This document shows, piece by piece, positions 1-64,000 of a stretch of 64,000 nt of DNA. This stretch comes from Halobaculum sp. MBLA0143. GTDB lineage: Archaea > Halobacteriota > Halobacteria > Halobacteriales > Haloferacaceae. Within the stretch, counting starts at the first letter, position 1; each line of letters begins with the position of its first letter. The translations under genes were made by a program, and so were the position numbers. The stretch lies in NCBI RefSeq assembly GCF_041361465.1, contig NZ_JBGKAC010000001.1, positions 2,480,001-2,544,000 of the forward strand, given 5' to 3'. A model generated the notes under the pieces. It was not told the origin of the DNA. It was given only the letters and a program-made list of their open reading frames with translations, and did no database searches.

Positions 1-516
1 GACACCAGAGAGGGTGAAAGAGCTGAACGAGATGTTCGGAGCGTTGTCGACATACTGCGTGTCTTCCTCCGTTCGATAGTGGCTGTCATTCCACGACAGT
101 GTGATTCGGTCCTCCTTGTCGGACCCCACCGTAATAAAGGACGACGGGTCGAGGTCGAACGTGTAGTCGATGTAGGCGTAGCTCTGTCCGTCGTTACAGT
201 CCAGTTGATACGTTAGCGTTGTATCAATTGTGAGTGCGTCAGCGTAGAATCGCTGCGCTCCTGCCTCGTCAGACGAAGTGTTGGGACTGTATCCGAGTGA
301 CTCGGAACGAGTCTTCACCGAGGTCGTGTGTCTTCGGAGGTAGTCGACGAACTTCTCACGACTGCTCGTCTTCGAACGGATTCGCCGAGCCTGTGCGTAG
401 ATCTCGTCGAACGTCCGCTCTGCCGAGCCGAGCACTGCTGTTCCACTGAGGTCGAACGCTGCTGCGCCAGTCTGCAGCAGTCGTCTCCTCCCGTTTGTAT
501 TTTTCTGCTGTGACAC
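1..516 (-). CDS. Partial Tat-exported hypothetical protein (3' end outside window)
   Basis: An open minus-strand frame runs from the window edge to a GTG at 514-516, giving 172 visible codons. The first 25 residues carry three arginines (10-12) followed by Leu-Leu and a small hydrophobic Ala/Gly stretch, which resembles a twin-arginine signal, although the hydrophobic core is short. The rest is acidic and rich in Tyr, Ser and Thr, as in haloarchaeal secreted proteins. A stop (TAA, 529-531) closes the frame upstream, so GTG is the first usable start, and an AT-rich TATA-like stretch near 536-549 would place transcription start at or just before it. No family is recognised. The gene is divergent from the next one. 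Confidence 0.65.
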   Translation of the reverse strand, partial: MSQQKNTNGRRRLLQTGAAAFDLSGTAVLGSAERTFDEIYAQARRIRSKTSSREKFVDYLRRHTTSVKTRSESLGYSPNTSSDEAGAQRFYADALTIDTTLTYQLDCNDGQSYAYIDYTFDLDPSSFITVGSDKEDRITLSWNDSHYRTEEDTQYVDNAPNISFSSFTLSGV

Positions 517-606
517 AGTGCTCCACTCTTATTTTGTCTATTTTCAACTGTATCGATTCTAGACGACCAAAAGATTAGTACGCTATCAGAAGAAAACCCG
601 CTCAAC
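517..606. promoter_or_regulatory. Divergent promoter region
   Basis: This 90-base AT-rich gap separates two divergent exported-protein genes. A TATA-like box on the minus strand near 536-549 lies about 27 bases before the GTG at 516. A second one, GATTAGTA at 572-579, lies about 27 bases before the ATG at 607. Both genes are therefore likely transcribed with little or no leader. Confidence 0.45.
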
Positions 607-1167
607 ATGGTAACCAGAAGAGAGCTGTTGGCTGGATTGGGACTCAGCGGACTGGGCACCGCGTGGCTCGGGATGAACCACGCCAGCCCCAAGTACGACT
701 CACGCCACAACGGGAACTACCCGTTCGAGGAGCCTATTCTCGACCTGGAGTTTCCCGCCGTCGAACTCGGGTATCCGAAGTACTACCAACAGGTGCTAGA
801 GACGAGAGCGGAACTGGACCGGCTGTTCAGACGAGAGTACGTCCGTTCCGAGTTCACCAGCCTTGTCGAGGCGTTCGATGGCTTCGACATGCCGAGCGGA
901 TTCGTCACCGTCTTCGGGCTCGTGATGCCGCGGACACGGACGCTCACCTTGACGGATCGACACGTCGAGGTCGACTGGCTCGCCGGTCCGGGTGTCCAGA
1001 GTCCGCGGACGCTCACTTTGGAGTACAGAGTAATCGAGAACACCTCTGCGACCGACGACGAGCGTTTCTACACAGTCGTCAGATACTTCGAGACGGACGG
1101 GAGCCGCCCGCCCGACGAACTCGCCGTCGAGATCAGGCGCGGTCAGGTCACCGAAGTGGGCGAGTGA
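607..1167 (+). CDS. Tat-exported hypothetical protein
   Basis: A 186-residue protein with a compact twin-arginine-type N-terminus: Arg4-Arg5-Glu-Leu-Leu followed by a Gly/Leu hydrophobic core to about residue 23, so export of a folded protein is likely. The mature part is acidic, has a helical stretch near residues 60-80 (YYQQVLETRAELD) and beta-rich sequence after residue 100. No catalytic motif or known family is recognised. The start is supported by the TATA-like box about 27 bases upstream. It is divergent from another exported protein, so the pair may share regulation; that is inference. Confidence 0.7.
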   Translation: MVTRRELLAGLGLSGLGTAWLGMNHASPKYDSRHNGNYPFEEPILDLEFPAVELGYPKYYQQVLETRAELDRLFRREYVRSEFTSLVEAFDGFDMPSGFVTVFGLVMPRTRTLTLTDRHVEVDWLAGPGVQSPRTLTLEYRVIENTSATDDERFYTVVRYFETDGSRPPDELAVEIRRGQVTEVGE

Positions 1168-1204
1168 TCGCCGCCGGCGGTGCGGCGACGTTCCCGCCGC
1201 CCTG

Positions 1205-2212
1205 TCACTCCTCGCCGACCTTCACCAACTGCTTGCCGATGTTGTCGCCGTCGAACAGCCCGAGGAAGGCGTCGGGGGCGTTCGCCAGCCCCTCCGTGAT
1301 CGTCTCGCGGTACTGGAGGTCGCCGGCGGCGACGAGTTCCGCGAGGTGTTCTGTCGCCTCGCGGAACCGTGGCGCGAAGTCGCGGACGAGGAACCCCTCC
1401 ACGGTCGCGCGGCTCTCGATCAACGACGGGAGCTTCCGGGGGCCGGTCGGGACCGCCTCGTCGTTGTACAGTGCGATCTGGCCGCAGACGGCGACCCGGG
1501 CGTCGACGTTCAGTCGGGCGAACACGGCGTCCGTGATCGGGCCGCCGACGTTGTCGAAGTAGACGTCGATCCCGTCGGGCGCGAGTTCGTCCAACCGCTC
1601 CGGCACGGTCTCGTGTTCGTAGTCGATCGCGCCGTCGAAGCCGAGGTCGTCGGTGAGCCAGTTCGTCTTCTCCTGGCTGCCGGCGACACCGATCACGTCG
1701 GCACCCTGGAGCGCGGCCAGTTGGCCGACGACGGAGCCGACGGCCCCGGCCGCGCCGGAGACGACGACCGTGTCGCCGGCGCGGGGCTGTGCCACCTCGC
1801 GGGTACCGAAGTACGCCGTCCGGCCGGGCATTCCGAGCACGGACAGCGCAGCCGAGGTCGGCAGCCCGCCGGTGTCAACCGGGGTGAGATCGTCGCCGGC
1901 GGCGACGGCGTACTCCGCCCACGGGAGGTTGCCGACGACGGTCTGGCCCGGCTCCACGCCGGCACCGCCGGCGACCACCTCGCCGACGACACCGCCGCGC
2001 AGCGGGTCGCCCACGTCCCACGGCTCCGAGTACGACTCGCCGGCACGCATCCGGTCGCGCATGTACGGGTCGACGGAGAGGTACTGTGTACGGACGAGCG
2101 CCTCGCCCGGGTCGGGCTCTACTTCGACGGTACGGAGCTCGAAGGCGTCGTGATCCGGTCGCCCCTCGGGTCTGTGTTCGAGGTGGAACCGGCGTGTCTC
2201 GGTCGGTGACAC
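1205..2212 (-). CDS. NADP-dependent MDR-family oxidoreductase
   Basis: A 335-residue zinc-free medium-chain dehydrogenase/reductase of the type that reduces the C=C bond of enones and alkenals (leukotriene B4 12-hydroxydehydrogenase / CurA group). The N-terminal GroES-like domain contains YLSVDPYMRDRM (residues 45-55), a hallmark of this group. The Rossmann domain carries the nucleotide motif AAGAVG at 154-159, and the FDNVGG motif follows later in the fold. Length matches the family (330-345). It probably detoxifies reactive carbonyls or quinones in the cytoplasm; the natural substrate is unknown. It is a single gene with no operon partner. Confidence 0.88.
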   Translation of the reverse strand: MSPTETRRFHLEHRPEGRPDHDAFELRTVEVEPDPGEALVRTQYLSVDPYMRDRMRAGESYSEPWDVGDPLRGGVVGEVVAGGAGVEPGQTVVGNLPWAEYAVAAGDDLTPVDTGGLPTSAALSVLGMPGRTAYFGTREVAQPRAGDTVVVSGAAGAVGSVVGQLAALQGADVIGVAGSQEKTNWLTDDLGFDGAIDYEHETVPERLDELAPDGIDVYFDNVGGPITDAVFARLNVDARVAVCGQIALYNDEAVPTGPRKLPSLIESRATVEGFLVRDFAPRFREATEHLAELVAAGDLQYRETITEGLANAPDAFLGLFDGDNIGKQLVKVGEE

Positions 2213-2278
2213 GCTCGAACGGTGGGCACACGGTCCGATAAGTTCTCTACAACGAGACGGAACCCGTCTGCAGTTGCG

Positions 2279-3343
2279 TCAGTTCGGGCTCTCGACGGAG
2301 TCGCCAGGATCGCTGGAGTCGTCGGGATCGCTGGGATCGTCGGGATCACTGGAGTCGTCGGGATCGCTGGGATCGTCGGGATCACTGGAGTCGCCGAGCT
2401 CGCTGGGATCGTCGGGATCACTGGAGTCGCCGAGCTCGCTGGGATCGTCGGGATCACTGGAGTCGTCGGGGTCGCCGTGTTCTACCCCCTCGCGGCGGTC
2501 CGCGCGCTTCCGGCGGATCGCGGCGGCGCCGACGCTGGCGTCGTAGCCGAAGAACACCTCGCGGGCCGACGCCTCCGCCACCTCCGTCGCGTGGATCAGG
2601 TCGTCCACGTCGACGTTCACGGCGTACAGCTCCACGGAGAAGTCGACGGGCAGTTGTGCGAGTCGGTCCGCGAACCCGCGGGCGATGGTCTCCAGCCAGT
2701 AGGTCGTCCCGTAGGCGGTGTCGTACAACGGGACGACGAACTCGTCGACGTACTCCGACAGCGCTTCCAGGTCCAGCCCCGCCCGTTCGTGGAGGTGACC
2801 CGAGTACGGGTCCGGGTACAGGGTGAGGTACACTCGGCCGGGGATCCGGTCCGTCGCCTCGCGCACGAACTTCGTGATCACGGACGCTCGCCAGTCGTAC
2901 CACGCCGCTCCGCCCGGCTCCGGCGACTCCTCTTCGGTCTCCGTGGCCGCCCACTCGCGGAACTGCTCGGTACACCGGTCACAGTAGCAGTACTCCGGGC
3001 GTGGGAACCCGACATCGTCCAGCCGCACGTCCGGGGAGACGGCGGCAGCGTCCTCCACCATCTCCAGAACCCCGGCGCGGTAGTCCTCGCGGGTGGGACA
3101 GACGTACGCCCAGTCGAAGTACGTCCGGTCGCGGGTCGCCCGCTCGCCCTCGTCGGAGACGGGCGCGAGATCCGGGCTGTCTGCGACGGCCGCGTTGTCG
3201 CCGAAACAGGAGATCATGTTGACCGCGTCCGCGAGCGGCTCCGCCGCACGGCCGGTCACGTCTTTCACCTCGTAGAACGCGCGGTCGAAGGCGTCCCACT
3301 CCGTCTCCTCCTCGTTGCGCGTGACGACGCCGTAGTCGGTCAT
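2279..3343 (-). CDS. Hypothetical protein with Cys cluster and Asp/Pro/Ser repeat tail
   Basis: A 354-residue protein in two parts. Residues 1 to about 285 form a soluble domain with a Tyr-rich core and a cysteine cluster (CYCDRC, near residue 145), followed by YLTLYPDPYSGHLHERAG and VPLYDTAYGTTYW. A Cys-x-Cys-x2-Cys cluster of this kind occurs in several uncharacterised TIM-barrel glycoside-hydrolase-like proteins, but that assignment is tentative. From about residue 288 to the end the chain is an acidic repeat of SDPDDPS/SDPDDSS units, encoded by tandem 15-base-multiple DNA repeats. There is no signal peptide. The function is unknown. Confidence 0.75.
   Translation of the reverse strand: MTDYGVVTRNEEETEWDAFDRAFYEVKDVTGRAAEPLADAVNMISCFGDNAAVADSPDLAPVSDEGERATRDRTYFDWAYVCPTREDYRAGVLEMVEDAAAVSPDVRLDDVGFPRPEYCYCDRCTEQFREWAATETEEESPEPGGAAWYDWRASVITKFVREATDRIPGRVYLTLYPDPYSGHLHERAGLDLEALSEYVDEFVVPLYDTAYGTTYWLETIARGFADRLAQLPVDFSVELYAVNVDVDDLIHATEVAEASAREVFFGYDASVGAAAIRRKRADRREGVEHGDPDDSSDPDDPSELGDSSDPDDPSELGDSSDPDDPSDPDDSSDPDDPSDPDDSSDPGDSVESPN
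2287..2470. repeat. In-frame tandem repeat encoding the acidic SDPDD tail
   Basis: The plus strand repeats TCGGGATCACTGGAGTCG-type units with GGATCGCTGGGATCGTC variants. Unit lengths are multiples of three, so copy-number change would lengthen or shorten the acidic tail of the encoded protein without a frameshift. The array covers nearly all of the C-terminal 65 codons of the 2279-3343 gene. Confidence 0.8.
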
Positions 3344-3400
3344 ACCGCTCGTTGGCCACGGCTGGGCGTAAGTCGTTCGACGGAGAGCGAGCCGCGGGAG

Positions 3401-3511
3401 CTACTCTTCGGTGTCGACCTCGACCTCGACGGAGTCGTCACCGGAGGTGAGGACGACGTACAGCAGTACGATGATGCCGAACAGGAGGACGAGCTTCGAT
3501 TTTCCGGACAT
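3401..3511 (-). CDS. 36-residue single-pass membrane microprotein
   Basis: A minus-strand ATG at 3509-3511 opens a 36-codon frame that ends with TAG. The peptide has a short basic N-terminus (MSGKSK), one hydrophobic segment (residues 7-22, LVLLFGIIVLLYVVLT) and an acidic tail of alternating Val/Glu/Asp. This is the topology of a single-pass membrane microprotein with an acidic end. It lies 59 bases downstream of pyrI on the same strand, so it may be the last gene of the pyrimidine operon. No family is recognised and the function is unknown. Confidence 0.6.
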   Translation of the reverse strand: MSGKSKLVLLFGIIVLLYVVLTSGDDSVEVEVDTEE

Positions 3512-3570
3512 GCCTCTGCGTTCGCGGGGTGGCTACAAATCGTTTCCGGGACACCGACGGGCGACGGGGC

Positions 3571-4035
3571 TCACCGCGACAGCTGCTCCCCGAACCCCTC
3601 CCGCAGGATCGTGTCACAGTACTCACACCGGACGCCCTCCTCGACGACGGCGAAGCTGGCGTCGACTGGCTCGTCGGCGTTCGTGATGCAGTTGCGATTC
3701 GGACACTCCAGGACCCCGGTCACGCGCTCGGGCCGAGAGACCCGGTTCTTCTCGACCACGTCGAACTCGCGGACGATGTTGACGGTCGCGGCGGGCGCGA
3801 ACAACGACAACACGTCCACCTCCGACTGGCTGAGTTCCCGTCCCTCGACTTTCACGACGTCCTTCTGGCCGAGTCGGTCCGACGGGACGTTCATGACGAC
3901 GGAGACCCCGAGCCCCTCGGAGCCGTCGATCTCCAGGAGCGAGAGCACGTTCAGCGCCTGGCCGGCCGCGACGTGGTCGATGACGGTGCCGTCGCGGATC
4001 TTCGACACCCGGAGCTTCTGGTCGTCGTCTGTCAC
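3571..4035 (-). CDS. pyrI: Aspartate carbamoyltransferase regulatory subunit
   Basis: A 154-residue protein that forms the allosteric, nucleotide-binding partner of PyrB in the first committed step of pyrimidine synthesis. The N-terminal nucleotide-binding domain is followed by the C-terminal zinc domain, whose four ligands are visible as Cys111, Cys116, Cys137 and Cys140 (CPNRNC and CEYC). The length matches the family (about 150). Its ATG overlaps the stop of pyrB by four bases (4032-4035), so the two subunits are translationally coupled, consistent with a fixed catalytic/regulatory complex. Confidence 0.97.
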
Positions 4036-4955
4036 GCCGACTCACCTCCGTCGCCGAGGAGAGCGTCCAGCAACGCCATCCGCACGGGGACACCGTTGTG
4101 TGCCTGCTCGAAGTACTTCGCGTGGCTCGTCTCGTCGATCTCCGGTGCGATCTCGTCGACGCGGGGCAACGGGTGCATGATCGTCAGGTCGTCGCGTGCA
4201 GCGTCGAGTGTCGTCTCGTCGACCCGGTACTCCCCGGCGACGGCGCGGTACTCGTCTTCGTCCGGGAACCGCTCGCGCTGGATCCGAGTGACGTACAACA
4301 CGTCCAGTTCGGGGATCACGTCGTCTAAGCGCTCGTGTTCCCGGAGCCTGGCGCCGGCGTCGTGGAGGTCGTACTGGACGCTTCGTGGGAGTTGGAGCGA
4401 CGGCGGGGAGACGAAGTGCATCCGAGCGTCGAACTCCGTCAGCGCCGCCGCCAGCGAGTGGACCGTCCGGCCGTACTTCAGGTCGCCGACGATCCCCACC
4501 GTGAGGTCGTCCAGCCCGGCCGCCTCCCGCATCGTGTACAGGTCCAGGAGGGTCTGGCTCGGGTGTTGGCCGGCACCGTCGCCGGCGTTGAGCACCGGCA
4601 CGGAGACGTGTTCCGAGGCGAGCCGCGCGGCCCCCTCGCTGGGGTGTCTGAGCACGATCCCGTCCGCGTACCCCTCGATCACCCGGACGGTGTCGGCGAG
4701 CGACTCACCCTTCGTCACCGAGGACGTGTCGACGGAGCCCATGTCGAGCACGTCCCCACCGAGGCGTTTCGCCGCCGCCTCGAACGACAGCTTCGTCCGG
4801 GTGCTCGGCTCGAAGAAACACAGAGCCAACAGACTGTCGGCGAGCCGGTCGCGGACTGCAGACGGGTCCGCGGCGATCCGCGCCGCCCGGTCCAACAGCC
4901 CCTCGATGTCGGCACGGTCCAGTTGCCCGGCCGACAGCAGGTGGTCGTGTCGCAT
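4032..4955 (-). CDS. pyrB: Aspartate carbamoyltransferase catalytic subunit
   Basis: A 307-residue catalytic chain that condenses carbamoyl phosphate with aspartate. The carbamoyl-phosphate loop STRT (residues 51-54, in [13 protein letters not shown]), the Ser/Lys loop near 79-84 (SVTKGES), [11 protein letters not shown] and MHPLPR are all present. The start chosen is [10 protein letters not shown] at 4955: it matches the usual N-terminus and length (about 305), whereas the longer open frame upstream adds an unrelated, non-conserved extension. It is the first gene of the pyrB-pyrI unit. Confidence 0.97.
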
Positions 4956-5051
4956 CGTCTCCCTCGGAGTGTGGCTGGCTCTTGAAACCACCGAGACCGG
5001 GACGCCGGGGTAGCCACGCGAGTTTTCACCGCCGAGGTCGTACGGCGTGGT

Positions 5052-5339
5052 GTGCCAGACGACAGCGACCGGGTCCGGGCGCACGTCTTCGTGAGCGGCC
5101 GGGTCCAAGGGGTGTACTTCCGGGCGACGACACGCGACACCGCCCGCGAGCACGGCGTCGACGGCTGGGTACGGAACTTGGACGACGGTCGCGTCGAGGC
5201 CGTCTTCGAGGGGTCACGCGACACGGTCGAGTCGCTCGTCGCGTTCTGTGAGGAGGGGAGTCCCGCGGCGTCCGTCGAAGACGTGACAGTCGACTACGAG
5301 ACGCCACGCGGTGCCGACGGGTTCCGGGTGCGACGGTAG
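5052..5339 (+). CDS. acyP: Acylphosphatase
   Basis: A 95-residue enzyme that hydrolyses acylphosphates such as carbamoyl phosphate and 1,3-bisphosphoglycerate. The signature [11 protein letters not shown] contains the phosphate-binding loop and catalytic Arg24, and catalytic Asn42 lies in [11 protein letters not shown]. The length matches the family (90-100). The start is GTG. It is divergent from pyrBI. Since carbamoyl phosphate is the pyrB substrate, the neighbourhood may be functional, but acylphosphatases occur in many contexts. Confidence 0.95.
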
Positions 5340-5364
5340 CCGGGAGTCACTCCGGGGGTGACGG

Positions 5365-6081
5365 CTACACCGTGGCGGCGTACCGGTGTTTCAGGTGGCC
5401 GAGAATGTCGTTGACGATCTCCGGGTCGTACGTCCAGAACCCGTAGAACAGTCGCTCGTCCGTGTCGCCACGCTCCTCGGCCAGGAGCGCACAGGCGTCC
5501 AACGGGTCGCCGGCGCCGTCGAACACGACGAACCAGGACTCGGCGATCTCCTGGCTGTCCTCCTGGTGGAGGGTGACGCCCTCGATCTCCGGCACCCCCG
5601 GCGCCGGGGTGCTGTAGGCGTGAATGTCGAGGTTCTTCCCCGCCAGGTCGGCGTACACGTCCGCCTGCTGGCGGATGGCGGCCGTGCGTTGGAACCCGGT
5701 GTGGAGCGTCCCCTCGCCTTTGCGCCAGGCGCGGTCCTCGACCTCGCGTGTCGCCGCCATCATCTGCTGGAGGTCGTAGGACGTGAACGTCGCGTCGTCG
5801 AGGTGCTCGATGATCGGCGCGAACGGCGAGGTCTCCCGTTCGTCCGTCGGGTCACCGAGGTGTCGGAGGTCGACCGCGGCCAACACCTCGTCTTCGGCGT
5901 CGCTGTCCGAGAGAACGGCGTAGCCGGACAGTTGGCTGTCCGTCGTGCCGACCTCGATCCGGACGGTCTGTGACTCGAAGTACTCTCGGAGCTGCCTGAC
6001 GATATCCCGTGAGGGAGGGTCGAACACGGTCAGCCGCTTCTCGCGGCTCTCGACCCTCTCGATTATCTCCCGGAGTGACAT
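5365..6081 (-). CDS. DICT-type sensory domain protein
   Basis: A 238-residue soluble protein resembling the haloarchaeal DICT domain, a putative sensory module otherwise found with diguanylate cyclases and two-component proteins. It starts MSLREIIERVE and contains HLDDATFTSYDLQQMMAAT and the Trp-rich C-terminal segment LFYGFWTYDPEIV, typical of these stand-alone archaeal forms. A longer frame begins at 6102, but the TATA-like TTTAAATT on the minus strand (6109-6117) would start transcription near 6086, so the ATG at 6081 is preferred and leaderless. Ligand and partner are unknown. Confidence 0.75.
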   Translation of the reverse strand: MSLREIIERVESREKRLTVFDPPSRDIVRQLREYFESQTVRIEVGTTDSQLSGYAVLSDSDAEDEVLAAVDLRHLGDPTDERETSPFAPIIEHLDDATFTSYDLQQMMAATREVEDRAWRKGEGTLHTGFQRTAAIRQQADVYADLAGKNLDIHAYSTPAPGVPEIEGVTLHQEDSQEIAESWFVVFDGAGDPLDACALLAEERGDTDERLFYGFWTYDPEIVNDILGHLKHRYAATV

Positions 6082-6124
6082 CTGGTCGCGCCAGCTATGC
6101 ACTACACGAATTTAAAGCTGTGTC

Positions 6125-6616
6125 TCACCCGGAGACGGGCGACGGCGGGGCTCTGGGAAGCGCTACGGTTAAGTGGCGCGACCCGGAATTCCAGGGTGAG
6201 CGCCAGTGGTCCAGTGGTAGGACAGTGGCTTCCCAAGCCACTAGCCCGGGTTCAATTCCCGGCTGGCGCAGTTCTCGGGCCCAGTCGGAGACGTAAGCGA
6301 CGAACCCGCCGGCCGGGGAGACGGACACAACCCGCTGGACGGCCGTGACGACGGCTTCCCCCGACGGATCCTGTCGGTCGCTGACGACGATCACGCCAGC
6401 GTGGTCCGTCGGAGGTGGGTCGGTGAAGTCGGCGTTGTCTGCTGTGAGCAACGGTCGGCCGTGCCTCGCCGCGTACGCCAGAACCGCCTCGTCGTCTGTC
6501 CCCTCTCCGAGTTCGTCCACTGCCTTCACCCGGAGCACGTCGTGGCCCGCGTCTTCGAGTGCAGTTCGCCACTGCGGCTCGACACACTCGTCGGTCGGGA
6601 CGGGGACGGGCGTCAC
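6125..6616 (-). CDS. DUF5615/PIN-like putative toxin, 3' end running antisense through tRNA-Gly
   Basis: From a GTG at 6616 a 163-codon frame encodes a PIN-like fold resembling the DUF5615 toxin group. Visible motifs are TDECVE (where the family usually has Asp-Glu-Asn), ALEDAGHDV, a DDEAVLAYAARHGRPLLTAD core with ADF, and GVIVVSDRQ. Homologous sequence appears to end near VAYVSDWAREL, next to the 3' end of tRNA-Gly. Beyond that the frame continues as the antisense of the tRNA, so the native stop has probably been lost. The GTG overlaps the TGA of the upstream DUF433-like gene by four bases, the usual antitoxin-toxin coupling. Activity is doubtful because that partner is frameshifted. Confidence 0.6.
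   Translation of the reverse strand: MTPVPVPTDECVEPQWRTALEDAGHDVLRVKAVDELGEGTDDEAVLAYAARHGRPLLTADNADFTDPPPTDHAGVIVVSDRQDPSGEAVVTAVQRVVSVSPAGGFVAYVSDWARELRQPGIEPGLVAWEATVLPLDHWRSPWNSGSRHLTVALPRAPPSPVSG
6200..6270 (+). tRNA. tRNA-Gly (anticodon CCC)
   Basis: A 71-base cloverleaf. Acceptor arms GCGCCAG (6200-6206) and CTGGCGC (6263-6269) pair fully, with discriminator A6270. The D arm is GTCC/GGAC, the anticodon stem GTGGC/GCCAC encloses TTCCCAA so the anticodon is CCC (reads GGG, glycine), and the T arm carries GTTCAATTC. There is no intron and no encoded CCA. GGTTAAGT near 6168-6175 is a plausible TATA box about 27 bases upstream. Confidence 0.97.
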
Positions 6617-6942
6617 TCCGGCGTGACGACCTGCTCTGCTCCCCGTCTCGTCTGCTCCAGTCGGTCCGCGATGGCCTCCATCTGGTCGCGGTCGGCTTTC
6701 GCGTACGCCAGTGCCGAGTGGACCTCCGCGACCGCGAGTTCGTAGCTGTCGGCCAGGTCTCCACCGTCCGGTCGTGATCCTCGTGCCGACGGTAGAGGCG
6801 GTGGAGGCCCACCCGACGGCCCTCGATCCGTGGCTGGCCGCCGAGCACGTCGTCCGTCTGGACGATCCGTGGGGTGGGGTCGTCTTTCGTCCGTGGCTCG
6901 CCGCTGCTCGTCGTTCGTCCGTTCGTGCTCCAGTCGTATCAC
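6613..6942 (-). pseudogene. DUF433-family antitoxin, frameshifted
   Basis: The pieces of a DUF433 protein lie in two frames. PRIVQTDDVLGG, QPRIEGRRVGLHRLY and HEDHDRTVETW lie in one frame. The continuation ADSYELAVAEVHSALAY and ADRDQMEAIADRLEQ lies one base away and ends at TGA 6613-6615. The switch falls near 6750-6760, where a single missing base in the codons after Glu-Thr would explain it. The GTG at 6942 is in the frame of the second piece, so a second, compensating slip near 6880-6900 is also likely. DUF433 proteins are usually the antitoxin partners of DUF5615 proteins, which fits the downstream gene. Confidence 0.72.
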
Positions 6943-7127
6943 TCCGGCAGCGCTGCGGCTGTCGGTCGGTCGACGCCACTCGCTCGCCGTCGGTGACTCG
7001 GTGTGCTGTTCGCGCCCACATCTACGACTATCTAGTTACCCCTCAGTTGTGGTTCGGCGAATCGAACGTCCGCCCGACGGTCGGTCACGAGGAATTATTA
7101 CACGCGCCGGCGAACGCCGGGACACGG

Positions 7128-9215
7128 ATGGACCTCACGGAGATTCCGGGTGTCGGCGAGAAGACCGCCGACGCGCTCGCCGAGTTGGACGACCCCGAGG
7201 CGGCGCTCCGGGAGGGTGACGTGGCGACCATCGCGGGCGTATCCGGGGTGTCCGAGGGTCGAGCGGTCGTGATCGCTCGTGGCGCGATCAGACACCGTCA
7301 CGACGACCCTGGGGGGTGGGCGGCGACGGACCGAGCCAAAGAGGTACACGACCAGGTGTTGTCGTTGCTGCGAGACCGGGCCGTGACGGAGTACGCCCGC
7401 AAGCGGCTGGCGACGCTGTACCCCAGCACCGTCCCGGAGCGGATCGCGGAGGTGCGGGCGTGGGCCGCCGACGCCGTCCAGCGAGAGCCGGATCCGGACG
7501 TGTTGTCGGCGCTGGAGGGGGTGGCACCGCCGACGGAGCCGTCGGATCTCCGAGTGCGAGAGCGGGCGCTGGCGACCGCCGACGCCGAGCGGTACGCCGA
7601 AGTGGAGGCGGCGTTCCCGGAGCTCCCCGTAGAAGTCGTGGAGGGGCCGGAGGACTTGGCGGAGCTGGGACGGTCGTACGCCACCGTGTTCGTGTTGGAC
7701 GAGACGTTCGCGGGCGTGGACGTGGACGGCGACGTGCGGGTCCTCCCAGAGCCGGAGACGGAGCCGGAGACGGTCGTCCCCGAGCGACTGTTGGCGTTCG
7801 TCGCCGACAACCGCGACAGTCTGTCTGCGGCCGCGACCGTCCACGAGCGCGCCGGGCTGGAGCCGGCGTGTGATCTCGGGACGCTCCGCGACGTGCTCGC
7901 CCGCGTCGACGACGACGGCGGGATCGTCGGTGACGAGGAGTTGGACCGACTGGCCGACGCCGTCGACGACGTGGGCGCCGCCGCGAGCACGGCCGCGAGC
8001 GCCGCCAACGACCACCTCCGGAGCGTGATCCAGGAACGCGACGTGACCATCGAGGGCCAGGACTTCCTCTCGCTCGTCGAGCAGGGTGCCCGCGTCGACT
8101 CGTTGCTGGCCCGCGAGCTCGCAGACGAGTACGACGAGGCGATCCGGAAGGCCCGCGAACGGTTCGCCGACGCGCTCCGCCTGGAGCCCGGCGAAGAGGA
8201 GATGGCAGAACGGGTGTTCGGCGGCGAGCCGACGTTCCCGGTCGAACACAACGAAGAGCCGCTGGCACGGCTCCGGACGGAGCTGAAGACCGCCCGGGAC
8301 CGCCGGGCTGCCCGGCTGAAGGCGGACTTAGCCGAGGAGATCGCGGCGCTGCGGCCGGACGCCGAGCAGTTGCTCGCCGACGCGCTGGAGTTCGACGTGG
8401 AGCTTGCGGTGGCCCGCTTCGCGGCGGACTTCGACTGTGTGATGCCGACGTTCGTCGGCGACGAGATTCCGGACGATCCAGCGGGGCGCGCGCTCGCGGC
8501 CGACGGCGACGGCGGGACGGAGACGGAAGCCGGAGGCGTCACTCGACTCCCCTCCGGCGACGCCGGCGCCGAGATCGAGATCGAAGGCGGGCGGTCGCCG
8601 ATCCTGGACGAGGCGTTCACGGACGTGGAGCCGGTGGACTACGGCGTCTCCGGGGTGACGATCCTCTCCGGTGTCAACTCCGGCGGGAAGACGTCGACGT
8701 TGGATCTGGTCGCGCTGATCGCCACGCTGGCACACGTCGGGCTCCCCGTGCCGGCGGCGGCGGTGCGGCTCCGCCGCGTCTCCGGGCTCCACTACTACGC
8801 CAAGTCACAGGGGACGCTCGACGCCGGGGCGTTCGAGTCGACGCTCCGGGAGTTCGGCGACCTGGCGACCGGGGCCGACGGTCGACTCGTCCTGGTGGAC
8901 GAACTGGAGTCGATCACGGAGCCGGGGGCGTCCGCGAAGATCATCGCCGGCATCCTCGAACGGCTCCACGACCAGGGAGCGACGGCGGTGTTCGTCTCAC
9001 ACATGGCCCGGGAGATCCGCGAGACCGCCGGCTTCGACGTGGCCGTCGACGGAATCGAGGCGCTGGGGTTGGAAGACGGGGAGTTGGTCGTCGACCGCTC
9101 GCCCAAGAAGAACCACCTCGCGCGGTCGACACCGGAGCTGATCGTCGAGAAGCTGTCGGACGCCACCCCCGGCGAGGAGGGGTCGTTCTACGAGTCGTTG
9201 CTGGAGAAGTTCTGA
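7128..9215 (+). CDS. MutS-family ATPase with N-terminal helix-hairpin-helix
   Basis: A 695-residue archaeal MutS-like ATPase. Residues 1-50 form a helix-hairpin-helix (IPGVGEKTADALAEL, IAGVSGVSEGRAVVI), a non-specific DNA-binding element absent from classical MutS1. The middle is the coiled-coil lever region (about 280-420). The C-terminal ABC-type domain has Walker A GVNSGGKTS near 515-523, HYYAKSQGTLDAG, Walker B LVLVDELES near 587-595 and the SHMAREI switch region. There is no mismatch-recognition domain I, so it is closer to MutS2/MutS5-like proteins. The ATG follows the TATA-like AATTATTA (7093-7100) by about 30 bases. A role in DNA repair or recombination control is inferred. Confidence 0.87.
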   Translation: MDLTEIPGVGEKTADALAELDDPEAALREGDVATIAGVSGVSEGRAVVIARGAIRHRHDDPGGWAATDRAKEVHDQVLSLLRDRAVTEYARKRLATLYPSTVPERIAEVRAWAADAVQREPDPDVLSALEGVAPPTEPSDLRVRERALATADAERYAEVEAAFPELPVEVVEGPEDLAELGRSYATVFVLDETFAGVDVDGDVRVLPEPETEPETVVPERLLAFVADNRDSLSAAATVHERAGLEPACDLGTLRDVLARVDDDGGIVGDEELDRLADAVDDVGAAASTAASAANDHLRSVIQERDVTIEGQDFLSLVEQGARVDSLLARELADEYDEAIRKARERFADALRLEPGEEEMAERVFGGEPTFPVEHNEEPLARLRTELKTARDRRAARLKADLAEEIAALRPDAEQLLADALEFDVELAVARFAADFDCVMPTFVGDEIPDDPAGRALAADGDGGTETEAGGVTRLPSGDAGAEIEIEGGRSPILDEAFTDVEPVDYGVSGVTILSGVNSGGKTSTLDLVALIATLAHVGLPVPAAAVRLRRVSGLHYYAKSQGTLDAGAFESTLREFGDLATGADGRLVLVDELESITEPGASAKIIAGILERLHDQGATAVFVSHMAREIRETAGFDVAVDGIEALGLEDGELVVDRSPKKNHLARSTPELIVEKLSDATPGEEGSFYESLLEKF

Positions 9216-9295
9216 ATCAGAGGCGGACCAGTACGGGCGAGCACACACCAAAAAAGCGAGGCTTGAGCACGATACGTCAGAGATGGACCCCGCTG

Positions 9296-10267
9296 TTACG
9301 GACGGAAGTTCTCGATCTTGTAGACGACGCCTTCTCCGCGTCCGCAGACGAACATTGCGTCGTTGTCCGGCCCACATCGGACGCAGGTGGGCAGCGTAAA
9401 CCCGTTAGCGACCCGTGGTGTGAACCGATACTGTTGGCTGTCGTGTGGATCGATCGCTGCGACGCTTCCCTTGAACGGCTCTGCGACGTAGACGAGTCCA
9501 TCCTTCCGGTTGTAGACGGAGCCACCGACTCGCCCAAGCCCTTCTGCTACGAGCCTGTCGTCGTTGACGTGATCGATATGTGTCACCGTCTCCGACTCCG
9601 GGTCCATGTCGGCACGAGCGACGTGCCCCAGCGGACCGACGCTGTACAGCAGCGCCTCCCCGGCAGGCGTGACCCACTCGCCACAGTCGATCTGGTACGG
9701 TTCCCAGTTGTCCGGCCAAGCGCGCCGAGGAGTCATGCCGGGGAACTTGTCGCGTACTGGGATCTGATCGACAATTGTCGGGTGGTCATCTGCGTCGTCT
9801 CCGCTAGTCACGTCGATGACGCGGCTACTCCGGCCTTCGCCGGGGTTCACTGTAGTGTACACCGCGTCCGTGGCGTCGTGGTAGACGATACTGTAGGGAC
9901 CGGCGAGTTCAGATGCGAACACCGTCTCGTTGTCCACTGAGGAGAACTCGCCGCCGCCGGTGATGTCGCGGATTCGTCCTTCCCAGCACTCGTTGGCGAG
10001 GATCCGACCGTCGGGCAGCATCGCCATGCTGGACGGTCCTTCGAGTCCAGAGGCGAACACCCGCTCGTCGTCCGCAGTGAGGCCGCCGAAGTCTCCCCCG
10101 TCGGTCACATCAACGATGCGACCATTCGTGCGTTCGGTTGCCAGGAGGCGCCCGTCATGTGTCCACTCCATGTGCGAGGGATTGCTCAGATTGGTAGCAT
10201 GGAGTGTCACGTCAACCTCTCGTTGCTTGGTCTGCACCATCTCGTCTGTTGCTGTCCCAGTTGACAT
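9296..10267 (-). CDS. Beta-propeller protein (NHL/SMP-30-like)
   Basis: A 323-residue protein built of repeated four-strand blades, visible as MEWTHDGRLLATERTNGRIVD, SSMAMLPDGRILANE and SIVYHDATDAVYTT, plus later copies such as GGSVYNRKDGLVYVAEP and CVRCGPDNDAMFVCG. The spacing of Pro/Asp-Gly-Arg turns suggests six or seven blades of the NHL/SMP-30 type. There is no signal peptide or obvious active site, so it could be a hydrolase, a binding scaffold or a dead relative. A TATA-like TATAAAAATA (10290-10299) lies about 27 bases before the ATG, indicating a leaderless transcript. Confidence 0.72.
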   Translation of the reverse strand: MSTGTATDEMVQTKQREVDVTLHATNLSNPSHMEWTHDGRLLATERTNGRIVDVTDGGDFGGLTADDERVFASGLEGPSSMAMLPDGRILANECWEGRIRDITGGGEFSSVDNETVFASELAGPYSIVYHDATDAVYTTVNPGEGRSSRVIDVTSGDDADDHPTIVDQIPVRDKFPGMTPRRAWPDNWEPYQIDCGEWVTPAGEALLYSVGPLGHVARADMDPESETVTHIDHVNDDRLVAEGLGRVGGSVYNRKDGLVYVAEPFKGSVAAIDPHDSQQYRFTPRVANGFTLPTCVRCGPDNDAMFVCGRGEGVVYKIENFRP

Positions 10268-10378
10268 AGCGCAACCAACTTTTGTTCAGCTATAAAAATA
10301 AGTTTCTAAATATCCCCTACACTACTCTGGGCGTACAATACATCAGAGGTAACATTGCTCTCGCTGATAAAGGCAAGT

Positions 10379-11584
10379 ATGTTGCCGAAGGACAGTCTGC
10401 CACCGCGGCCAATTTTCAAGTATTACATATACGTCGCAACCGCGTGGGGCGGCTTCCACGTCCCAGTAAACGTGCTCATGTTCCGATCCCGGGGCTTGAG
10501 CTTCACCGAAATTGGGCTCGTAGTGGCCGCTGGAAGCGCCGTGACCCTCCTCGCGGAGATTCCAAGCGGTTACGCCGCCGACAGGCTCGGACGGCGAAAC
10601 AGTCTTTTGTTGTCGGCGGGACTAATGACATCTGGATCACTCGTCTTTGCTCTCGCTGGAACGTTTCCAGCGTTCGTTCTCGCACAGGCGACATTCGTCC
10701 TCGGAATCTCGTTTCGGTCGGGAACGTCCGGCGCGTGGTTGTACGACACGCTCTCGGAGATGGATCGTGAAGACGACTACGCACACGTCTCTGGTCGAGG
10801 GCAGACGGCACTCCTGGTGGTGATGGGCGTGACTTCCGTCGCCGGCGGCTATCTTGGTCAAATCGACTACGGACTCGCCTACCTTGCAACTGCTGCAACG
10901 ACAGCGATTAGCTTCCTCGCCGCGCTGACGTTCCGCGAACCGTCACCGACGGATGACGACAACGACAACCTCGACATAGAGACGATTCGATCGGTCATTA
11001 CCGAAGAGCTAACCCAGCCACGCCTCCGTGACGCGGTGATCGGGTTGGCACTGTTCTTCGGAGTTGCAACGACAGCGAACAGCGTGCTGGTACAGCCACT
11101 GAGTGTCGGTGCTGGCGTTCCGGAGGCACAGATTGGGTGGCTGTACGCGACGTTCACCGGTGTCGGTGCAGCAGTTAGCTACGTGACTGGCTGGGTTGAG
11201 GAGCAGCTTGGGACAGAACACACGCTGGTCGTGGCACCGTTCCTCGTCGCGGTCGCGTTGGGTGCCGGCGGCGTAGTCACGCTGGCCGTCGTCCCGGGGT
11301 TCGTGGTCATGCGTGGTCTCCAACGGCTGGTGAAGCCGCTGTCTGGACAGTTGATCAACGACGAACTCTCGTCGGTCGGGCGGGCGACCGCGCTGAGCGT
11401 CATCGCATTAGTGTACTCGGTCGTCGGAATCCCACTCCGCGTTGCAGTTGGACGAGCGACCGACGTGTTCGCGTCCGAGACCATTCTGTTCGGTCTGGCT
11501 GGACTCCTGATTGTTGCTGGCGCGTATCTCGGTGTCAGAATGTCGACTACACGGGGCGATCCACAAGCACAACCGTCCGACTGA
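10379..11584 (+). CDS. MFS efflux-type transporter
   Basis: A membrane protein of about 400 residues with twelve predicted hydrophobic helices. The cytoplasmic loop between TM2 and TM3, SGYAADRLGRRNSL, is the MFS signature GxxxDRxGRR. The central loop (PTDDDNDNLDIETI) is acidic as expected for a halophile. The protein resembles the drug/metabolite efflux branch of MFS; substrate unknown. The ATG at 10379 is chosen over a TTG at 10355 because the alignment-like start MLPKDSLPPRP precedes TM1 directly. Base composition here is visibly less GC-rich than in the flanking housekeeping genes, which may mean the 9.3-11.6 kb stretch was acquired. Confidence 0.87.
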   Translation: MLPKDSLPPRPIFKYYIYVATAWGGFHVPVNVLMFRSRGLSFTEIGLVVAAGSAVTLLAEIPSGYAADRLGRRNSLLLSAGLMTSGSLVFALAGTFPAFVLAQATFVLGISFRSGTSGAWLYDTLSEMDREDDYAHVSGRGQTALLVVMGVTSVAGGYLGQIDYGLAYLATAATTAISFLAALTFREPSPTDDDNDNLDIETIRSVITEELTQPRLRDAVIGLALFFGVATTANSVLVQPLSVGAGVPEAQIGWLYATFTGVGAAVSYVTGWVEEQLGTEHTLVVAPFLVAVALGAGGVVTLAVVPGFVVMRGLQRLVKPLSGQLINDELSSVGRATALSVIALVYSVVGIPLRVAVGRATDVFASETILFGLAGLLIVAGAYLGVRMSTTRGDPQAQPSD

Positions 11585-11744
11585 CTCTCTCTGTCCGACA
11601 GCCGCCTGTTGCCATTCGTAAGATATATTTTCATCCATACAGGGACGAGAGTATTTTGGGGAGACGGCTGTCTCGAAATGTCAGATTCTACTCCTACCAC
11701 ACTGTCGCCGAACGATTAAGTGGTGGGGCGCGTAGACTCCGGCA

Positions 11745-12890
11745 ATGCCCGGGGACCCCGAGGAGGGGATGTTGGCGTGGGACGAGTCCGTGTTCAGGGA
11801 CGAACACGTCTTCGAGATCGACTACGTCCCGGAGACGTTCCGCCACCGCGAGAGCCAGGTAGACTCGCTGAAGTACGCCCTGCGGCCGGCCGTCCGGGGG
11901 TCGCGCCCGCTCAACAGCGTCGTGCGCGGGCCGCCCGGCACCGGCAAGACCACCGCCGTCCAGAAGCTGTTCGGCGAACTCGGCGGGGAGACAGACGTGT
12001 GGACCGTTCGGGTGAACTGTCAGGTGGACGCCACCCGGTACGCAGTCTTCTCGCGGATCTTCGAGGGCGTGTTCGACTACGAGCCCCCCTCCTCGGGCGT
12101 CTCCTTCAAGAAGCTGTTCGGCCAGATCACCGACCGACTCGCCGACGAGGGGGCAGTGTTGGTGGTCGCCTTGGACGACGTGAACTACCTCTTCTACGAG
12201 AACGAGGCGTCGGACACGCTGTACTCGCTCCTGCGCGCCCACGAGGCGGACGGTCACGCGGAGGCGAGCGCGAAGATCGGCGTCATCTGCGTCTCCTCGG
12301 ACCTCTCTCTGGGCGTGATCGACGAACTGGACACCCGAGTCCAGTCCGTGTTCCGGCCGGAGGAGGTGTACTTCCCCGTGTACGACGCCGACGAGATCGT
12401 CGACATCCTGCGCGAACGCGCCGACCGCGGGTTCCACGACGGGGTCTTGGGTGCGCCGGAGCTGGACCGCGTGGCCGAACTGACCGCGGAGTCGGGCGAC
12501 CTCCGTGTCGGGATCGATCTCCTGCGGCGGGCGGGGCTCAACGCCGAGATGCGAGCCTCCCGCACCGTCTCCGTCGACGACGTGGAGGAGGCGTACGAGA
12601 AGTCGAAGTTCGTCCACCTCTCCCGGAGTCTCCGGGGGCTCTCGGAGTCGGAACGCGCGCTCGTGGCCGTCCTCGCCGACCACGGCGGCGACCAGGCCGG
12701 CAACGTGTACGAAGTGTTCCACGACCGCACCGACCTGGGGTACACTCGGTACTCGGAGATCGTGAAGAAGCTGGAACAGTTGGGGCTCGTCGAGACGGAG
12801 TACGCCGACGTGGAGGGCCGCGGCCGGTCGCGGGAGATCGAACTGGCGTACGACCCCGACGCGGTTGCGGAGCGGTTGGAGCGGGAGTAG
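11745..12890 (+). CDS. orc: Orc1/Cdc6-family replication initiator ATPase
   Basis: A 381-residue initiator-type AAA+ ATPase. Walker A is RGPPGTGKTT (residues 61-70), Walker B is VVALDDVNYLF near 140-150, and a sensor-2-like segment (GDLRVGIDLLRRAG) follows. A C-terminal winged helix begins near residue 305 (GLSESERALVAVLADHGG ... YTRYSEIVKKLEQLGLVE). It binds and melts origins or acts as a non-origin paralogue; haloarchaea carry many. The ATTAAGT at 11716-11722 is a TATA candidate about 27 bases upstream. I could not find obvious origin recognition boxes in the 160 bases in front, so a nearby origin is not supported. Confidence 0.92.
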   Translation: MPGDPEEGMLAWDESVFRDEHVFEIDYVPETFRHRESQVDSLKYALRPAVRGSRPLNSVVRGPPGTGKTTAVQKLFGELGGETDVWTVRVNCQVDATRYAVFSRIFEGVFDYEPPSSGVSFKKLFGQITDRLADEGAVLVVALDDVNYLFYENEASDTLYSLLRAHEADGHAEASAKIGVICVSSDLSLGVIDELDTRVQSVFRPEEVYFPVYDADEIVDILRERADRGFHDGVLGAPELDRVAELTAESGDLRVGIDLLRRAGLNAEMRASRTVSVDDVEEAYEKSKFVHLSRSLRGLSESERALVAVLADHGGDQAGNVYEVFHDRTDLGYTRYSEIVKKLEQLGLVETEYADVEGRGRSREIELAYDPDAVAERLERE

Positions 12891-13991
12891 CTACGCCGAC
12901 TCGAACCCTTCCTCCCACCGGAACTTCCCGTTCTGCTGGATCACTTCCCCGTCCACGAGAATTCGGGAGTCCTCGCTCACGTCACAGATCAGGTCGGTGT
13001 GGACGGCCGACTCGTTGCCGGTCTCCCCGTCGGGCAGACAGGCGCCGTACGACCGACCGACCGCGAGGTGGACCGTGTCGCCCATCTTCTCGTCGAACAG
13101 GATGTTGTCGGTGACGCGGTCGATGCCACGATTCATGCCGATCCCGAGTTCGCCGAGTCGGCGGGCGCCCGGGTCCGTGTCGAGTACGTCTCGGAGGGCC
13201 TGCTCGCCTTGTGCCGCGGAGACGTCCACGACCTCGCCGTCCTCGAAGGTGAGCGTGGCGTCGCGGACGCGCCGGGAGTTGACCGTCATCGGCACGTCGA
13301 AGGTGATCTCCCCCTCCGTCGCGTACGGCGCCGTGAACACCTCGCCGCTGGGGAGGTTGTGGGAGTCGTACGCCACGCTGGCGGCGGAGTTGACGGCCGT
13401 CCGGCCGTCGATCCGCATCTCGACGGCCTGCTCGCCGGTCTCGATCCGGACCTCGCTGCCCTCGTCCAGCAGTTCCTTCGTCTTCGCCATCTCGTCGGCC
13501 AACGACTCCCAGTCCCGGAGGACGGCGTCGTAGACGAACTCGCGGTAGGCCTCGACCGACATCCCGGCCTGTTGGGCCAACGACCGCGTCGGGTGGACGG
13601 TCGACACCCAGTCCGTGTCCATCCGCGCCTCGCGGATCCCCGTCCGGGCCGTGCGGTGAGCCTGTCGTGTCTCGCCGGCCACGTCCGCCTGGGCGGCGGT
13701 GTTGCGACCGCGGCCGAGCCGGAGCACGGCGTCGGCTTCCTCGTACAGCGACAGTTCGAACCCGGGGTCCTCGTCGAACTCGCCGTCGTGTGCCCGGCGG
13801 TACGCCCGCTCGATCTCGTCGCTGTCGTAGACGGCGACGTAGTTGGCGCCCCGTTCCCCGAGCGCCTCGCAGACGGCGACCGCGAGGTCGTGGCTCCCCT
13901 CCGACACCGCCACGACCACGTCGTCGCCGGCGTCGATCCGTGCGCTCCAGTCGACGAGCACGTCGGCGTGCTCACGAACGCGCTGGTCCAT
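12891..13991 (-). CDS. M29-family aminopeptidase
   Basis: A 366-residue metallo-aminopeptidase related to AmpS/aminopeptidase T, which trims N-terminal residues from peptides in the cytoplasm. Family landmarks are GANYVAVYDSDEIERAY near residue 50, MTVNSRRVRDATLTFEDG, GELGIGMNRGI and NILFDEKMGDTVHLAVGRSYG; the C-terminus HTDLICDV holds metal ligands. The ATG at 13991 (MDQRVREHA) is preferred over one two codons earlier because the family starts this way. The stop codon directly abuts that of the convergent orc gene. Confidence 0.9.
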   Translation of the reverse strand: MDQRVREHADVLVDWSARIDAGDDVVVAVSEGSHDLAVAVCEALGERGANYVAVYDSDEIERAYRRAHDGEFDEDPGFELSLYEEADAVLRLGRGRNTAAQADVAGETRQAHRTARTGIREARMDTDWVSTVHPTRSLAQQAGMSVEAYREFVYDAVLRDWESLADEMAKTKELLDEGSEVRIETGEQAVEMRIDGRTAVNSAASVAYDSHNLPSGEVFTAPYATEGEITFDVPMTVNSRRVRDATLTFEDGEVVDVSAAQGEQALRDVLDTDPGARRLGELGIGMNRGIDRVTDNILFDEKMGDTVHLAVGRSYGACLPDGETGNESAVHTDLICDVSEDSRILVDGEVIQQNGKFRWEEGFESA

Positions 13992-14093
13992 ACACACGAC
14001 ACGGGAGCGACGGGCAAAACGACGGTGGTCTTCGCGCTGTGAGCCCGGTGGTGGGCGATACCGCGGGACGGCGACGCCGTCGGCCGGGCTTCG

Positions 14094-14687
14094 CTACTCT
14101 GTCGGCCCGCGGACGTACGTCTGTTCGTGGTCCGGGAACACCTCGCCGACGGCCTCGGGACCGTGGTCGTCTGCGAGGATGGCCCGGAGCTCCCCCTCGT
14201 AGTCGGCTCGAGTGATCTCCTCGCTGGGGCCCGTCTCCACCTCTAGGCTCTCGGCGACCAGCCGGTCGACGGCGCTGCGGCCGAACCCCGCGAGCGGAGA
14301 GAGGTAGTCGACGTCGTGGCGGTCCTCCAGCGACTGGGCGAACGCCCGAGAGACGCTGGGTACTCGGTCGTCGCGTCTGGAGCCGTCCGCGACGGCGTCG
14401 ACGTCTCGCTCGGCGACGGACTCCAGGGCGTGTTCGTGGACGCGTTGGATCCCGTTTCGGGGGTAGCCGTCCGCTCGCATCCGTTCGACCGCCTCGTCGG
14501 CCACCGCGCGGTCCAACGCGTGGGTGTCGAACGGGAACCCCAGCGCGTCCGCCGCCCGAGCGGCGTGCTCCCAGTCGTCCGTCACGCCGAACGTGGCCGT
14601 CACCAGCTCCACGTCGTAGAAGCGGTCCAACACGAGTGCCGCCAGCGAGGAGTCTTTCCCGCCGCTGTAGAGGAGCGCGAGCTCCAC
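14094..14687 (-). CDS. PP-loop ATPase-like protein
   Basis: A 197-residue protein beginning MELALLYSGGKDSSLAALVL, where SGGKDS (8-13) is the PP-loop that binds ATP and releases pyrophosphate in adenine-nucleotide alpha-hydrolase-fold enzymes (tRNA thiolases, diphthamide ligase, asparagine synthase). The second conserved block, DAVADGSRRDDRVPSVSRA, matches the family's substrate loop. The remainder is short for a tRNA-modifying enzyme, so it belongs to a small stand-alone archaeal group with unknown acceptor. It starts three bases after the PDCD5-like gene stops, so the two are co-transcribed. Confidence 0.85.
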   Translation of the reverse strand: MELALLYSGGKDSSLAALVLDRFYDVELVTATFGVTDDWEHAARAADALGFPFDTHALDRAVADEAVERMRADGYPRNGIQRVHEHALESVAERDVDAVADGSRRDDRVPSVSRAFAQSLEDRHDVDYLSPLAGFGRSAVDRLVAESLEVETGPSEEITRADYEGELRAILADDHGPEAVGEVFPDHEQTYVRGPTE

Positions 14688-14690
14688 GGC

Positions 14691-15044
14691 CTACCGACGC
14701 CGGACGTTGAAGCCGGAGTCGTCGGGCTTCAGCTCCTTCAACAGGCTCTTCATCTGGTCTTCGTCGATCCGACCGTCGATCCGGCCCGACTGAGCGACCG
14801 CGAGGACCTGTTTCTTCGCCTGCTCGGCGAACTGCGGCTTGCTCATCTCGACGGCGTTGAGCCGTTGGCGAGCGCCGTCCGTGAGGTACTGCTTGAGCAT
14901 CGCCTCCTGTTGGGCCTCCGCCTGTTCCTGTGCGGCCTGGCGTGCCTCCTCGTCGCCACCCTGGTCGCTCTGCTGGCGGAGCTGTTCACGCTTCTTCTCT
15001 CGGAGTTCCTGCAGCCGCTCGTCGTCCTCCGGGTTCTGGCTCAT
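14691..15044 (-). CDS. PDCD5-like DNA-binding protein
   Basis: A 117-residue archaeal homologue of human PDCD5/TFAR19. The N-terminal third is a charged Glu/Lys/Gln coiled helix ([13 protein letters not shown]). The globular part has the family blocks [33 protein letters not shown] and [21 protein letters not shown] basic tail (NVRRR) closes it. PDCD5-like proteins bind DNA and are thought to aid chaperone or chromatin functions; the archaeal role is not settled. It is the first gene of a two-gene unit with the PP-loop protein. Confidence 0.93.
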
Positions 15045-15128
15045 ACCGTCGGATTCGGTCGTGAGACGCAAAACGATTTCGGAGGGTGTTCCCACAGAGA
15101 TTTGACGCCGCGACACGGACCTCCGGGT

Positions 15129-15869
15129 GTGATCGTCGTTGCCACCGACGACTTCGCGCTGTACCACGCCGCAGTCGACGAACTGCGGGAGCGGGCGGCC
15201 ACGTTCACCACGGTCGAGCCCGGAGCCGAACTCCCGGAGCGGGCGGACGTGGTGCTGTCTGCCGCCGAAGACGGGGTGTCGTACCCCGACGCCGGCGTCG
15301 GCCACGTCACGACGACCGCCGAGGACGCCCGCGGGGGGGTCGACGAGGCGCTCGGACTGCTCCGCGGGACGGACGGCCGGACCGTGGTCGGTGTCGACCC
15401 GGGCGAGCGCCCGGGGGTCGCCGTCCTCTCCGGAGAGACGGTGGTCACGGCCTACCACGTCCCGGCGTCGGCAGCCGTCGAGACCGTGCGGTCGGCGGTG
15501 GCAGACGAGCCGGACCCGCTCGTCCGTGTCGGTGACGGCGCCCGTCTCCACGGCGCCCGGCTCGTAGAGGAGCTAGACGAGGTGGCCGTCGAGCTCGTCG
15601 ACGAGAGCGGGACCACCCCGTCGCTGGGGCGTGGGGCGAGCGGGCGGGCGCTGGCGGACGTGCTCGCGGCGGTCAACATCGCCCGGATGGAGGGTGAGCC
15701 GGTCGAGACCCGGGACGTGGAGCCGACGCCGGGGGAGATCCAACGGGTGAAGAACCGGTCGCGGGAGCGGTCGGACGGCGACCGGACGCTGGACACGGAG
15801 CTTGCCAGACGTGTCGCGTTGGGTGAACTGTCGCTGTCGGAGGCGTTGAGGCGTCACCGCGAGCGGTGA
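15129..15869 (+). CDS. RuvC/RNase H-like fold protein
   Basis: A 246-residue protein from a GTG start. Residues 1-70 form an alpha/beta domain ([21 protein letters not shown]). Residues 78-160 resemble a RuvC-like resolvase/nuclease core: [17 protein letters not shown] provides the first catalytic-type Asp in strand 1 and [12 protein letters not shown] follows. The C-terminal part has [17 protein letters not shown], the region where the last acidic residue of the fold normally sits. It ends in a basic helix. Nuclease activity is likely by fold but unproven, and the N-terminal domain is not recognised. It is divergent from the PDCD5 gene. Confidence 0.7.
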
Positions 15870-15919
15870 GGACGGGGCGGGTCGGCGACTTTTTCATCGT
15901 CGCGCCCCAGTAATCCTCT

Positions 15920-17290
15920 ATGAGTACGACCCCACCGGGGCCGAAAGGTGTCCCCGTGTTCGGCAACGGGCGACAGTACGCCCGCGACCCGTTCCAGTTC
16001 ATCACTGCCTGTACCGAGGCGTACGGCGACGTGGTGCGGCTGGATCTCGGGCCACGGGAGACGTACATGCTGACGAACCCCCGGGACGTGGAGCGGGTGC
16101 TCGTCTCCGAGTGTGCGAAGTTCCGCAAGCCCGACTTGGACGCCGGTATCGACGACTTACTCGGTGACGGACTCCTGCTGTCGGAGGGTGACACCTGGGA
16201 GAAACAACGCGACCTCGCCAACCCGGCGTTTCACGCCCGCCGGGTCGGGGCCTTGGACGACGTGATGGTCGACCACGCCGAGGAGACGGTCGCCGACTGG
16301 GCCGTCGGCGACCGCGTGGACCTCCAACTGGAGATGGCCCGGTTGACGGTGAAGATCATCGTCTCGGCCATGTTCGGGACGAACGTGAGCGAGGCGAAGA
16401 TCCGGCGGGTCCAGGAGAACTTGGAGCCGCTGGGGCAACGGTTCGAGCCGAGCCCGATGCGCGCCATCGTCCCCGACTGGGCGCCGACGGCGGAGAATCG
16501 GAAGTTCGACGCCGCCGTCGCCGCCTTAGAGGAGGTTCTGGACGACATCCTCGCGGAGCGGCGCGGGACCCAGGAGACGGCTCCGGACCCCGCGGGCGAC
16601 GCCACCGGCCGCGGCGTGCCGATGGACCTGCTGTCGATCCTGCTGCGGGCCCGCGACCGTGGGGAACAGTCCGACCGCCAGCTCCGCGACGAGCTGATGA
16701 CGATGCTCTTGGCGGGCCACGACACGACGGCGCTGACGCTCACCTACACCTACTACCTCCTGTCGGAGCACCCGGAGGTGCGCGACCGCGTCCACGCGGA
16801 GATCGACGAGATCGACGGCACACCGACCGCGAGCGACGTGCGGAACCTGGAGTACGTCGACCGCGTGCTCTCGGAGGCGATGCGGCTGTACCCCCCGGTG
16901 TACACGGTGTTCCGGGAGCCGAAGACGGACGTACGGATCGCCGGCTACCGGATTCCGCAGGGGTCGATCGTCATGATCCCCCAGTGGGGAGTCCACCGCT
17001 CGGACCGGTGGTACGACGACCCGCTGACGTTCGACCCGGACCGGTGGGCGCCCGAGCGCCGCGCCGACCGGCCGCGGTTCTCCTACTTCCCGTTCGGCGG
17101 CGGCCCGCGCCACTGTATCGGCAAGCAGCTGTCGCTGTTGGAGGCGAAGCTGATCCTCGCCACGGTGGGCAGCGAGTACACCCTCGACTACGAGGGGCCG
17201 GACCTGGATCTCCGCGGGTCGCTGACGATGCACCCGGACCACCCGATGCCGATGCGGATTCGGCCGCGGTCGGAGTCCCCCGAGCGGTGA
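15920..17290 (+). CDS. Cytochrome P450
   Basis: A 456-residue heme monooxygenase without a membrane anchor. The I-helix oxygen-binding motif LLAGHDTTALT is near 264, the ExxR motif is EAMR in VLSEAMRLYPP (near 319), and the heme-binding loop FPFGGGPRHCIGKQ has its cysteine near 399. The pattern resembles the CYP102/CYP4-like bacterial-archaeal group often placed with carotenoid or fatty-acid hydroxylases. The redox partner is not adjacent; the ferredoxin at 36371 is 19 kb away and only a candidate. The substrate is unknown. Confidence 0.95.
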   Translation: MSTTPPGPKGVPVFGNGRQYARDPFQFITACTEAYGDVVRLDLGPRETYMLTNPRDVERVLVSECAKFRKPDLDAGIDDLLGDGLLLSEGDTWEKQRDLANPAFHARRVGALDDVMVDHAEETVADWAVGDRVDLQLEMARLTVKIIVSAMFGTNVSEAKIRRVQENLEPLGQRFEPSPMRAIVPDWAPTAENRKFDAAVAALEEVLDDILAERRGTQETAPDPAGDATGRGVPMDLLSILLRARDRGEQSDRQLRDELMTMLLAGHDTTALTLTYTYYLLSEHPEVRDRVHAEIDEIDGTPTASDVRNLEYVDRVLSEAMRLYPPVYTVFREPKTDVRIAGYRIPQGSIVMIPQWGVHRSDRWYDDPLTFDPDRWAPERRADRPRFSYFPFGGGPRHCIGKQLSLLEAKLILATVGSEYTLDYEGPDLDLRGSLTMHPDHPMPMRIRPRSESPER

Positions 17291-17327
17291 ACTGAACTGT
17301 CCGGGCGACCGTCGCCCTGTCGACCGG

Positions 17328-17534
17328 ATGCTCGAACGACGAGGCAGACTGGAAGCCCCCTCGATCCGACAGAGCCTCGTCGCCGTGCTGTTCTGTGCGG
17401 GGTGTTCGCTCGTGGTGTCGTTCCTCGCGATCGAACTGTACGGCGTCGACTGGCACCCGTTGTGGCTTCCTGTCGGCAACACGACTGGCGTCGTAATCGC
17501 CCTGGCCGTCGCACAGATCTGGGGGAGACAGTAG
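17328..17534 (+). CDS. Small two-helix membrane protein
   Basis: A 68-residue ORF 37 bases after the P450 stop, on the same strand. It has a basic N-terminus, a first hydrophobic helix ([20 protein letters not shown]), a short aromatic loop ([13 protein letters not shown]) and a second helix ([15 protein letters not shown]). This looks like a genuine two-pass membrane protein and not a chance frame. It may be co-transcribed with the P450, but a functional link is only positional. No family recognised. Confidence 0.6.
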
Positions 17535-17604
17535 CGGCCACTACCACGCCCCACGTTATCACGCCTTTCGCGGGGCTTATCCCACCCCAGCGCCTCTATC
17601 CGAT

Positions 17605-17889
17605 ATGAGTGGTGAAAGTGGGCGCAAGAACCTCCGGATGCCGAGCGGCGACGAGCAGTTCGCCGTCGTCACGCGGCACGACGGGGGGAACCACGTCCAA
17701 CTCCGGTGTCAGGACGGCACGGAACGACTCGGCCGGATCCCCGGTCGCATGAAGTACCGCGTCTGGATCGAAGAGGGCGACGTGGTCCTCGCCGACCCGT
17801 GGGACTGGCAAGACGAGAAGGCGGACATCGAGTGGCGGTACTCCGACCAGGACGCAGACCAGCTGCGCGAAGAAGGCCACATCGAGTAG
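17605..17889 (+). CDS. eif1a: Translation initiation factor eIF-1A
   Basis: A 94-residue OB-fold factor that helps start-codon selection and subunit joining on the 30S ribosome. The family path is intact: [60 protein letters not shown]. The length is typical. GCTTAT at 17575-17580 is a TATA candidate about 27 bases before the ATG. Haloarchaea usually have more than one eIF-1A gene, so this may not be the only copy. Confidence 0.97.
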
Positions 17890-17899
17890 TCTCCTCTCT

Positions 17900-18358
17900 T
17901 CACTCTCTCGGCGCGACCTCGATAGCGACGGCGTCGGAGTCGGGCTCGTCGGCCCCCCCGTCCGACCCCGACTCCGACTCTTCGACCGCCAGATCGTCCA
18001 GCAACAGCTCCACGTTCCGCCGGTTCGTCTTCCAGAGGGCGTCGAACAGGACTCCGACGACGGGGACGGCGCCGCCGGCGGTGTCGACGGCGACGTTGCC
18101 GAGCATTCGGACGACCGTCGTGTACGACACGCCGAGGTAGGCGGCCTCCAACACCACGTACAGCGACAGCCCGGTCGTCAGGGCGTCGCCGACGACCGGT
18201 ACGGACCCGAGCAACGGGTCGAGCCCGACAGAGAACCCGCCCGGCAGTCGCACACACTCGTCTAAGAGGTGTGCCACCGTCGACAGTCGGTCGACGGCCG
18301 CCTCGTCGACGCTGTCGGGCAGTTCCGTCGTCTCGAACCGGTCTGCGAGCTCCGTCAT
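17900..18358 (-). CDS. DUF4112 family membrane-associated protein
   Basis: A 152-residue protein resembling DUF4112. It has the typical LDECVRLPGGFSVGLDPLLG, PVVGDALTTGLSLYVVLEA and AVPVVGVLFDALWKTNRRN blocks: two hydrophobic helices separated by Pro-Val-Val-Gly turns. The tail is acidic and Ser/Asp-rich (VEESESGSDGGADEPDSD). The start at 18358 (MTELADRFE) removes a Cys/Pro-rich upstream extension that does not look conserved. The function of the family is unknown. It converges on eIF-1A. Confidence 0.85.
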   Translation of the reverse strand: MTELADRFETTELPDSVDEAAVDRLSTVAHLLDECVRLPGGFSVGLDPLLGSVPVVGDALTTGLSLYVVLEAAYLGVSYTTVVRMLGNVAVDTAGGAVPVVGVLFDALWKTNRRNVELLLDDLAVEESESGSDGGADEPDSDAVAIEVAPRE

Positions 18359-18474
18359 CGTCTCTCCACACGCCCCGCTGGGACAAAAACACGGCGGCGG
18401 TCGCGGCGCGTGAGTCTCGCACCCGTGGTAACCGTCGACAGGGTTATGACTCCCGATTGCCAAGACGAGGTGCC

Positions 18475-18654
18475 ATGTCGATGGGAGCTTACGACGAGGC
18501 GGAACACGAGCGCCGCGAGCGGAAGGCGCGCGTCGACGCCGACTTCGACGACGAGCGTCCCGAGTACAGCGGTGAGGTGACGTTCGACGGCGAGGAGGAC
18601 ACGGAGGCGATGCTCGAACAGTTCCACGCCCTCGCGGACGACGACGGGAGGTAG
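18475..18654 (+). CDS. Small acidic DUF5786-like protein
   Basis: A 59-residue, highly charged protein starting MSMGAYDEAEHERRERKA, which matches the small haloarchaeal DUF5786 family. The middle DADFDDERPEYSGEVTF and the C-terminal EDTEAMLEQFHALADD are acidic. The ATG sits about 27 bases after a TATA-like GGTTATGA (18441-18448), so it is leaderless. It is probably a soluble regulator or binding protein; nothing in the sequence gives a reaction. Confidence 0.82.
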   Translation: MSMGAYDEAEHERRERKARVDADFDDERPEYSGEVTFDGEEDTEAMLEQFHALADDDGR

Positions 18655-18659
18655 GACGG

Positions 18660-19025
18660 CTACACGACGGGCTCCAGCAGGCTCGCCGCGACCATCGCGC
18701 CGAGCCCGACGCCGACGATCCGCGTCATCGCCCGGCGGCTGTCGGCCTCCGTCCAGTCACCGCCGACCGCGAGGTGGTCGCGTGCCGCCTCGATCCCCGG
18801 GCCGGCGAGGATCGACCCGCTCCACCCCAACACGCCGAACCCCAACGCGACAGTGCCGAGCGCGAACCCCGCCGCGACCGCGTCCGGCGGGGTCCGCCCG
18901 GTCGCCACCGACAGCGCGACGGACGCCGGACCGGCCGGCAGTCCGACGGCGACACCACTGGCTAGCAGTCGGAGCCGTCGAGCGACCGCCGTCTGGATCG
19001 GCGGCAGCTCCCCACCGTCGGACAC
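18660..19025 (-). CDS. Small membrane protein (DUF7268-like)
   Basis: A 121-residue protein with about four Ala/Gly/Val-rich hydrophobic segments (for example LLASGVAVGLPAGPASVALS, AAGFALGTVALGFGVLGW, IVGVGLGAMVAASLLEPVV). A short amphipathic stretch, GGDWTEADSRRAM, sits before the last helix. It lies directly downstream (three bases) of the dpp permease gene on the same strand, so it may be the last gene of that operon, although small haloarchaeal membrane proteins often occur alone. Function unknown. Confidence 0.72.
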   Translation of the reverse strand: MSDGGELPPIQTAVARRLRLLASGVAVGLPAGPASVALSVATGRTPPDAVAAGFALGTVALGFGVLGWSGSILAGPGIEAARDHLAVGGDWTEADSRRAMTRIVGVGLGAMVAASLLEPVV

Positions 19026-19028
19026 GGC

Positions 19029-19970
19029 TCAGTCGACCGCGTCCCGCATCCGCGGGTCAAGGGCGTCGCGCATCCCGTCGCCCAACAGGTTGAATCCGAG
19101 CACCGTCAGCGCCAGCAACAGCCCCGGGAAGAACGACATCCACCACTTCCCGGTGAGCAGACCGTTGTCGACGCCCTGCGACAGCATCAGCCCCCAGGAG
19201 GGAGCGGCACCGCTCGCGCCGAACCCCAGGAACGACAGCGCCGCCAGGTCGATGATGGCGAGTCCGAAGTTCAGCGTCGACTGGACGGTGATCGGCGCCA
19301 GCGTGTTCGGCAGGACGTGCCGGACGAGCACTCGTGGGTCCGAGGCCCCCAGCGCCTGTGTCGCCTCGATGTACTCGTCTTCCAACACGGTCAGCGCCGC
19401 CCCGCGGACGACACGCGCGAACCGGGGGGTGTACACCATGATGAGCGCGATCGTCGCCTTCCACAGCCCGGTGCCGAAGACGGCGACGATCGCCAGCGCC
19501 AGCAGTAACGACGGGAACGCCAACAACACGTCCATCGTCCGCATCACGACGTTGTCGGCCACGTCGCCGTAGTAGGCCGCGAGCACGCCCAAGGTGACGC
19601 CCGCGACCGTCGACACTCCGACGGCGACGGTACCGAACTTCATCGCCAGCCACGCCCCGTAGGCGGAGCGTCTGAAGATGTCCCGGGCGCTGGCGTCCGT
19701 CCCGAACAGGTACTGATCCGCTGGCGCGGGGCCGACCCAGCCCGGCGGCGCGCGGTCCGGGATCGTCGTCCCGAGCCGTGAGGCGGTGAGCGCGTCGTAG
19801 CTCAGCGTCGTCCGGGCGACGACGGCGAGGACGACGATCCCGAAGATGATCGTCAACCCGGTCAACGCGAGACGGTTCGACAGCAGTTCGGAGACTAACG
19901 GGGACGCACGCAGTCGGGCGACGGGCCCCCGTGTTCGCGTCTCCGTCTCGGTGGTGTCGTCGGTGCTCAC
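19029..19970 (-). CDS. dppC: Peptide ABC transporter permease, DppC type
   Basis: A 313-residue inner permease of a dipeptide/oligopeptide importer. It has the N-terminal OppC-type helix after an acidic Thr/Glu head, the extracytoplasmic linker with LFGTDASARDIFRR (the GTDxxGRD motif of DppC) and the ATPase-coupling EAA loop EATQALGASDPRVL. The GTG start at 19970 overlaps the dppB stop by four bases. It pairs with DppB to form the membrane channel. Confidence 0.93.
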   Translation of the reverse strand: MSTDDTTETETRTRGPVARLRASPLVSELLSNRLALTGLTIIFGIVVLAVVARTTLSYDALTASRLGTTIPDRAPPGWVGPAPADQYLFGTDASARDIFRRSAYGAWLAMKFGTVAVGVSTVAGVTLGVLAAYYGDVADNVVMRTMDVLLAFPSLLLALAIVAVFGTGLWKATIALIMVYTPRFARVVRGAALTVLEDEYIEATQALGASDPRVLVRHVLPNTLAPITVQSTLNFGLAIIDLAALSFLGFGASGAAPSWGLMLSQGVDNGLLTGKWWMSFFPGLLLALTVLGFNLLGDGMRDALDPRMRDAVD

Positions 19971-21010
19971 TGTTCGATCCGTGGGTCGAGGTAGCTGTAC
20001 GTCACGTCGACGCCGAGGTTCACCAGCGTGAACAGTAACGCGAACGTGAGAACGGTGCCCTGCACGAGCGGGTAGTCCGTCGCGCCGATGGCCGACACGA
20101 GCATCGTGCCGATGCCGGCGATCCCGAACACGGTCTCCGTCAGCACGGCACCGCCCAGCAACGAGCCGAACTGAATGCCGACGACCGTGACGACCGGGAT
20201 CAGCGCGTTCCGGAGCCCGTGTTTGAGGACGGTGATCTTCGCCCCTTGGCCCTTCGCCCGGGCGGTCCGCATGTAGTCCTGTCTCACCACCTCCAGCATC
20301 GACGACCGCATCATCCGGGAGATCAGCGCCATCGAGTAGATACCGATCACGAGCGACGGCAACAACAGGTGTCGCACGGCGGAGACGAACGCGTCGAGGT
20401 TCCCCAGCAACAACGTGTCGACCGTGACGAGTCCCGTCAGCGGGAGTTCCGTCCCGAGCAGTCGCCAGGACTCGTCCAAGAAGATCGTCGAGCCGATCCG
20501 GCCACTGGCCGGGAACAGCCCGAGCTGCGTCGACAGGAACAGGATCAACAACGGCCCAGACCAGTAGATCGGGACGGAGATTCCCGTCAGCGCCCCGATT
20601 CGAGTGGCGTGATCCGTCAGCGTGTCCTGTTTCACCGCCGACAACACCCCGAGAGGGATACCCAGACCGATGCCGAAGAACTGGCCGTACAAGGCGAGTT
20701 CGATCGTCACCGGGAGGGTGTTGGCGACGACCTCGCGCACGGGCGTCCCCTTGGAGATCTGGTAGGACTCGCCGAACTGGAACGTCGCCGCGTCGCCCAG
20801 GAACCGGAGGTACTGAACCCACAACGGGTCGTTCAGGCCGAGCTCGGCTCGGACCCGTTGTATCTGTTCGGCGCTGGCCCGTTGGCCCACGATGATCCGA
20901 GCCGGGTCGCCCGGCGCGAAGTGGAGGATGCCGAACACGAACGTCGCCACCCCGAACAACACCGGAACGAGCAAGAGGAGTCGTTTCGCCAGGAAGCGTT
21001 TCGAGACCAT
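19967..21010 (-). CDS. dppB: Peptide ABC transporter permease, DppB type
   Basis: A 347-residue permease with six predicted helices. The N-terminus FLAKRLLLLVPVLFGVATFVF is the classic DppB/OppB first helix, HFAPGDPARI follows, and the EAA loop is DYMRTARAKGQG. It ends YSYLDPRIEQ, also family-typical. It forms the heterodimeric channel with DppC, to which it is translationally coupled, and lies 92 bases downstream of the binding protein. Confidence 0.94.
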   Translation of the reverse strand: MVSKRFLAKRLLLLVPVLFGVATFVFGILHFAPGDPARIIVGQRASAEQIQRVRAELGLNDPLWVQYLRFLGDAATFQFGESYQISKGTPVREVVANTLPVTIELALYGQFFGIGLGIPLGVLSAVKQDTLTDHATRIGALTGISVPIYWSGPLLILFLSTQLGLFPASGRIGSTIFLDESWRLLGTELPLTGLVTVDTLLLGNLDAFVSAVRHLLLPSLVIGIYSMALISRMMRSSMLEVVRQDYMRTARAKGQGAKITVLKHGLRNALIPVVTVVGIQFGSLLGGAVLTETVFGIAGIGTMLVSAIGATDYPLVQGTVLTFALLFTLVNLGVDVTYSYLDPRIEQ

Positions 21011-21102
21011 ACTATGGTGTGTCGTCGTGTCGTCTGATTGTAGCTGCCGATCACTTCAACGTCGCGCTCGCGGCACGAACGAGCGGGGAGCGCCCCCCGT
21101 CG

Positions 21103-22791
21103 TCACTCGATCTCGACGGACTCCAGGTACGGGCCGCCGACGGACGACACCGTGTAGCTGTCCTGGTTCACACTGCTGTGGATCCCGCGCAGCGTCTGGG
21201 CGTAGTCGAGGAACACCCACGGCGCCTCCTCGTGGGCGATCTCGCTCGCCTGCTTGTACAGTTCTCTCCGTTTCGCGGTGTCGTACGTCTGTTGTCCCTC
21301 GCGGATCGTCTCGACGAACTCCCTGTTGGCCCACGCGGCGGCGTTCAGCGTGTTGAACCCCTCGGTGTCGTAGCCGACCCAGTCTTGCCCGTCCGGGATC
21401 TCGTCTACCGGGACCCCAGGGTCGAGGAGGAACGACATGAAGTTGTCCGGGTCGGCGTTGTCCGTGTACCAGCCTAGGAAACAGGCGTCGTGTTTCCCCT
21501 GGTCCGTGTAGTCCAGGAACGACGAGAACGTCGAGAACTGGTTGACCTCTACGGTGAAGCCGATCTCCTCCAAGTCGGACTTCACCTGGTTGGCCGTCTG
21601 GACCGGGCTCGGGTTGTACCCCCGCGGGTTCGAGAACGTCGCCAGTTCGAACTCGAACGGCTCGACGCCCGCCTCCTCCAGCAGTGACTGTGCCTCCTCT
21701 TTGTCCGTCTCGTACGGACTCAGGTCCTCGTTGTGACCGATCACGTCCGGCGGGAGCGGTTGGTCGGCCTCGGCGGCGAACCCCTGGTAGATCTGGTCGA
21801 CGATGGCCTGTGTGTCGACGGCGTAGCTGACGGCCTGGCGCACGGCCTTCTCCCGGAACTCCTCCTTGCGGGCCATGTTGAACGCCATGTAACCGACGTT
21901 GATCCCGTTCTTCGAGAGGAGACTCGCGGAGTCGGCGTTCTGGAGCTGTTTGAACGACTGTGAGTCCAGGTTGTCCGTGATGTGGGAGTCGCCGTTGATG
22001 ACGTCCGCCGCCCGCGTGGAGTTCTCCGTGATCTCCTTGAACACGACCTCGGCGACCTTCGGGCCGTCACCCCAGTAGTCCGTGTTCGCCTCCATCCGGA
22101 CGCGGTTGTTCTCGTTGTCCAACTCCGCGAACTCGAACGGACCGGTGCCGACCGGTTCCTCGCCGAGCGCGACCTGTGGGTCGCCGCCGCTCTCGTACCC
22201 TTCGATCTGCGTCTTCGAGAGGATCACGGCCGCGAACATCGCCAGGTTCCGCAGGAACGGGGCGTACTGCTGTTCGAGTTCGATGGTCAGCTCGTAGTCC
22301 CCGTCCGTCTCGATGGTCTTCACCCAGTCGCCGAAGGTGAACGGGCCGTACCCCGACCGGTTCGCGTCCCCGAGGTAGTACTCGTACTCCGCGTCACTGA
22401 ACCGGTCGACGGTCGCCTTCACGTCGGCGGCGGTGAACTCCTCGCCGTTGTGGAACGTCACGCCCTCGCGGAGCGTGAGCGAGGCTGTCGTCCCCTCCAG
22501 CGAGTAGTCCGTCGCCAGCCCGGCGCCGAGTTCGCCGCCCGTCCCGGGCTCGAACTTCACCAGCGGGTCGAACACCTGGTTCGACACCTTCGCCACCTCG
22601 CCGTTCGTGGTCTGTTGTGGATCGTAGTTGCCCGGGTGGTCGCCGCGTGCGTACACCAGCGTCCCGCTCACCTCGCTGCCGCCGCCGGTAGTGCCGCCCG
22701 TGCAGCCCGCCGTCGCCGCCAGCGCTCCCGTCGCAGCCGCCCCGCCGACGGCCGTCAGGAAGCTGCGTCTGCTCGTCTCGTCCTGTGACAT
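21103..22791 (-). CDS. dppA: Peptide ABC transporter substrate-binding lipoprotein
   Basis: A 562-residue family-5 solute-binding protein. The signal has a twin-arginine (TSRRSFLTAVGG, Arg8-Arg9) and a lipobox ending in Cys30 (ATAGC), so it is a Tat-exported lipoprotein, the usual haloarchaeal arrangement. The mature domain carries LREGVTFHNGEEFTAADVK and family-5 landmarks such as RQAVSYAVDTQAIVDQI. It captures peptides or similar solutes outside the cell and delivers them to DppB/C. It has its own promoter (see 22823-22840). Confidence 0.95.
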   Translation of the reverse strand: MSQDETSRRSFLTAVGGAAATGALAATAGCTGGTTGGGSEVSGTLVYARGDHPGNYDPQQTTNGEVAKVSNQVFDPLVKFEPGTGGELGAGLATDYSLEGTTASLTLREGVTFHNGEEFTAADVKATVDRFSDAEYEYYLGDANRSGYGPFTFGDWVKTIETDGDYELTIELEQQYAPFLRNLAMFAAVILSKTQIEGYESGGDPQVALGEEPVGTGPFEFAELDNENNRVRMEANTDYWGDGPKVAEVVFKEITENSTRAADVINGDSHITDNLDSQSFKQLQNADSASLLSKNGINVGYMAFNMARKEEFREKAVRQAVSYAVDTQAIVDQIYQGFAAEADQPLPPDVIGHNEDLSPYETDKEEAQSLLEEAGVEPFEFELATFSNPRGYNPSPVQTANQVKSDLEEIGFTVEVNQFSTFSSFLDYTDQGKHDACFLGWYTDNADPDNFMSFLLDPGVPVDEIPDGQDWVGYDTEGFNTLNAAAWANREFVETIREGQQTYDTAKRRELYKQASEIAHEEAPWVFLDYAQTLRGIHSSVNQDSYTVSSVGGPYLESVEIE

Positions 22792-22821
22792 ACGTTCTCA
22801 CTGGCGAGCATCGGGGCATAA

Positions 22822-22838
22822 AAATTCCGGAATATATC
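22822..22838 (-). promoter_or_regulatory. TATA box with overlapping palindrome before dppA
   Basis: On the minus strand, an AT-rich core (ATATATTCCGGAATTTTTATG) lies about 27-35 bases before the dppA ATG at 22791, giving a leaderless transcript. Its centre is a perfect 10-base palindrome ATTCCGGAAT (22824-22833). A palindrome overlapping the TATA box is a typical place for a repressor to block TBP/TFB, so substrate-dependent control is plausible; no regulator is identified here. Confidence 0.45.
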
Positions 22839-22915
22839 GTGTGCCTGTAAGAGACAGTTCGATTGAAGCTTCCTACGAACTTGGGAACCAACTCGGGTTG
22901 GAGAGGAACCGCCGC

Positions 22916-25681
22916 TCACTCGGTGCGGTGACACGCAGACGGGTGGTCACCCTCACCCAACGACGGGTCGTCGCGTTCACAGACGGACTCGAAGACGGAC
23001 AGCGCCTCGGTGGCGCCGGCGAAGTCGCCGTCCGCGAGCCGGGCGACGCTGTCGGTCACTGCCTCGTCGGCCCGCGGCGGGAGGTCGTCGATTCCGAACC
23101 GTTCGCGGACGGCCCACTCCAGTTCGACGGTGCCGCCGTCGGTGGCGACCTCGGCTGCCGCGGCCGCCTCCTCTCGGATCCCCGCCGGGTCGATCGCCTC
23201 GCGTTCCACCCGTTGGCGGTAGTCCGTCACCGCGCGGAACTGCGACTGGTCGATCTCCATCCCCTCCGGTGGGATCACCTGCGGACACCGCGTCCGGAAG
23301 TGACACCCAGACGGCGGGTTGACCGGCGACGGTACGTCTCCCTCCAGAATCACTCGGTCGTCCGTGTCGGCCGTCGGGTCCGGGACGGGGATCGCCGACA
23401 GCAACGCCTGCGTGTACGGGTGTCTGGGGTCGTTGAACAACGCCGTCGTCTCGGCCACCTCCACCACCTCGCCGAGGTACATGACGGCGACCCGGTCGCA
23501 GATGTGTCGCACCACGCCCAGGTCGTGGGCGATGAACAGGTACGTCAGCCCGAACTCCTCCTGGAGATCCTCCATCAGGTTGAGGATCTGCGCCTGGACG
23601 GAGACGTCCAGCGCCGACACCGGCTCGTCGGCGACGACGAAGTCCGGATCCACCGCCAGCGCCCGGGCGATTCCGATCCGCTGGCGCTGGCCGCCCGACA
23701 GTTCGTGCGGGTACCGACCGCGCTGACTGGGGTCGAGCCCGACCGCCTCCAGCAGTTCGTCTACCCGGCGGCGACGTTGTTCGCGGCGACTCACGTCCGC
23801 GGGCGGTTCCTCGGCTGGGAGGTCGTGGATCTGGAGCGGCTCGGCGACGATCTGACCGACGGTCATCCGCGGGTCCAGGCTGGACATCGGGTCCTGGAAG
23901 ATCATCTGGAGGTCCGTCCGGCGGGCCCGCATCTCCGAGTCGGACAGCGTCGTCAGGTCCTCGCCCGCGAACACGACGGTGCCGTCCGTCGGCTCCAGGA
24001 GTCGGAGCAACGACCGCCCGGTCGTCGACTTCCCGCAGCCGGACTCACCGACGAGCCCCAGCGTCTCCTCCTCGTGGACGCTCAGGTCCACGCCGTCGAC
24101 CGCCTTCACGCTCTCCACCTCCGAGGACAGCAGTCGGTCCAGGTAGCCGTCCGCCCGCGAGAAGTGCTTCTGGAGCCCGTCGAGGGACAACAGCTCCTCG
24201 CCGACCGCCGTCTCCGTGCCGCCGAGGTCGCCCGTGGCACCGTACGCCGACTCGTCGAAGTCGTCCAACACACACTTGGCTCGGTGGGTCGTCTCCGCGT
24301 CGCCGTGCTCCCGGAACGGAATCGCCGCCCCCGTACACTCCGGCTGCTCCCACGGACACCGGTCGGCGAAGTGACACCCCTCCGGCATGTCGATCAGGTC
24401 CGGGACGTTCCCCTCGATCGGGGTGAGTCGGTCGGCGTCTTCCGTCGGGATCGACTCCAACAGCGTGTACGTGTACGGGTGTGCGGGGTCGTGGAAGATC
24501 TCCTCCACCGGCCCCTCCTCGACGATCTCGCCGGCGTACATCACGGCGACCCGGTCGCAGGTCTCCGCGATCACGCCCAGGTCGTGGGTGATCATGAGCA
24601 CGGACATCCCCAGCTCCGCCTGGAGATCGTTGACGAGATCCAGAATCTGCGCCTGGATCGTCACGTCCAGTGCAGTCGTCGGCTCGTCGGCGATCAGCAG
24701 CTGTGGGCGACACGCCAGCGCGATAGCGATCAACACCCGTTGACGCATCCCGCCGGAGAACTCGTGTGGGTAGTCGTCGATCCGCTCGGTGGGCTCCGGG
24801 ATACCAACCTCCGACAGCACCTCCACCGTGCGGTCGATCACCTCGTCGTCGGCGTCGTCGAGGCCGAGCGACGGCAGCACCTCCCGGATCGCGTTGCGCC
24901 AGGAGTCCTCCCGTCGGCCGTCGAACTGGTGGAGACGGAGGCTCTCGGCCACCTGTTCGCCGACGGTGAGCGCCGGGTTCAGCGAGGTCATCGGGTCCTG
25001 GAAGATCATGCTGGCGGCACCGCCCCGCACGTCCCGCATCGCCTCCTCGGGTGCGGCCGTCAGGTCGATCACCGCGTCTTCGATCGTCACCTCGTCGATC
25101 CGGTCGGGCGACGAGCGTAGCACCGTCCGTGGGTCTGTCTCCGGCTCTCCGTCGACACTCCCCGACTCCAGGAAGACGAACCCGTCGCGACTGCGTTCGG
25201 CGAGCGCGTCCAGGTCGTCGGCGACGGCCCGCGCGTCGCCGCCGTCGCCGATTCGCGCCGCCAGCGCCGACAGTTCGTCGGCCAGCCCCGCGGGGTCGTC
25301 CAACGCCGCACAGTCCGCCGCCATCCCCTCGAGTTCTGCCGCGACGCCGCCGAGGTCGCCCGCCCGGCAGTCGTCCGCGAGCACCCGTGTCGCCTCGCTC
25401 AGCGCGTTCGGGTAGCTCGCAACTCCGTCGGCGTGGCGTGGTAGCATCGCCGGCACCGTCTCCGGGCTCCGGAACGTCACTCGCCCGCCGACGATCTCGC
25501 CCGGGTCGTCGACGAGGTCCAGCGCCGACAACGCCGTCACCGACTTGCCGGACCCGGACTCACCGACGAGCCCGACCGTCTCCCCCTCGCGGATCGTCAG
25601 GTCGACCCCGTCGACAGCCCTCACGTCGCCCCTTTCCGTCGCAAACTGCGTCTGGAGATTCGACACGGAGAGGAGATCCAT
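22916..25681 (-). CDS. Fused double ABC ATPase (DppD-DppF) of peptide importer
   Basis: A 921-residue protein that fuses both ATPases of a peptide importer. The first domain has Walker A GESGSGKS (40-47), Q-loop [12 protein letters not shown] (225-236), signature SGGMRQRV and Walker [14 protein letters not shown]. It is followed by an oligopeptide-type C-terminal region with cysteines ([14 protein letters not shown]). The second domain repeats this order: [40 protein letters not shown] and CHFRTRCP. Between Walker A and Q-loop of the first domain an insertion of about 130 residues (roughly 70-200, acidic Ala/Asp/Leu-rich, helical) replaces the usual short strand-turn. The start at 25681 ([10 protein letters not shown]) is the family start; a longer frame upstream adds unconserved sequence. 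Confidence 0.93.
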
Positions 25682-25866
25682 GTCACCCGGTGACGCCCCG
25701 GGGAAGGTGTAGTTTTCGATGCGGGCGCCAACGTTCAACGACGAGGGAAGTCGGTCGTACGTCCACGTCGATCGGTTCCGAAGTTCCACAGTCGGATCGA
25801 GCGTAGGTGTTCCAACGCCGTTGGCGGCCCGTGGGGGTCTAAGTCACCGCCAGCCGTGGCTCGGGT

Positions 25867-25968
25867 GTGAAACTGACGTGTCCCGTCTGTGGCGTGACGT
25901 TCGGCCCGGAAGACGGCGTGTGGCAGTGTCCAGACTGCGGGCACGCGCCGCCACACGGTGCCGACTGA
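25867..25968 (+). CDS. 33-residue zinc-ribbon microprotein
   Basis: A GTG at 25867 opens a 33-codon frame ending in TGA. It has two knuckles, CPVC at residues 5-8 and CPDC at 21-24, 12 residues apart, i.e. a complete two-knuckle zinc ribbon, with a His-rich end (GHAPPHGAD). Small haloarchaeal zinc-finger microproteins of this size are known and often regulatory. CTAAGTC at 25839-25845 is a weak TATA candidate about 25 bases upstream. It lies alone between two minus-strand genes, the fused ABC ATPase and the thiolase. Confidence 0.7.
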   Translation: MKLTCPVCGVTFGPEDGVWQCPDCGHAPPHGAD

Positions 25969-26003
25969 GCTCGCGCGAAGACGCGACCCACGCGAAGACG
26001 CGG

Positions 26004-27137
26004 CTACCGCAGGAACTCGATCGCCGCCCCCTGCCCGAAGCCGACGCACAGTGTCGCCAGCCCGCGGTCGTCGCCCCGCTTCTCCAGCTCGTGGAGCAGC
26101 GTCACCGGCAGGCGTGCCCCGGAGGCACCCAGCGGGTGGCCCAGCGCGATGGCGCCGCCGTTGACGTTGTACTGCGCTTCCGGAATCCCGAGTTCGCGGC
26201 GGGCGTACACACACTGTGAGGCGAACGCCTCGTTCAACTCGACGAGATCGTAGTCGTCGATCTCCGTGCCGGCCCGCTCCAACAGGCCGCGGGTCGCCGG
26301 CACCGGACCGATCCCCATCACCGTCGGGTCGACGCCGGCGACCGCGTTCGTCCCGACCTCCGCGATCACGTCCAGGCCGTGGTCCTCCGCGAACGACCGG
26401 CTCGTGACGAGAGTGCTCGCCGCGCCGTCCGTCAGCTGCGAGGAGTTGCCGGCGGTGACCGTGCCGTCGCCGGTGAACGCCGGCGACAGCTCCGACAGCG
26501 TCTCCACGTCCGTGTCCGGGCGGATCCCCTCGTCTTCCGTGACGACGCCGTCGTCCGTCTCCACCGGGACGATCTCGTCGTCGAACCGGCCCGACTCCGC
26601 CGCCTCGGCGGCGCGGTGGTGGCTCCGGACGGCGTACTCGTCTTGCGCCTCGCGGGTCACGTCGTACTCGCTGGCCACTTTCTCGGCGGTCATCCCCATC
26701 TGGAGCTGGAACACGTTGTACTGTTCGGACAGCTCCGGGTGGAGGTGTTGGTACGTGTCCTCCCCCATCGGCACGCGGGACATGTTCTCGACGCCGCCCG
26801 CGAGGATACACTCGCGGTTGCCGGCCGCGACGGCGTCGGCCGCCGAGATGATCGCCTGCATCGAGGAGGCACACCAGCGGTTGATCGTCGTCGCCGGCGT
26901 CCCCTCGCCCAGTTCCGACAGCAGCGCGATCACGCGGGCGACGTTGTTGTCCTGCTCCTCGCGCTGCTGGGCGACCCCCCACATCAGGTCGTCGACGTGG
27001 TCGCTCGTCAGCCCCGTCTCCGAGAGGGTGTGGTCGATCAGCGTGCGCGAGAGATCCTCGCTCCGCGTGTCGGCGAAGACGCCGTCTGCCTTGCCGAAGG
27101 GAGTCCGGTGCGCGGCCGCGATGACGGGTGTTGCCAT
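26004..27137 (-). CDS. Thiolase / acetyl-CoA C-acyltransferase
   Basis: A 377-residue thiolase that cleaves or forms acyl-CoA. The nucleophilic Cys89 sits in TINRWCASSMQAI, and the second catalytic residues are His334 (IALGHPLGASGAR) and Cys364 (TLCVGFGQGAA). Length and motif order match bacterial FadA-type thiolases, so fatty-acid beta-oxidation is likely; a purely biosynthetic role cannot be excluded. There is no adjacent FadB-like gene here. The start at 27137 is followed at once by TPVIAAAHRTPFGK, the family N-terminus. Confidence 0.95.
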   Translation of the reverse strand: MATPVIAAAHRTPFGKADGVFADTRSEDLSRTLIDHTLSETGLTSDHVDDLMWGVAQQREEQDNNVARVIALLSELGEGTPATTINRWCASSMQAIISAADAVAAGNRECILAGGVENMSRVPMGEDTYQHLHPELSEQYNVFQLQMGMTAEKVASEYDVTREAQDEYAVRSHHRAAEAAESGRFDDEIVPVETDDGVVTEDEGIRPDTDVETLSELSPAFTGDGTVTAGNSSQLTDGAASTLVTSRSFAEDHGLDVIAEVGTNAVAGVDPTVMGIGPVPATRGLLERAGTEIDDYDLVELNEAFASQCVYARRELGIPEAQYNVNGGAIALGHPLGASGARLPVTLLHELEKRGDDRGLATLCVGFGQGAAIEFLR

Positions 27138-27352
27138 GTGTGCGCCTGTGTGACGGACCGGTATAAAACCGCGAGAACGGACCGCGGGTTTCGGGGTGTT
27201 TCACCTGTGGTCTGGAATCGATCGTCCTCACAGAATATAATCAGTAGAGATGAATTTTCAGTATGCTATAATTCTTATATGTATATATAATTTGAGTGTC
27301 ACTTCTAATTCATTCAGAAAGAAATTTATTTGTTAGCTTCTGCTATTGGGGT

Positions 27353-28402
27353 ATGAGCGGTCAAACGTCGTCTGCGAACAGGCGAAGCGTGCTGAGAGCA
27401 GTCGGTGCAACCGGTGTCGGTCTCACCACCATCGGGGAAGCAACGGCAACTGACGATGGAGTTCGAATTGATACTATCAAACACCGTGGTGAGACACTCA
27501 AATCGAAACTCGTGCCGAAGGAGTGGTACCAGCACGAGACACGCGTTGACGCAGTCGCTGGGGCCCTCAGACAACAGTACGAAGACATCAAGACTGTCGA
27601 CGGTGTCGGGCTGACGGGGACGGATCGAACAGTCGCAGGCAAACGGGTCACTCGGCCTATAATCTACACCTCCGAATCTGCGAGTGCTGTGTCTGTGCCT
27701 TCCAAGCGAGACGGAATCTCCATCGAACAACGTGAGACACCGGATCTACGGCTGGATACGTGCTACGATCAAGATTACGACAACGTCCCCGGTGGTGTTC
27801 AGGTGGAGACCGGTGTTCCGTTCTCTGTCGCCTGTCGTGTTATCAACTCCGACGGTGAGCCCCGGCTTATGACCTGTGCGCACGGGTTCAAGCAGTGCGA
27901 GGGAAGTATCAAAGGCGATGAACTCACGCAGAGTGATCGCCTCATCGGGGGAGTCGAAGACTGGTCAGTCGGACAAGACTGGGCGACGGTCTCTCTCAGT
28001 GCATCGTCACCCATCAACGGGTTTGACCCAGGAGTTGTCGATACACAGAGAGATGTTTTGGGCTACGTAACGGAAAACGGAATTAAAGATCTGATCTCAA
28101 CTGGAGAGACTGTCTACCACCGGGGAAGAAAGACCTGTGCGCAGAGTGGACAGGTCAAGGAAACCGGATTCGTATTTTCAAATTGTGAAGGAACTCCCCA
28201 AGAAGATTACGGTAAGTACATACGTATGTCTACATACACAGAAAGTGGCGACTCCGGAGGGATTCACTATAAAAGATATAAAGTAGATGGTAAAGAGTAC
28301 GCCAGTGTCATTGCTCCACATCATGGTAGTAGTAATTACGGTTCATACGGCTGTCCAGCATACCGAATCCACAATAACCACGGGTTCGACTTTGGACAAT
28401 AG
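27353..28402 (+). CDS. Tat-exported trypsin-like serine protease
   Basis: A 349-residue secreted protein. The N-terminus has NRRSVLRAVGATGVGL, a Tat signal with Arg10-Arg11. A complete trypsin-like triad can be read: His177 in LMTCAHGF, Asp209 in VGQDWATV and Ser301 in ESGDSGGIHY (GDSGG). The residues 40-130 between signal and protease domain form a pro-region. Pairs of cysteines (137/161, 175/182, 262/278) suggest disulfides. The gene and its upstream 150 bases are much richer in A+T than the neighbours, and the codon choice differs, pointing to horizontal acquisition. AAATTTATT at 27323-27331 is the TATA candidate. It overlaps nothing and ends three bases before the next gene. Confidence 0.87.
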   Translation: MSGQTSSANRRSVLRAVGATGVGLTTIGEATATDDGVRIDTIKHRGETLKSKLVPKEWYQHETRVDAVAGALRQQYEDIKTVDGVGLTGTDRTVAGKRVTRPIIYTSESASAVSVPSKRDGISIEQRETPDLRLDTCYDQDYDNVPGGVQVETGVPFSVACRVINSDGEPRLMTCAHGFKQCEGSIKGDELTQSDRLIGGVEDWSVGQDWATVSLSASSPINGFDPGVVDTQRDVLGYVTENGIKDLISTGETVYHRGRKTCAQSGQVKETGFVFSNCEGTPQEDYGKYIRMSTYTESGDSGGIHYKRYKVDGKEYASVIAPHHGSSNYGSYGCPAYRIHNNHGFDFGQ

Positions 28403-28405
28403 ACC

Positions 28406-29128
28406 GTGACTCGCCTCTCCCGACGAAGACTGCTGACAACAGCTGCAGTCGCTCTCAGCACGGGCTGTCTGGGCCGTCTGTCTGGCGACTCCACGGCAGT
28501 GCAGCAGACCAGTTCGAGCGAACCGACAGCGACGGAGACCACGTCGGCGGACAGACCGACGAGCGAGACAGCATCACCGACACCGACACACGAGTCGACG
28601 GCTCGGACGACGCCACCCAGTGGGTCCGCGACCGAGACACCACCGACTCCCTCGGGCGAGTCGCCCACACGGACGATCGAGCGGTGTGGAGAGCTGTACG
28701 AGGCCTCGGTTCCGGTCACGGTCACCACCTCGGAGATCTTCGAACTGTCGACCACCACAGAGGTCGTACCGTACGGCGGTCAGCTGACCGTGACGTTGGA
28801 AAACACCACAGAGACCGACCAACTTAGTGGGACGAAGAGTAGGTGCGACATTCAGAAGAGAGAGAAAGGGTCGTGGGATTCGGTTCTCTACACGGACGAG
28901 TACCCGGTCTGGAGAGATATTCCGGTACGACACGCCCCCGGCGAGGGGTTCGAGTGGAACGTCGACATCGGGCCGGGAATCGACTTCGCCGACCGGATCG
29001 ACCCGTCGTTTCAGGAGTGCGAGCGCATCGAGCCGGGAACGTACCGCTTCGTCTACTGGGGGATCACCCGCCAACCACAGGGAACTAATTACGCGCTCGC
29101 CGTCCAGTTCCGTCTCGGAGAGCGCTGA
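28406..29128 (+). CDS. Tat lipoprotein with Thr/Ser-rich stalk
   Basis: A 240-residue protein from a GTG start three bases after the protease gene stops, so the two are co-transcribed. The signal LSRRRLLTTAAVALSTGC has twin arginines (6-8) and a lipobox with Cys21. Residues 30-95 are a Thr/Ser/Pro-rich stalk suited to glycosylation. The globular end (100-240) contains one Cys pair (near 95 and 143) and an Ig-like beta pattern (GGQLTVTLENTTE ... GTYRFVYWGI). It resembles haloarchaeal membrane-anchored beta-sandwich proteins; function unknown. Together with the protease it looks like a secreted protein and its anchored partner or target. Confidence 0.75.
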   Translation: MTRLSRRRLLTTAAVALSTGCLGRLSGDSTAVQQTSSSEPTATETTSADRPTSETASPTPTHESTARTTPPSGSATETPPTPSGESPTRTIERCGELYEASVPVTVTTSEIFELSTTTEVVPYGGQLTVTLENTTETDQLSGTKSRCDIQKREKGSWDSVLYTDEYPVWRDIPVRHAPGEGFEWNVDIGPGIDFADRIDPSFQECERIEPGTYRFVYWGITRQPQGTNYALAVQFRLGER

Positions 29129-29143
29129 TCCGTTCGTCGCCGC

Positions 29144-29800
29144 TCACTCACACGAGGCCGCGCTCGACGCGACCGTCTCCCGCGACAACACGGGCGAGCA
29201 GACGAGCAGCGCCCGGGCGTCGTCGTCGGTCCCTGGGTGTGGTGTGCCGGACATCCACGGCGCGAAGTCCGGCGTCTGCCGCTTCTGTTTCGTCCCCGAG
29301 CTGGCGGCGACGACGAACTCCCGGACGGCGACCGCGACACTCCACCGGCCGACACAGTGCCAGTTCCTGGCAATCTGTGCCGGGCTGGTCCGGTCGGCCC
29401 GCATCACGACCACCTGGAACGCGACGCCGTCGGGACTCGTGTAGTAGCCCCTGATCCCGTCCGTGCCGCCGAGGTACCGCCAGTCAGCCCCGTCCGTCCG
29501 GTCGCGCGTCCAGCCGTCTCCCGGCGGCGAGAGGATCGTCTCCGGAGTCAGTTCTGCCGTCTGTGTCGCGGTGTCGGACGGTGTCGCCGGCGTCGTGGTC
29601 GTCGTCGCCGCCGACGCTGTCGTCGTCGCCCCCGCCGTCTCGTTTGGTGCCGCTGCCGCCGCCGTCTCGCTCGGTGCCGCTGCCGCCGCCGTCTCGCTCG
29701 GTGCCGTCGCCCCCGCCGTCTCTCGCCTCGGGCGATCGGACAGACAGCCGGGGACAGCCAGCGACAGGATCGAACCGGAGAGGAACGCCCGTCGTTGCAT
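29144..29800 (-). CDS. Tat lipoprotein with Ala/Thr repeat stalk
   Basis: A 218-residue lipoprotein. The signal MQRRAFLSGSILSLAVPGC has twin arginines (3-4) and a lipobox at Cys19. Residues 27-85 form a low-complexity stalk with three copies of SETAAAAAP-like repeats, then TTTTTPATPSDTATQ. The C-terminal domain (90-218) has a conserved-looking WRYLGGTDGIRGYYTSPDG segment and CVGRWSVAVAVREFVVAAS. It is convergent with the previous lipoprotein, so the region carries two stalked lipoproteins of the same design. Function unknown. Confidence 0.72.
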   Translation of the reverse strand: MQRRAFLSGSILSLAVPGCLSDRPRRETAGATAPSETAAAAAPSETAAAAAPNETAGATTTASAATTTTTPATPSDTATQTAELTPETILSPPGDGWTRDRTDGADWRYLGGTDGIRGYYTSPDGVAFQVVVMRADRTSPAQIARNWHCVGRWSVAVAVREFVVAASSGTKQKRQTPDFAPWMSGTPHPGTDDDARALLVCSPVLSRETVASSAASCE

Positions 29801-29934
29801 CGCGTTCGTGTCCGACGGCTCTCCCGGTGAGTCTTGTGGCGAATCGAGCTGGCGCGCATGACTGATCTGTATCGGCCGGGCCCGTCTCTGTCGCTCCGAC
29901 GGGCTTAACAGAATCCCGCCCCAAGGCGTTGTAG

Positions 29935-31281
29935 ATGAACGACCCGGCAGTCGACGTTGTCGAACTCCTGGTGACGGCGAGTCGGTTCAACGACGACCGG
30001 TCGCTGGACGCCGACGACCTCCCGCCGCGGTACCGTCGCGTGTTCTGGACGGAGCACGACGACGACGGCGACGAGCCGGGCGGCGTCCAACGGCCGCTGA
30101 CCGTGACGGAGTCGACGGCGAAGACGGCGACCGGGATCGAACGCCCCTGGGAGGCTGTCTCCGACGAGCTGTTCACCGACCGAGACGACTTCGACGGCAC
30201 GCTGTCGCTCACGGAGTCGTCGATGGGGGTCTCCTGGCTGTTAGACCGCGTTGAAGACGACCGCCTCCTGTCGAACCCGGTGTTGGCGAAGATCGCCGAG
30301 GAGGCGACGGACGACCCTCCCGTCACCTACGAGGCGGCCCGCGACGAGACGCGGCCGATCCAGGCGGACCGTGTCTGGATCGACGCGCTGTTGGAGGAGT
30401 ACTTCGACGAGGAGGAGGACGCGGAGATGCTGGACCTCGTCACCGTCCGTGCCCCCGAGGAGATCGAGACCACGCTGGACGATCTCGTGCTCACGGGCGA
30501 CCAGGAGGGTGAGATCCAGAAGCTCGTCACCGCGATCGAACACCGCGACTACCTCGCCGAGATCGGTCTCCGCGAGATCGGGAAGCTCCTGTTCGTCGGC
30601 CCGCCGGGCACTGGGAAGACCAGCGTCGCCCGCGGGATCGCCCACGACCTGGGGCTCCCGGTCGTCGAGGTGAAGCTGTCGATGGTGACGAGCCAGTACC
30701 TCGGCGAGACCGCCAAGAACGTCGAGAAGACGTTCGAGGTGGCGAAGCGACTGGCGCCGTGTATCCTCTTCATCGACGAGTTCGACTCCGTCGCCAAGAC
30801 CCGTCGGAGCGACGAACACGCCGCGCTCAAACGCGCCGTCAACACCCTGCTGAAGTCCATCGACGACATCTCGCTCATCAACGACGAGGTGTTGCTCGTG
30901 TCGGCGACGAACCACCCGGACCAGCTGGACGCCGCCGCCTGGCGCCGCTTCGACGAGATCGTCAACTTCCCGAAGCCGGACCGGCAGATGCGCGCGGACA
31001 TCCTCCGGGTGATCACCAGAGAGATGGAGATCGGCGACTTCGACCCGGAGATCGTCGCCGACAAGACGGAGGGGCTCACCGGGAGCGACCTCCGGATGGT
31101 GTTGCGGGAGGCCGTCTTGGAGGCGCTGACGGACGACCGTCGGACGATCACCCAGGCGGACGTGATGGACGCCGTGGAAGACTTCGAGGAACGGGACAAC
31201 CTCAAGACGATGGACATGATCGACGGCGAGGGCGCGACCGTCGCCGGCGACGGTGGGCACGACCACACACACGACCACTGA
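29935..31281 (+). CDS. AAA-family ATPase
   Basis: A 448-residue protein. Its N-terminal domain (1-190) is unlike known substrate-recruiting domains. The AAA core has Walker A GPPGTGKTS (222-230), Walker B ILFIDEFDS (near 277), sensor-1 LVSATNHPDQLD and the second region WRRFDEIVNFPKPD with conserved arginines. A lid domain follows with GLTGSDLRMVLREAV. The tail GHDHTHDH is His-rich and could bind metal. The architecture fits a haloarchaeal ATPase related to FtsH/Cdc48-type unfoldases but without a protease domain. TTAACA at 29904-29909 is the TATA candidate. The M48 protease gene follows in the same direction after 91 bases and has its own promoter. Confidence 0.87.
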   Translation: MNDPAVDVVELLVTASRFNDDRSLDADDLPPRYRRVFWTEHDDDGDEPGGVQRPLTVTESTAKTATGIERPWEAVSDELFTDRDDFDGTLSLTESSMGVSWLLDRVEDDRLLSNPVLAKIAEEATDDPPVTYEAARDETRPIQADRVWIDALLEEYFDEEEDAEMLDLVTVRAPEEIETTLDDLVLTGDQEGEIQKLVTAIEHRDYLAEIGLREIGKLLFVGPPGTGKTSVARGIAHDLGLPVVEVKLSMVTSQYLGETAKNVEKTFEVAKRLAPCILFIDEFDSVAKTRRSDEHAALKRAVNTLLKSIDDISLINDEVLLVSATNHPDQLDAAAWRRFDEIVNFPKPDRQMRADILRVITREMEIGDFDPEIVADKTEGLTGSDLRMVLREAVLEALTDDRRTITQADVMDAVEDFEERDNLKTMDMIDGEGATVAGDGGHDHTHDH

Positions 31282-31372
31282 GCGGTCGAACGACAGAGCG
31301 GGCGTCCAGAGTCGACTCCCTGCCGGAGACCTGTCGGTACTTTTTACACTGACAGCCGATATCACACTACAC

Positions 31373-32668
31373 ATGGACTCCACAGTCGTCGCTGCCGGGA
31401 TCGTGGTGTTGCTCGTCGGCACGGAGGCGTTCTTCACGGTGTTGGACGTGCTCAACCTGCGACACCAGGAGGCGACCGTGGCCGAGGAACGAGCGTGGGT
31501 CGTCTCGGAGCTCGGAATCGACGATCCGGAGGAGGCGCTGGCGTACGATCGGGTGAAGACCGGCGTCGGCGCGTTGCGGTCGTGGATGGGACTCGTGGCC
31601 GTGCTCGGGGTGTTGTTCTCGGGGTTGTTCGCGGACGCCGTCGCCCTCGTGGACGGGCTGGGCGTGTCTACGCTGGTGGAGGGGATCGTGTTCGTCGCCG
31701 GCGGCGTGCTCGCCTTGCAGGTGTGGTCTGCCCCGTTCGATCTCGTCGAGACGTTCGTCGTGGAGGAGGTGTTCGGCTTCAACAACCAGACGCTCCGGCT
31801 GTGGCTCCGTGACACCGTCGTCGGGACCGTGGTGTCGCTCCTCCTGACCGTCCCGCTGGCGGCGGTGTTGTTGTGGGCCGTCGAGAGCATCGGCCTGTGG
31901 CCCGTCGCCGGCTGGCTGTTGGCCGTCGGGTTCGTCGTCGGCTTCACCGTCGTGAAGCCACGCCTGATCGATCCGTTGTTCAACGAGTTCACCCCGATCG
32001 AGGGGGGTGATCTCCGGGCGGCCGTCGACGACGTGTTCGAGCGAGCCGGCTACCGCACGGACGAGGTGTACGAGATGGACGCCAGCCGGCGCTCGTCACA
32101 CTCGAACGCCTACTTCACCGGGTTCGGTCCGGCGAAGCGTGTCGTCCTGTTCGACACTCTCGTCGAAGGGATGGAGCCGGAGGAGGTCCAGAGCGTCCTC
32201 GCGCACGAACTCGCTCACTGGCGCGAGGGGCACATCTGGAAGTTCGTCGGGCTCGCGGCCGTCCAGTTCGCCGTGATCTTCGCCCTCCTGGGGGTGATCG
32301 TCGAGGCACCGGCGTTGTACGCCGCCGTCGGCACACCACAGACCCCGTACGTCGGGCTCGCCGTCGGCCTGCTCGTCGTCGGGCCGGTGACCCGGCTGAC
32401 CAGTCCGCTCCAGAACTACTTCTCGCTCGCGTACGAACGAGAGGCGGACGCCTACGCCGTCGAGATCGTCGGCGGCGAGGCGATGGCGGGTGCGCTCGCA
32501 CAGCTGACGGCCGACAACCTCTCGACCCCGTTCCCGCACCCGTGGTACGAGACGTTCCACTACGACCACCCGCCGGTGCCGGAGCGGATCCGTCGCGTCC
32601 GGGAGTTGGACGCCGAGGCGGACGCCGAACGGGCCGCCGACGAGCGACGGCCGGGCGCCGCCGACTGA
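31373..32668 (+). CDS. M48A membrane metalloprotease (Ste24/CAAX type)
   Basis: A 431-residue integral membrane zinc protease. It has about seven hydrophobic helices, the zinc site HELAHWREGH (His278, His282), and the third ligand in the EREADAYAV motif about 80 residues later. The large lumenal-type region with VVEEVFGFNNQTLRLWLRD and the C-terminal HPWYETFHYDHPPVPERI are diagnostic of the Ste24 / CAAX prenyl-endopeptidase group. The alternative HtpX is shorter and lacks these. It probably degrades misfolded membrane proteins. TTTTTACAC near 31340 is a TATA box about 30 bases before the ATG. Confidence 0.93.
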   Translation: MDSTVVAAGIVVLLVGTEAFFTVLDVLNLRHQEATVAEERAWVVSELGIDDPEEALAYDRVKTGVGALRSWMGLVAVLGVLFSGLFADAVALVDGLGVSTLVEGIVFVAGGVLALQVWSAPFDLVETFVVEEVFGFNNQTLRLWLRDTVVGTVVSLLLTVPLAAVLLWAVESIGLWPVAGWLLAVGFVVGFTVVKPRLIDPLFNEFTPIEGGDLRAAVDDVFERAGYRTDEVYEMDASRRSSHSNAYFTGFGPAKRVVLFDTLVEGMEPEEVQSVLAHELAHWREGHIWKFVGLAAVQFAVIFALLGVIVEAPALYAAVGTPQTPYVGLAVGLLVVGPVTRLTSPLQNYFSLAYEREADAYAVEIVGGEAMAGALAQLTADNLSTPFPHPWYETFHYDHPPVPERIRRVRELDAEADAERAADERRPGAAD

Positions 32669-32754
32669 CCGCTCCAGTTCGTCGAGTTCACTCGGACGAG
32701 CCGACCGGAGGGTGAAACGTAACCTACAAACGGGGCCACACCCGACTCGCGGGT

Positions 32755-33627
32755 ATGCAACGACGCGCAGCGGCGTTGTACGCCGTTCTCCTCCTCGTGG
32801 TCGGCGTGAGTGCGTTCTCGCTCATCACAGTCGCCACACCGCCGGAGCTCGCCTTCGACAGCCCCGAGCACGAACTCGGGGAGACGGAGGAGTTCCAGGT
32901 CGGAGACACGACGTACACCGTCGACGCCATCGACGCAGAGATGCAGGGTGGCGGCGGCGGTGGCCACGGTGGGGGCGGCGGCCCCGAACTCGTCCGTTCG
33001 GGCACGCTCGTGTACACCAATGAGTCCGCCCTCGACACTGCGACGTGGGGTAACGGCTCCGACGTGACGTTCCGCAACGAGACGTACACCGTCCTCGTCG
33101 ACGGACCGAACGCGACGAGTGTCACGTTGGAGGGGACGATCAACCGCACCGCGATCCTCCAGAACGACACCACCGTCCAGAACGACGTCCAGACCGTCGA
33201 CGGCACGGAGTACGTCGTCCGCGAGGGAGCCGACGGCAACCGGACGCTGCTCCCCGCAGCCGACTACTTCCCCGAGCCCGAGCGGCTGACAGTGGAGCAG
33301 GGCCAGGCGGTCCAGTTCGACGGCAACGAGTACACCGTCGCCGCAGTCGGCGGTGACGGCGCCCGGCTCTCCCGGCCGATCACCGAGGAGATCGAGGTGT
33401 CCGTCTCCAACCACGCGAACGTCACCGTCGGGGACCAGACGTACTTCGCCCACTTCCCCGACAACGAGACGCTCGTGTTGACGACGAACTACGAGCAGTA
33501 CCAGGCCCACCAGGATCGGATGGATCAGTTCACGGAACACGAGAACGGGCTGTGGGGTGTCAGCATCGTGACCGGGATCGGCGCGGTGTTCCTGATCGCG
33601 CTGGCGTACCTGCCGAGTCGGTACTGA
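32755..33627 (+). CDS. Membrane-anchored exported protein with Gly/His loop
   Basis: A 290-residue protein with an N-terminal hydrophobic segment (AALYAVLLLVVGVSAFSLITVA) and a C-terminal one (GVSIVTGIGAVFLIALAYL), so it is held at both ends with a large extracytoplasmic region. That region has many Asn-x-Ser/Thr sequons (for example YTNESAL, WGNGSD, RNETY, PNATS, INRTA, QNDTT) and a glycine-rich patch GGGGGGHGGGGG. It is probably an N-glycosylated surface protein. The repeated DTTYTVDAID / GNEYTVAAVG motif suggests two related beta domains. Function unknown. Confidence 0.72.
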   Translation: MQRRAAALYAVLLLVVGVSAFSLITVATPPELAFDSPEHELGETEEFQVGDTTYTVDAIDAEMQGGGGGGHGGGGGPELVRSGTLVYTNESALDTATWGNGSDVTFRNETYTVLVDGPNATSVTLEGTINRTAILQNDTTVQNDVQTVDGTEYVVREGADGNRTLLPAADYFPEPERLTVEQGQAVQFDGNEYTVAAVGGDGARLSRPITEEIEVSVSNHANVTVGDQTYFAHFPDNETLVLTTNYEQYQAHQDRMDQFTEHENGLWGVSIVTGIGAVFLIALAYLPSRY

Positions 33628-33903
33628 ACCGCGGGACCGGGCACCCACCGAACCCACCGTAGCCGCCGTCGTCGACCTCTGTCGCACGCTTCGTCTGGTC
33701 ACGGTCGGCTCCACACCTGGAGTTACCCGTGACACCCCGTTCGATGTGCTTCGGGCGAGCCTGTTCGCCGAACTGAACCCTCCGCCTACAGACGGGCCGG
33801 TCTGGGGCTCTAACTGACGTTCGGGAGGCGTGCGAAAGGTCTACCATCACTGGACAGCAGCCCGAAGTGTGGACAGCGCACCGTACTCGGAGAGGGGTGG
33901 ATC

Positions 33904-34098
33904 GTGAACGGGGGCTCTCTACTGAATCAGATCACGACCGGCGTCGTGGTCACGGTGTTCGTCGTCGCGGTCGCCGCCGCCAGCGACTGGCTCGCCGGGC
34001 GGCCGTTGCTGTTCGAGCCGGTCGTCGCTGTCGCCGTCGGGTTCGTGTTCGCCGCCGTCGGTCCGCCCCTGCGAACTGTCGTCCGTCGTCGAAGCTGA
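33904..34098 (+). CDS. Small two-helix membrane protein
   Basis: A 64-residue frame from a GTG: short polar N-terminus, hydrophobic helix (TTGVVVTVFVVAVAAASDWLAG), then a second helix (PVVAVAVGFVFAAVGPPL) and a basic tail (RTVVRRRS). The hydrophobicity and clean helix-loop-helix pattern support a real membrane protein. It stands alone, 276 bases after the previous gene and just before the tandem array. No family recognised. Confidence 0.5.
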   Translation: MNGGSLLNQITTGVVVTVFVVAVAAASDWLAGRPLLFEPVVAVAVGFVFAAVGPPLRTVVRRRS

Positions 34099-34179
34099 TC
34101 GCCCAGGCCACTGTCGGCTGGCGGCGTTCGCCGTTGTGCGGTTCAGCTCTCTCGATCTCTCCGCTGACGACTCCCTCCC

Positions 34180-34477
34180 CAGACCACGGTCACTCCGTTC
34201 CCGGACCACGGTCACTCCGCTCCCTGCTCCGGTCACTCCGTTCCCGGACCACGGTCACTCCGCTCCCTGCTCCGGTCACTCCGCTCCCGGACCACGGTCA
34301 CTCCGCTCCCGGACCACGGTCACTCCGCTCCCGGACCACGGTCACTCCGCTCCCTGCTCCGGTCACTCCGCTCCCGGACCACGGTCACTCCGCTCCCGGA
34401 CCACGGTCACTCCGCTCCCGGACCACGGTCACTCCGCTCCCGGACCACGGTCACTCCGCTCCCGGACCACGGTCACA
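34180..34477. repeat. 22-bp tandem repeat array, about 13 copies
   Basis: The sequence repeats GGTCACTCCGCTCCC with the spacer GGACCAC, i.e. a 22-base unit (GGACCACGGTCACTCCGCTCCC less or more), in about 13 copies. A shorter variant with TGCTCC in place of GGACCAC is interspersed at three positions (near 34220, 34265, 34355). No spacers exist, so it is not a CRISPR. No gene is evident in it: the reading frames are repeats of PRSLRSRTTVTPLP, and no start or conserved domain supports translation. It lies between a small membrane gene and the palindromic repeat before tRNA-Arg. Confidence 0.9.
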
Positions 34478-34523
34478 CGCTAGACTCGATCCCCTACCCC
34501 GTGGTCGGCACTACGATGCAGTA

Positions 34524-34629
34524 CGCGAGCGAGGGAGCGAAGCGACCGAGCGAGCGCTTTTTGATCGAGCTTTTTTCCTTGGGTGCGCGCCTGCGGCGCG
34601 CACCCAAGGAGTGAAAAAGGTCGGTGTAC
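34524..34629 (-). repeat. Palindromic repeat element, copy A
   Basis: About 105 bases that recur, inverted, at 51890-51993. The element, read away from the adjacent transcript (minus strand here), is a T-run (CCTTTTTC), a hairpin with a perfect 15-bp stem (34577-34591 with 34595-34609, loop TGC/GCA), an A-run with GCTCGATCAAAAA, and a tail of GCTCGCTCGGTCGC. The stem bases differ from copy B yet still pair, so the hairpin itself is conserved. It starts directly after the 3' end of tRNA-Arg. It may act as a terminator/RNA-end element or be a small mobile palindrome. Confidence 0.85.
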
Positions 34630-34734
34630 CGAGCGCGGTGGGATTCGAACCCACGGCCATCGGATGTCTCCCCCCACCGGCGGAGCCGGCGGAGTTAGAA
34701 GTCCGACGCTCTATCCTGGCTGAGCTACGCGCCC
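34630..34734 (-). tRNA. tRNA-Arg (anticodon TCT) with intron
   Basis: A 105-base minus-strand gene. Acceptor GGGCGCG pairs with CGCGCTC (one G-T), discriminator G; the T arm is GTGGG/CCCAC around TTCGAAT; the anticodon stem TCGGA/TCCGA encloses CTTCTAA, giving anticodon TCT (reads AGA, arginine). A 30-base insert after position 37 (34666-34695, on the minus strand starting ACTCCGCC) is an intron at the canonical 37/38 site, which would be removed by the archaeal splicing endonuclease. No CCA is encoded. Confidence 0.95.
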
Positions 34735-34828
34735 TCACTCCATACGACAGAACGAACGACAAAAAGCGCCCCGGTCCGGACGGGCGGACCCGCAGCGCTT
34801 AACAGCGCCAGCGGAGTAGTAGGCGCCG

Positions 34829-35392
34829 ATGCGAATTTTCGGGACCGTCGGACTGCCCGGCAGCGGGAAAGGCGAGGCCGCGACCGTCGCCGAGTCCGCG
34901 GGGATTCCGGTCGTGACGATGGGCGACGTGATCCGGGACGCCTGCCGCCGACGGGGGCTGGACCCGGCGGAGAACCACGGGACCGTCGCCGAGCGACTCC
35001 GCGAGGAGGACGGCCCGGCCGCAGTCGCCGACCGCACCGTCGACCGACTGCGGCGCGTCGACGACGACGTAGTCTTAGTCGACGGGCTCCGCGCCCCGGC
35101 CGAGCTCGACCGGTTCCGCGAGGCGTTCGGCGACGACTTCCGACTCGTGGCCGTCGAGGCCCCGTTCGAGGTGCGGGCGGAACGCGCCGCCGACCGCGGC
35201 CGCGACGACTCCGACGGCGACACGACCGCATTCCGCGAACGGGAGGAGCGTGAACGCGCGTTCGGTCTGGTCGACGTGATGGAGCGTGCAGACGTGACGG
35301 TCGACAACACTGGATCGGTGGCGACGTTCCACGACCGTATCGCCGACCTGCTGGGCGTCGAGACGCCGGAGGCGGCGGGAGGTGGCGCGTGA
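34829..35392 (+). CDS. UPF0200-family P-loop protein
   Basis: A 187-residue P-loop kinase-like protein with Walker A GLPGSGKGEA (8-17) and the family blocks VVTMGDVIRDA and RTVDRLRRVDDDVVLVDGLR, followed by VAVEAPFEVRAERAADRGR. UPF0200 proteins resemble dephospho-CoA or adenylate kinases, but the substrate is unknown. The ATG lies about 30 bases after CTTAACAG (34797-34804). Its stop overlaps the next gene by four bases, so it is coupled with the UPF0201 protein. Confidence 0.92.
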   Translation: MRIFGTVGLPGSGKGEAATVAESAGIPVVTMGDVIRDACRRRGLDPAENHGTVAERLREEDGPAAVADRTVDRLRRVDDDVVLVDGLRAPAELDRFREAFGDDFRLVAVEAPFEVRAERAADRGRDDSDGDTTAFREREERERAFGLVDVMERADVTVDNTGSVATFHDRIADLLGVETPEAAGGGA

Positions 35393-35811
35393 CGACGATC
35401 TACAGCGTCGACGCCCGGATCGAGACCCCCGTGAACGACACGGAGGTGACCGACCGCGTGATCGACGCCGTCGAGGCGTTGTTCCCGGACGTCGACGTGC
35501 GCTCGGAGCCCGGTCGGGTCGTCGCCGAGACCCACTCGTTGGAGGGGTTCTCCGACCGGCTCCACGATCAGGAGATTCTCGACACCGCCCGCCGGGAGTT
35601 CTTCGACAGCGCCGACGAGGAGGGGTTCTCCTTCGCGTTGAAGAAACAGGCCGCCTACGAGGGGGTGATCAACTTCGCCGTCGGCGAGCCGGACGAACTC
35701 GGCGACATCGAGGTGGACGTGGCCGTCCGGGACCCGTCCGTCGAGGAGTACATCGACCACGTCGCTCCGCCGACGGAGGGCGGCACGCCGGTCGACCCCG
35801 ACGGACAGTAG
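35389..35811 (+). CDS. UPF0201-family RNA-binding-like protein
   Basis: A 140-residue protein starting from GTG overlapping the previous stop by four bases. It matches the archaeal UPF0201 family: IETPVNDTEVTDRVIDAVEALFPD at the N-terminus, SLEGFSDRLHDQEILDTARR and FALKKQAAYEGVINFAV. The ribosomal-L5-like fold of this family suggests nucleic-acid binding. Stable pairing with UPF0200 across archaea hints at a joint role, but the reaction is unknown. Confidence 0.92.
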   Translation: MTTIYSVDARIETPVNDTEVTDRVIDAVEALFPDVDVRSEPGRVVAETHSLEGFSDRLHDQEILDTARREFFDSADEEGFSFALKKQAAYEGVINFAVGEPDELGDIEVDVAVRDPSVEEYIDHVAPPTEGGTPVDPDGQ

Positions 35812-36700
<889 letters not shown>

Positions 36701-36711
36701 CCGAGTTCGAG

Positions 36712-38067
36712 TCAGCGACCGGCGACGGCCCGGACGGTGTCGACGAACATACTCGCACCCATCTCGATCTCTCGTTCCGTCACGTCAAGGGGCGGCAACA
36801 CCCGGATCACGTCGTCTCCACACGAGAGGGTGAGCAGTCCCCGTCGCATCGCCGCCTCGTTCACCTCGTTTCGTAGGTCGCTCGACGCGAACTCGACGGC
36901 CAGCATCAGCCCCTTGCCACGTACGTCCGTGACACCCTCTAAGTCGGCGTCGTGGAGGAGCTCTTGGAACTGTCGGCCCCGTTCGACCGCGTTCGACAAC
37001 AGGTCGTAGTCCCGGATCGCCCGGAGCGTGAACACGCCCTGCATCGCCGAGACGATGTCGCCGGCACCCCACGTCGAGGAGAGCCGGAGCCGTTCGTCCG
37101 GGAACGTCTCCTCGCTCCCGATCGTGGCGCCCACCCGGAGCGCCTTCGCCGACGTGATCACGTCCGGCTCGTACGGGTAGTGGTTCGACGCCCACATCTC
37201 GCCGGTGCGGCCGACGCCCGACTGGATCTCGTCGGCGACGAGGTTGATGTCGTGTTCCTCCGTCAGGAAGGCGAGTTCGTCCACGAAGGCGTCCGACGGG
37301 AACCGGTAGCCACCCTCGCCTTGGATCGGCTCGACGACGACGTACGACACCTCGTCGGGGTCGACCCACCCCGTCTTCGGGTCCAACGCCTCTCGGAGCA
37401 CACTCGTGTCGCCGCCGTTGGTGAAGAAGCCACAGGAACACGTCTCCGGCGTACACGTCCGGTCGTCACAGTACGGCGCGTCGTGGACGCCGGAGATCTC
37501 CGGGAACTCCCGGCGGTAGACGGACTTCGAGCGGTTGAGCGACAGCGCACCCAGCGTCCGGCCGTGGAACGCCCCGTGGAAGGTGACCCCGTAGCGACCG
37601 CCGTTCGTGTCGTCGTAACAGATCTTGATCGCGTTCTCCACCGCTTCCGCACCGGAGTTCGACAGGAACACCGTGTCGAGCCCGTACTGTTCGGTCGTGT
37701 CCGTCAGCTCGTCCATCAGCTCCGTCGGGCCGGGGAGGTTCGAGTCGCCCGGCGTCGACCCGTCCGAGAGGTAGAAGTCCTGGCCGGCGATTTTCGACGG
37801 ATCCGGGAGGTCGAACTCGCTCATCGGCTCCGTCAGCTTCGGGTTGTTGTAACCCAACGGCGCCGCCGCGACGTGGGAAGTGAAGTCCAAGAGAACGTTG
37901 CCGTCCACGTCGGTGACGAACGGGCCCTCTGCCTCGTCGGTGATGTCCCAGACGAAGTCGTAGACGTAGGTGCTCGTCGCCGCCTGCTCGCGGTGGTACG
38001 ACGCCCACTCGCGGGCTCGCTCACCGGGCATCTCCGTCACCTGCGGTTCCGCACGGTGTCGGTCCAT
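36712..38067 (-). CDS. Class-III aminotransferase
   Basis: A 451-residue PLP enzyme of fold type I. Class-III landmarks are FVTDVDGNVLLDFTSHVAAAPLGYN, NSGAEAVENAIKI, TFHGAFHGRTLGAL and VADEIQSGVGRTG; the PLP lysine is in ITSAKALRVGATIG. This group includes 4-aminobutyrate, ornithine and 2,2-dialkylglycine transaminases. The Cys-rich insert DDRTCTPETCSCGFF (near 210) is unusual. No pathway partner is adjacent, so the substrate remains open. Confidence 0.92.
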   Translation of the reverse strand: MDRHRAEPQVTEMPGERAREWASYHREQAATSTYVYDFVWDITDEAEGPFVTDVDGNVLLDFTSHVAAAPLGYNNPKLTEPMSEFDLPDPSKIAGQDFYLSDGSTPGDSNLPGPTELMDELTDTTEQYGLDTVFLSNSGAEAVENAIKICYDDTNGGRYGVTFHGAFHGRTLGALSLNRSKSVYRREFPEISGVHDAPYCDDRTCTPETCSCGFFTNGGDTSVLREALDPKTGWVDPDEVSYVVVEPIQGEGGYRFPSDAFVDELAFLTEEHDINLVADEIQSGVGRTGEMWASNHYPYEPDVITSAKALRVGATIGSEETFPDERLRLSSTWGAGDIVSAMQGVFTLRAIRDYDLLSNAVERGRQFQELLHDADLEGVTDVRGKGLMLAVEFASSDLRNEVNEAAMRRGLLTLSCGDDVIRVLPPLDVTEREIEMGASMFVDTVRAVAGR

Positions 38068-38147
38068 ACCACCGGGACGAGAGCCCCGATCATAAATCCG
38101 GTGAGAATCTTTCGACAGACGCGAAAGTTACCTGTCAGGTCGGGGGT

Positions 38148-39539
38148 TCAGTACACGTACTCGTCGGCGGTCAACTGGAGGTAGTCCCCGTCGCCGAGTC
38201 GCCACTTCCGGAGCTTGTACCCCAGGTACAGCCGAGCGGCGTCCAGCCCGCCCGTCAGCTTCCGTTCGAACAGCTCGTAGGCGCCGGAGTCGCCGTCCGA
38301 CAGCATCTTGCGGGCGGTCCGGAAGTCCGCGTCCCAGTCGTCCGGGTCGTAGTCGCGAACCATCTCCGCCATCGTCACGCTGCGGGTCACCTCGTCGCCG
38401 ATGGCCGTCCGCCACTTCCGGTTGTACTCCGTCAGGTCACCCTCTGCCGCGAGTCTGCCCGCGATGGCGCCCGTCCGGACCGCGGTGTGGTCGCCGCCCT
38501 CGTGGAACGCCGAGGTGGCACCCATCGCCCCGCCGGCGACGGCGACGTCCGCCTGCACGGGCGACTCGATCGGTCGGGTCGACGAGATCGGGTACGTCTC
38601 CGTTCCGGTGGACTTGCCGGCCTCCTCCACGACCGGGAAGTCCGTCTCCACGTCGTACTCGTCGCCGTACTCTCGCTCCAAGAGCCGCCGGACGTACTCT
38701 CGTCCGGTCGGCACCCGTTCGTCGTCCGGCTCCAACAACGCGTACCGATCACGGTTCGGCACCTCGTCTAAGTCGAGGTCGATCGGCATCGTCAGCCCGA
38801 CGCGACACACCTGGTCGCTGTTCGGGAACACCCAGGGGTAGGCGGTGTGGCCCGGCATCAGCCCCCACCAGAACCGGATCGCGCCAGCAACGTCCTCGTA
38901 GGCCGCCTCCGGGAATCGGCGGTACTCCTGGTAGGCGATGTGGTTCACCTCCGGCGCCGCGAGCCGTTGGCTGGCCGCCCGTTCCTCGGGGAGGAACTCG
39001 TCTAACACCCCGTTGGTGACGGTCCGTTGTGGTCCGTCTGCCAGGATCAGGTGGTCGGTTCCGACCTGTTCTCCGTCCGCGACGTGGAGGACGTGTCGCG
39101 GACGGTCCCGGCGCGACTGGTGTGTGTCGACCGACTTCACTGCCGTCCCGGTCCGGTAGGCTGCGCCGGCGGACTCCGCCCGCTCGCGCAGGAAGTCGTC
39201 GAAGCGGGCCCGGTGCATCGTGAACCCGAACTGGTCGTACGACGACTCGATCCCGGTGGTGTGCATCGTCACCGACTCCGTCGGGCCGACGAACTCCGCG
39301 CGGTCCAGCGTCGTCTCGACGACGCCCTCGGGGAACTCGTCCGGGTGAATCCCCATGACGTCCACCCAGTAGTCGAGGATCCCGGCGGCGTCGGTGGAGT
39401 CGGGGCCTAACCCTTCACGATCCGCGCGCGGGACTCCCTTCTCCAGGACGAGTGTGTCTGCGCCGCGGCTCGCGGCTGCGTGGGCGGCCGACGCCCCCGC
39501 GGGGCCGCCGCCGACGACCGCCACGTCCACTCGTTGCAT
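38148..39539 (-). CDS. Geranylgeranyl-reductase family flavoprotein
   Basis: A 463-residue FAD-dependent oxidoreductase. The dinucleotide motif VVGGGPAGASAAHAA is at 8-22, the second FAD segment includes GGAMGATSAFHEGG and the substrate-domain WWGLMPGHTAYPWVFP is typical. The family reduces isoprenoid double bonds in archaeal lipid or menaquinone synthesis. Here it is a paralogue with an extended C-terminus. A TATA box TTTAATAC (minus strand, 39563-39570) sits about 27 bases before the ATG at 39539, giving a leaderless transcript. Confidence 0.9.
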   Translation of the reverse strand: MQRVDVAVVGGGPAGASAAHAAASRGADTLVLEKGVPRADREGLGPDSTDAAGILDYWVDVMGIHPDEFPEGVVETTLDRAEFVGPTESVTMHTTGIESSYDQFGFTMHRARFDDFLRERAESAGAAYRTGTAVKSVDTHQSRRDRPRHVLHVADGEQVGTDHLILADGPQRTVTNGVLDEFLPEERAASQRLAAPEVNHIAYQEYRRFPEAAYEDVAGAIRFWWGLMPGHTAYPWVFPNSDQVCRVGLTMPIDLDLDEVPNRDRYALLEPDDERVPTGREYVRRLLEREYGDEYDVETDFPVVEEAGKSTGTETYPISSTRPIESPVQADVAVAGGAMGATSAFHEGGDHTAVRTGAIAGRLAAEGDLTEYNRKWRTAIGDEVTRSVTMAEMVRDYDPDDWDADFRTARKMLSDGDSGAYELFERKLTGGLDAARLYLGYKLRKWRLGDGDYLQLTADEYVY

Positions 39540-39562
39540 ACTACACTGCCAACTCGTGTCAG

Positions 39563-39570
39563 TATTAAAC
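39563..39570 (-). promoter_or_regulatory. TATA box for geranylgeranyl-reductase-type gene
   Basis: The minus strand reads TTTAATAC, centred about 27 bases upstream of the ATG at 39539, the position expected for a TBP-binding box of a leaderless transcript. A GC-rich purine stretch flanks it as a BRE candidate. Confidence 0.5.
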
Positions 39571-39674
39571 GTCCCGAACCGCCACCGAGTGGTCGCTCTC
39601 GACGGGGGGAGCCGTTCTCGCCGACGGTCGGTGGCCCGCACAAGACGTATGTCGCTGCGCCACCCAGTTCGGCT

Positions 39675-40640
39675 ATGAGCACGGACTTCACCCGGAGCGT
39701 TCGCGCGGTCGCGGACGCTGCCGACGGAACCGGCGTCGTCGACTGGGACGGCGTCCGAGAGGCCGCGAAAGGGGCCACCGACCCCGGTGACCTCGCGTTG
39801 TCGTCCGAGGAACGGGCCGGCTTCGCCGACGACGTGCGTGCGGCCCGCGAGGGTCTGCGTTCGACCAGCGGCGTCTCCTTCCCGCTGCCGGACCGTATCG
39901 AGGTACAGAACCGCCACCACTGGATCGACGCCAACGTCGACACCTTCGCCCGGCTGATGGGGCCGCTGGAGAACGCCGGCACCGGCCTGTTCCCCGGCGT
40001 CGCACGGTCGGTCAACACCGGGACGATGGCCGTCACGCTCGCGTTCCTCGCCCGCAACGTCCTCGGGCAGTACGACCCCCTCCTGATGGCCGAGTCCGAC
40101 GACCCCGACCACGGACTGTACTTCGTCCGGCCCAACGTCCGCCGGGTCGCCGAGGAACTCGACGTGGCGTACCCCCGCTTCCGCCGGTGGATCGCCTTCC
40201 ACGAGGTCGCCCACGCCGCCGAGTTCGGCTCCGCGCCGTGGCTCTCCGACTACCTCGAGGCCCGGATGGACACCGTCGTCGAGTCGCTGGCCGACGGCCG
40301 CTTCGACCGCTCGCAGCTGTCGGAGCTCAACACCGCCATGACCGCCGTCGAGGGGTACGCCGAGCTGCTGATGGACCGTGCGTTCGACGACGAGTACGCC
40401 GACCTCCGGCAGAAGCTCGACGACCGCCGCGGCGGCGGGAGCCCCGTCTCCCAGCTGTTCGAGCGTCTGCTCGGCCTCGGTGCCAAGCGCCAACAGTACG
40501 AACGCGGCGCCGAGTTCTTCTCTGCCGTGGCCGACGAGACGGACGTGGCGACCGCCTCGCTCGTCTGGGAGGACGCCGACAATCTGCCGTCCGAGACGGA
40601 GTTGGACGACCCGAGCGCCTGGGTCGCTCGGGTCGTCTGA
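39675..40640 (+). CDS. Zinc-dependent metalloprotease (DUF2342 / F420-associated type)
   Basis: A 321-residue protein with a zincin motif HEVAHAAEF (about residue 176) embedded in RRWIAFHEVAHAAEFGSA. It contains VDTFARLMGPLENAG and VEGYAELLMDRAFDD, hallmarks of the DUF2342 group of zinc metalloproteases found beside coenzyme-F420 genes in some actinobacteria and haloarchaea. No signal peptide is seen, so it is cytoplasmic. No F420 gene is present in this window. Confidence 0.88.
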   Translation: MSTDFTRSVRAVADAADGTGVVDWDGVREAAKGATDPGDLALSSEERAGFADDVRAAREGLRSTSGVSFPLPDRIEVQNRHHWIDANVDTFARLMGPLENAGTGLFPGVARSVNTGTMAVTLAFLARNVLGQYDPLLMAESDDPDHGLYFVRPNVRRVAEELDVAYPRFRRWIAFHEVAHAAEFGSAPWLSDYLEARMDTVVESLADGRFDRSQLSELNTAMTAVEGYAELLMDRAFDDEYADLRQKLDDRRGGGSPVSQLFERLLGLGAKRQQYERGAEFFSAVADETDVATASLVWEDADNLPSETELDDPSAWVARVV

Positions 40641-41181
40641 GTTTGGACTGTCTTCGGTGGGTGGTCGCCGACGGTCGGGGGCCGACTCGACGAGCGTGAG
40701 ACTGCGAACGGTCCGAGAGCACGGCTGTCGTGCTCGCTCGCTGCCCAACCTGTCTGTCGCGGCACCACGGACGGGCCGAAACCCCCGCGCCGCAGCCCTC
40801 CACGACCGACTGCGCTGCTCGCCTCGCTCCGCTCGGCTGTGCTGCCCGTCTCGCCTCGGAGCGAGTCCCGACGAACTCTCGTTCGCTCCGCTCGCTCGTC
40901 GTACGTCGGAGCGAGCTCCGACCGGGTCTCGCTGTGTTCGCGGTGTCACCGCGAACCGGCGAGCGGAGCGAGCCGCGAGCAGTGAGCGACCGACCGAGGA
41001 GCACGAGCGCCCACTACGCGAGCGCCAGAGGGCGTGGTATCGGGATCACAGCCCGTGAGCAGGGCAAGCGAGCGAGAACGTCTCCCGTCGGCACCGAGAC
41101 GAGGCTCGCCGGGCTTCCAACCCGTTCGGACACCCCACGGAGGAGTAGAGTCCACACGCGGGATCGGAGACGGGCGAGAGC
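40641..41181. other. 541-base gene-free GC-rich stretch with inverted repeats
   Basis: No gene is supported. The stretch is dense in GCTCGCTCCGCTCG-type direct and inverted motifs. A perfect 10-bp hairpin, GTTCGCGGTG/CACCGCGAAC with a 1-base centre, lies at 40936-40956, and longer imperfect inverted repeats flank it (GCTCCGCTCGC near 40889 against GCGAGCGGAGC near 40965). It lies between genes with opposite strands that converge, so a bidirectional transcript-end region or remnant of a repeat element is likely. Confidence 0.55.
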
Positions 41182-42327
41182 TCAGACAGCAGTCATCTCG
41201 TCGATCGTCCGATCGTAGATCCGACGGAGACGACGCAACACTCCCAACGACACGCTCTCGGTGTCGGTGTGGGCCTCGCCCGGCTCGGAGGCGCCACAGA
41301 CCACACAGGTCGTCCCGGCGTCGGCGAGCCAGCCCGCGTCGGTCGCGTGGGGCTTGACGACGTGCTGGGGACGGGCACCGGTCTCGTAGTCGTCCACGCC
41401 GGCGACACTCTCCTCGTCCGCCTGAGCCTCACGGGCGGCCGACAGGACGGCGCCGGCGAACGCCGGGTCGTCACACGCCATCGGCGGGAGGTCCTGCTCC
41501 ACCGACCAAGAGACGCCGGGGAGGTCGCTCACGCCGGCCAGATCCGCCCGGGCGCCGGGGACGGTGCGCTCGTCGACGGTGATCGAACACGACTCCGGGA
41601 CGACGTTCCAGGCGCTGCCGCCGTCGACCTCCGTGACGGAGACGGTCCCGGCGACGCGCTCGCCCTGGACGGTCGTCGTCGGGGGCGTCAGGTCGCGCAC
41701 GGCAGAGACGGCGTCGGCGGCGCGGTAGACGGCGTTGACCCCGGCCTCGGGCTCGCTGGCGTGGGCGGCCTCTCCCGCGACGGTCAGCGTGCTGGCGCGG
41801 CGCCCGCGGTGGGCGATCGCCACGTCCGTCACCCCCGGCGCGGAGTACCCCGTCGACCCCTCGCCGACGACGGCGTAGTCGGGGGCGAAGCCGTCCGCGA
41901 GGGCGGCGCGGCAGCCGACGCCGCCCCGTTCCTCGCCGGCGAAGGAGACGAACAGGAGCTCCAGATCCGCCGCGGCGAGCGCGTCGGCGTCCGCCTCTGC
42001 GACGGCCAGCATCGCTGCCGCCACCGACCCCTTCATGTCGGCGGTGCCGCGGCCGTACACCCGGCCGTCGCGCGTCTCGACGACGTAGTCGCCGTTCGTC
42101 CCCTCGCCGGTCGTCTGGCTCGGCGCCGGCGGCACCACGTCGTGGTGGCCGACGAACGCCAGAGACCGGTCGCCCTCCGGGTTGCGGCGCGCGAACACGT
42201 TACCGTGCTCGTCGCGTCGGGTCTGCGCCCGCCCGTCGAACCACGTCGCCACCGTCTCGCCCGCGGCCGTCTCGTCCTCGTGGCTCGCCACCCCGACGAG
42301 CTGCTCCGTGAGTCGCTGGAGAGTCAC
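41182..42327 (-). CDS. M20-family peptidase, dapE candidate
   Basis: A 381-residue metal-dependent amidohydrolase. The metal-site blocks are FVGHHDVVPP (near residue 70), GRGTADMKGS (bridging Asp), SFAGEERGG (catalytic Glu-Glu) and VVGEGST. The later half has the dimerisation domain and HTDTESVSLG with the last His ligand. DapE (succinyl-diaminopimelate desuccinylase) and ArgE share these motifs. The dap operon lies 2.5 kb away on the opposite strand and has no other desuccinylase, so DapE is preferred, but that is inference. GTG at 42327 is chosen as the family-like start. Confidence 0.82.
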   Translation of the reverse strand: MTLQRLTEQLVGVASHEDETAAGETVATWFDGRAQTRRDEHGNVFARRNPEGDRSLAFVGHHDVVPPAPSQTTGEGTNGDYVVETRDGRVYGRGTADMKGSVAAAMLAVAEADADALAAADLELLFVSFAGEERGGVGCRAALADGFAPDYAVVGEGSTGYSAPGVTDVAIAHRGRRASTLTVAGEAAHASEPEAGVNAVYRAADAVSAVRDLTPPTTTVQGERVAGTVSVTEVDGGSAWNVVPESCSITVDERTVPGARADLAGVSDLPGVSWSVEQDLPPMACDDPAFAGAVLSAAREAQADEESVAGVDDYETGARPQHVVKPHATDAGWLADAGTTCVVCGASEPGEAHTDTESVSLGVLRRLRRIYDRTIDEMTAV

Positions 42328-42458
42328 GTCCGAGCGTGACGCCCGGCGGACAAAGCGCTGACGACGACCCGCGGCGCGAGGCGGGCAACGCTCCACAGTG
42401 CCCGGCGGCCGACGACGCGACAGTTCAGCCTTTTGTGCGAGGGCGCCCGAGAACACCC

Positions 42459-42770
42459 GTGAGCTACGTCGTCGAGGTGAAACAGTCCGCTCGGAAGGCC
42501 AACGGCGCGGTCGGGCGACTCGTCAACCGCGAGGGCTCCCGGCGGACGTTCCCGGACCGTCGGGCCGCGGAGGCGTGGGCCGACGGGCTCTCGGAGGGGA
42601 GCCGCCCGGTGTGGATCCGTGCGGCTCACCCGGCAGACCGGAGCGAGGTTGACGGCTACCTCGTCTCTCGACGACGGCAGGCGCTGGCGTTAGACGGCGC
42701 CTACGACAAGCGTCGTCGTCGGCTGCGCGACACGACGCCGCCGCCGGACACGCTGGGCCAGTTCCGCTGA
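42459..42770 (+). CDS. Hypothetical basic haloarchaeal protein
   Basis: A 103-residue protein from a GTG start: SYVVEVKQSARKANGAVGRLVNREG, then an Arg-rich middle with FPDRRAAEAWADGLSEG, RPVWIRAAHPADR and SEVDGYLVSRRR. The basic composition is unusual for a haloarchaeon and suggests nucleic-acid or ribosome contact; the fold is unknown. It is divergent from the M20 gene and converges on the molybdopterin gene. GTG is preferred because a longer frame upstream overlaps the divergent gene. Confidence 0.68.
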   Translation: MSYVVEVKQSARKANGAVGRLVNREGSRRTFPDRRAAEAWADGLSEGSRPVWIRAAHPADRSEVDGYLVSRRRQALALDGAYDKRRRRLRDTTPPPDTLGQFR

Positions 42771-42785
42771 CGGCCGCCGAGCCGG

Positions 42786-44462
42786 TCAGGGGCTGATCGT
42801 CCTCGACACCCAGCCGCTGGCGCCGCTGGGGAACGGGCCAGTCCGTTCTTCCGACTGGGTCGTCCCGTCGGACTCGATCGCCCGCACGACCACCTCGTGT
42901 TCCTCGCCCGGCGCGTCGTACTCGTAGACCCACTGGCGCCACACGTCGTCGCCGGGTAACGGGTCGCTCACCCGGGCCGCCGTCCACGTCTCGCCGCCGT
43001 CCGTCGACACCTCGACCCCACTGACGCCCCTGACGCCGGCGTAGGCGTGGCCCGCCACCTCGATCCGGCCGTCGCCGCGGTTCACCGTCTTCAGCTTGGC
43101 GACCGTGTTCACCTCACCGGTGCCCTGCCAGTTGCGTTTCTCCCAGTAGCCCGGCTTCGACGACTCCAGGAACTGGATCTCGTCGATCCACTTCACGTTC
43201 ACCTCCCCCCAGTGGCCGGGGACGAGCAGTCGGACGGGGTAGCCGTGGCGCCGCGGCAACACCTCGCCGTTCATGCCGAAGGCGAGCAGACCCCCTCGGA
43301 GCTCCTCGATCCCGAGCTCCTCGAAGAAGCCGTCCGTCGCACGGAGCATCACACAGTCACACGCGCCGTCCGGCGAGGCGCGCTCCAACAAGGGGTCGAT
43401 CGGCACCCCCGTCCACAGCGCCGTGTCCATCTTCCGGCCGTTGCGCGCCTCGCCGACACACCGCAGCGTGACGAACCGGTTGTCCGCCGGCATCGACGTG
43501 AGTTCGTCGTACGACAGCGTCAGCTCCTCGTCCACCCGGCCGGTGAGCGACAGCGACCAGTCGCCGGCCGCCACGTCCGGGTTGACCGCGTTGATGTCCA
43601 CCTCGTAGTGTTTCTTCGACACGAGCGGCTGGATCCCGTCGACGCCCAGCGACTTCCGGTCGGCCTCCGCCAGGAGTCGGTCGATCTCCGACTGTGGCGC
43701 CGGCGTCGGTGTCGCGGTGGCGACGGGGGTCCGAGTCGCGTCCGCGTCGCCACCCGCGCCGCCGTCGCCTCCGGAACCGCCTGCGGCCGCCTCCGTGCTG
43801 GCCGTGGCTGTCCCCGGGGCCTCCGGCCGCGGTGTCGGCGTCGGCGTGTGGGTCGCAGTGGCCGTCGTGTCTTCCTCACCGCCGCCGAGGGCGTCCGGGG
43901 TCGCGGGCTCGCTGCGCTCGCCGCCCGCCCGGCTCCGGAGCGCCGCCGCCGCGGCACCGACGGCGACGAGCCCCGGGAGCCCGCCCAACACCCGGCGTCG
44001 GTCGCCGCTGACCGCGGGCGCGCCGCCGTCGAACCGGTCGGCCGCCAGCCCGCCGCCGAGGACGACTGCGACGCCCGCGCCCGTGGCGAGGCTGCTCGTC
44101 GGCGCACCGGTGGCCAGCAGCGCGACGGCCGCCGCCGCCGGCGCGGCCAGCAGTTCGACGCCCGGTGTCTCGACTCGACGGGCGACGACCAGACCGACCG
44201 CAGCGAGGCCGGCCAGCCCGACGGTCGCGGCGACGATGGCCGTCAGGAGGTTGAGCTTCTGTCCCAGGTCACCGAGCACGAGGATGGCGAACGTGATGAA
44301 CGCACCGGGCAGCGTCTTCGCGGCGAACGCCGACACCGGCGCGGCGACGAACGACGGCGTGACGCCGGCGACGGCGTAGGAGGCGAGGAGACCGGCGACA
44401 CCGGCAGACGACGCGAGGGCGATGTCCGTCCGTGTGAACGGGATCGACTGGCGGAACGGCAT
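42786..44462 (-). CDS. Membrane-anchored molybdopterin-dependent oxidoreductase
   Basis: A 558-residue protein with three parts. Residues 1-180 form four to six hydrophobic helices (for example VAGLLASYAVAGVTPSFVAA, LPGAFITFAILVLGDLG). Residues 195-265 are a Thr/Pro/Ala-rich linker with TATPTPTPRP motifs. Residues 275-430 are a sulfite-oxidase-type molybdopterin domain with VTLRCVGEARNGR (the Mo-ligand cysteine), WTGVPIDPLLERA and YPVRLLVPGHWGEVNVKWID. A C-terminal Ig-like dimer domain ends in SGWVSRTISP. It is related to the YedY/sulfite-oxidase family. There is no Tat signal, so the catalytic domain is exposed by insertion of the helices. Confidence 0.9.
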   Translation of the reverse strand: MPFRQSIPFTRTDIALASSAGVAGLLASYAVAGVTPSFVAAPVSAFAAKTLPGAFITFAILVLGDLGQKLNLLTAIVAATVGLAGLAAVGLVVARRVETPGVELLAAPAAAAVALLATGAPTSSLATGAGVAVVLGGGLAADRFDGGAPAVSGDRRRVLGGLPGLVAVGAAAAALRSRAGGERSEPATPDALGGGEEDTTATATHTPTPTPRPEAPGTATASTEAAAGGSGGDGGAGGDADATRTPVATATPTPAPQSEIDRLLAEADRKSLGVDGIQPLVSKKHYEVDINAVNPDVAAGDWSLSLTGRVDEELTLSYDELTSMPADNRFVTLRCVGEARNGRKMDTALWTGVPIDPLLERASPDGACDCVMLRATDGFFEELGIEELRGGLLAFGMNGEVLPRRHGYPVRLLVPGHWGEVNVKWIDEIQFLESSKPGYWEKRNWQGTGEVNTVAKLKTVNRGDGRIEVAGHAYAGVRGVSGVEVSTDGGETWTAARVSDPLPGDDVWRQWVYEYDAPGEEHEVVVRAIESDGTTQSEERTGPFPSGASGWVSRTISP

Positions 44463-44874
44463 GGAACGAACACACCAGCCCGACCCGTTAACCGTTCGGC
44501 AGCTTGTCGCACACTGCGCCAGACCGTTGCGGCGTCCGTTGCCGCAACGGATATTAAGACCGTTACGACGCTCGTTGCCGCAACGGACAGCAGGACCGTT
44601 GCGGCGTCCGTTGTCACGACGGACACGGACGCCGTCGCGGACGACTCCCTCGCCCCGCCCGTTGCCGTCGGCGGAACGTTCATCAACCCACACGGTCACC
44701 CTGCAGACGTGACACACGACGGGACCACCACGGCCGCCACGGTGCCGTCGCTCTCCGTTCTGAAACGTCGGTAGCGGTGTCGCTCGTGGCGGGGGTGGCG
44801 ACCCCGTCCCGGGCGAGGGTCGACGACGCGCAGTGACGACGCGACAGACCAGACCGACACACGACCGGACACAG
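44463..44874. other. Intergenic region between divergent Mo-enzyme and dapA genes
   Basis: About 410 bases with no supported gene. The left half contains three 36-bp hairpin repeats (44523-44630). An AT-rich GGATATTAAGA (44548-44558) in the first repeat is the only clear TATA-like sequence and could serve either strand. The right half, to the dapA start, has nothing recognisable besides short G/C stretches. Confidence 0.5.
44523..44630. repeat. Three 36-bp hairpin repeats
   Basis: Units at 44523, 44559 and 44595 each read ACCGTTGCGGCGTCCGTT followed by a complementary GCCGCAACGG arm, so each folds into a hairpin with CCGTTGCGGC/GCCGCAACGG arms. The third unit has a diverged right arm. A TATA-like ATATTAAG sits inside the first unit. 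Confidence 0.85.
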
Positions 44875-45831
44875 ATGACGACACCCACACTCAGCTCGAT
44901 TCCACGGGACGACCAGTACACAGACTACGACACCTTCGCCGGCGTCTACCCGGCGATGCCGACGCCGTTCGACGACGACGGCGAGGTGGACCACGACCAC
45001 CTCGCCGCTCGCGCCCAGCAGTTGGCGGCTGCAGGCGTCGACGGCATCGTCCCGGTCGGCTCCACCGGGGAGTCGGCGACGCTCACTCACGACGAACACG
45101 TCGCCGTCGTGGAGACGGTGGTCGAAGCCGTCGACTGCCCGGTGATCGCCGGCAGCGGCTCGAACGCCACCCACGAGGCGATCTCGCTGTCGGAGCGTTC
45201 TGTCGCGGCCGGCGCCGACGCTCTCCTCCTCATCTCGCCGTACTACAACCGCCCGGAGATGCGCGGCGTCCGTCGCCACTACACCCGGGTCGCCGACGCC
45301 GTCGACGTGCCCTGCGTCGTCTACAACGTCCCCTCCCGAACGGGGTCGAACCTCGAACCGGAGACGGTCGCCGAACTCGCTGACCACCCCGGGATCGCCG
45401 GCTACAAGGCCGCCTCCGGCGACGCCAACCAGATCTCCGAGGTGGTAGAGCGCACCCGCGAGGCGGCGTTCGACGTGTTGTCCGGCGACGACGCGATGAC
45501 ACACCCCGTCGTCTCACTCGGGGGCACCGGGACGATCAGCGTGATCGGCAACGTCCTCCCGGAGCGCACCCGCAGAGTCGTGGAGCGCGGGCTGGCGGGC
45601 GACCTCGCGGCCGCCCGAGCGACCCACCACGAGCTCGGGCCGACCGCACGGGCGTTGTTCCGCGAGACCAACCCCATCCCGGTGAAGGAGGCGCTGTCGA
45701 TCCGCGAGAACCGCGAGCCGCGGCTGCGCGACCCGCTCACCCGGGCGACCGAGCAGACCCGCGACCGGCTGACGGAACTGCTCGCCGACCTGGACGCGAC
45801 CGGACCGCTCGGGGGGGTGACCGAGGCGTGA
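44875..45831 (+). CDS. dapA: 4-hydroxy-tetrahydrodipicolinate synthase
   Basis: A 318-residue aldolase that condenses pyruvate and aspartate semialdehyde at the branch to lysine. The Schiff-base lysine is in GIAGYKAASGD, the Tyr triad residue in SPYYNRP, and VGSTGESATLTHDE is the pyruvate loop. The ATG at 44875 (MTTPTLSSIPRD) is chosen over a start 42 bases upstream, whose extra residues look non-conserved. First gene of the dapA-dapB-dapD-lysA operon. Confidence 0.95.
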   Translation: MTTPTLSSIPRDDQYTDYDTFAGVYPAMPTPFDDDGEVDHDHLAARAQQLAAAGVDGIVPVGSTGESATLTHDEHVAVVETVVEAVDCPVIAGSGSNATHEAISLSERSVAAGADALLLISPYYNRPEMRGVRRHYTRVADAVDVPCVVYNVPSRTGSNLEPETVAELADHPGIAGYKAASGDANQISEVVERTREAAFDVLSGDDAMTHPVVSLGGTGTISVIGNVLPERTRRVVERGLAGDLAAARATHHELGPTARALFRETNPIPVKEALSIRENREPRLRDPLTRATEQTRDRLTELLADLDATGPLGGVTEA

Positions 45832-46646
45832 CGACGCTCGTCGTCACCGGCGCCGGCGGCCGGATGGGCCGCGAGGTGCTGTCGGTCGCGGCCGACCGCG
45901 GGCTGGCCGTCGCGGGCGCCGTCAACCGCTCGGCCGTCGACGACCCCGTCGCCGGCGTCGCCGTCTCGGAGCCGGAGACGCTCCCGGAGTTGCTCGCGGA
46001 CGTCGACGGTCGCCCCGTGGTCGTGGACTTCACCGCGCCCGCGGCGACGACGACGTACGCGGAGACCGCCGCCGACCACGACGCCGCCTTCCTCACCGGG
46101 ACCACCGGACTGTCGGAGACGGACCGCGAGACGCTGACGCGGGCGGGCGACCGGGTGCCGGTGTTGTGGGCCAGCAACTTCTCGCGCGGCGTCGCGGCGC
46201 TGCGCCGGGCGGTCGCGGCCGCCGTCCGGGCGGTCCCGGGCTACGACGTGGAGGTGACGGAGACCCACCACAACGGCAAGCGCGACGCCCCCAGCGGGAC
46301 CGCCGAGACGCTGGTGTCGGAGGTGGAGGCCGCCCGCCCCGGCCTGGAGGAACGAACCCACGGCCGCGAGGGGGTCGCTCCGCGGTCACCGACGGAGGTC
46401 GGCGTCCACGCCCGTCGGGCCGGCGACGTGAGCGGCGAACACGAGGTGTTGTTGGCCGGCGACGACAACGTCTTGGAGCTGACACACCGCGCCGGGAGTC
46501 GGCGTGTGTTCGCCGCCGGCGCCGTCGACGCTGCCGTCTGGCTGGCCGACCGCGACCCAGGGGTGTACGCGTTCGACGACGTGTTGGACGACCGAACGGA
46601 GTCGGCAGAGGCAACTACCTCCGACCCCGTGAGTGACACACAGTGA
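45828..46646 (+). CDS. dapB: 4-hydroxy-tetrahydrodipicolinate reductase
   Basis: A 272-residue NAD(P)H-dependent reductase. It has the nucleotide loop VTGAGGRMGREV near residue 5, the catalytic-domain signature ETHHNGKRDAPSGTA and the conserved WASNFSRGVAAL. GTG start overlaps the dapA stop by four bases, so it is coupled. Length matches the family. Confidence 0.96.
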   Translation: MTTLVVTGAGGRMGREVLSVAADRGLAVAGAVNRSAVDDPVAGVAVSEPETLPELLADVDGRPVVVDFTAPAATTTYAETAADHDAAFLTGTTGLSETDRETLTRAGDRVPVLWASNFSRGVAALRRAVAAAVRAVPGYDVEVTETHHNGKRDAPSGTAETLVSEVEAARPGLEERTHGREGVAPRSPTEVGVHARRAGDVSGEHEVLLAGDDNVLELTHRAGSRRVFAAGAVDAAVWLADRDPGVYAFDDVLDDRTESAEATTSDPVSDTQ

Positions 46647-47485
46647 GCTTAGAGTCAGAGATCGGGGCGCTGTGGGACCGCTACCAGGCGGGGTTAGACG
46701 CGGGCGACGCGACCGCGGAGGACGTGGCGACCGTCGAGACGTTCCTCGACGCGCTGGAGGCCGGCGAGGTACGGGCCGCCGAGAAGACCGGCGCGGACGT
46801 GACGACCTGGACGGCCAACGAGTGGGTCAAGCGCGGGGTCCTGTTGGCGTTCGGCCTCAACGAGACCCGGCGACGAGAACACGGCGGCGTGGGGTACTAC
46901 GACGTGTTGCCGCTGCGGGAGACGGAGGACCTCGGCGAACGGGGCACCCGGAACACACCGGACGGCACCGTGATCCGTCGTGGGGCGTACCTGGGGGCAG
47001 ACTGTATCGCCATGTCGCCGTCGTTCGTCAACGTCGGGGCGTACGTCGACGACGGTACGCTCGTCGACTCCTGTGACACGGTCGGCTCCTGTGCCCAGAT
47101 CGGCGCGGACGTGAAGCTGGGCGCGAACACGCTGATCGGCGGCGTGTTGGAGCCGGTAGAGGAGGCGCCGGTCGTGATCGAGGACGGCGTCGCGCTGGGC
47201 GCCGGCTGTCGGGTCACCTCCGGGTTCCGGGTGGGCGAGAACTGTGTCGTCGGCGAGAACACGCTGCTCACGCCGAACGTGCCCGTCTACGACCTGGTCG
47301 ACGAGGAGGTGTACTACGGCCACCTCCCGGCCGAGCGCCGGGCGTTCGCCCGCTACGTCCCGTCGTCGTTGGGCGAACACGACCTGTTCGGCGACGCCGG
47401 CGCGTTCAAGCCGGCCGTCGTCGCCACGGACTTGGAGCGTGAGACGCTGGACGCCACCCAACGGGAGGAGGTGCTACGAGAGTGA
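46643..47485 (+). CDS. dapD: Tetrahydrodipicolinate N-succinyltransferase
   Basis: A 280-residue left-handed beta-helix enzyme. Hexapeptide repeats run from about residue 105 (GTVIRRGAYLGADCIAMSP, VNVGAYVDDGTLVDS, GSCAQIGADVKLGANTLIGG, EDGVALGAGCRVTSG). The product type implies the succinylase branch of lysine synthesis. GTG start overlaps the dapB stop by four bases. Confidence 0.95.
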   Translation: MSLESEIGALWDRYQAGLDAGDATAEDVATVETFLDALEAGEVRAAEKTGADVTTWTANEWVKRGVLLAFGLNETRRREHGGVGYYDVLPLRETEDLGERGTRNTPDGTVIRRGAYLGADCIAMSPSFVNVGAYVDDGTLVDSCDTVGSCAQIGADVKLGANTLIGGVLEPVEEAPVVIEDGVALGAGCRVTSGFRVGENCVVGENTLLTPNVPVYDLVDEEVYYGHLPAERRAFARYVPSSLGEHDLFGDAGAFKPAVVATDLERETLDATQREEVLRE

Positions 47486-48741
47486 GCGCCGACGACGACT
47501 ACGGCCGGATCCACGGCCCGTTGGTCCGCCGACTGTCCGACTGGGACGAGGAGCTGTTGGAACGAACCGCCGAGGAACACGGGACGCCGTTGTACGTCGT
47601 GGACTTGGACCGAGTTCGGGAGAACTACCGCCGGTTCGACGACGCGTTCCCGGAGGCGCGAGTGATGTACGCCGCCAAGGCCAACACCGGCCGGGCGGTG
47701 CTCTCGGCCGTGATGGACGCCGGCGCCGAGATCGAGTGTGCCGCTCGAGGGGAGCTCCAACGCGCGATCGACGCCGGCGCCGACCCGAACAGCCTGCGGT
47801 ACACCGCGGTCAACCCTCCGGCGGTCGACCTGGAGTACGCGGCCGGGCTGGCGGCCGAACACCCCGGGCTCACCGTCACCGCCGGCGCGCGCGACACGTT
47901 CGACCGGTTGGCCGAGCTCGGGTTCGACGGCCGGGTGTCGATCCGTGTCAACCCCGGGATCGGCACCGGCCACCACGAGAAGGTCGCCACCGGGAAGGAC
48001 GCCAAGTTCGGTGTGCCCGCGGCGGAGGTGCCGGCGGTCGCCCGCGAGGTGGCCGCGGAGTTCGACCTCGTCGGACTCCACGCCCACGTCGGCAGCGGGG
48101 TCCTCCGGGACGACTTAGACGACCACTGCCGGGCGCTGTCGACGGTGGCGGACGTCGCCCGCGAGGTCGGCGACGCGGTGGGCGGGCTGGAGTTCGTCGA
48201 CTTCGGCGGCGGCTTCGGCGTCCCCTACCGCCCGGAGACGGAGCCGTTGGACCTGTCCGTCGTCGCCGACCGCGTGCGGGCGGCCGTCGGCGAGCTGGAC
48301 GCTCGGGTGGAGTTGGAGCCCGGGCGGTACGTCGCCGCCGACGCCGCGACCATCCTCACCCGGGTGAACACGGTCAAGCGGACCCCAGAGGCGACCGTCG
48401 TCGGCGTGGACGCCTCGCTGGCGACGCTCGTCCGGCCGGCGATGTTCGACGCCTACCACGCGATCCGGAACCTCTCGGGGTCCGACCGCGAAGCGGAGCC
48501 GGTGTCCGTCGGTGGCCCCTGCTGTACCTCCGCGGACGTGTTCTGTACCGACCGTCCGCTCGCACAGCCGGAGCGGGGGGACCTGTTGGCGGTCGGCAAC
48601 GCCGGCGCGTACGGCTACGAGCTGGCGAGCCGATTCCACTCACAGCCGTTGCCGGGTGAGGTGGCGGTCGAAGACGGTGACACCCGCGTCACTCGAGAGG
48701 CGGAGACGCTCGGAGACGTGACGCGGCTGGAGAAGACGTAG
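47482..48741 (+). CDS. lysA: Diaminopimelate decarboxylase
   Basis: A 419-residue fold-III PLP decarboxylase making lysine from meso-diaminopimelate. The PLP lysine is in MYAAKANTG, the glycine-rich phosphate loop is FVDFGGGFGVPY, ELEPGRYVAADA and the CCTSADVFCTD segment with the conserved Cys are present. The GTG start overlaps the dapD stop by four bases. The pathway as encoded needs DapE (probably at 41182) and DapF (absent from the window). Confidence 0.96.
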   Translation: MSADDDYGRIHGPLVRRLSDWDEELLERTAEEHGTPLYVVDLDRVRENYRRFDDAFPEARVMYAAKANTGRAVLSAVMDAGAEIECAARGELQRAIDAGADPNSLRYTAVNPPAVDLEYAAGLAAEHPGLTVTAGARDTFDRLAELGFDGRVSIRVNPGIGTGHHEKVATGKDAKFGVPAAEVPAVAREVAAEFDLVGLHAHVGSGVLRDDLDDHCRALSTVADVAREVGDAVGGLEFVDFGGGFGVPYRPETEPLDLSVVADRVRAAVGELDARVELEPGRYVAADAATILTRVNTVKRTPEATVVGVDASLATLVRPAMFDAYHAIRNLSGSDREAEPVSVGGPCCTSADVFCTDRPLAQPERGDLLAVGNAGAYGYELASRFHSQPLPGEVAVEDGDTRVTREAETLGDVTRLEKT

Positions 48742-48751
48742 TTCTGCGCGG

Positions 48752-49030
48752 TCAGTCGCCGCCCGGCGCGACGGCACTGTTGTTCTGCGCGGTCGTCTGC
48801 GCCGGCTGGTCGGTCGTGTCGGCGGTGACGCCGTCTGCGGCGGTGACGGTCGTCGTCTGGGACGGCACCGGGCCGCGGACGAACATCGCGTGAGCCACGA
48901 CCAACGCGGCGGCAGCCCCACCGACCGCCACGGCGATGCGCACGGACAGCCCCACGAGCGAGGCGGCGGCGATCGGTCCGAGGACGAAGGTGGGAATGAG
49001 GCCGAGTACGTAGTCGTGGTAACCGGTCAT
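48752..49030 (-). CDS. Small membrane protein with two helices
   Basis: A 92-residue protein: hydrophobic helices YVLGLIPTFVLGPIAAASLV and SVRIAVAVGGAAAALVVAHAM, then a polar Thr/Gln tail. A TATA-like TATTATAT on the minus strand (49056-49063) is about 27 bases upstream of the ATG at 49030, which supports this start and a leaderless transcript over an earlier ATG that adds a non-conserved stretch. It is convergent with lysA. Function unknown. Confidence 0.75.
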   Translation of the reverse strand: MTGYHDYVLGLIPTFVLGPIAAASLVGLSVRIAVAVGGAAAALVVAHAMFVRGPVPSQTTTVTAADGVTADTTDQPAQTTAQNNSAVAPGGD

Positions 49031-49321
49031 AGTACGTACTACGGTATGCGTCGGGGGCATATAATACTTCCCCATAGTCTGCGAGTTGCCACGGGCGGGG
49101 CGACGCAGTGGTTCTTCGTAAGTTATGCAGATACGTCTACTAGGAGCGACGCTGACGGGTTCAGACGGGTGTTTTCCGGCATCAAGTATTCGAGATAGGG
49201 AAAACTCGAAACTACGGTCGTCGTAGTGAGGCAGGCTGCCGGCGGGCTACGGGGGGCCGAGGGAGTCCGGTGGCGCCGACGGCGGCGGTCGGCCGCGTCG
49301 CCGGCGTGGCCGCGACCCGTC

Positions 49322-50656
49322 TCAGGCGTACGCGGCGAACTCCTCGCCGCGCACGAGGAAGTAACCCGTCCCGACGAGCCCGACGACCGTCGCCAGCCCG
49401 AACGCGGCCCGCGGGTCCGCGCCGTACAGCCAGCCGCCGACGACCGCGCTCGGGATCGTCACCGCGTTCCGGACGAGGTAGTACGACCCCGTCACCCGGC
49501 CGCCGGCCTCCCGTTCTGCCGGGCCGACGATCAACGCCTTGTGTGCCGGCAGCCCGGCGAACCGGAGCCCGGAGACGGCGAACAGGACGGCGTACACGAG
49601 CGGGGTCGCCGGCGCCGCGACGATCAGCGCCGGGAACACGGCGTAGACGGCGAAGCCGCCCGCGACCACCGGGACGAGTCCGACCGACTCCGCCAGCCGC
49701 GCCACCGGCGCCATCGTCACGAGCGCCACCGCCATCTCGATCGCCAGCAACACGCCGAAGAACGCCTCCGGCGACAGTCGGCCGACCACGGGCAGCGTCG
49801 CCCCGACCGCCCGGAGATCCACCACCACGCGGACGAAGAACACGTACACCATCCCGTTTGCGAACCGGACGAGCGTGTCACCGACGAGCAACGGCCGCAG
49901 CGGCGCCGGCAGCGACGCGAGATCCGCTCGGATCGTCGCCAGTCCGTCGAACGTGTCCCCCAGCGAGTCGTTGCTGGCGTCGTACAGCAGGTGTTGCGCG
50001 ACCGTGGCGAGCAGCCCCACGCCGGCGGCGACCAACAGGATCACCCGGAACCCCTCGCGGAAGGCGAACACGGTGAGAATCGCGGCCGCCAGCAACGGCC
50101 CCAGTAGGAACGCCGTCCGGCGGAACGTCTCCGTGGCCGCGAACCCCGCTGCCAGCCGGTCCGGCTCCACGGACTGTTTCACGACCGCGAACGTCGCCCC
50201 CAGCCCGAACGACTTCCACCCCTGTGAGAGCAACAGCCCGAGGAACAACGACACGATCGCGGCGTTCGTCGACAGTGTCACGCCCGCGACCTCCGCAACG
50301 ACCGACACGTCCGCGAACGCCCCGGCCGCCCACCACACCAGGAACCCCGCCGTGGACGCCACCCCGAACAGCGTCAGCGCCAGCCGCGAGCCGATCCGGT
50401 CGGAGAGTGCGCCGCCTGGGTACGGGAACACCGCCGAGATCAGGTTCCCCAGGCTGCCGAACAGCCCGATGGTGACGCTGCCGGCCCCCAACACCGCGAG
50501 ATACTGTGGAACGTACCGTCCCGTCATCTGGAACCCCAGGCTGAACGCGAACATCGCCGCCGAGAGGACGAACAGGTCCGTCGGCAGCGCGAACACCTGT
50601 CTGAACGGGGCCAGCGGGTCCAACGGCTCCGACTCCGCCGGCGTGCCGTCTGCCAT
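49322..50656 (-). CDS. MFS transporter
   Basis: A 444-residue twelve-helix MFS protein. The loop between TM2 and TM3 is GGALSDRIGSRLAL (GxxxDRxG motif). The central loop near residue 205-230 is acidic (LYDASNDSLGDTFDGL). Sequence suggests the sugar/drug efflux MFS branch; substrate unknown. The start at 50656 precedes a short soluble head with PLDPLAPFRQVFALP before TM1. It stands alone, divergent from the next gene. Confidence 0.9.
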   Translation of the reverse strand: MADGTPAESEPLDPLAPFRQVFALPTDLFVLSAAMFAFSLGFQMTGRYVPQYLAVLGAGSVTIGLFGSLGNLISAVFPYPGGALSDRIGSRLALTLFGVASTAGFLVWWAAGAFADVSVVAEVAGVTLSTNAAIVSLFLGLLLSQGWKSFGLGATFAVVKQSVEPDRLAAGFAATETFRRTAFLLGPLLAAAILTVFAFREGFRVILLVAAGVGLLATVAQHLLYDASNDSLGDTFDGLATIRADLASLPAPLRPLLVGDTLVRFANGMVYVFFVRVVVDLRAVGATLPVVGRLSPEAFFGVLLAIEMAVALVTMAPVARLAESVGLVPVVAGGFAVYAVFPALIVAAPATPLVYAVLFAVSGLRFAGLPAHKALIVGPAEREAGGRVTGSYYLVRNAVTIPSAVVGGWLYGADPRAAFGLATVVGLVGTGYFLVRGEEFAAYA

Positions 50657-50748
50657 CGTGTGTGTCTGGAACGGCCCTCTGATAACTCCGTGGGTGGCTG
50701 CCGGTCGAACTGAAACGCTTGAAGTGTCGGGCGGGCCACCGACCGCGT

Positions 50749-51156
50749 ATGGACACGACCGACGCCGCCCCGACGGCCGGGATCGCCGTCTGCCTGCTCG
50801 TCCTCGGACTGCTGGCCGCGCCGTACCTCCTGTTGTCGGAGCCCGGCACCGGGCTCGGAGTGTACTACAGCGGCGGGCCGCTGGGCGCCGGCGCCGTCGC
50901 CTTCCTCGCCGTGTTGCTCGTCGTCGTCTTCTTGTCGGGGCGTCAGCGCCGCACGCCGCCGGACACGGTCGCCGGGATCGCGCTCGTCGGCGGCGTCGCC
51001 GCCCTCCTGTTCGCCGTGCTGTGGGCCGTCTCCGTCGACGCCGACAACGTCTACTCGTTCACCGCCCAGTGGATGGAGTACCACCGCTGGCTCGTCGTCG
51101 TCGCCAGTGCGCTCGTCCCCACGGCGGGCGCCGTCTACGCCCGAGCCGTGTTGTAG
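50749..51156 (+). CDS. Four-helix membrane protein (DUF7548-like)
   Basis: A 135-residue integral membrane protein with four hydrophobic segments: TAGIAVCLLVLGLLAAPYLLL, GPLGAGAVAFLAVLLVVVFL, VAGIALVGGVAALLFAVLWAV and WLVVVASALVPTAGAVYARAV. The loops are short, with one basic loop (GRQRRTPPDT). It matches a small haloarchaeal hypothetical family. Positioned just upstream of the SRP RNA. Function unknown. Confidence 0.75.
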   Translation: MDTTDAAPTAGIAVCLLVLGLLAAPYLLLSEPGTGLGVYYSGGPLGAGAVAFLAVLLVVVFLSGRQRRTPPDTVAGIALVGGVAALLFAVLWAVSVDADNVYSFTAQWMEYHRWLVVVASALVPTAGAVYARAVL

Positions 51157-51239
51157 CCAGTCGAAACCCACAGACGGGACCGCGGTCGGGACGCGACTCG
51201 TCCGAAAGGCACTTACGCGGCTCCGGAGTAGTTGGGCAC

Positions 51240-51545
51240 GGACTAGGTCGGGCAGTTAGGCCCTGCCCACTACCCGCGAGGTAGTCTTCAGCGGGGACCG
51301 AACACCGGCGGCGTGCGGGACGCCTCTCGTGGGCCCCGGGAGCCGACGTGGAAACCTCGTCCGACGGGGACAGCGGACCGCGGTGGCACACCCGCAGGGG
51401 TGTGTGCCCGTGGTTCGTCGGAGCCACCGGGTCAGGCGCGGAAGCGAGCAGCCCACCTCCGGACGCCGGTCGCTCGTTGGGTCGCGGGGCGGAGGAGGCA
51501 ACCGGGACTCCCCCCGGGGGAACTCCCGGGCAACGCCGGTCGTCC
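51240..51545 (+). ncRNA. ffs: SRP RNA (7S RNA)
   Basis: About 306 bases with the features of archaeal 7S RNA. The 5' domain has the two small hairpins GGGCAG/CTGCCC (51251-51270) and CTACC CGCGA GGTAG (51273-51287). The SRP54-binding helix-8 region is GGTCAGGCGCGGAAGCGAGCAGCC (about 51429-51452), with the GGAA tetraloop and AGCA internal loop. GGAC at 51240-51243 pairs with GTCC at 51542-51545 to close helix 1. CACTTACG (51210-51217) is the TATA candidate. Ends are estimated from pairing only. Confidence 0.9.
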
Positions 51546-51607
51546 ACACTCATCGACGTTCACTCCGGAGCGGAAGCTTCGACTGTGTCGCCGCCGTAGA
51601 CGTTCTC

Positions 51608-51889
51608 GTGACAGACGAACCCGTCACCGCCGAGTCCGACGGCATCACCGCCCACTACGAGGAGACCGACGCCGAGCGACTGCTCACCTTCGAGCGCGAC
51701 GGCCGCACCGCCGCCGTCGCCCAGAACCGCGAAGGGTACGCCATGCTCAAAGTCCGCCCGGCCGCCAACGGCGACGAACTCGAACGCTACTACGGCTTCG
51801 ACATGGCGTTAGACCACGCCGCCGAACTGCTTGCCGTCTCGCCCAAACAGCTGCCCGTTCCCGAAGCAGCAGAAGACATGGGGATGTAA
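51608..51889 (+). CDS. Small hypothetical protein (DUF7111-like)
   Basis: A 93-residue protein from a GTG start 62 bases after the SRP RNA. It reads as a small alpha/beta domain: ITAHYEETDAERLLTFERDG, AAVAQNREGYAMLKVRP, then LERYYGFDMALDHAAELLA and a terminal PVPEAAEDMGM. It resembles a small haloarchaeal hypothetical family. The stop is immediately followed by palindromic repeat copy B. Function unknown. Confidence 0.7.
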   Translation: MTDEPVTAESDGITAHYEETDAERLLTFERDGRTAAVAQNREGYAMLKVRPAANGDELERYYGFDMALDHAAELLAVSPKQLPVPEAAEDMGM

Positions 51890-51993
51890 ACCGACCTTTT
51901 TCACTCCTCGGGGTGGGCGCCTGCGGCGCCCACCCGAGGAAAAAAGCTCGATCAAAAAGGCGCTCGCTCGGTCGCTTCGCTCCCTCGCTCGCG
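51890..51993 (+). repeat. Palindromic repeat element, copy B
   Basis: The inverted counterpart of copy A (34524-34629), starting right after the TAA of the previous gene. It reads CCGACCTTTTTCACTCC, then a hairpin CCTCGGGGTGGGCGCC/GGCGCCCACCCGAGG (51906-51921 with 51925-51939, one extra G bulged), then AAAAAAGCTCGATCAAAAA and the GCTCGCTCGGTCGC tail. The stem differs from copy A at several positions that still pair. Confidence 0.85.
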
Positions 51994-52009
51994 TCCCGAT
52001 TCTAGTGCC

Positions 52010-52290
52010 CCTCCGCGGCCGCGCCGCTCCACCTCCGCTCTGCGACCGCACTGCTCCGCCCCGCCTCCGACTAGTTTAATCGGAGGTCGCGTCCCTCCGC
52101 GGCCGCGCCGCTCCACCTCCGCTCCGCGACCGCACTGCTCCACCCCGCCTCCGACTAGTTTAATCGGAGGTCGCGTCCCTCCGCCTCCGCGCCGCTCCAC
52201 CTCCGCTCCGCGACCGCACTGCTCCGCCCCGCCTCCGACTAGTTTCAATCTTGGGTCGTCCCTCCGACTCCGCGCCGCCTCCGACTACTC
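52010..52290. repeat. 84-bp tandem repeats, three copies plus partial
   Basis: Units begin at 52010, 52094 and 52178, each exactly 84 bases apart, reading CCTCCGCGGCCGCGCCGCTC, then CACCTCCGCT and a CCTCCGACTAGTTTAATCGG element. A degenerate fourth piece follows near 52260. Each unit contains a 7-bp inverted repeat CCTCCGA/TCGGAGG around CTAGTTTAA, and the TTTAAT inside is TATA-like. No gene lies here. Confidence 0.88.
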
Positions 52291-52369
52291 TCGGCCGAGC
52301 GCCGTGTCCGCCCGCCTCCACACCGTCCCACACCGACACCGCTAACTCTCCGCTCGGCCCACGCTCGGT

Positions 52370-53176
52370 GTGCTCACTTTCGTCGGACTCGGACTGTACG
52401 ACGACCGATCCGTCACCGTCGCCGGCCGCGACGCGCTCCAGGCCGCCGACCGGGTGTTCGCCGAGACGTACACGAGCCGCCTCGTCGGTGCCGAACTCGA
52501 CGACGTCGCCGACGCGCTCGGCGTCGAGATCGAGCTCCGCGACCGCGCCGGCGTCGAACGCGACCCGGAACCCATCCTCGACGCCGCCGCCGACGGCGAC
52601 GTCGTGTTCTGCACGCCGGGGGACCCGCTGATCGCTACCACGCACACTGATCTCCGGCTCCGGGCTGCCGACCGCGGTGTCGACACCCGCGTCCACCACG
52701 GCGTCAGCGCCGAGTCCGCCGTCGCGTCGCTCACCGGGCTCCAGAACTACCGTTTCGGCCGCGCCGTCACCCTCCCGTTCCCGTACGCCCACGGCGGCGA
52801 CGGCGTCCCCGAGAGCGTCCGCGAGGGGATCGAGGCGAACCGCGAACGCGGGCTCCACACCCTCGTGTTCCTCGACGTGAAGGCCGCCGGCTCCTCCCCC
52901 GTCGGCCCGGACGGTGACCAGTTCATGACCGCCGACTACGCCGCCGAGCTGCTGGCCGACGACTGGCGTCCCGACGCGCTCGCCGTCGCCGTCGCTCGCG
53001 CCGGCGGGCCCGACCCGACACTCGCTGCCGACCGACTCGCCGAACTCGCCGACGACGACTTCGGTCCGCCGCTGCACGCGCTCGTCGTCCCGGGCGAGCT
53101 CCACGAGATCGAAGCCGACGCGCTCACGACGTTCGCCGACGCCCCCGCGGCCGTCGTCGACGACGCCCGACGGTAG
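52370..53176 (+). CDS. dph5: Diphthine synthase
   Basis: A 268-residue SAM-dependent methyltransferase that methylates the modified histidine of elongation factor 2 (diphthamide pathway). It starts LTFVGLGLYDD, with VFCTPGDPLIATTH as the SAM-binding loop and VHHGVSAESAVASLTGLQ and FGRAVTLPFPY following the fold of tetrapyrrole-methylase-like enzymes. GTG start. Other diphthamide genes are not in the window. Confidence 0.95.
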   Translation: MLTFVGLGLYDDRSVTVAGRDALQAADRVFAETYTSRLVGAELDDVADALGVEIELRDRAGVERDPEPILDAAADGDVVFCTPGDPLIATTHTDLRLRAADRGVDTRVHHGVSAESAVASLTGLQNYRFGRAVTLPFPYAHGGDGVPESVREGIEANRERGLHTLVFLDVKAAGSSPVGPDGDQFMTADYAAELLADDWRPDALAVAVARAGGPDPTLAADRLAELADDDFGPPLHALVVPGELHEIEADALTTFADAPAAVVDDARR

Positions 53177-53194
53177 TGGTGACGGCCGGGACAG

Positions 53195-54163
53195 TCAGTC
53201 GGCACCGCGCTCGGAGCCACTCGCCGGCTCCCGCGGGAGGTCCAGTTCCCGGGCGAGGTCGTACTCCTCGTCGGTCACCATGTACAACACGTCCTCGATC
53301 ACCGTCAGCACCTCCGGCAGCTCCCGGAGCACGAGGTAGGTGACACCGATCAGCGCCACCACCGCCAACACCTGGCTGATGACCCGGTCCGACAGGAAGA
53401 AGCTCACCTTGTACGGGTCCGAGGCGCCGAACAGCGTCAACACCACCTCCGGGAACACCTGGAGGTACTGCTTGCCGAACGCGATCCCGATGAACGTCGT
53501 CCGGACGATGTTGAGCGCCCAGATGATCGGCACGGCGACTGCGATGGCACGCAGCTTCCGACCCAACGGCGCCCGCACCGCCGCCGCCAGCCCGACGAAG
53601 ATCGCCATGCTCCCCAGCCCCGTACACGCCAGGAGGACAGTGAACGTCAGTCGGTGGCCCGTCGGCGTCACGAACAGGTACGTACTCCAGTAGCCGTTCG
53701 GGCCGCGCAACAGCTCCGGCGTGTACCCCAGCAGCGATATCGCCGTCCCGGTCTGAGCCGCGACCGTCTCGATCAGGAGCCGCTTCGGCGCCGGCAGCTC
53801 CAGCCCGAACGCCGAAATCGCCGGGATCGTCTCGAACGGGAGGTAGACGAACCCCATCGCCGCGATCGCCCGCCCGAGAACGAACAACGTGTCTCGACCG
53901 CCGTACAACAGCCAGGCCGCGTACACGCTGGCCGGCACGGCCGCCAGCGACAGAACTCCCTCGACGTAGCTCTTCTGGGTGAACGCGAAGTGGGGGAACA
54001 AGACGAGCCAGAAGCCGCCGAACGCGAGGAACGCCCCCGCGCCGAGCAGTCTGGCGAGACGGGTCGATCCTCCCGTCGCTCTCGCTCGCCACTCCGCGGC
54101 GGCCGCGACGGCGAACGACGCGACGACGGCCCACGCGAACAGGTCGGTGAGGGCGCTCGGCAT
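53195..54163 (-). CDS. artA: Archaeosortase A
   Basis: A 322-residue integral membrane protein of about eight helices. The exosortase/archaeosortase triad is present: Cys180 in LLACTGLGSM, Arg221 in LNIVRTTFIG and Arg260 in LSDRVISQ. The spacing (41 and 39 residues) equals that reported for Haloferax volcanii ArtA (Cys173, Arg214, Arg253). ArtA cleaves the PGF-CTERM signal of surface proteins and joins them to a lipid. Its neighbour at 54298 is a PGF-CTERM protein, so enzyme and substrate are side by side. Confidence 0.93.
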   Translation of the reverse strand: MPSALTDLFAWAVVASFAVAAAAEWRARATGGSTRLARLLGAGAFLAFGGFWLVLFPHFAFTQKSYVEGVLSLAAVPASVYAAWLLYGGRDTLFVLGRAIAAMGFVYLPFETIPAISAFGLELPAPKRLLIETVAAQTGTAISLLGYTPELLRGPNGYWSTYLFVTPTGHRLTFTVLLACTGLGSMAIFVGLAAAVRAPLGRKLRAIAVAVPIIWALNIVRTTFIGIAFGKQYLQVFPEVVLTLFGASDPYKVSFFLSDRVISQVLAVVALIGVTYLVLRELPEVLTVIEDVLYMVTDEEYDLARELDLPREPASGSERGAD

Positions 54164-54297
54164 ACTCGTCGTGTGGCCGTCTGTGAGTAAAGCCCTTGTC
54201 GTCTGGACGGCGCCGCCGCTGACAGGGTGGCGTCGAAAGAAAGCCGCGAACCGCGAATCGCGTGATCGGTTCCGCCGATCAGTCGTCGTTAGCTAGT

Positions 54298-56799
54298 TCA
54301 GTTCCGACGGCGGAGCGCGACGAGTGCGGCACCGAGCAGAGCGACAACACCGAGCACGGCCGTGAAGCCGGGCGTGCTGGCGCTGGTCTCAGTCGGCGTC
54401 GCGGTCGGCTCTTCCGTCGCCGTCGCGGTCGGCGTCGGCGAGTCCGTCGGCGTCGGCGTCGCGGTCGGCGTCGGCGTCGGCGTCGCGGTCGGCGTCGGCG
54501 TCGGCGTCGCGGTCGGCGTCGGCGTCGGCGTCGCGGTCGGCGTCGGCGTTGCCGTGGTCATGTTGCCCATGGTCGGCGTCGCCGTGGTCATGTTGCCCAT
54601 GGTCGGCGTCGCCGTCGCGGTCGGCGTGGACTGTGCCGCCTCGACGGTGCCGTCGAACGAGGTCGCCGGCAGGTCGCCGATGTTGGCGTCCGTGTTGCCG
54701 ATGGTGATGTCGTACTCGTCACCCGGGGCCGCATCGGCGAGCTCGTACGTGCCCGTGAACGTGCCGTCCGGCTGGACGGTCACGATCGAGGACTCGATGA
54801 AGCGCTCGCTCGGGTTCCCGGTGGTCTGGAGGCGCACGCGGAACTCCGTGCCCGGTGCGAAGTTGGTCTCACCTTCGACCGTCGCCTCGTCGCTGGCGGT
54901 CACGTTCGACTTCGTGATCTCCAGCGACGGGTCGACCTTGTCGACGGTGTTGTTGATCTCCTCGTCCTCGTCACCGGCGACGAGACCACGGTTGGTCTCG
55001 GCCTCGATGCCGAAGACGACCTCGGACTCACCGTCCGCGATCTCGCTCTTGCTGGAGTCCAGCACGACGTAGTAGGTGTCGTTGGCCGAGTCCGAGACGA
55101 CACCGGTCACGTTGGAGTTGTTCGTGATGTCGAACGTGCTGGCCACGTCGTTCGGATCGACGTCCTGCTCCGTCAGGGTCAGGGAGATGTTCCCCGTGCT
55201 CGTCCCCTTCGTCGCGTTCGTGAACGCAGAGGTGTCGCCGCTCTCAGCCTGGGCGTCGAGCAGGCCCTCGATGCCCTCGACGTCCGCGAGCTGGAGGACG
55301 ATCAGGTCACCCGACGCGACCTGGCCGTCTTCCGTGATCGAACTGCCGATGGCGTCGTTCACAGCCTCGAGGTCGGCAGGCGCACCGCCGGCCGGCGCGA
55401 TCCAGGTGTTCAGCGTCCCCTGGGTCCGCGGCTCGACGACTGCTGCTGCCAGTGCCGGGTCCTCTGCGGCTGCGGACTCGACACGGATGTCGTAGGTGGT
55501 CGCCGCGACGATGTCCGAGACGCCGTTCGTCTCGTTCGGCGTTTCACCACTGGTGAACGTGTCCGGATCGTCGTCGTCACCGTCCGTGACGATGCTGAAC
55601 GCGTCACCAGCGTTACCGGTCGTAGACTCGTACGTGTTGAACGCGACCGTAACCTCACCGTCGCCGTCGTTGTCCTCGACACCGAAGGTGACGTTGTAAC
55701 CGTCACTGTCGGAGCCGAACTGGACATCGGCGTTGTCGGTCTGGTCGAGCGTGACGGTGAACTCGATCACGTCACCGCGCTGGTCACTGAACTCGCTCTG
55801 CGTGAAGCCGACGTCCGCGTCCGGCCGCTGGGACACGACGACGGTATCGGTCTCGATGGACACGCCAGAGTTGACGTCCGTCACGCGGATCGTGTAGTTA
55901 CCTGTGTCCGGCGTAGCGAGGCCAGCCTTATCGAACACGCTGTCCACGTTGGCCAGACCCTGGTTGTTGATGGCGGCGGCGCCGTACGTTCCGACGACGT
56001 CGTCATCGCTGTCCAGCACCTCGACCGTCAGCGGACGATCGACGGTGTCGGTCGTAACTTCGATGTCGACATCCTCGTCCTGGAAGATGTCCGTCGAAGT
56101 TACGTCCTGGAGCTCCAGACCGAGGTCACTCAGCTGGAGTTGTGCGTCGCCGTCAGCGTCGTCCGTGCCGCTGGTGTCGTTGAATTGGTACTCGCCTGAC
56201 GAGAGGTCGTCCGTGTCGAGCACGAAGACCTGGCTAGGCGAGGACGGACCACGCGTCCGGGAGGTTTCTGGGCCTGTGAGGTCGAACGTCTGACCGGAAC
56301 TAGTGAGGACGGCGATGTTCGTCCCGGAGAACGCTTCGAGAGAGTCGTCCGCACCCTCACTGGCGTTGATTCCGACCGGAGCCACCTGGATGGAGTCCGT
56401 CGTGTCGCTGCGTGCGACACTGTCACCGGTCGTCAGGTTGTTCACCGACACCTCGGAGATGTTGGTGTACGTCTGACTAGTGTCAGTGACGGTGAACCGC
56501 GCACCGTCACTGTTGGAGAAGTTCGCCACCTCCGAGCCGGAGAAGGTCACATTGCTGCCGTCGTCGAAGTCGACGACGATCTCCGAACTGGAGTTGAACG
56601 TTGCGTCACTGTTGTTTACCACCACTTCGAGCTGTGGGGTTCCCGTTTCGTCTTGATAGTGTGTCACCTTGTCGATGGTGACCGGCGCGTTCGCCGCCGC
56701 AGCCGCTGCTCCAGAGAACGCGACGGTACCAGCGAAGACGCTGAATACCATCAGCGCTGTCATGAACAGCGCGCGGATCTTCTTCTGTGTACCTGTCAT
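54298..56799 (-). CDS. S-layer-type glycoprotein with PGF-CTERM anchor
   Basis: An 833-residue surface protein. The N-terminus has a basic head and a Sec signal peptide to about residue 36 (MTGTQKKIRALFMTALMVF then AFSGAAAAA). The mature chain is very acidic, rich in Asn-x-Ser/Thr sequons and beta-sandwich repeats (for example VDIEVTTDTVDRPLTVEVLD, VIEFTVTLDQTDNAD). Near the C-terminus a TATPTPTP linker precedes the PGF-CTERM signal TPGFTAVLGVVALLGA-ALVALRRRN, with Pro-Gly-Phe at about 810. ArtA should cleave there. Likely the main cell-wall subunit. The start at 56799 is chosen because the longer frame adds residues without signal character. Confidence 0.93.
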   Translation of the reverse strand: MTGTQKKIRALFMTALMVFSVFAGTVAFSGAAAAAANAPVTIDKVTHYQDETGTPQLEVVVNNSDATFNSSSEIVVDFDDGSNVTFSGSEVANFSNSDGARFTVTDTSQTYTNISEVSVNNLTTGDSVARSDTTDSIQVAPVGINASEGADDSLEAFSGTNIAVLTSSGQTFDLTGPETSRTRGPSSPSQVFVLDTDDLSSGEYQFNDTSGTDDADGDAQLQLSDLGLELQDVTSTDIFQDEDVDIEVTTDTVDRPLTVEVLDSDDDVVGTYGAAAINNQGLANVDSVFDKAGLATPDTGNYTIRVTDVNSGVSIETDTVVVSQRPDADVGFTQSEFSDQRGDVIEFTVTLDQTDNADVQFGSDSDGYNVTFGVEDNDGDGEVTVAFNTYESTTGNAGDAFSIVTDGDDDDPDTFTSGETPNETNGVSDIVAATTYDIRVESAAAEDPALAAAVVEPRTQGTLNTWIAPAGGAPADLEAVNDAIGSSITEDGQVASGDLIVLQLADVEGIEGLLDAQAESGDTSAFTNATKGTSTGNISLTLTEQDVDPNDVASTFDITNNSNVTGVVSDSANDTYYVVLDSSKSEIADGESEVVFGIEAETNRGLVAGDEDEEINNTVDKVDPSLEITKSNVTASDEATVEGETNFAPGTEFRVRLQTTGNPSERFIESSIVTVQPDGTFTGTYELADAAPGDEYDITIGNTDANIGDLPATSFDGTVEAAQSTPTATATPTMGNMTTATPTMGNMTTATPTPTATPTPTPTATPTPTPTATPTPTPTATPTPTDSPTPTATATEEPTATPTETSASTPGFTAVLGVVALLGAALVALRRRN
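54400..54620. repeat. Coding repeats for the Thr/Pro linker of the S-layer gene
   Basis: The plus strand repeats GGCGTCGGCGTCGCGGTC and GTGGTCATGTTGCCCATG units in register. They encode TPTPTA and MGNMTTATPT copies in the linker, so copy-number variation would alter linker length in frame. Confidence 0.8.
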
Positions 56800-56919
56800 A
56801 GTTCGTATTGGGTTGTTGGGCGGCAGACAACACACGTCTCCCCCGTCACGGTCGACCGCGACGAGAGACCCAGACGTAGTGCTGTTGCCATGGGTAGGGG
56901 TACGATGTTGTGCGAACGT

Positions 56920-56935
56920 CTGTTATAAGTGTTTT
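56920..56935 (-). promoter_or_regulatory. Promoter of the S-layer-type gene with about 100-base leader
   Basis: The minus strand has ACTTATAACAG centred near 56928, the best TATA-like sequence upstream. It would start transcription near 56902, so the leader before the ATG at 56799 is about 100 bases. Unlike most genes here, this transcript would not be leaderless; long leaders are known for haloarchaeal surface-glycoprotein genes and may aid strong expression. Confidence 0.4.
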
Positions 56936-57106
56936 GTGATATGCGACCGGTGCGTCAGGCGACATGTCACCTGAGACGAACGGCCGGAGACGAGAGTCGC
57001 ACGCTAGCGAGGTAGGGCTGCCGAACCCGTCGCAGGCGGCCCGTGGCGGTCGTGCGAGACGACTCGTTCCGGGTCAGTTATCACCGTTCGCGCGCACGAA
57101 GGCGGT

Positions 57107-58027
57107 GTGAGCCTGCGAGACTGGATCGCGGAGACGGTCGACCGGATTGCGACCGACGGCGCCTCCGGGGCACGCGAGAGTCTGTACGAACTGTACCTGG
57201 GGGCACTCAGGCGGGGTGCTCCGCTCACGCCGGCCGGATCGTCGGTGTACGACCGCGACTGGGACGTGCTGGTCGTTCTCGACGCTTGTCGGGTCGACGT
57301 GCTCCGGTCGGTCGCCGAGAAGTACGACTGGATCGGCGAAGTGGGAGTCCACCGGTCGCCGGCGAGCTGTTCGCCCGAGTGGCTCGCGGCGACGTTCCAC
57401 GGTGACCACGAGCGGGCGGTCGGTGAGACGGTGTACGTCACCGGGAACCCGTTCAGTGACCGACGGCTCGACCACACGCGACTCCGACGGGTCGACGAGC
57501 TGTGGCGAACGGCGTGGGACGAAGGGGCCGGGACGATTCCGCCCGGGGCGCTGACCGACCGGGCTATCGAGACGATGCGGCGAGACAACCCCGACCGACT
57601 GGTCGTCCACTACATGCAGCCGCACTTCCCGTCTCCACCCGATCCGGTCGGTGAGGGAATCTCACTCCAGGCGTTCGACGAGACCTGGCACTCCCCGTTG
57701 GATGGGCTTCGACGGGGTGAACTCGACTTCGACCGCGTGTGGGCGTCGTACGAGGCGAACCTAGAGTACGTCCTCGACGATGTCGAACTACTCCTGTCGA
57801 ACGTGGACGCAGAGACAGTCGTCCTCACCGCAGACCACGGTGAGGCGTTCGGGGAGTACGGAGTGTACGCCCACCCGTGTGGCGTTCCGGTCCCGGCGCT
57901 CCGGGAGGTGCCCTGGGCCGAGGTCTCGGCGACCGACACTGGGGAGTACCATCCGGAGGAGACGGAGTCGATCGCCGAGCCGACGACCGACACCGAGGAA
58001 CGCCTGGAGAGTCTCGGCTACGTCTGA
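57107..58027 (+). CDS. Alkaline-phosphatase/sulfatase-superfamily protein
   Basis: A 306-residue protein from a GTG start. The core motif VLVVLDACRVDVLR carries the first metal Asp and a Cys at the position where alkaline-phosphatase-fold enzymes hold their nucleophile; TADHGEAFGEYG is the conserved metal site, and YMQPHFPS lies between. The C-terminus is ERLESLGYV, a tail shared with two other superfamily members in this region. There is no signal peptide. A phosphotransferase or sulfatase acting on a glycan lipid precursor is plausible, but not proven. Confidence 0.8.
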   Translation: MSLRDWIAETVDRIATDGASGARESLYELYLGALRRGAPLTPAGSSVYDRDWDVLVVLDACRVDVLRSVAEKYDWIGEVGVHRSPASCSPEWLAATFHGDHERAVGETVYVTGNPFSDRRLDHTRLRRVDELWRTAWDEGAGTIPPGALTDRAIETMRRDNPDRLVVHYMQPHFPSPPDPVGEGISLQAFDETWHSPLDGLRRGELDFDRVWASYEANLEYVLDDVELLLSNVDAETVVLTADHGEAFGEYGVYAHPCGVPVPALREVPWAEVSATDTGEYHPEETESIAEPTTDTEERLESLGYV

Positions 58028-58102
58028 CCGCGTTCGAGCGCCAGCTACCGACGCGACGACAGAGTGAACCGTCGCCGCTGGCCACAGAGTGTTGAACACA
58101 CG

Positions 58103-58684
58103 ATGTCCGACCGAACGCTCGAAGACGTGACCGTCGTCGTCCCGACGGCTCGGGAGGAGCTGACTACTCCCGACACAATCCCCGAGGAGGCGGAGTTGCT
58201 CGTCAGGCGCGACGACGGCCTCAACGTGGCACGCAACGCCGGAGTCGCGGCCGCCGAGCGCGACTGGATCGTGATCGCCGACGACGACATCGAGTTCCCC
58301 ACCGAGACGGTCCGCCGTGTCGTCGACGAGGGAGACCGGTCGACGCTGGCTGGGCTGGCGGACTTCGAGCCGCTCAGATGGATCATCGGACGGCTCATGA
58401 TCTTCCACCGGTCTCTCTGGGAGCGGGTCGGCGGGTTCGACGAGCACCGTCACCACGGGGGAGACACGGACTTCGCAATTCGTGTCGAACGGGCCGGCGG
58501 GACGGTACGACAGCTCGATCGAGATGCCGTTCCACACTACGACGAGGACACTGGAGAGGGGATGACGACGACAGAACACGCAGAGTGGCTGTGGTACCTC
58601 ACGAGGAGACACCCACGACAGTTCGGTCCGGTGGCTGTGAGGCTCGTCGCCCGTGCACTCCGACGTGTCCCCGGCGGGGCATGA
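58103..58684 (+). CDS. Family-2-like glycosyltransferase
   Basis: A 193-residue GT-A-type enzyme. The N-terminal strand VTVVVPTAREE starts the Rossmann-like fold, LLVRRDDGLNVARNAGV is the nucleotide-sugar loop, and the metal-binding DDD motif VIADDDIEFP is visible. WERVGGFDEHRHHGGDTDFAIRVE is the acceptor/ED motif. It is short for the family (usual core about 230) and has no membrane helix. It follows the sulfatase-type gene after 75 bases. Role in S-layer or lipid-linked glycan assembly inferred from neighbours. Confidence 0.85.
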   Translation: MSDRTLEDVTVVVPTAREELTTPDTIPEEAELLVRRDDGLNVARNAGVAAAERDWIVIADDDIEFPTETVRRVVDEGDRSTLAGLADFEPLRWIIGRLMIFHRSLWERVGGFDEHRHHGGDTDFAIRVERAGGTVRQLDRDAVPHYDEDTGEGMTTTEHAEWLWYLTRRHPRQFGPVAVRLVARALRRVPGGA

Positions 58685-58741
58685 CCCCGCTGCGGCACCA
58701 GAACAACAGTCATATGCCCGCTGACTCACCTCCGTCCAGGT

Positions 58742-59785
58742 ATGAGGGTGTGTCTCGTCGGGACACTGCCGGACGCCGGCCGTGAGATCCACACTGGTCC
58801 CGAGCGAACCACTATCGGCCTGGCGGAGGCGCTCGCAGTCCGTGGACACGACGTCGAGGTGCTCGCCGACGAAGGGACATCACAGGCAGTCGCCACCAGT
58901 GCCACGGTACTCCCAGTCACTGCCCCGCCGGGCGTCACTCGGCTGGCTCAGTTCGGGTACCAGACACACCGGGTTCTCACGGCCCACGACTACGATATCG
59001 TCCACGCGTGGCGACCCGTTCCGGGGCTCGACGTCTTGAGTCTTCACAGCGTCGGGATGGTGGCACAAGTCGAGGGGAGGCTCCCGGGAACGTTCTCCTG
59101 GCGGTTCCGCCAGGGGGCACGCGTCGAACGTCTGGCGAAGCGGCTCGCGTCGCGGCGGGCGTCACAGACGATCACGACGGCGCCGTCAAACGCGGCGGAC
59201 GCACGACGGTTCGGCTTCGACACTGACGGTGTGATCCCCGTCGGTGTCTCCGAAGCCTTCCTGACGCCGGACCGTTGCGTCGACGAGCAACAGGTGTTGT
59301 GTGTCGGTCGAATCGAACCGCGAAAACAACAGCAGTTCGTGGCCGAGAACACCCCTGACGACTACTCGCTTCGGCTCGCTGGACCGTCCGGTGACCGGGC
59401 GTACACGGAGCGTGTCACCGACCTCACGGACGGCTGGGAGGGGGCGCTCTCCCCAGACGCGCTGGTGGACGCGTACAGTGAGGCAAGTGTGTTCGTGATA
59501 CCGTCCGTCTTCGAGGGGTTCGGCCTGACGGCTGTCGAGGCGATGGCGGCCGGGACCCCAGTCGTCGCCGCAGACACGTGTGGGGTTGCCGACATCGTCG
59601 CTGAAGAAGACGTCGGCGCGGTCTTCGAGTTCGGTGACGCCGACGACTACCGCCGCGCGCTCGAAGCGGTCGTCCGGCGACGAGACGAACTCGCCGAGCG
59701 TGCTCGGCGTCTCGTCCGTCGCCAACTCACCTGGAATGAGATTGCACAGTCCTACGAGCGGGTATACCAGTCCGTGTCGGAGTGA
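58742..59785 (+). CDS. Family-4-like glycosyltransferase
   Basis: A 347-residue GT-B enzyme. The N-terminal half has MRVCLVGTLPDAGREIHTGPE and IVHAWRPVPGLDVLSLHS. The C-terminal half carries VLCVGRIEPRKQQQF, FVIPSVFEGFGLTAVEAMAAG (the EX7E donor-binding motif) and TPVVAADTCGVADIV. TATA-like TCATATGC near 58711 is about 28 bases before the ATG. Likely adds a sugar to a glycan precursor. Confidence 0.93.
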   Translation: MRVCLVGTLPDAGREIHTGPERTTIGLAEALAVRGHDVEVLADEGTSQAVATSATVLPVTAPPGVTRLAQFGYQTHRVLTAHDYDIVHAWRPVPGLDVLSLHSVGMVAQVEGRLPGTFSWRFRQGARVERLAKRLASRRASQTITTAPSNAADARRFGFDTDGVIPVGVSEAFLTPDRCVDEQQVLCVGRIEPRKQQQFVAENTPDDYSLRLAGPSGDRAYTERVTDLTDGWEGALSPDALVDAYSEASVFVIPSVFEGFGLTAVEAMAAGTPVVAADTCGVADIVAEEDVGAVFEFGDADDYRRALEAVVRRRDELAERARRLVRRQLTWNEIAQSYERVYQSVSE

Positions 59786-61120
59786 CCCGGTTGGTCGCCG
59801 ACGGTGCCCGGGACCGGTAGCCGGCACAGTACAGCTCCGCCGTCGCCCACGATCCGACGGAGGCGGTGGCCAGTGCTGCGACGAGTAGTTCAGTCGACCA
59901 CATCCACCCGGGTAACACGAACAACAGTCCGTCGACGAGGAGCGACGGAAGGAGCGACTTGATCCAGATCACGACCCGTGAGGTCACGGGAGCGTCGGCG
60001 CCGCGGTCGAGAGCGGCGCCACTGGTCGCGTCGGCCGACGAGCCGCGCAGTCCAGCCCGTGACGCCGCCGGACCGCCCGCACTCTCCTCGCCGGTTCCGA
60101 GTCGCTCCGCCTCGTAGGGAGTGTCGACCGGAGTCGACCACACCACCTCGCCGTCCGTGTTCAGTTCGAGAACCCGGGTCCCGTTGGAGTCCGTCACCAG
60201 CGTGTGGCCGTTCGGCAGTCGGTCTGCGTCCCGCGGCCAGCTCGGCTGGCTGTCGCGCCACGACCACGTCCGGGTCCACTCACCGCCGCGGCGTTCGTAC
60301 TCGACGACACGGTTGTTCTCGGAGTCCGCGACGATCACTGCGGGGCCGCCACGGGACGGAAGGATGTAGTCCGGATTGTGTTGCTCGCACAGTCGAGTGT
60401 GATTGCCGTCTGTCCCGAGGCTCCACGGCTCGTCGAGCCCGCTGTCCCTGTCGAGGACCACGACCTGATCTACGTTCCGTGGACTCGCCACGATCCGGCT
60501 GTCGCCGAGCCACTCCACGTCGTTCAGGTGCGTCCAGTCGCGGAGGAACGTGCCACCGTCTCGTCGGTCGTAGTCCGCACGGGACTTGTACGACCACACG
60601 GTCAGTTCCCGTTCCGTGTCGTAGATTCGGATACGGTTGTTGATGTCGGCGATCAGAACGTGGGTGTCGTCGATGCGGTCGAAGTCGTGTCAGTCGGCCC
60701 GTCGTTGTGCGGCGAACCGCTCGAACACTGTTCGCTCCCCGGTCGAGGTGTTAACCCGAACGAAGACGGCGTCGGCACACGGCCCGGTCCCTGTCGGACG
60801 GTCGACGCTCCTGTCCTGGCGACGAACTCGATAGTCGCCGTCGTTCTGGGGACGGGGTCGACATCGAAGTACTGTCGGTACCGTTCCTCGTAGTAGCCGA
60901 CTTCTCCGTCGCTGCCGACGACGAACAGGGAGGCGTCCGCCCCCTCTCGTGGCGATGTCGAGACAACAGTCGGGTTCGGTGCCGTCTCCGCCACCACCGA
61001 CCCGTTCGCCCCCTGGTATCGGTCGACGATGTTCGGCGACGAGAGCGAGGCGACGCTCAACTGGACCGCCGCCGCGACCAGCACGACCACGAACAGCCCA
61101 CGCAGGAGTGACCGTCTCAT
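59727..61120 (-). pseudogene. Arylsulfotransferase-like gene, frameshift plus nonsense mutation
   Basis: A single disrupted minus-strand gene. The 5' part (from 61120: MRRSLLRGLFVVVLVAAAVQL, a signal anchor, then FVVGSDGEVGYYEERY and TTATIEFVARTG) is in one frame. Its continuation, with CADAVFVRVNTSTGERTVFERFAAQ, lies in another frame, so one base was gained or lost near 60780-60840. In that new frame a TGA at 60690-60692 stands where a Trp codon is expected (RAD-stop-HDFDRIDDTHVLIAD). The frame then runs on through beta-propeller-like repeats (WPRDADRLPNGHTLVTDSNG, VLELNTDGEVVWSTPVD) and a C-terminal membrane segment. The architecture resembles haloarchaeal arylsulfotransferase-like proteins. 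The 3' end overlaps the glycosyltransferase and is uncertain. Confidence 0.75.
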
Positions 61121-61165
61121 CGTCCGGTTACGATGACCTTCGGTGCGTCACTGTTTCGGGTTAGA

Positions 61166-62611
61166 TCAGGCGTAACCGAGCTCTTCCAGGCGGCGCTGGG
61201 TCGCTCGGTCGACGGAGCCGGTGTCCGACAGCCGGACACCCCGAGACTGGCGACTCTCGAAGGCGGTCGCAACGCGGTCGGCGGCGTCGTCGACTCTCGT
61301 CGCCCGACTCGTCTTCGCGTCCCAACATCGCACCGTCGCCGCCTCCGAACGCCAGGTCACGTCCTTCTGTACGGCGTCACCGTCGTCACGGTAGACGGCA
61401 CGTGCGTCACCGTTGAACCGCCACAGGTCCTCGCAGTACCGGCTGGCGCGTTCCTCCATCGGCTCTTCGAGTCCGTGTGAGGAGGCGACGACCGGACCGT
61501 CGGGACAGAACGTCTCCGCCGTCCAGTCGCCGTCCAGCGACCGTTCGACGGCAGTCGGGAACCGAGTGAGCGTGGCCGGGGACGCAATCCGTCGCCCGTC
61601 GGCACCCCCCGGTGGCCGGACGACGAGCGGAACGTGCAGCAACGCCTCGTGGATGCCCGCGCCGTGGGCGGCGACCCGTGCGCCGGGACGGACGCGACTC
61701 TGCTCGCCGAACCCCTCACCGTGGTCGGCAGTGACGACCACGAGCGTGTCGTCCAGTTCACCACGCTCCGAGAGCGCCCCGATCAGCCGTCGAAGCTGCG
61801 CGTCCATCTGGTGAATCGTCCCGTCGTACAGCCCTTCTAAGGCGCGTCGTTGCCACCAGGGCCGTCGACCGCCGTTGAACTCCCACACCTGGTCACCCAT
61901 GCTGTCCTGGAGGTCACGCAGTCGGTCACCGCCCCACTGGTCGTCGGGTGCCGCCGGCTCGTACGGGAGGTGGGCGTCCATGAAGTTGACACAGGCGGCC
62001 CACGGACCACTCGTCCCGTCGACCCAGTCCAACAACAGATCGGTGTAGACCGACGCCGGCGTGCTGGCGCTCAGAGCGTCCGGGAGGTACTGCGGGTAGT
62101 CCCACGCGAGTTTCGTTACGACACCGTTCGCCAGCGACTGGACGGGGTGATCGTCCTCGAGGCACCGGCGGAGGTACGCCGCGTACTGCCCTTGTCCTTC
62201 GGAGAGAACGAAGTTACTCGGGTCGATGGCGTCCGGGTACGGGAGGTTACGGGCGCCTTCCACCGTGTCGAAGGCGTCCTTCAGCCCGACTGCCATGTCG
62301 GTGATCCAGGTGTTCTCGGAGAAGACGCCGGTGCGGTACCCCTCCTCGTCCGCGAGCCGCTCGAAGACCGTGTGCCCAGGCTCGATGGCGTACTCCGCAC
62401 GGGTCAGCCCGTGTTCGACTACGTCGTACCCAGTGAACATACTGGTGTGACTCGGGAGGCTCCACGTCCCCGGAGAGCGTGCCTGGTCGTAGACGACTCC
62501 CGTCTCGGCGAACGACTCCAGAAACGGGGTCGTCTCGTGCTCGTGGCCGTAGAGGCTCGTGTTGCCGGCACGGACACTGTCGAGCACGACCAAGAGGACG
62601 TTCGGTTTCAC
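61166..62611 (-). CDS. Sulfatase-superfamily protein
   Basis: A 481-residue sulfatase-fold enzyme. It opens VKPNVLLVVLDSVRAG, the metal Asp strand, and has TADHGEGFGEQSRV as the second metal site and VNFMDAHLPYEP. At the place of the formylglycine motif C/S-x-P-x-R it has TWSLPSHTSMFTG, where Ser occupies the Cys/Ser position and His replaces Arg, so the classical formylglycine activation is unlikely. The C-terminus is RRLEELGYA. GTG at 62611 is preferred because it sits at the family start and follows TGTATGTA by about 27 bases; an ATG at 62638 is the alternative. Confidence 0.85.
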   Translation of the reverse strand: MKPNVLLVVLDSVRAGNTSLYGHEHETTPFLESFAETGVVYDQARSPGTWSLPSHTSMFTGYDVVEHGLTRAEYAIEPGHTVFERLADEEGYRTGVFSENTWITDMAVGLKDAFDTVEGARNLPYPDAIDPSNFVLSEGQGQYAAYLRRCLEDDHPVQSLANGVVTKLAWDYPQYLPDALSASTPASVYTDLLLDWVDGTSGPWAACVNFMDAHLPYEPAAPDDQWGGDRLRDLQDSMGDQVWEFNGGRRPWWQRRALEGLYDGTIHQMDAQLRRLIGALSERGELDDTLVVVTADHGEGFGEQSRVRPGARVAAHGAGIHEALLHVPLVVRPPGGADGRRIASPATLTRFPTAVERSLDGDWTAETFCPDGPVVASSHGLEEPMEERASRYCEDLWRFNGDARAVYRDDGDAVQKDVTWRSEAATVRCWDAKTSRATRVDDAADRVATAFESRQSRGVRLSDTGSVDRATQRRLEELGYA

Positions 62612-62765
62612 ACGAGCCCGGACGGCAGACACGTACATACACCTTGTGTCTGTCGCGTCGACGACAGAGCGGCCCCGACTCCGCCTGGCGACGACGACCG
62701 AGCGGTCGAGACGGTGGAGTGGCCATCCAGAGACACTAAGAGGGACCCTCGGCTACGAGCAGCCG

Positions 62766-63686
62766 ATGACACTCGTGGTCCTCGCGTTGGACGCGCTCGA
62801 CACCGAACTCGCGGCCGACTTCGGCGGCGGGTCGTTCTCGCTCACGTCACACGGCCACATGGAGTCTGTCGCCCACATGTTCGACGACCGGCCACACACC
62901 GGAGAGGTGTGGCCGACAGTTGCGACCGGTCTCCACCCACGAGAACACGGGATCACCGGCGGCGGCGAGAGCGAGTGGAGCAACCCCGTCGTGGAGCTCG
63001 GATCACGCCTGATCAACAAGTTCGACACCCAGATGAGCACCCGCAACCGACTGGGAGACATCGTCGAGGAGGTGACGAACGCGACCTGGGAGATGGCGAC
63101 CGTCACCGACCCGACGTTCTTCGACGGGCCCGGGCGGGTCGTCCACAACTGGCCGGGAGTCCACCGAAACGAGGAACTTCACCGAATCTGGGACGTGATC
63201 GAGGAGGGAATCCGGAGCGGCGAGGACAACATGCCACGCGAGGAGTACGAGCGCCGGGTGCGGGGCATCGCCGCAGAACAGTTCGGCTGGGTCAGAGAGA
63301 TGCTGAACCACGACACCTCGTTGGTGGCCGCACACATCCACGTCCTCGACGCGCTCGGACACGCGTACTCCGACGACAGAGAGGGGATGCGGCGCGCCTA
63401 CGAGTGGTGTGGCGCCGAGGTCGACGCCGTCCGTGAGGCGATGGCAGAAGACGACGAACTGCTCGTTCTCAGCGACCACGGGATGGAGACGACCTGGACG
63501 GACGGCCAGAACCCACACGGGACACACTCCTGGCGGTCGTTCTCCGCGAGCACGTTCGAGACGCGCCCCGAGGACGTCCACGACGTGCGAGCGTGGGTAG
63601 AAGACCACGTCGACGACACCGAACGGACGGAGTCGGAACTCGACCTCCCCGAAGAACAGCTTCGTCAACTCGGCTACGTGGAGTGA
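62766..63686 (+). CDS. Alkaline-phosphatase-superfamily protein (phosphodiesterase-like)
   Basis: A 306-residue protein. MTLVVLALDALDTEL is the metal Asp strand, GEVWPTVATGLHPREHG is the threonine-nucleophile region typical of nucleotide pyrophosphatase/phosphodiesterases, HIHVLDALGHAYSDD the metal His/Asp site and LLVLSDHGMETTW the second metal site. It ends EEQLRQLGYVE. It overlaps the flippase start by one base (63686), indicating co-transcription. Confidence 0.85.
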   Translation: MTLVVLALDALDTELAADFGGGSFSLTSHGHMESVAHMFDDRPHTGEVWPTVATGLHPREHGITGGGESEWSNPVVELGSRLINKFDTQMSTRNRLGDIVEEVTNATWEMATVTDPTFFDGPGRVVHNWPGVHRNEELHRIWDVIEEGIRSGEDNMPREEYERRVRGIAAEQFGWVREMLNHDTSLVAAHIHVLDALGHAYSDDREGMRRAYEWCGAEVDAVREAMAEDDELLVLSDHGMETTWTDGQNPHGTHSWRSFSASTFETRPEDVHDVRAWVEDHVDDTERTESELDLPEEQLRQLGYVE

Positions 63687-64000
63687 TGGGTCGAGCGAGC
63701 GAGATGGACTTCGGCCTGGAGAGCGTGAAGGCGTTCTCCGGGAAGATGACACAGGCTGTCCTCGGGTTCGTCGGCACGATCGTGTTCGCAAGAGTGCTCG
63801 GGCCCGACGGCTTCGGCGGGTTCTACTCGCTCCTGGCGGTGGTCCTGATCGCCGACCGACCCGCCAGAGGGGTGGCCCAGGCCGTCGAGAAACGCCGGTC
63901 AGAGTCGGGTGCGGCCGGAGCGGAGGTGGTCGGAGCGGGCGTCGTCGGGGTGGCGGTGGTCGTCACCGTTCTCGCCGCCGGCAGCTACGCGGTCCGCGGT
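63686..64000 (+). CDS. Partial polysaccharide flippase (Wzx/MATE-like), N-terminus
   Basis: An ATG at 63686, overlapping the previous stop, opens 105 codons to the window edge. It begins with an amphipathic helix (MDFGLESVKAFSGKMTQAV), then LGFVGTIVFARVLGPDGFGGFYSLLAVVL, the first two helices and loop of oligosaccharide flippases (RfbX/Wzx family, such as haloarchaeal AglR). It would flip lipid-linked glycans outward. 3' end lies outside. Confidence 0.75.
   Translation, partial: MGRASEMDFGLESVKAFSGKMTQAVLGFVGTIVFARVLGPDGFGGFYSLLAVVLIADRPARGVAQAVEKRRSESGAAGAEVVGAGVVGVAVVVTVLAAGSYAVRG

What the first reader, a model, noticed from the sequence alone, without database searches (positions are those of the whole stretch)
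27190..29128. AT-rich secreted trypsin-like protease paired with a stalked Tat lipoprotein
The protease (full triad His177/Asp209/Ser301, three cysteine pairs) and its upstream DNA are much more AT-rich than surroundings, and a stalked lipoprotein starts three bases later. The pair looks imported and may form a secreted effector, such as a halocin-like or predatory protease with an anchored inhibitor or immunity partner. Function is inferred only from architecture.
Basis: partly seen in the sequence, partly recalled or inferred. Interest (0 to 1): 0.5.

Follow-up and report, generated by a model that had tools for sequence, protein, structure and literature searches.

The report
Secreted archaeal protease with surface-anchored partner
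A salt-loving archaeon carries a recently acquired two-gene cassette for a secreted digestive-type protease and a lipoprotein held on the cell surface; related proteases often sit next to a membrane-held partner, which suggests, without proving it, an enzyme weapon with a matching surface guard.

Summary
A 349-aa Tat-exported serine protease (27353-28402, His177/Asp209/Ser301) is followed after 3 bases by a Tat lipoprotein with a 70-residue S/T/P/E-rich stalk. The protease has the lowest third-position GC in the window (about 0.52; median 0.86). A same-genus genome is colinear but lacks exactly 27202 to about 29138, so both genes entered, or were lost, as one unit. The catalytic domain is a distant relative of streptogrisin B (profile E 8.7e-10) and aligns from its mature N-terminus, behind a pro-region. 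The family recurs across haloarchaea. Of 39 AT-rich members, 30 have a small anchored neighbour (lipoprotein or multi-pass membrane protein) against 52 of 189 control genes, and partner class follows the protease tree (5 changes; shuffled mean 12.6). One partner family (TM-A) lies within 4 kb of such a protease in 11 of 11 matches. The window's own lipoprotein family is common without the protease (97 of 167 genomes against 33). Best reading: a secreted protease effector with a surface-anchored neutraliser or immunity protein; inferred, untested. Halocin membership could not be tested.

The parts
27202..29138 (.). segment absent from the colinear site of a same-genus genome (thiolase and the next lipoprotein are contiguous there); right edge approximate
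27225..27352 (+). very AT-rich upstream DNA (GC 0.28); TTTATT lies 25-30 bases before the ATG, compatible with a leaderless haloarchaeal promoter (inference)
27353..28402 (+). secreted S1-type serine protease, 349 aa, triad His177/Asp209/Ser301
27353..27457 (+). Tat-type signal peptide (RR at residues 10-11); end approximate
   Evidence: NCBIfam TAT model E 0.2, below its cut-off
27458..27784 (+). pro-region, residues 36 to about 144
   Evidence: the streptogrisin match starts behind it; conserved Trp58 in 64 of 64
27785..28399 (+). streptogrisin-like catalytic domain
   Evidence: Pfam Trypsin_2 E 0.0011, below the gathering score
28406..28468 (+). Tat lipoprotein signal with lipobox, Cys21
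28469..28678 (+). S/T/P/E-rich stalk, residues 22-91, 67% S+T+P+E
28679..29125 (+). Ig-like domain (Pfam Big_14 match at residues 113-188, E 1.9e-5, 25.0 bits against a cut-off of 27)

Best explanation
The two genes form a horizontally acquired cassette. The first makes a Tat-exported streptogrisin-like pro-protease, which loses its pro-region outside the cell and cleaves surface proteins of neighbouring cells. The second makes a lipid-anchored Ig-like protein on a long stalk, which meets the enzyme at the producer's own surface and neutralises it (immunity or inhibitor). Shown here: architecture, intact and conserved triad, insertion as a unit, recurrent pairing of the family with anchored partners of several unrelated families, and one partner family found only beside these proteases and in tandem arrays. 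Inferred: export, processing, proteolytic activity, an antagonistic role, and neutralisation by the partner.
For: Triad 64, 63 and 64 of 64. Profile of 18 members against PDB chains: streptogrisin B E 8.7e-10, aligned from chain residue 1. Clean alternative site in G001, and a shorter one in G002. 30 of 39 AT-rich members have a small anchored neighbour, 28 of 39 within 300 bp, against 52 of 189 control genes; over all 63 members 36, p 3e-5. Partner class (17 lipoprotein, 20 multi-pass) needs 5 changes on the protease tree, shuffles 12.6 on average, minimum 6 in 500. TM-A partners: 3 of 167 genomes, 11 of 11 matches within 3.7 kb of a protease, four tandem diverged copies at one locus, as immunity arrays look. 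Four of five loci with a split protease keep an intact anchored neighbour. Precedent for a protease toxin whose immunity protein is a lipoprotein in some species and membrane-helix-anchored in others: Tpe/Tpi, PMC6899460 (passages). Precedent for protease-dependent antagonism in haloarchaea: PMC12893001 (abstract, introduction and passages).
Against: The window's lipoprotein family is widespread without a protease: 97 of 167 genomes, and 4 of its 8 best matches are not near one. LipoB likewise, 91 of 167. 9 of 39 AT-rich members have no anchored neighbour by my criteria, and GC-like members only 6 of 24. The AT-rich control set is tiny, 3 of 8, p 0.04. No similarity of the lipoprotein to any known protease inhibitor. 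Partner families are unrelated to one another, so no common inhibition mechanism is shown. Three of the five split proteases come from one 81%-complete draft genome (G066; completeness). No activity data.
Confidence: 0.4

Rival explanations
1. The protease is an ordinary secreted nutritional or envelope-remodelling enzyme, and the anchored partner is a surface receptor, tether, substrate or sensor that keeps the enzyme or its products near the cell, with no antagonism.
For: Anchored partners of many kinds could equally retain an enzyme at the surface. ArsR-like regulators with membrane helices lie at a few loci.
Against: Patchy distribution (33 of 167 genomes), AT-rich acquired genes, multi-copy lineage expansions with tandem partner arrays and split copies are less typical of a housekeeping enzyme.
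Confidence: 0.25
2. The lipoprotein is an independent passenger; the pair is together by chance in an acquired AT-rich stretch.
For: Its family is common without the protease. It is much less AT-rich than the protease (GC3 0.739 against about 0.52). Neighbours inside AT-rich islands may generally be membrane proteins (3 of 8 controls).
Against: Both lie inside one segment absent from the G001 site. Same-family lipoproteins sit beside distant proteases in L054 and its copies, L056 and L128, and a signal-less relative in L069. In the window's clade 9 of 9 proteases have a lipoprotein partner.
Confidence: 0.2
3. The partner is a dedicated foldase, secretion helper or activator of the protease, like the membrane-anchored lipase foldase Lif (recalled from memory).
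For: Same-strand partners directly downstream with short gaps, 15 of 39.
Against: The protease carries its own pro-region. Partners are structurally unrelated by sequence and on the opposite strand in 14 of 39. An intact partner stays when the protease is split, in 4 of 5 loci.
Confidence: 0.12

Closest known systems
Streptogrisin B and alpha-lytic protease (S1 serine proteases of Streptomyces and Lysobacter)
   Same: catalytic triad, GDSGG motif, catalytic domain alignable from the mature N-terminus, pro-region in front
   Different: Archaeal, Tat-type signal, below Pfam trypsin cut-offs; own pro-region; paired with an anchored partner
Tpe/Tpi (VgrG2b C-terminal domain and PA0261), T6SS metallopeptidase effector and immunity family; PMC6899460, passages read
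   Same: envelope-acting protease; immunity protein exposed outside the cytoplasm, lipoprotein in some hosts and membrane-anchored in others
   Different: zinc metallopeptidase delivered by T6SS; here a serine protease with its own export signal and several unrelated partner families; toxicity unproven
Halolysin HlyR4 of Haloferax mediterranei; PMC12893001, abstract, introduction and passages read
   Same: secreted haloarchaeal serine protease involved in antagonism
   Different: subtilisin family (title of a cited reference); acts by activating a precursor protein; no anchored partner described in what I read
Halocin H4 (HFX_5264); PMC6759562, passages and one methods section read
   Same: Secreted haloarchaeal protein of similar size; the size is recalled
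   Different: sequence relation untested; halH4 was not in any collection I could reach

Membership tests
S1 serine proteases, streptogrisin-like | His/Asp/Ser triad in order with GDSGG | tested here: met
   64, 63 and 64 of 64 rows; GDSGG at 299-303
S1 serine proteases, streptogrisin-like | homologous catalytic domain | tested here: met
   profile A1 against PDB: streptogrisin B E 8.7e-10; the single sequence found nothing of the family
S1 serine proteases, streptogrisin-like | Pfam trypsin gathering score | tested here: not met
   window: Trypsin_2 20.2 bits, cut-off 27.6; 7 of 18 members match Trypsin_2 at E 0.01
S1 serine proteases, streptogrisin-like | proteolytic activity and pro-region removal | not testable with these tools
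   needs expression
Predicted fold of either protein | confident structure model | tested here: inconclusive
   single-sequence models only, mean pLDDT 29.9 and 34.0; no fold search was made
Pfam Big_14 (Ig-like) lipoprotein domain | profile match over the cut-off | tested here: inconclusive
   window 25.0 bits, cut-off 27; 9 of 11 family members match at E 0.1, best 1.3e-7
BsuPI-type proteinase inhibitors (recalled) | match to the inhibitor family | tested here: not met
   no such match for any of 11 members at E 0.1; no inhibitor chain among the 12 weak PDB matches at E 10
Effector-immunity pairs (Tpe/Tpi-like) | gene adjacency that recurs | tested here: met
   30 of 39 against 52 of 189 controls
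Effector-immunity pairs (Tpe/Tpi-like) | partner restricted to effector loci | tested here: inconclusive
   TM-A 11 of 11; LipoA 97 of 167 and LipoB 91 of 167 genomes, mostly elsewhere
Effector-immunity pairs (Tpe/Tpi-like) | toxicity and its neutralisation by the partner | not testable with these tools
   needs growth assays
Halocins | antimicrobial activity against haloarchaea | not testable with these tools
   needs an inhibition assay
Halocin H4 family | sequence relation to HFX_5264 | not tested

The most novel reading that the evidence does not exclude
Haloarchaea carry a widespread, horizontally moving class of polymorphic protease weapons: a conserved secreted streptogrisin-like protease paired with swappable surface-anchored immunity proteins (at least five recurrent families, lipoproteins or multi-pass membrane proteins), with immunity arrays in some genomes. 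The window pair is the lipoprotein type.
Probability: 0.33. Interest if true: 0.8.

Novelty: new variant of a known kind. Interest (0 to 1): 0.52.

Why it matters
Few archaeal weapons are known, and fewer come with an identified self-protection partner. If the partner neutralises the protease, haloarchaea would have a simple two-gene protease effector system, testable in genetically tractable strains, and some of the many uncharacterised haloarchaeal lipoproteins and small membrane proteins would gain a function.

Tried and rejected
Base composition alone as proof of import: replaced by the site comparison. No terminal repeats or target duplication: repeats inside 27100-29250 are short and not at the junctions; no mobile-element gene was seen between the junctions. 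Pfam trypsin search of the own genome found three other genes and not this one. Common ancestry of the two main lipoprotein partner types (A2 against A4): only the signal peptide aligned. Defence (PADLOC) and phage (PHROGs) libraries: nothing significant. Viral contigs: no match. A literature search for the pairing listed no paper on it; most subscription papers are not held, among them the 2019 survey of archaeal toxins that I looked for.

The AT-rich class (GC more than 0.06 below the locus mean) was set after seeing the loci. Neighbour calls come from a crude ORF picker of mine. The 63 proteases are the strongest hits, not all hits: alone lists 179 of 391 genomes with a match. Eight near-identical full-length copies (over 80%) and shorter or weaker ORFs were dropped from 81. 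The window row is not among the 63, but is in the 64 rows. Partner labels were set by hand from the neighbourhoods for 37 of 64 rows, and a few partners (L054, L072, L111) are one gene away.

Full report
The finding is real. The window lies in a 3.58 Mb genome whose relatives are haloarchaea. At 27353-28402 a 349-aa protein starts with an RR-type Tat signal and carries His177, Asp209 and Ser301. Three bases after its stop, a 240-aa protein begins with a Tat lipobox signal, then a 70-residue stalk that is 67% S/T/P/E, then an Ig-like domain. The protease and the 128 bases before it are strongly AT-rich; the lipoprotein is only mildly so.

Insertion as a unit. In same-genus genome G001 the DNA is colinear up to 27201 and resumes at about 29139, inside the neighbouring locus that encodes another lipoprotein; the reported pair is missing. 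In G002 everything from 27204 to 29893 is missing. In G007, G063 and G060 the two flanking genes (thiolase and AAA ATPase) are 115-183 bp apart, from the coordinates. G004, G005 and G061 have longer gaps (about 1.6-2.9 kb), whose content I did not resolve. The simplest reading is gain of both genes together in the window's lineage; loss elsewhere is not formally excluded.

What the protease is. One sequence alone finds no relative in the PDB and is below the Pfam cut-off. A profile of 18 relatives matches streptogrisin B at E 8.7e-10, from the first residue of the mature chain. So residues 36 to about 144 are a pro-region and the rest is an S1 catalytic domain. Ser and His are kept in 64 of 64 and Asp in 63 of 64 family members.

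How widespread it is. At E 1e-3, 179 of 391 genomes of the class match the profile; this includes a distant GC-rich group. At E 1e-6, 33 of 167 genomes of the window's family match. The own genome has six intact strong copies plus broken or distant ones. An almost identical cassette occurs in G084 (Halobacterium sp. DL1 by its plasmid), G023, G132 and G237, and the protease alone beside a transposase in halophilic archaeon DL31, a sign of recent transfer.

The partner. I examined 76 loci. After dropping near-identical copies, 63 full-length proteases remained. Of 39 AT-rich ones, 30 have a small lipoprotein or multi-pass membrane protein next door, 28 within 300 bp; of 24 GC-like ones, 6. Of 189 control genes in the same loci, 52 do. 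Over all 63 it is 36 (p 3e-5). Only 8 AT-rich control genes were available, 3 of them with such a neighbour, so composition is not fully excluded as a confounder. 15 partners are directly downstream on the same strand, 14 on the opposite strand. On the protease tree, lipoprotein and multi-pass partners need 5 changes; 500 shuffles gave 6 or more, mean 12.6. The window's clade of nine (support 86, not starred) is lipoprotein-paired in all nine, although those lipoproteins fall into several families.

Partner families (47 proteins): LipoA (window, L054, L056, L069, L128; the L069 member lacks a signal), LipoB (7), LipoC (3), TM-A (8 proteins at 5 loci), TM-B (6), two pairs and 14 singletons. Genome-wide specificity differs. 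TM-A occurs in 3 of 167 genomes, and 11 of 11 matches lie 23-3687 bp from a protease; one locus has four tandem diverged copies, 26-45% identical. TM-B occurs in 46 of 167 genomes; its best two matches are beside proteases and I did not measure the rest. LipoA occurs in 97 of 167 and LipoB in 91 of 167 genomes, mostly away from proteases. TM-A was built from protease neighbours, but the search itself was genome-wide.

Broken copies. Five loci have the protease split into separate ORFs (L056, L058, L059, L068, L121); four keep an intact anchored ORF beside it. Three of the five are from one draft genome, so sequencing error may contribute.

Mechanism. A secreted, self-processing protease would be dangerous at its producer's surface. 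A stalked lipid-anchored protein made from the same cassette is well placed to bind it there. The variety of anchored partners, the tandem arrays and the retention of partners beside split proteases fit neutralisation better than help in folding. The nearest described parallel is the Tpe/Tpi family, in which the immunity protein of an envelope-acting protease is a lipoprotein in some species and membrane-helix-anchored in others (PMC6899460, passages). Protease-dependent antagonism between haloarchaea is on record, by a different route (PMC12893001). Export, activity, toxicity and neutralisation are all untested here.

Caution on lipoproteins. In haloarchaea 78-87% of putative lipoproteins use the Tat pathway (PMC2945643, passages), so a Tat lipoprotein as such is ordinary; in my control genes 4.3% of 347 looked like one.

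Verdict. The pairing is well supported for the family, moderately for this pair; the immunity role is a reasoned guess.

Noticed in passing
window 29144-29800 (-): Another Tat lipoprotein with a repetitive A/P/S/E/T stalk; G001 has a 212-aa lipoprotein at the same place, so it is older than the inserted pair. No Pfam match.
   Followed up: partly
window 34170-34476: Tandem array of a 22-bp unit, about 14 copies.
   Followed up: no
L060:6394-11456: In the window's own genome, a protease paralogue is followed by four tandem diverged multi-pass membrane proteins.
   Followed up: yes
L054, L055, L107, L108, L075: A protease more than 80% identical in genomes of at least two families, and on a plasmid of halophilic archaeon DL31 beside an IS66 transposase: recent spread.
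   Followed up: partly
L054:7851-8639, L115:4543-5145, L126:4727-5356: ArsR-like regulators fused to membrane helices next to some proteases.
   Followed up: no
window 9296-11584: A second low-GC patch: an MFS transporter (10355-11584, GC3 0.673) and a gene with a glucose/sorbosone dehydrogenase match.
   Followed up: partly

Follow-up and report, generated by a model that had tools for sequence, protein, structure and literature searches.

The genome of Halobaculum sp. MBLA0143 encodes, within 6.6 kb, three phosphatase/sulfatase-fold proteins that are otherwise different in sequence and close with the same Leu-Gly-Tyr tail. The question raised by this locus is whether such a tail is a signal belonging to the locus, a structural element belonging to the enzymes, or a coincidence. 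The genes are situated in a stretch of 64,000 nucleotides of contig NZ_JBGKAC010000001.1 (positions 2,480,001 to 2,544,000), referred to here as the window; positions given below are those of the window and the three proteins are named after their lowest coordinate as 57107, 61166 and 62766. The open reading frames and the three C-terminal ends claimed in the first-pass annotation have been confirmed (Table 1).

Protein 61166 matches the PF00884 profile with 112.9 bits, over the curated cut-off of 25, and 62766 matches PF01663 with 42 bits against a cut-off of 23. In the ORF list the reading frame of 62766 spans 62559-63686 and opens with a GTG further upstream; the ATG at 62766 is the plausible start. 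All three proteins retain, each within its own family, residues typical of the active site in the alkaline phosphatase superfamily. The 57107 family conserves Asp59, Asp243-His244, His256 and Ser84/87/89, of which the Asp and His residues constitute a probable metal site. No Pfam or NCBIfam family match covers the tail.

Table 1. Sulfatase-fold genes of the window and the elements at their C-termini
Position	Strand	Feature	Details
57107..58027	+	Compact sulfatase-fold protein (57107)	306 aa; PF00884 24.3 bits, just below the cut-off of 25
57998..58024	+	C-terminal tail of 57107	ERLESLGYV; preceded by a variable acidic linker
61166..62638	-	Sulfatase-fold protein (61166)	490 aa; motif W-S-L-P-S-H with Ser as the nucleophile; Cys and Arg absent
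61169..61195	-	C-terminal tail of 61166	RRLEELGYA; predicted helix 478-486
61214..61240	-	Linker of 61166, residues 467-475	Predicted disordered, pLDDT <50; leads from the canonical fold to the tail helix
62766..63686	+	Type I phosphodiesterase-like protein (62766)	306 aa; PF01663
63651..63683	+	C-terminal tail of 62766	EEQLRQLGYVE

The searches of this genome gave eight sulfatase-fold proteins (seven PF00884 matches and 62766), four of which are encoded far from the window locus, and each of the eight has an LGY or IGY end. The earlier description of three copies in one locus as striking is not supported, since every homologue found in the genome carries the tail. A tag specific to the locus is rejected on the same ground. 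Chance is also rejected: LxxLGY ends occur on seven of the 714 unrelated nonredundant ORFs of the collected loci, where 0.2 would be expected from motif density. Three copies within 6.6 kb are what a locus tag or chance would have in its favour; against the tails on the other homologues and on 40 of the 41 Ser/Thr-type proteins of Halobacteriales described below, and the 0.2 ends expected by chance, the probability of either is negligible.

Six of the seven background ORFs are PAPS_reduct/CysD-like, and in these proteins the LxxLGY end is a family feature in itself. Genome-wide, only two further stop-terminated proteins end in LxxLGY followed by one or two residues. One of them, a PAPS_reduct-domain protein (G000:C1:1145179; L064:1501-2553, minus strand), ends in MERLRDLGYM; micrarchaeal CysD-like proteins likewise end in LRSLGYM, and this LGYM end is probably the helix end of their own family. 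The other is a ribbon-helix-helix-regulator-like (RHH-like) protein of 70 residues (G000:C1:2674652; L073:653-865, minus strand) with the end ITDQLRDLGYLE.

A set of 71 nonredundant sulfatase-fold ORFs has been collected from 60 Halobacteriales genomes using profile seeds stripped of their tails, and the 67 long ORFs among them were sorted according to the active site. The tail is found on 40 of the 41 proteins with a Ser/Thr nucleophile and without the motif Arg, and on none of the 26 proteins with the Cys (formylglycine) motif; conversely, all the 40 tailed proteins have Ser/Thr and no Arg. Protein 61166, which has S-L-P-S-H, also departs from the formylglycine-sulfatase motif C/S-x-P/A-x-R. 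The absence of the tail from all the Cys-type proteins rejects a universal sulfatase feature. Uniform conservation across sulfatases at any locus, together with a lack of effect on removal, had been named in the first-pass annotation as the observation that would undo its proposal; the tail is indeed conserved regardless of locus, but it is not uniform across sulfatases.

The 57107 and 62766 families, collected by searching 194 genomes, carry the tail on 36/36 and 35/35 members respectively. Scoring of the tail in the haloarchaeal alignment, as had been proposed, gives 100% conservation of Leu(-5), Gly(-1) and Tyr(0) and 92-100% of Leu(-2) in these two families, with a variable linker; the tail of haloarchaeal proteins is usually only 1-2 residues from the protein end. 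A single-protein scan of genome contigs for relatives of 62766 gave no match.

On a tree of 166 rows the tail needs 6 changes, against about 44 with shuffled labels, and the Cys type forms one clade (99). The 40 tailed proteins hence do not represent 40 independent events. As judged from the sequences the tail is inherited, in agreement with the homology previously considered possible. Three 57107-like proteins (L052:3278-4171, L040:44-1069 and L033:27-1229) end at VPWLEL without linker and tail and are natural cases of tail loss; each of their genes adjoins a tailed sulfatase-fold gene.

Outside haloarchaea, a DNA scan of 84,980 genomes for TLPSHA(S/T)xxTG, blind to the tail, has revealed at least 118 stretches, those listed belonging to Acidobacteria, Deltaproteobacteria, Planctomycetes, Myxococcota, Micrarchaeota and others. 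Among the matches listed there are 99 complete TLPSH proteins, in which the motif lies nine residues or fewer from the end (42), is internal, mostly 320-360 residues past the nucleophile (32), or is absent, mainly in Micrarchaeota and some Planctomycetes (25). All six internal-motif proteins that were scanned have TPR repeats C-terminal of the motif. In the aligned archaeal and bacterial rows the invariance of Gly-Tyr equals that of the catalytic residues. The TPR-fused Ser/Thr-type 'sulfatases' of Acidobacteria, Deltaproteobacteria and Planctomycetes share the TLPSH motif and the LxxLGY helix ending the catalytic module; unlike the window proteins, they continue after the helix with a linker and the TPR domain. 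The earlier remark that similar tails occur in bacterial sulfatases is in line with these matches, the element being either terminal or internal just ahead of a TPR domain. Since the internal copies precede TPR repeats, the element closes the catalytic module and its place at the protein end is secondary; it belongs to that module as its final part, as opposed to being a C-terminal signal tied to a single locus.

The AlphaFold2 model of 61166 (26 sequences, mean pLDDT 73) has the canonical fold up to residue 466 and a nine-residue helix, 478-486, running into L487-G488-Y489, the last block having a moderate pLDDT of 76. The model of a bacterial protein, L088 (mean 86), has a helix at 431-439 followed by L440-G441-Y442, also of moderate pLDDT (74); this helix is flanked by two linkers of pLDDT <50 and lies upstream of the TPR helices. 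The DSSP helix ends, 486 in 61166 and 439 in L088, are those of predicted models. The possibility raised earlier that the tail is the last strand or helix of the family is supported, as the predicted helix closes the catalytic module even where further domains follow.

Solved sulfatases align with 61166 only over residues ~4-473, and over residues 8-471 with a best Z of 34.4 (rmsd 2.9, 360 residues), so that the tail extends the known fold. The formylglycine sulfatases of PF00884 (type I, S1) have the same canonical fold and differ from 61166 in their Cys/Ser-x-Pro/Ala-x-Arg motif; the tail helix is an extra of 61166 that all the 26 Cys-type haloarchaeal proteins lack. L-x-x-L-G-Y fits the sequence pattern of the Schellman hydrophobic triangle, X-x-x-X-G-X, which is fully buried in 87% of cases (PMC9951308). 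A Schellman loop of the hydrophobic-triangle type caps the helix with a C' glycine that is surrounded by hydrophobic residues in the C3, Ccap and C'' positions (PMC9951308); by sequence, Leu484, Leu487, Gly488 and Tyr489 of 61166 would map to C3, Ccap, C' and C''. The Schellman loop is a local structural motif, unlike the protein families that carry the tail.

We consider it likely that the tail is a homologous structural element terminating the catalytic domain in the Ser/Thr-nucleophile branch of the alkaline phosphatase superfamily and in two allied small families. The canonical fold would be followed by a flexible, mostly acidic linker and by a short helix, [E/D]-[R/Q/H/K]-L-x-x-L, with Gly-Tyr as its stop. 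The stop would be a Schellman C-cap, its hydrophobic triangle made up of the C3 Leu, the Ccap Leu and the C'' Tyr, with the C' Gly between them. The hydrophobic face may dock back onto the enzyme's own core and so close the module, a docking which we infer, since the tail has a pLDDT of 74-76 and none of the 50 best solved structures matched to 61166 spans it. The closing helix could then have a role in stability and folding. The natural relatives that lack the tail, namely the three 57107-like proteins and 25 of the 99 TLPSH proteins, count against this reading. As LxxLGY also ends unrelated proteins (CysD-like, RHH-like), some of the sharing among the three families could be convergent.

Enzymes with the same end have been characterised in Halobacterium salinarum. 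VNG1056C (Agl30) and VNG1057C (Agl31) of the aglB cluster are alkaline-phosphatase-like N-glycan sulfotransferases, as shown by deleting them and by the glycan sulfation that Hfx. volcanii gained on their transfer (PMC11980604). The cloning primers given there, translated here, encode the ends HLEDLGYL (VNG1056C), LEELGYT (VNG1057C) and KELGYIE (VNG1063H). Agl30 and Agl31 were active even though their tags followed the tail immediately; Agl30 is located in the membrane fraction and Agl31 in the soluble cytosol. They resemble the window proteins in their alkaline-phosphatase-like core and in their haloarchaeal glycan-assembly locus with three such genes per cluster. The LxxLGY end is also common to both, compared here by the primer-encoded ends, and is not diagnostic by itself. 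A primer 24-mer has no match in 26 genomes of the family, nor, with 3 mismatches, in 13 genomes of the genus.

The tail might instead be a short linear signal, spread across several enzyme families, for docking to a partner such as a glycan-assembly complex or a sulfate-donor enzyme. Three divergent families with the same end, in which Leu, Gly and Tyr are 100% conserved after a variable acidic linker, would agree with this, and so would the position of the haloarchaeal tail so near the end, the frequent adjacency of the tailed families in genomes and the LxxLGYM end of CysD-like sulfate-activation proteins. The activity and differing location of Agl30 and Agl31, given the tags right after the tail, argue against a free C-terminal signal, however; a membrane-targeting tail is disfavoured by the differing location of these two tailed proteins. 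The bacterial element, moreover, is often internal, at the boundary of catalytic and TPR domains, and the tail occurs on proteins of unlinked loci. The docking signal suggested in the first-pass annotation, like a C-terminal localisation signal, is thus disfavoured, and we hold it to be unlikely. That LxxLGY is simply a good end for a terminal helix, gained independently by unrelated proteins, would be in keeping with the generic nature of the Schellman hydrophobic-triangle pattern (PMC9951308) and with its presence on PAPS_reduct/CysD-like and RHH-like proteins. Such ends are nevertheless found on only about 1% of other ORFs, nearly all of one family, and the tail tracks the tree and is fixed in each of the three families, so that convergence as a general explanation is quite improbable.

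By association with Agl30 and Agl31, the tailed enzymes encoded in glycan-assembly loci probably have glycans as substrates and work as sulfo- or phosphotransferases or as hydrolases, and not as formylglycine sulfatases. The non-formylglycine branch appears to include these two proven sugar sulfotransferases. It is conceivable, though doubtful, that the LxxLGY end-helix and the TLPSH-type site define a broad, mis-annotated archaeal and bacterial branch of glycan-sulfating (or phosphorylating) transferases, of which Agl30 and Agl31 would be the first characterised. Micrarchaeal TLPSH genes lie beside CysD-/CysN-like and glycosyltransferase genes, which fits the use of activated sulfate and supports the transferase reading, though their proteins are tailless.

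No description of an LGY tail has been found in the open-licence literature, and the conserved end-helix of the Ser/Thr-type branch is seemingly undescribed so far. As to locus the tail is ordinary; it can serve as a marker of non-formylglycine 'sulfatases' that are probably mis-annotated, many of which are possibly sulfo- or phosphotransferases. Many archaeal and bacterial genes are annotated as "sulfatase" or "arylsulfatase" without a formylglycine motif. A C-terminal marker that can be seen at one glance and is present on two proven sulfotransferases would separate both branches; it would help annotators to drop the sulfate-removing label and steer experiments to the opposite reaction.

The tailed genes of the window have two glycosyltransferases and one arylsulfotransferase-like gene among their neighbours. 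Beyond the window, the ORFs read as flippase-like, phosphomannomutase-like and a second arylsulfotransferase-like gene, followed by a fourth tailed sulfatase-fold gene, and the surroundings read as a glycan-assembly locus. The arylsulfotransferase-like gene of the window (59727-61120, minus strand) is apparently broken somewhere between ~60600 and ~60790, with two ORFs in different frames; an intact relative (window-equivalent 68084-69691; L008:12085-13692) adjoins another tailed sulfatase-fold gene. Beside the glycan locus (54298-56835, minus strand) lies the gene of a secreted protein of 845 residues, probably S-layer related, in which a DUF7827 domain and the PGF-CTERM sorting motif are present. 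In other genomes 57107-type and 62766-type genes are often neighbours (G167:C23, G118:C1, G014:C1, G075:C17), and genes of the 57107 type also stand in tandem, as many as four in a row. The micrarchaeal TLPSH genes adjoin CysD-like (PAPS_reduct) and CysN-like GTPase genes at L074, L107, L108, L123 and L143, and also at L076; these loci often include a glycosyltransferase and are possible sulfate-activation and glycan-sulfation cassettes.
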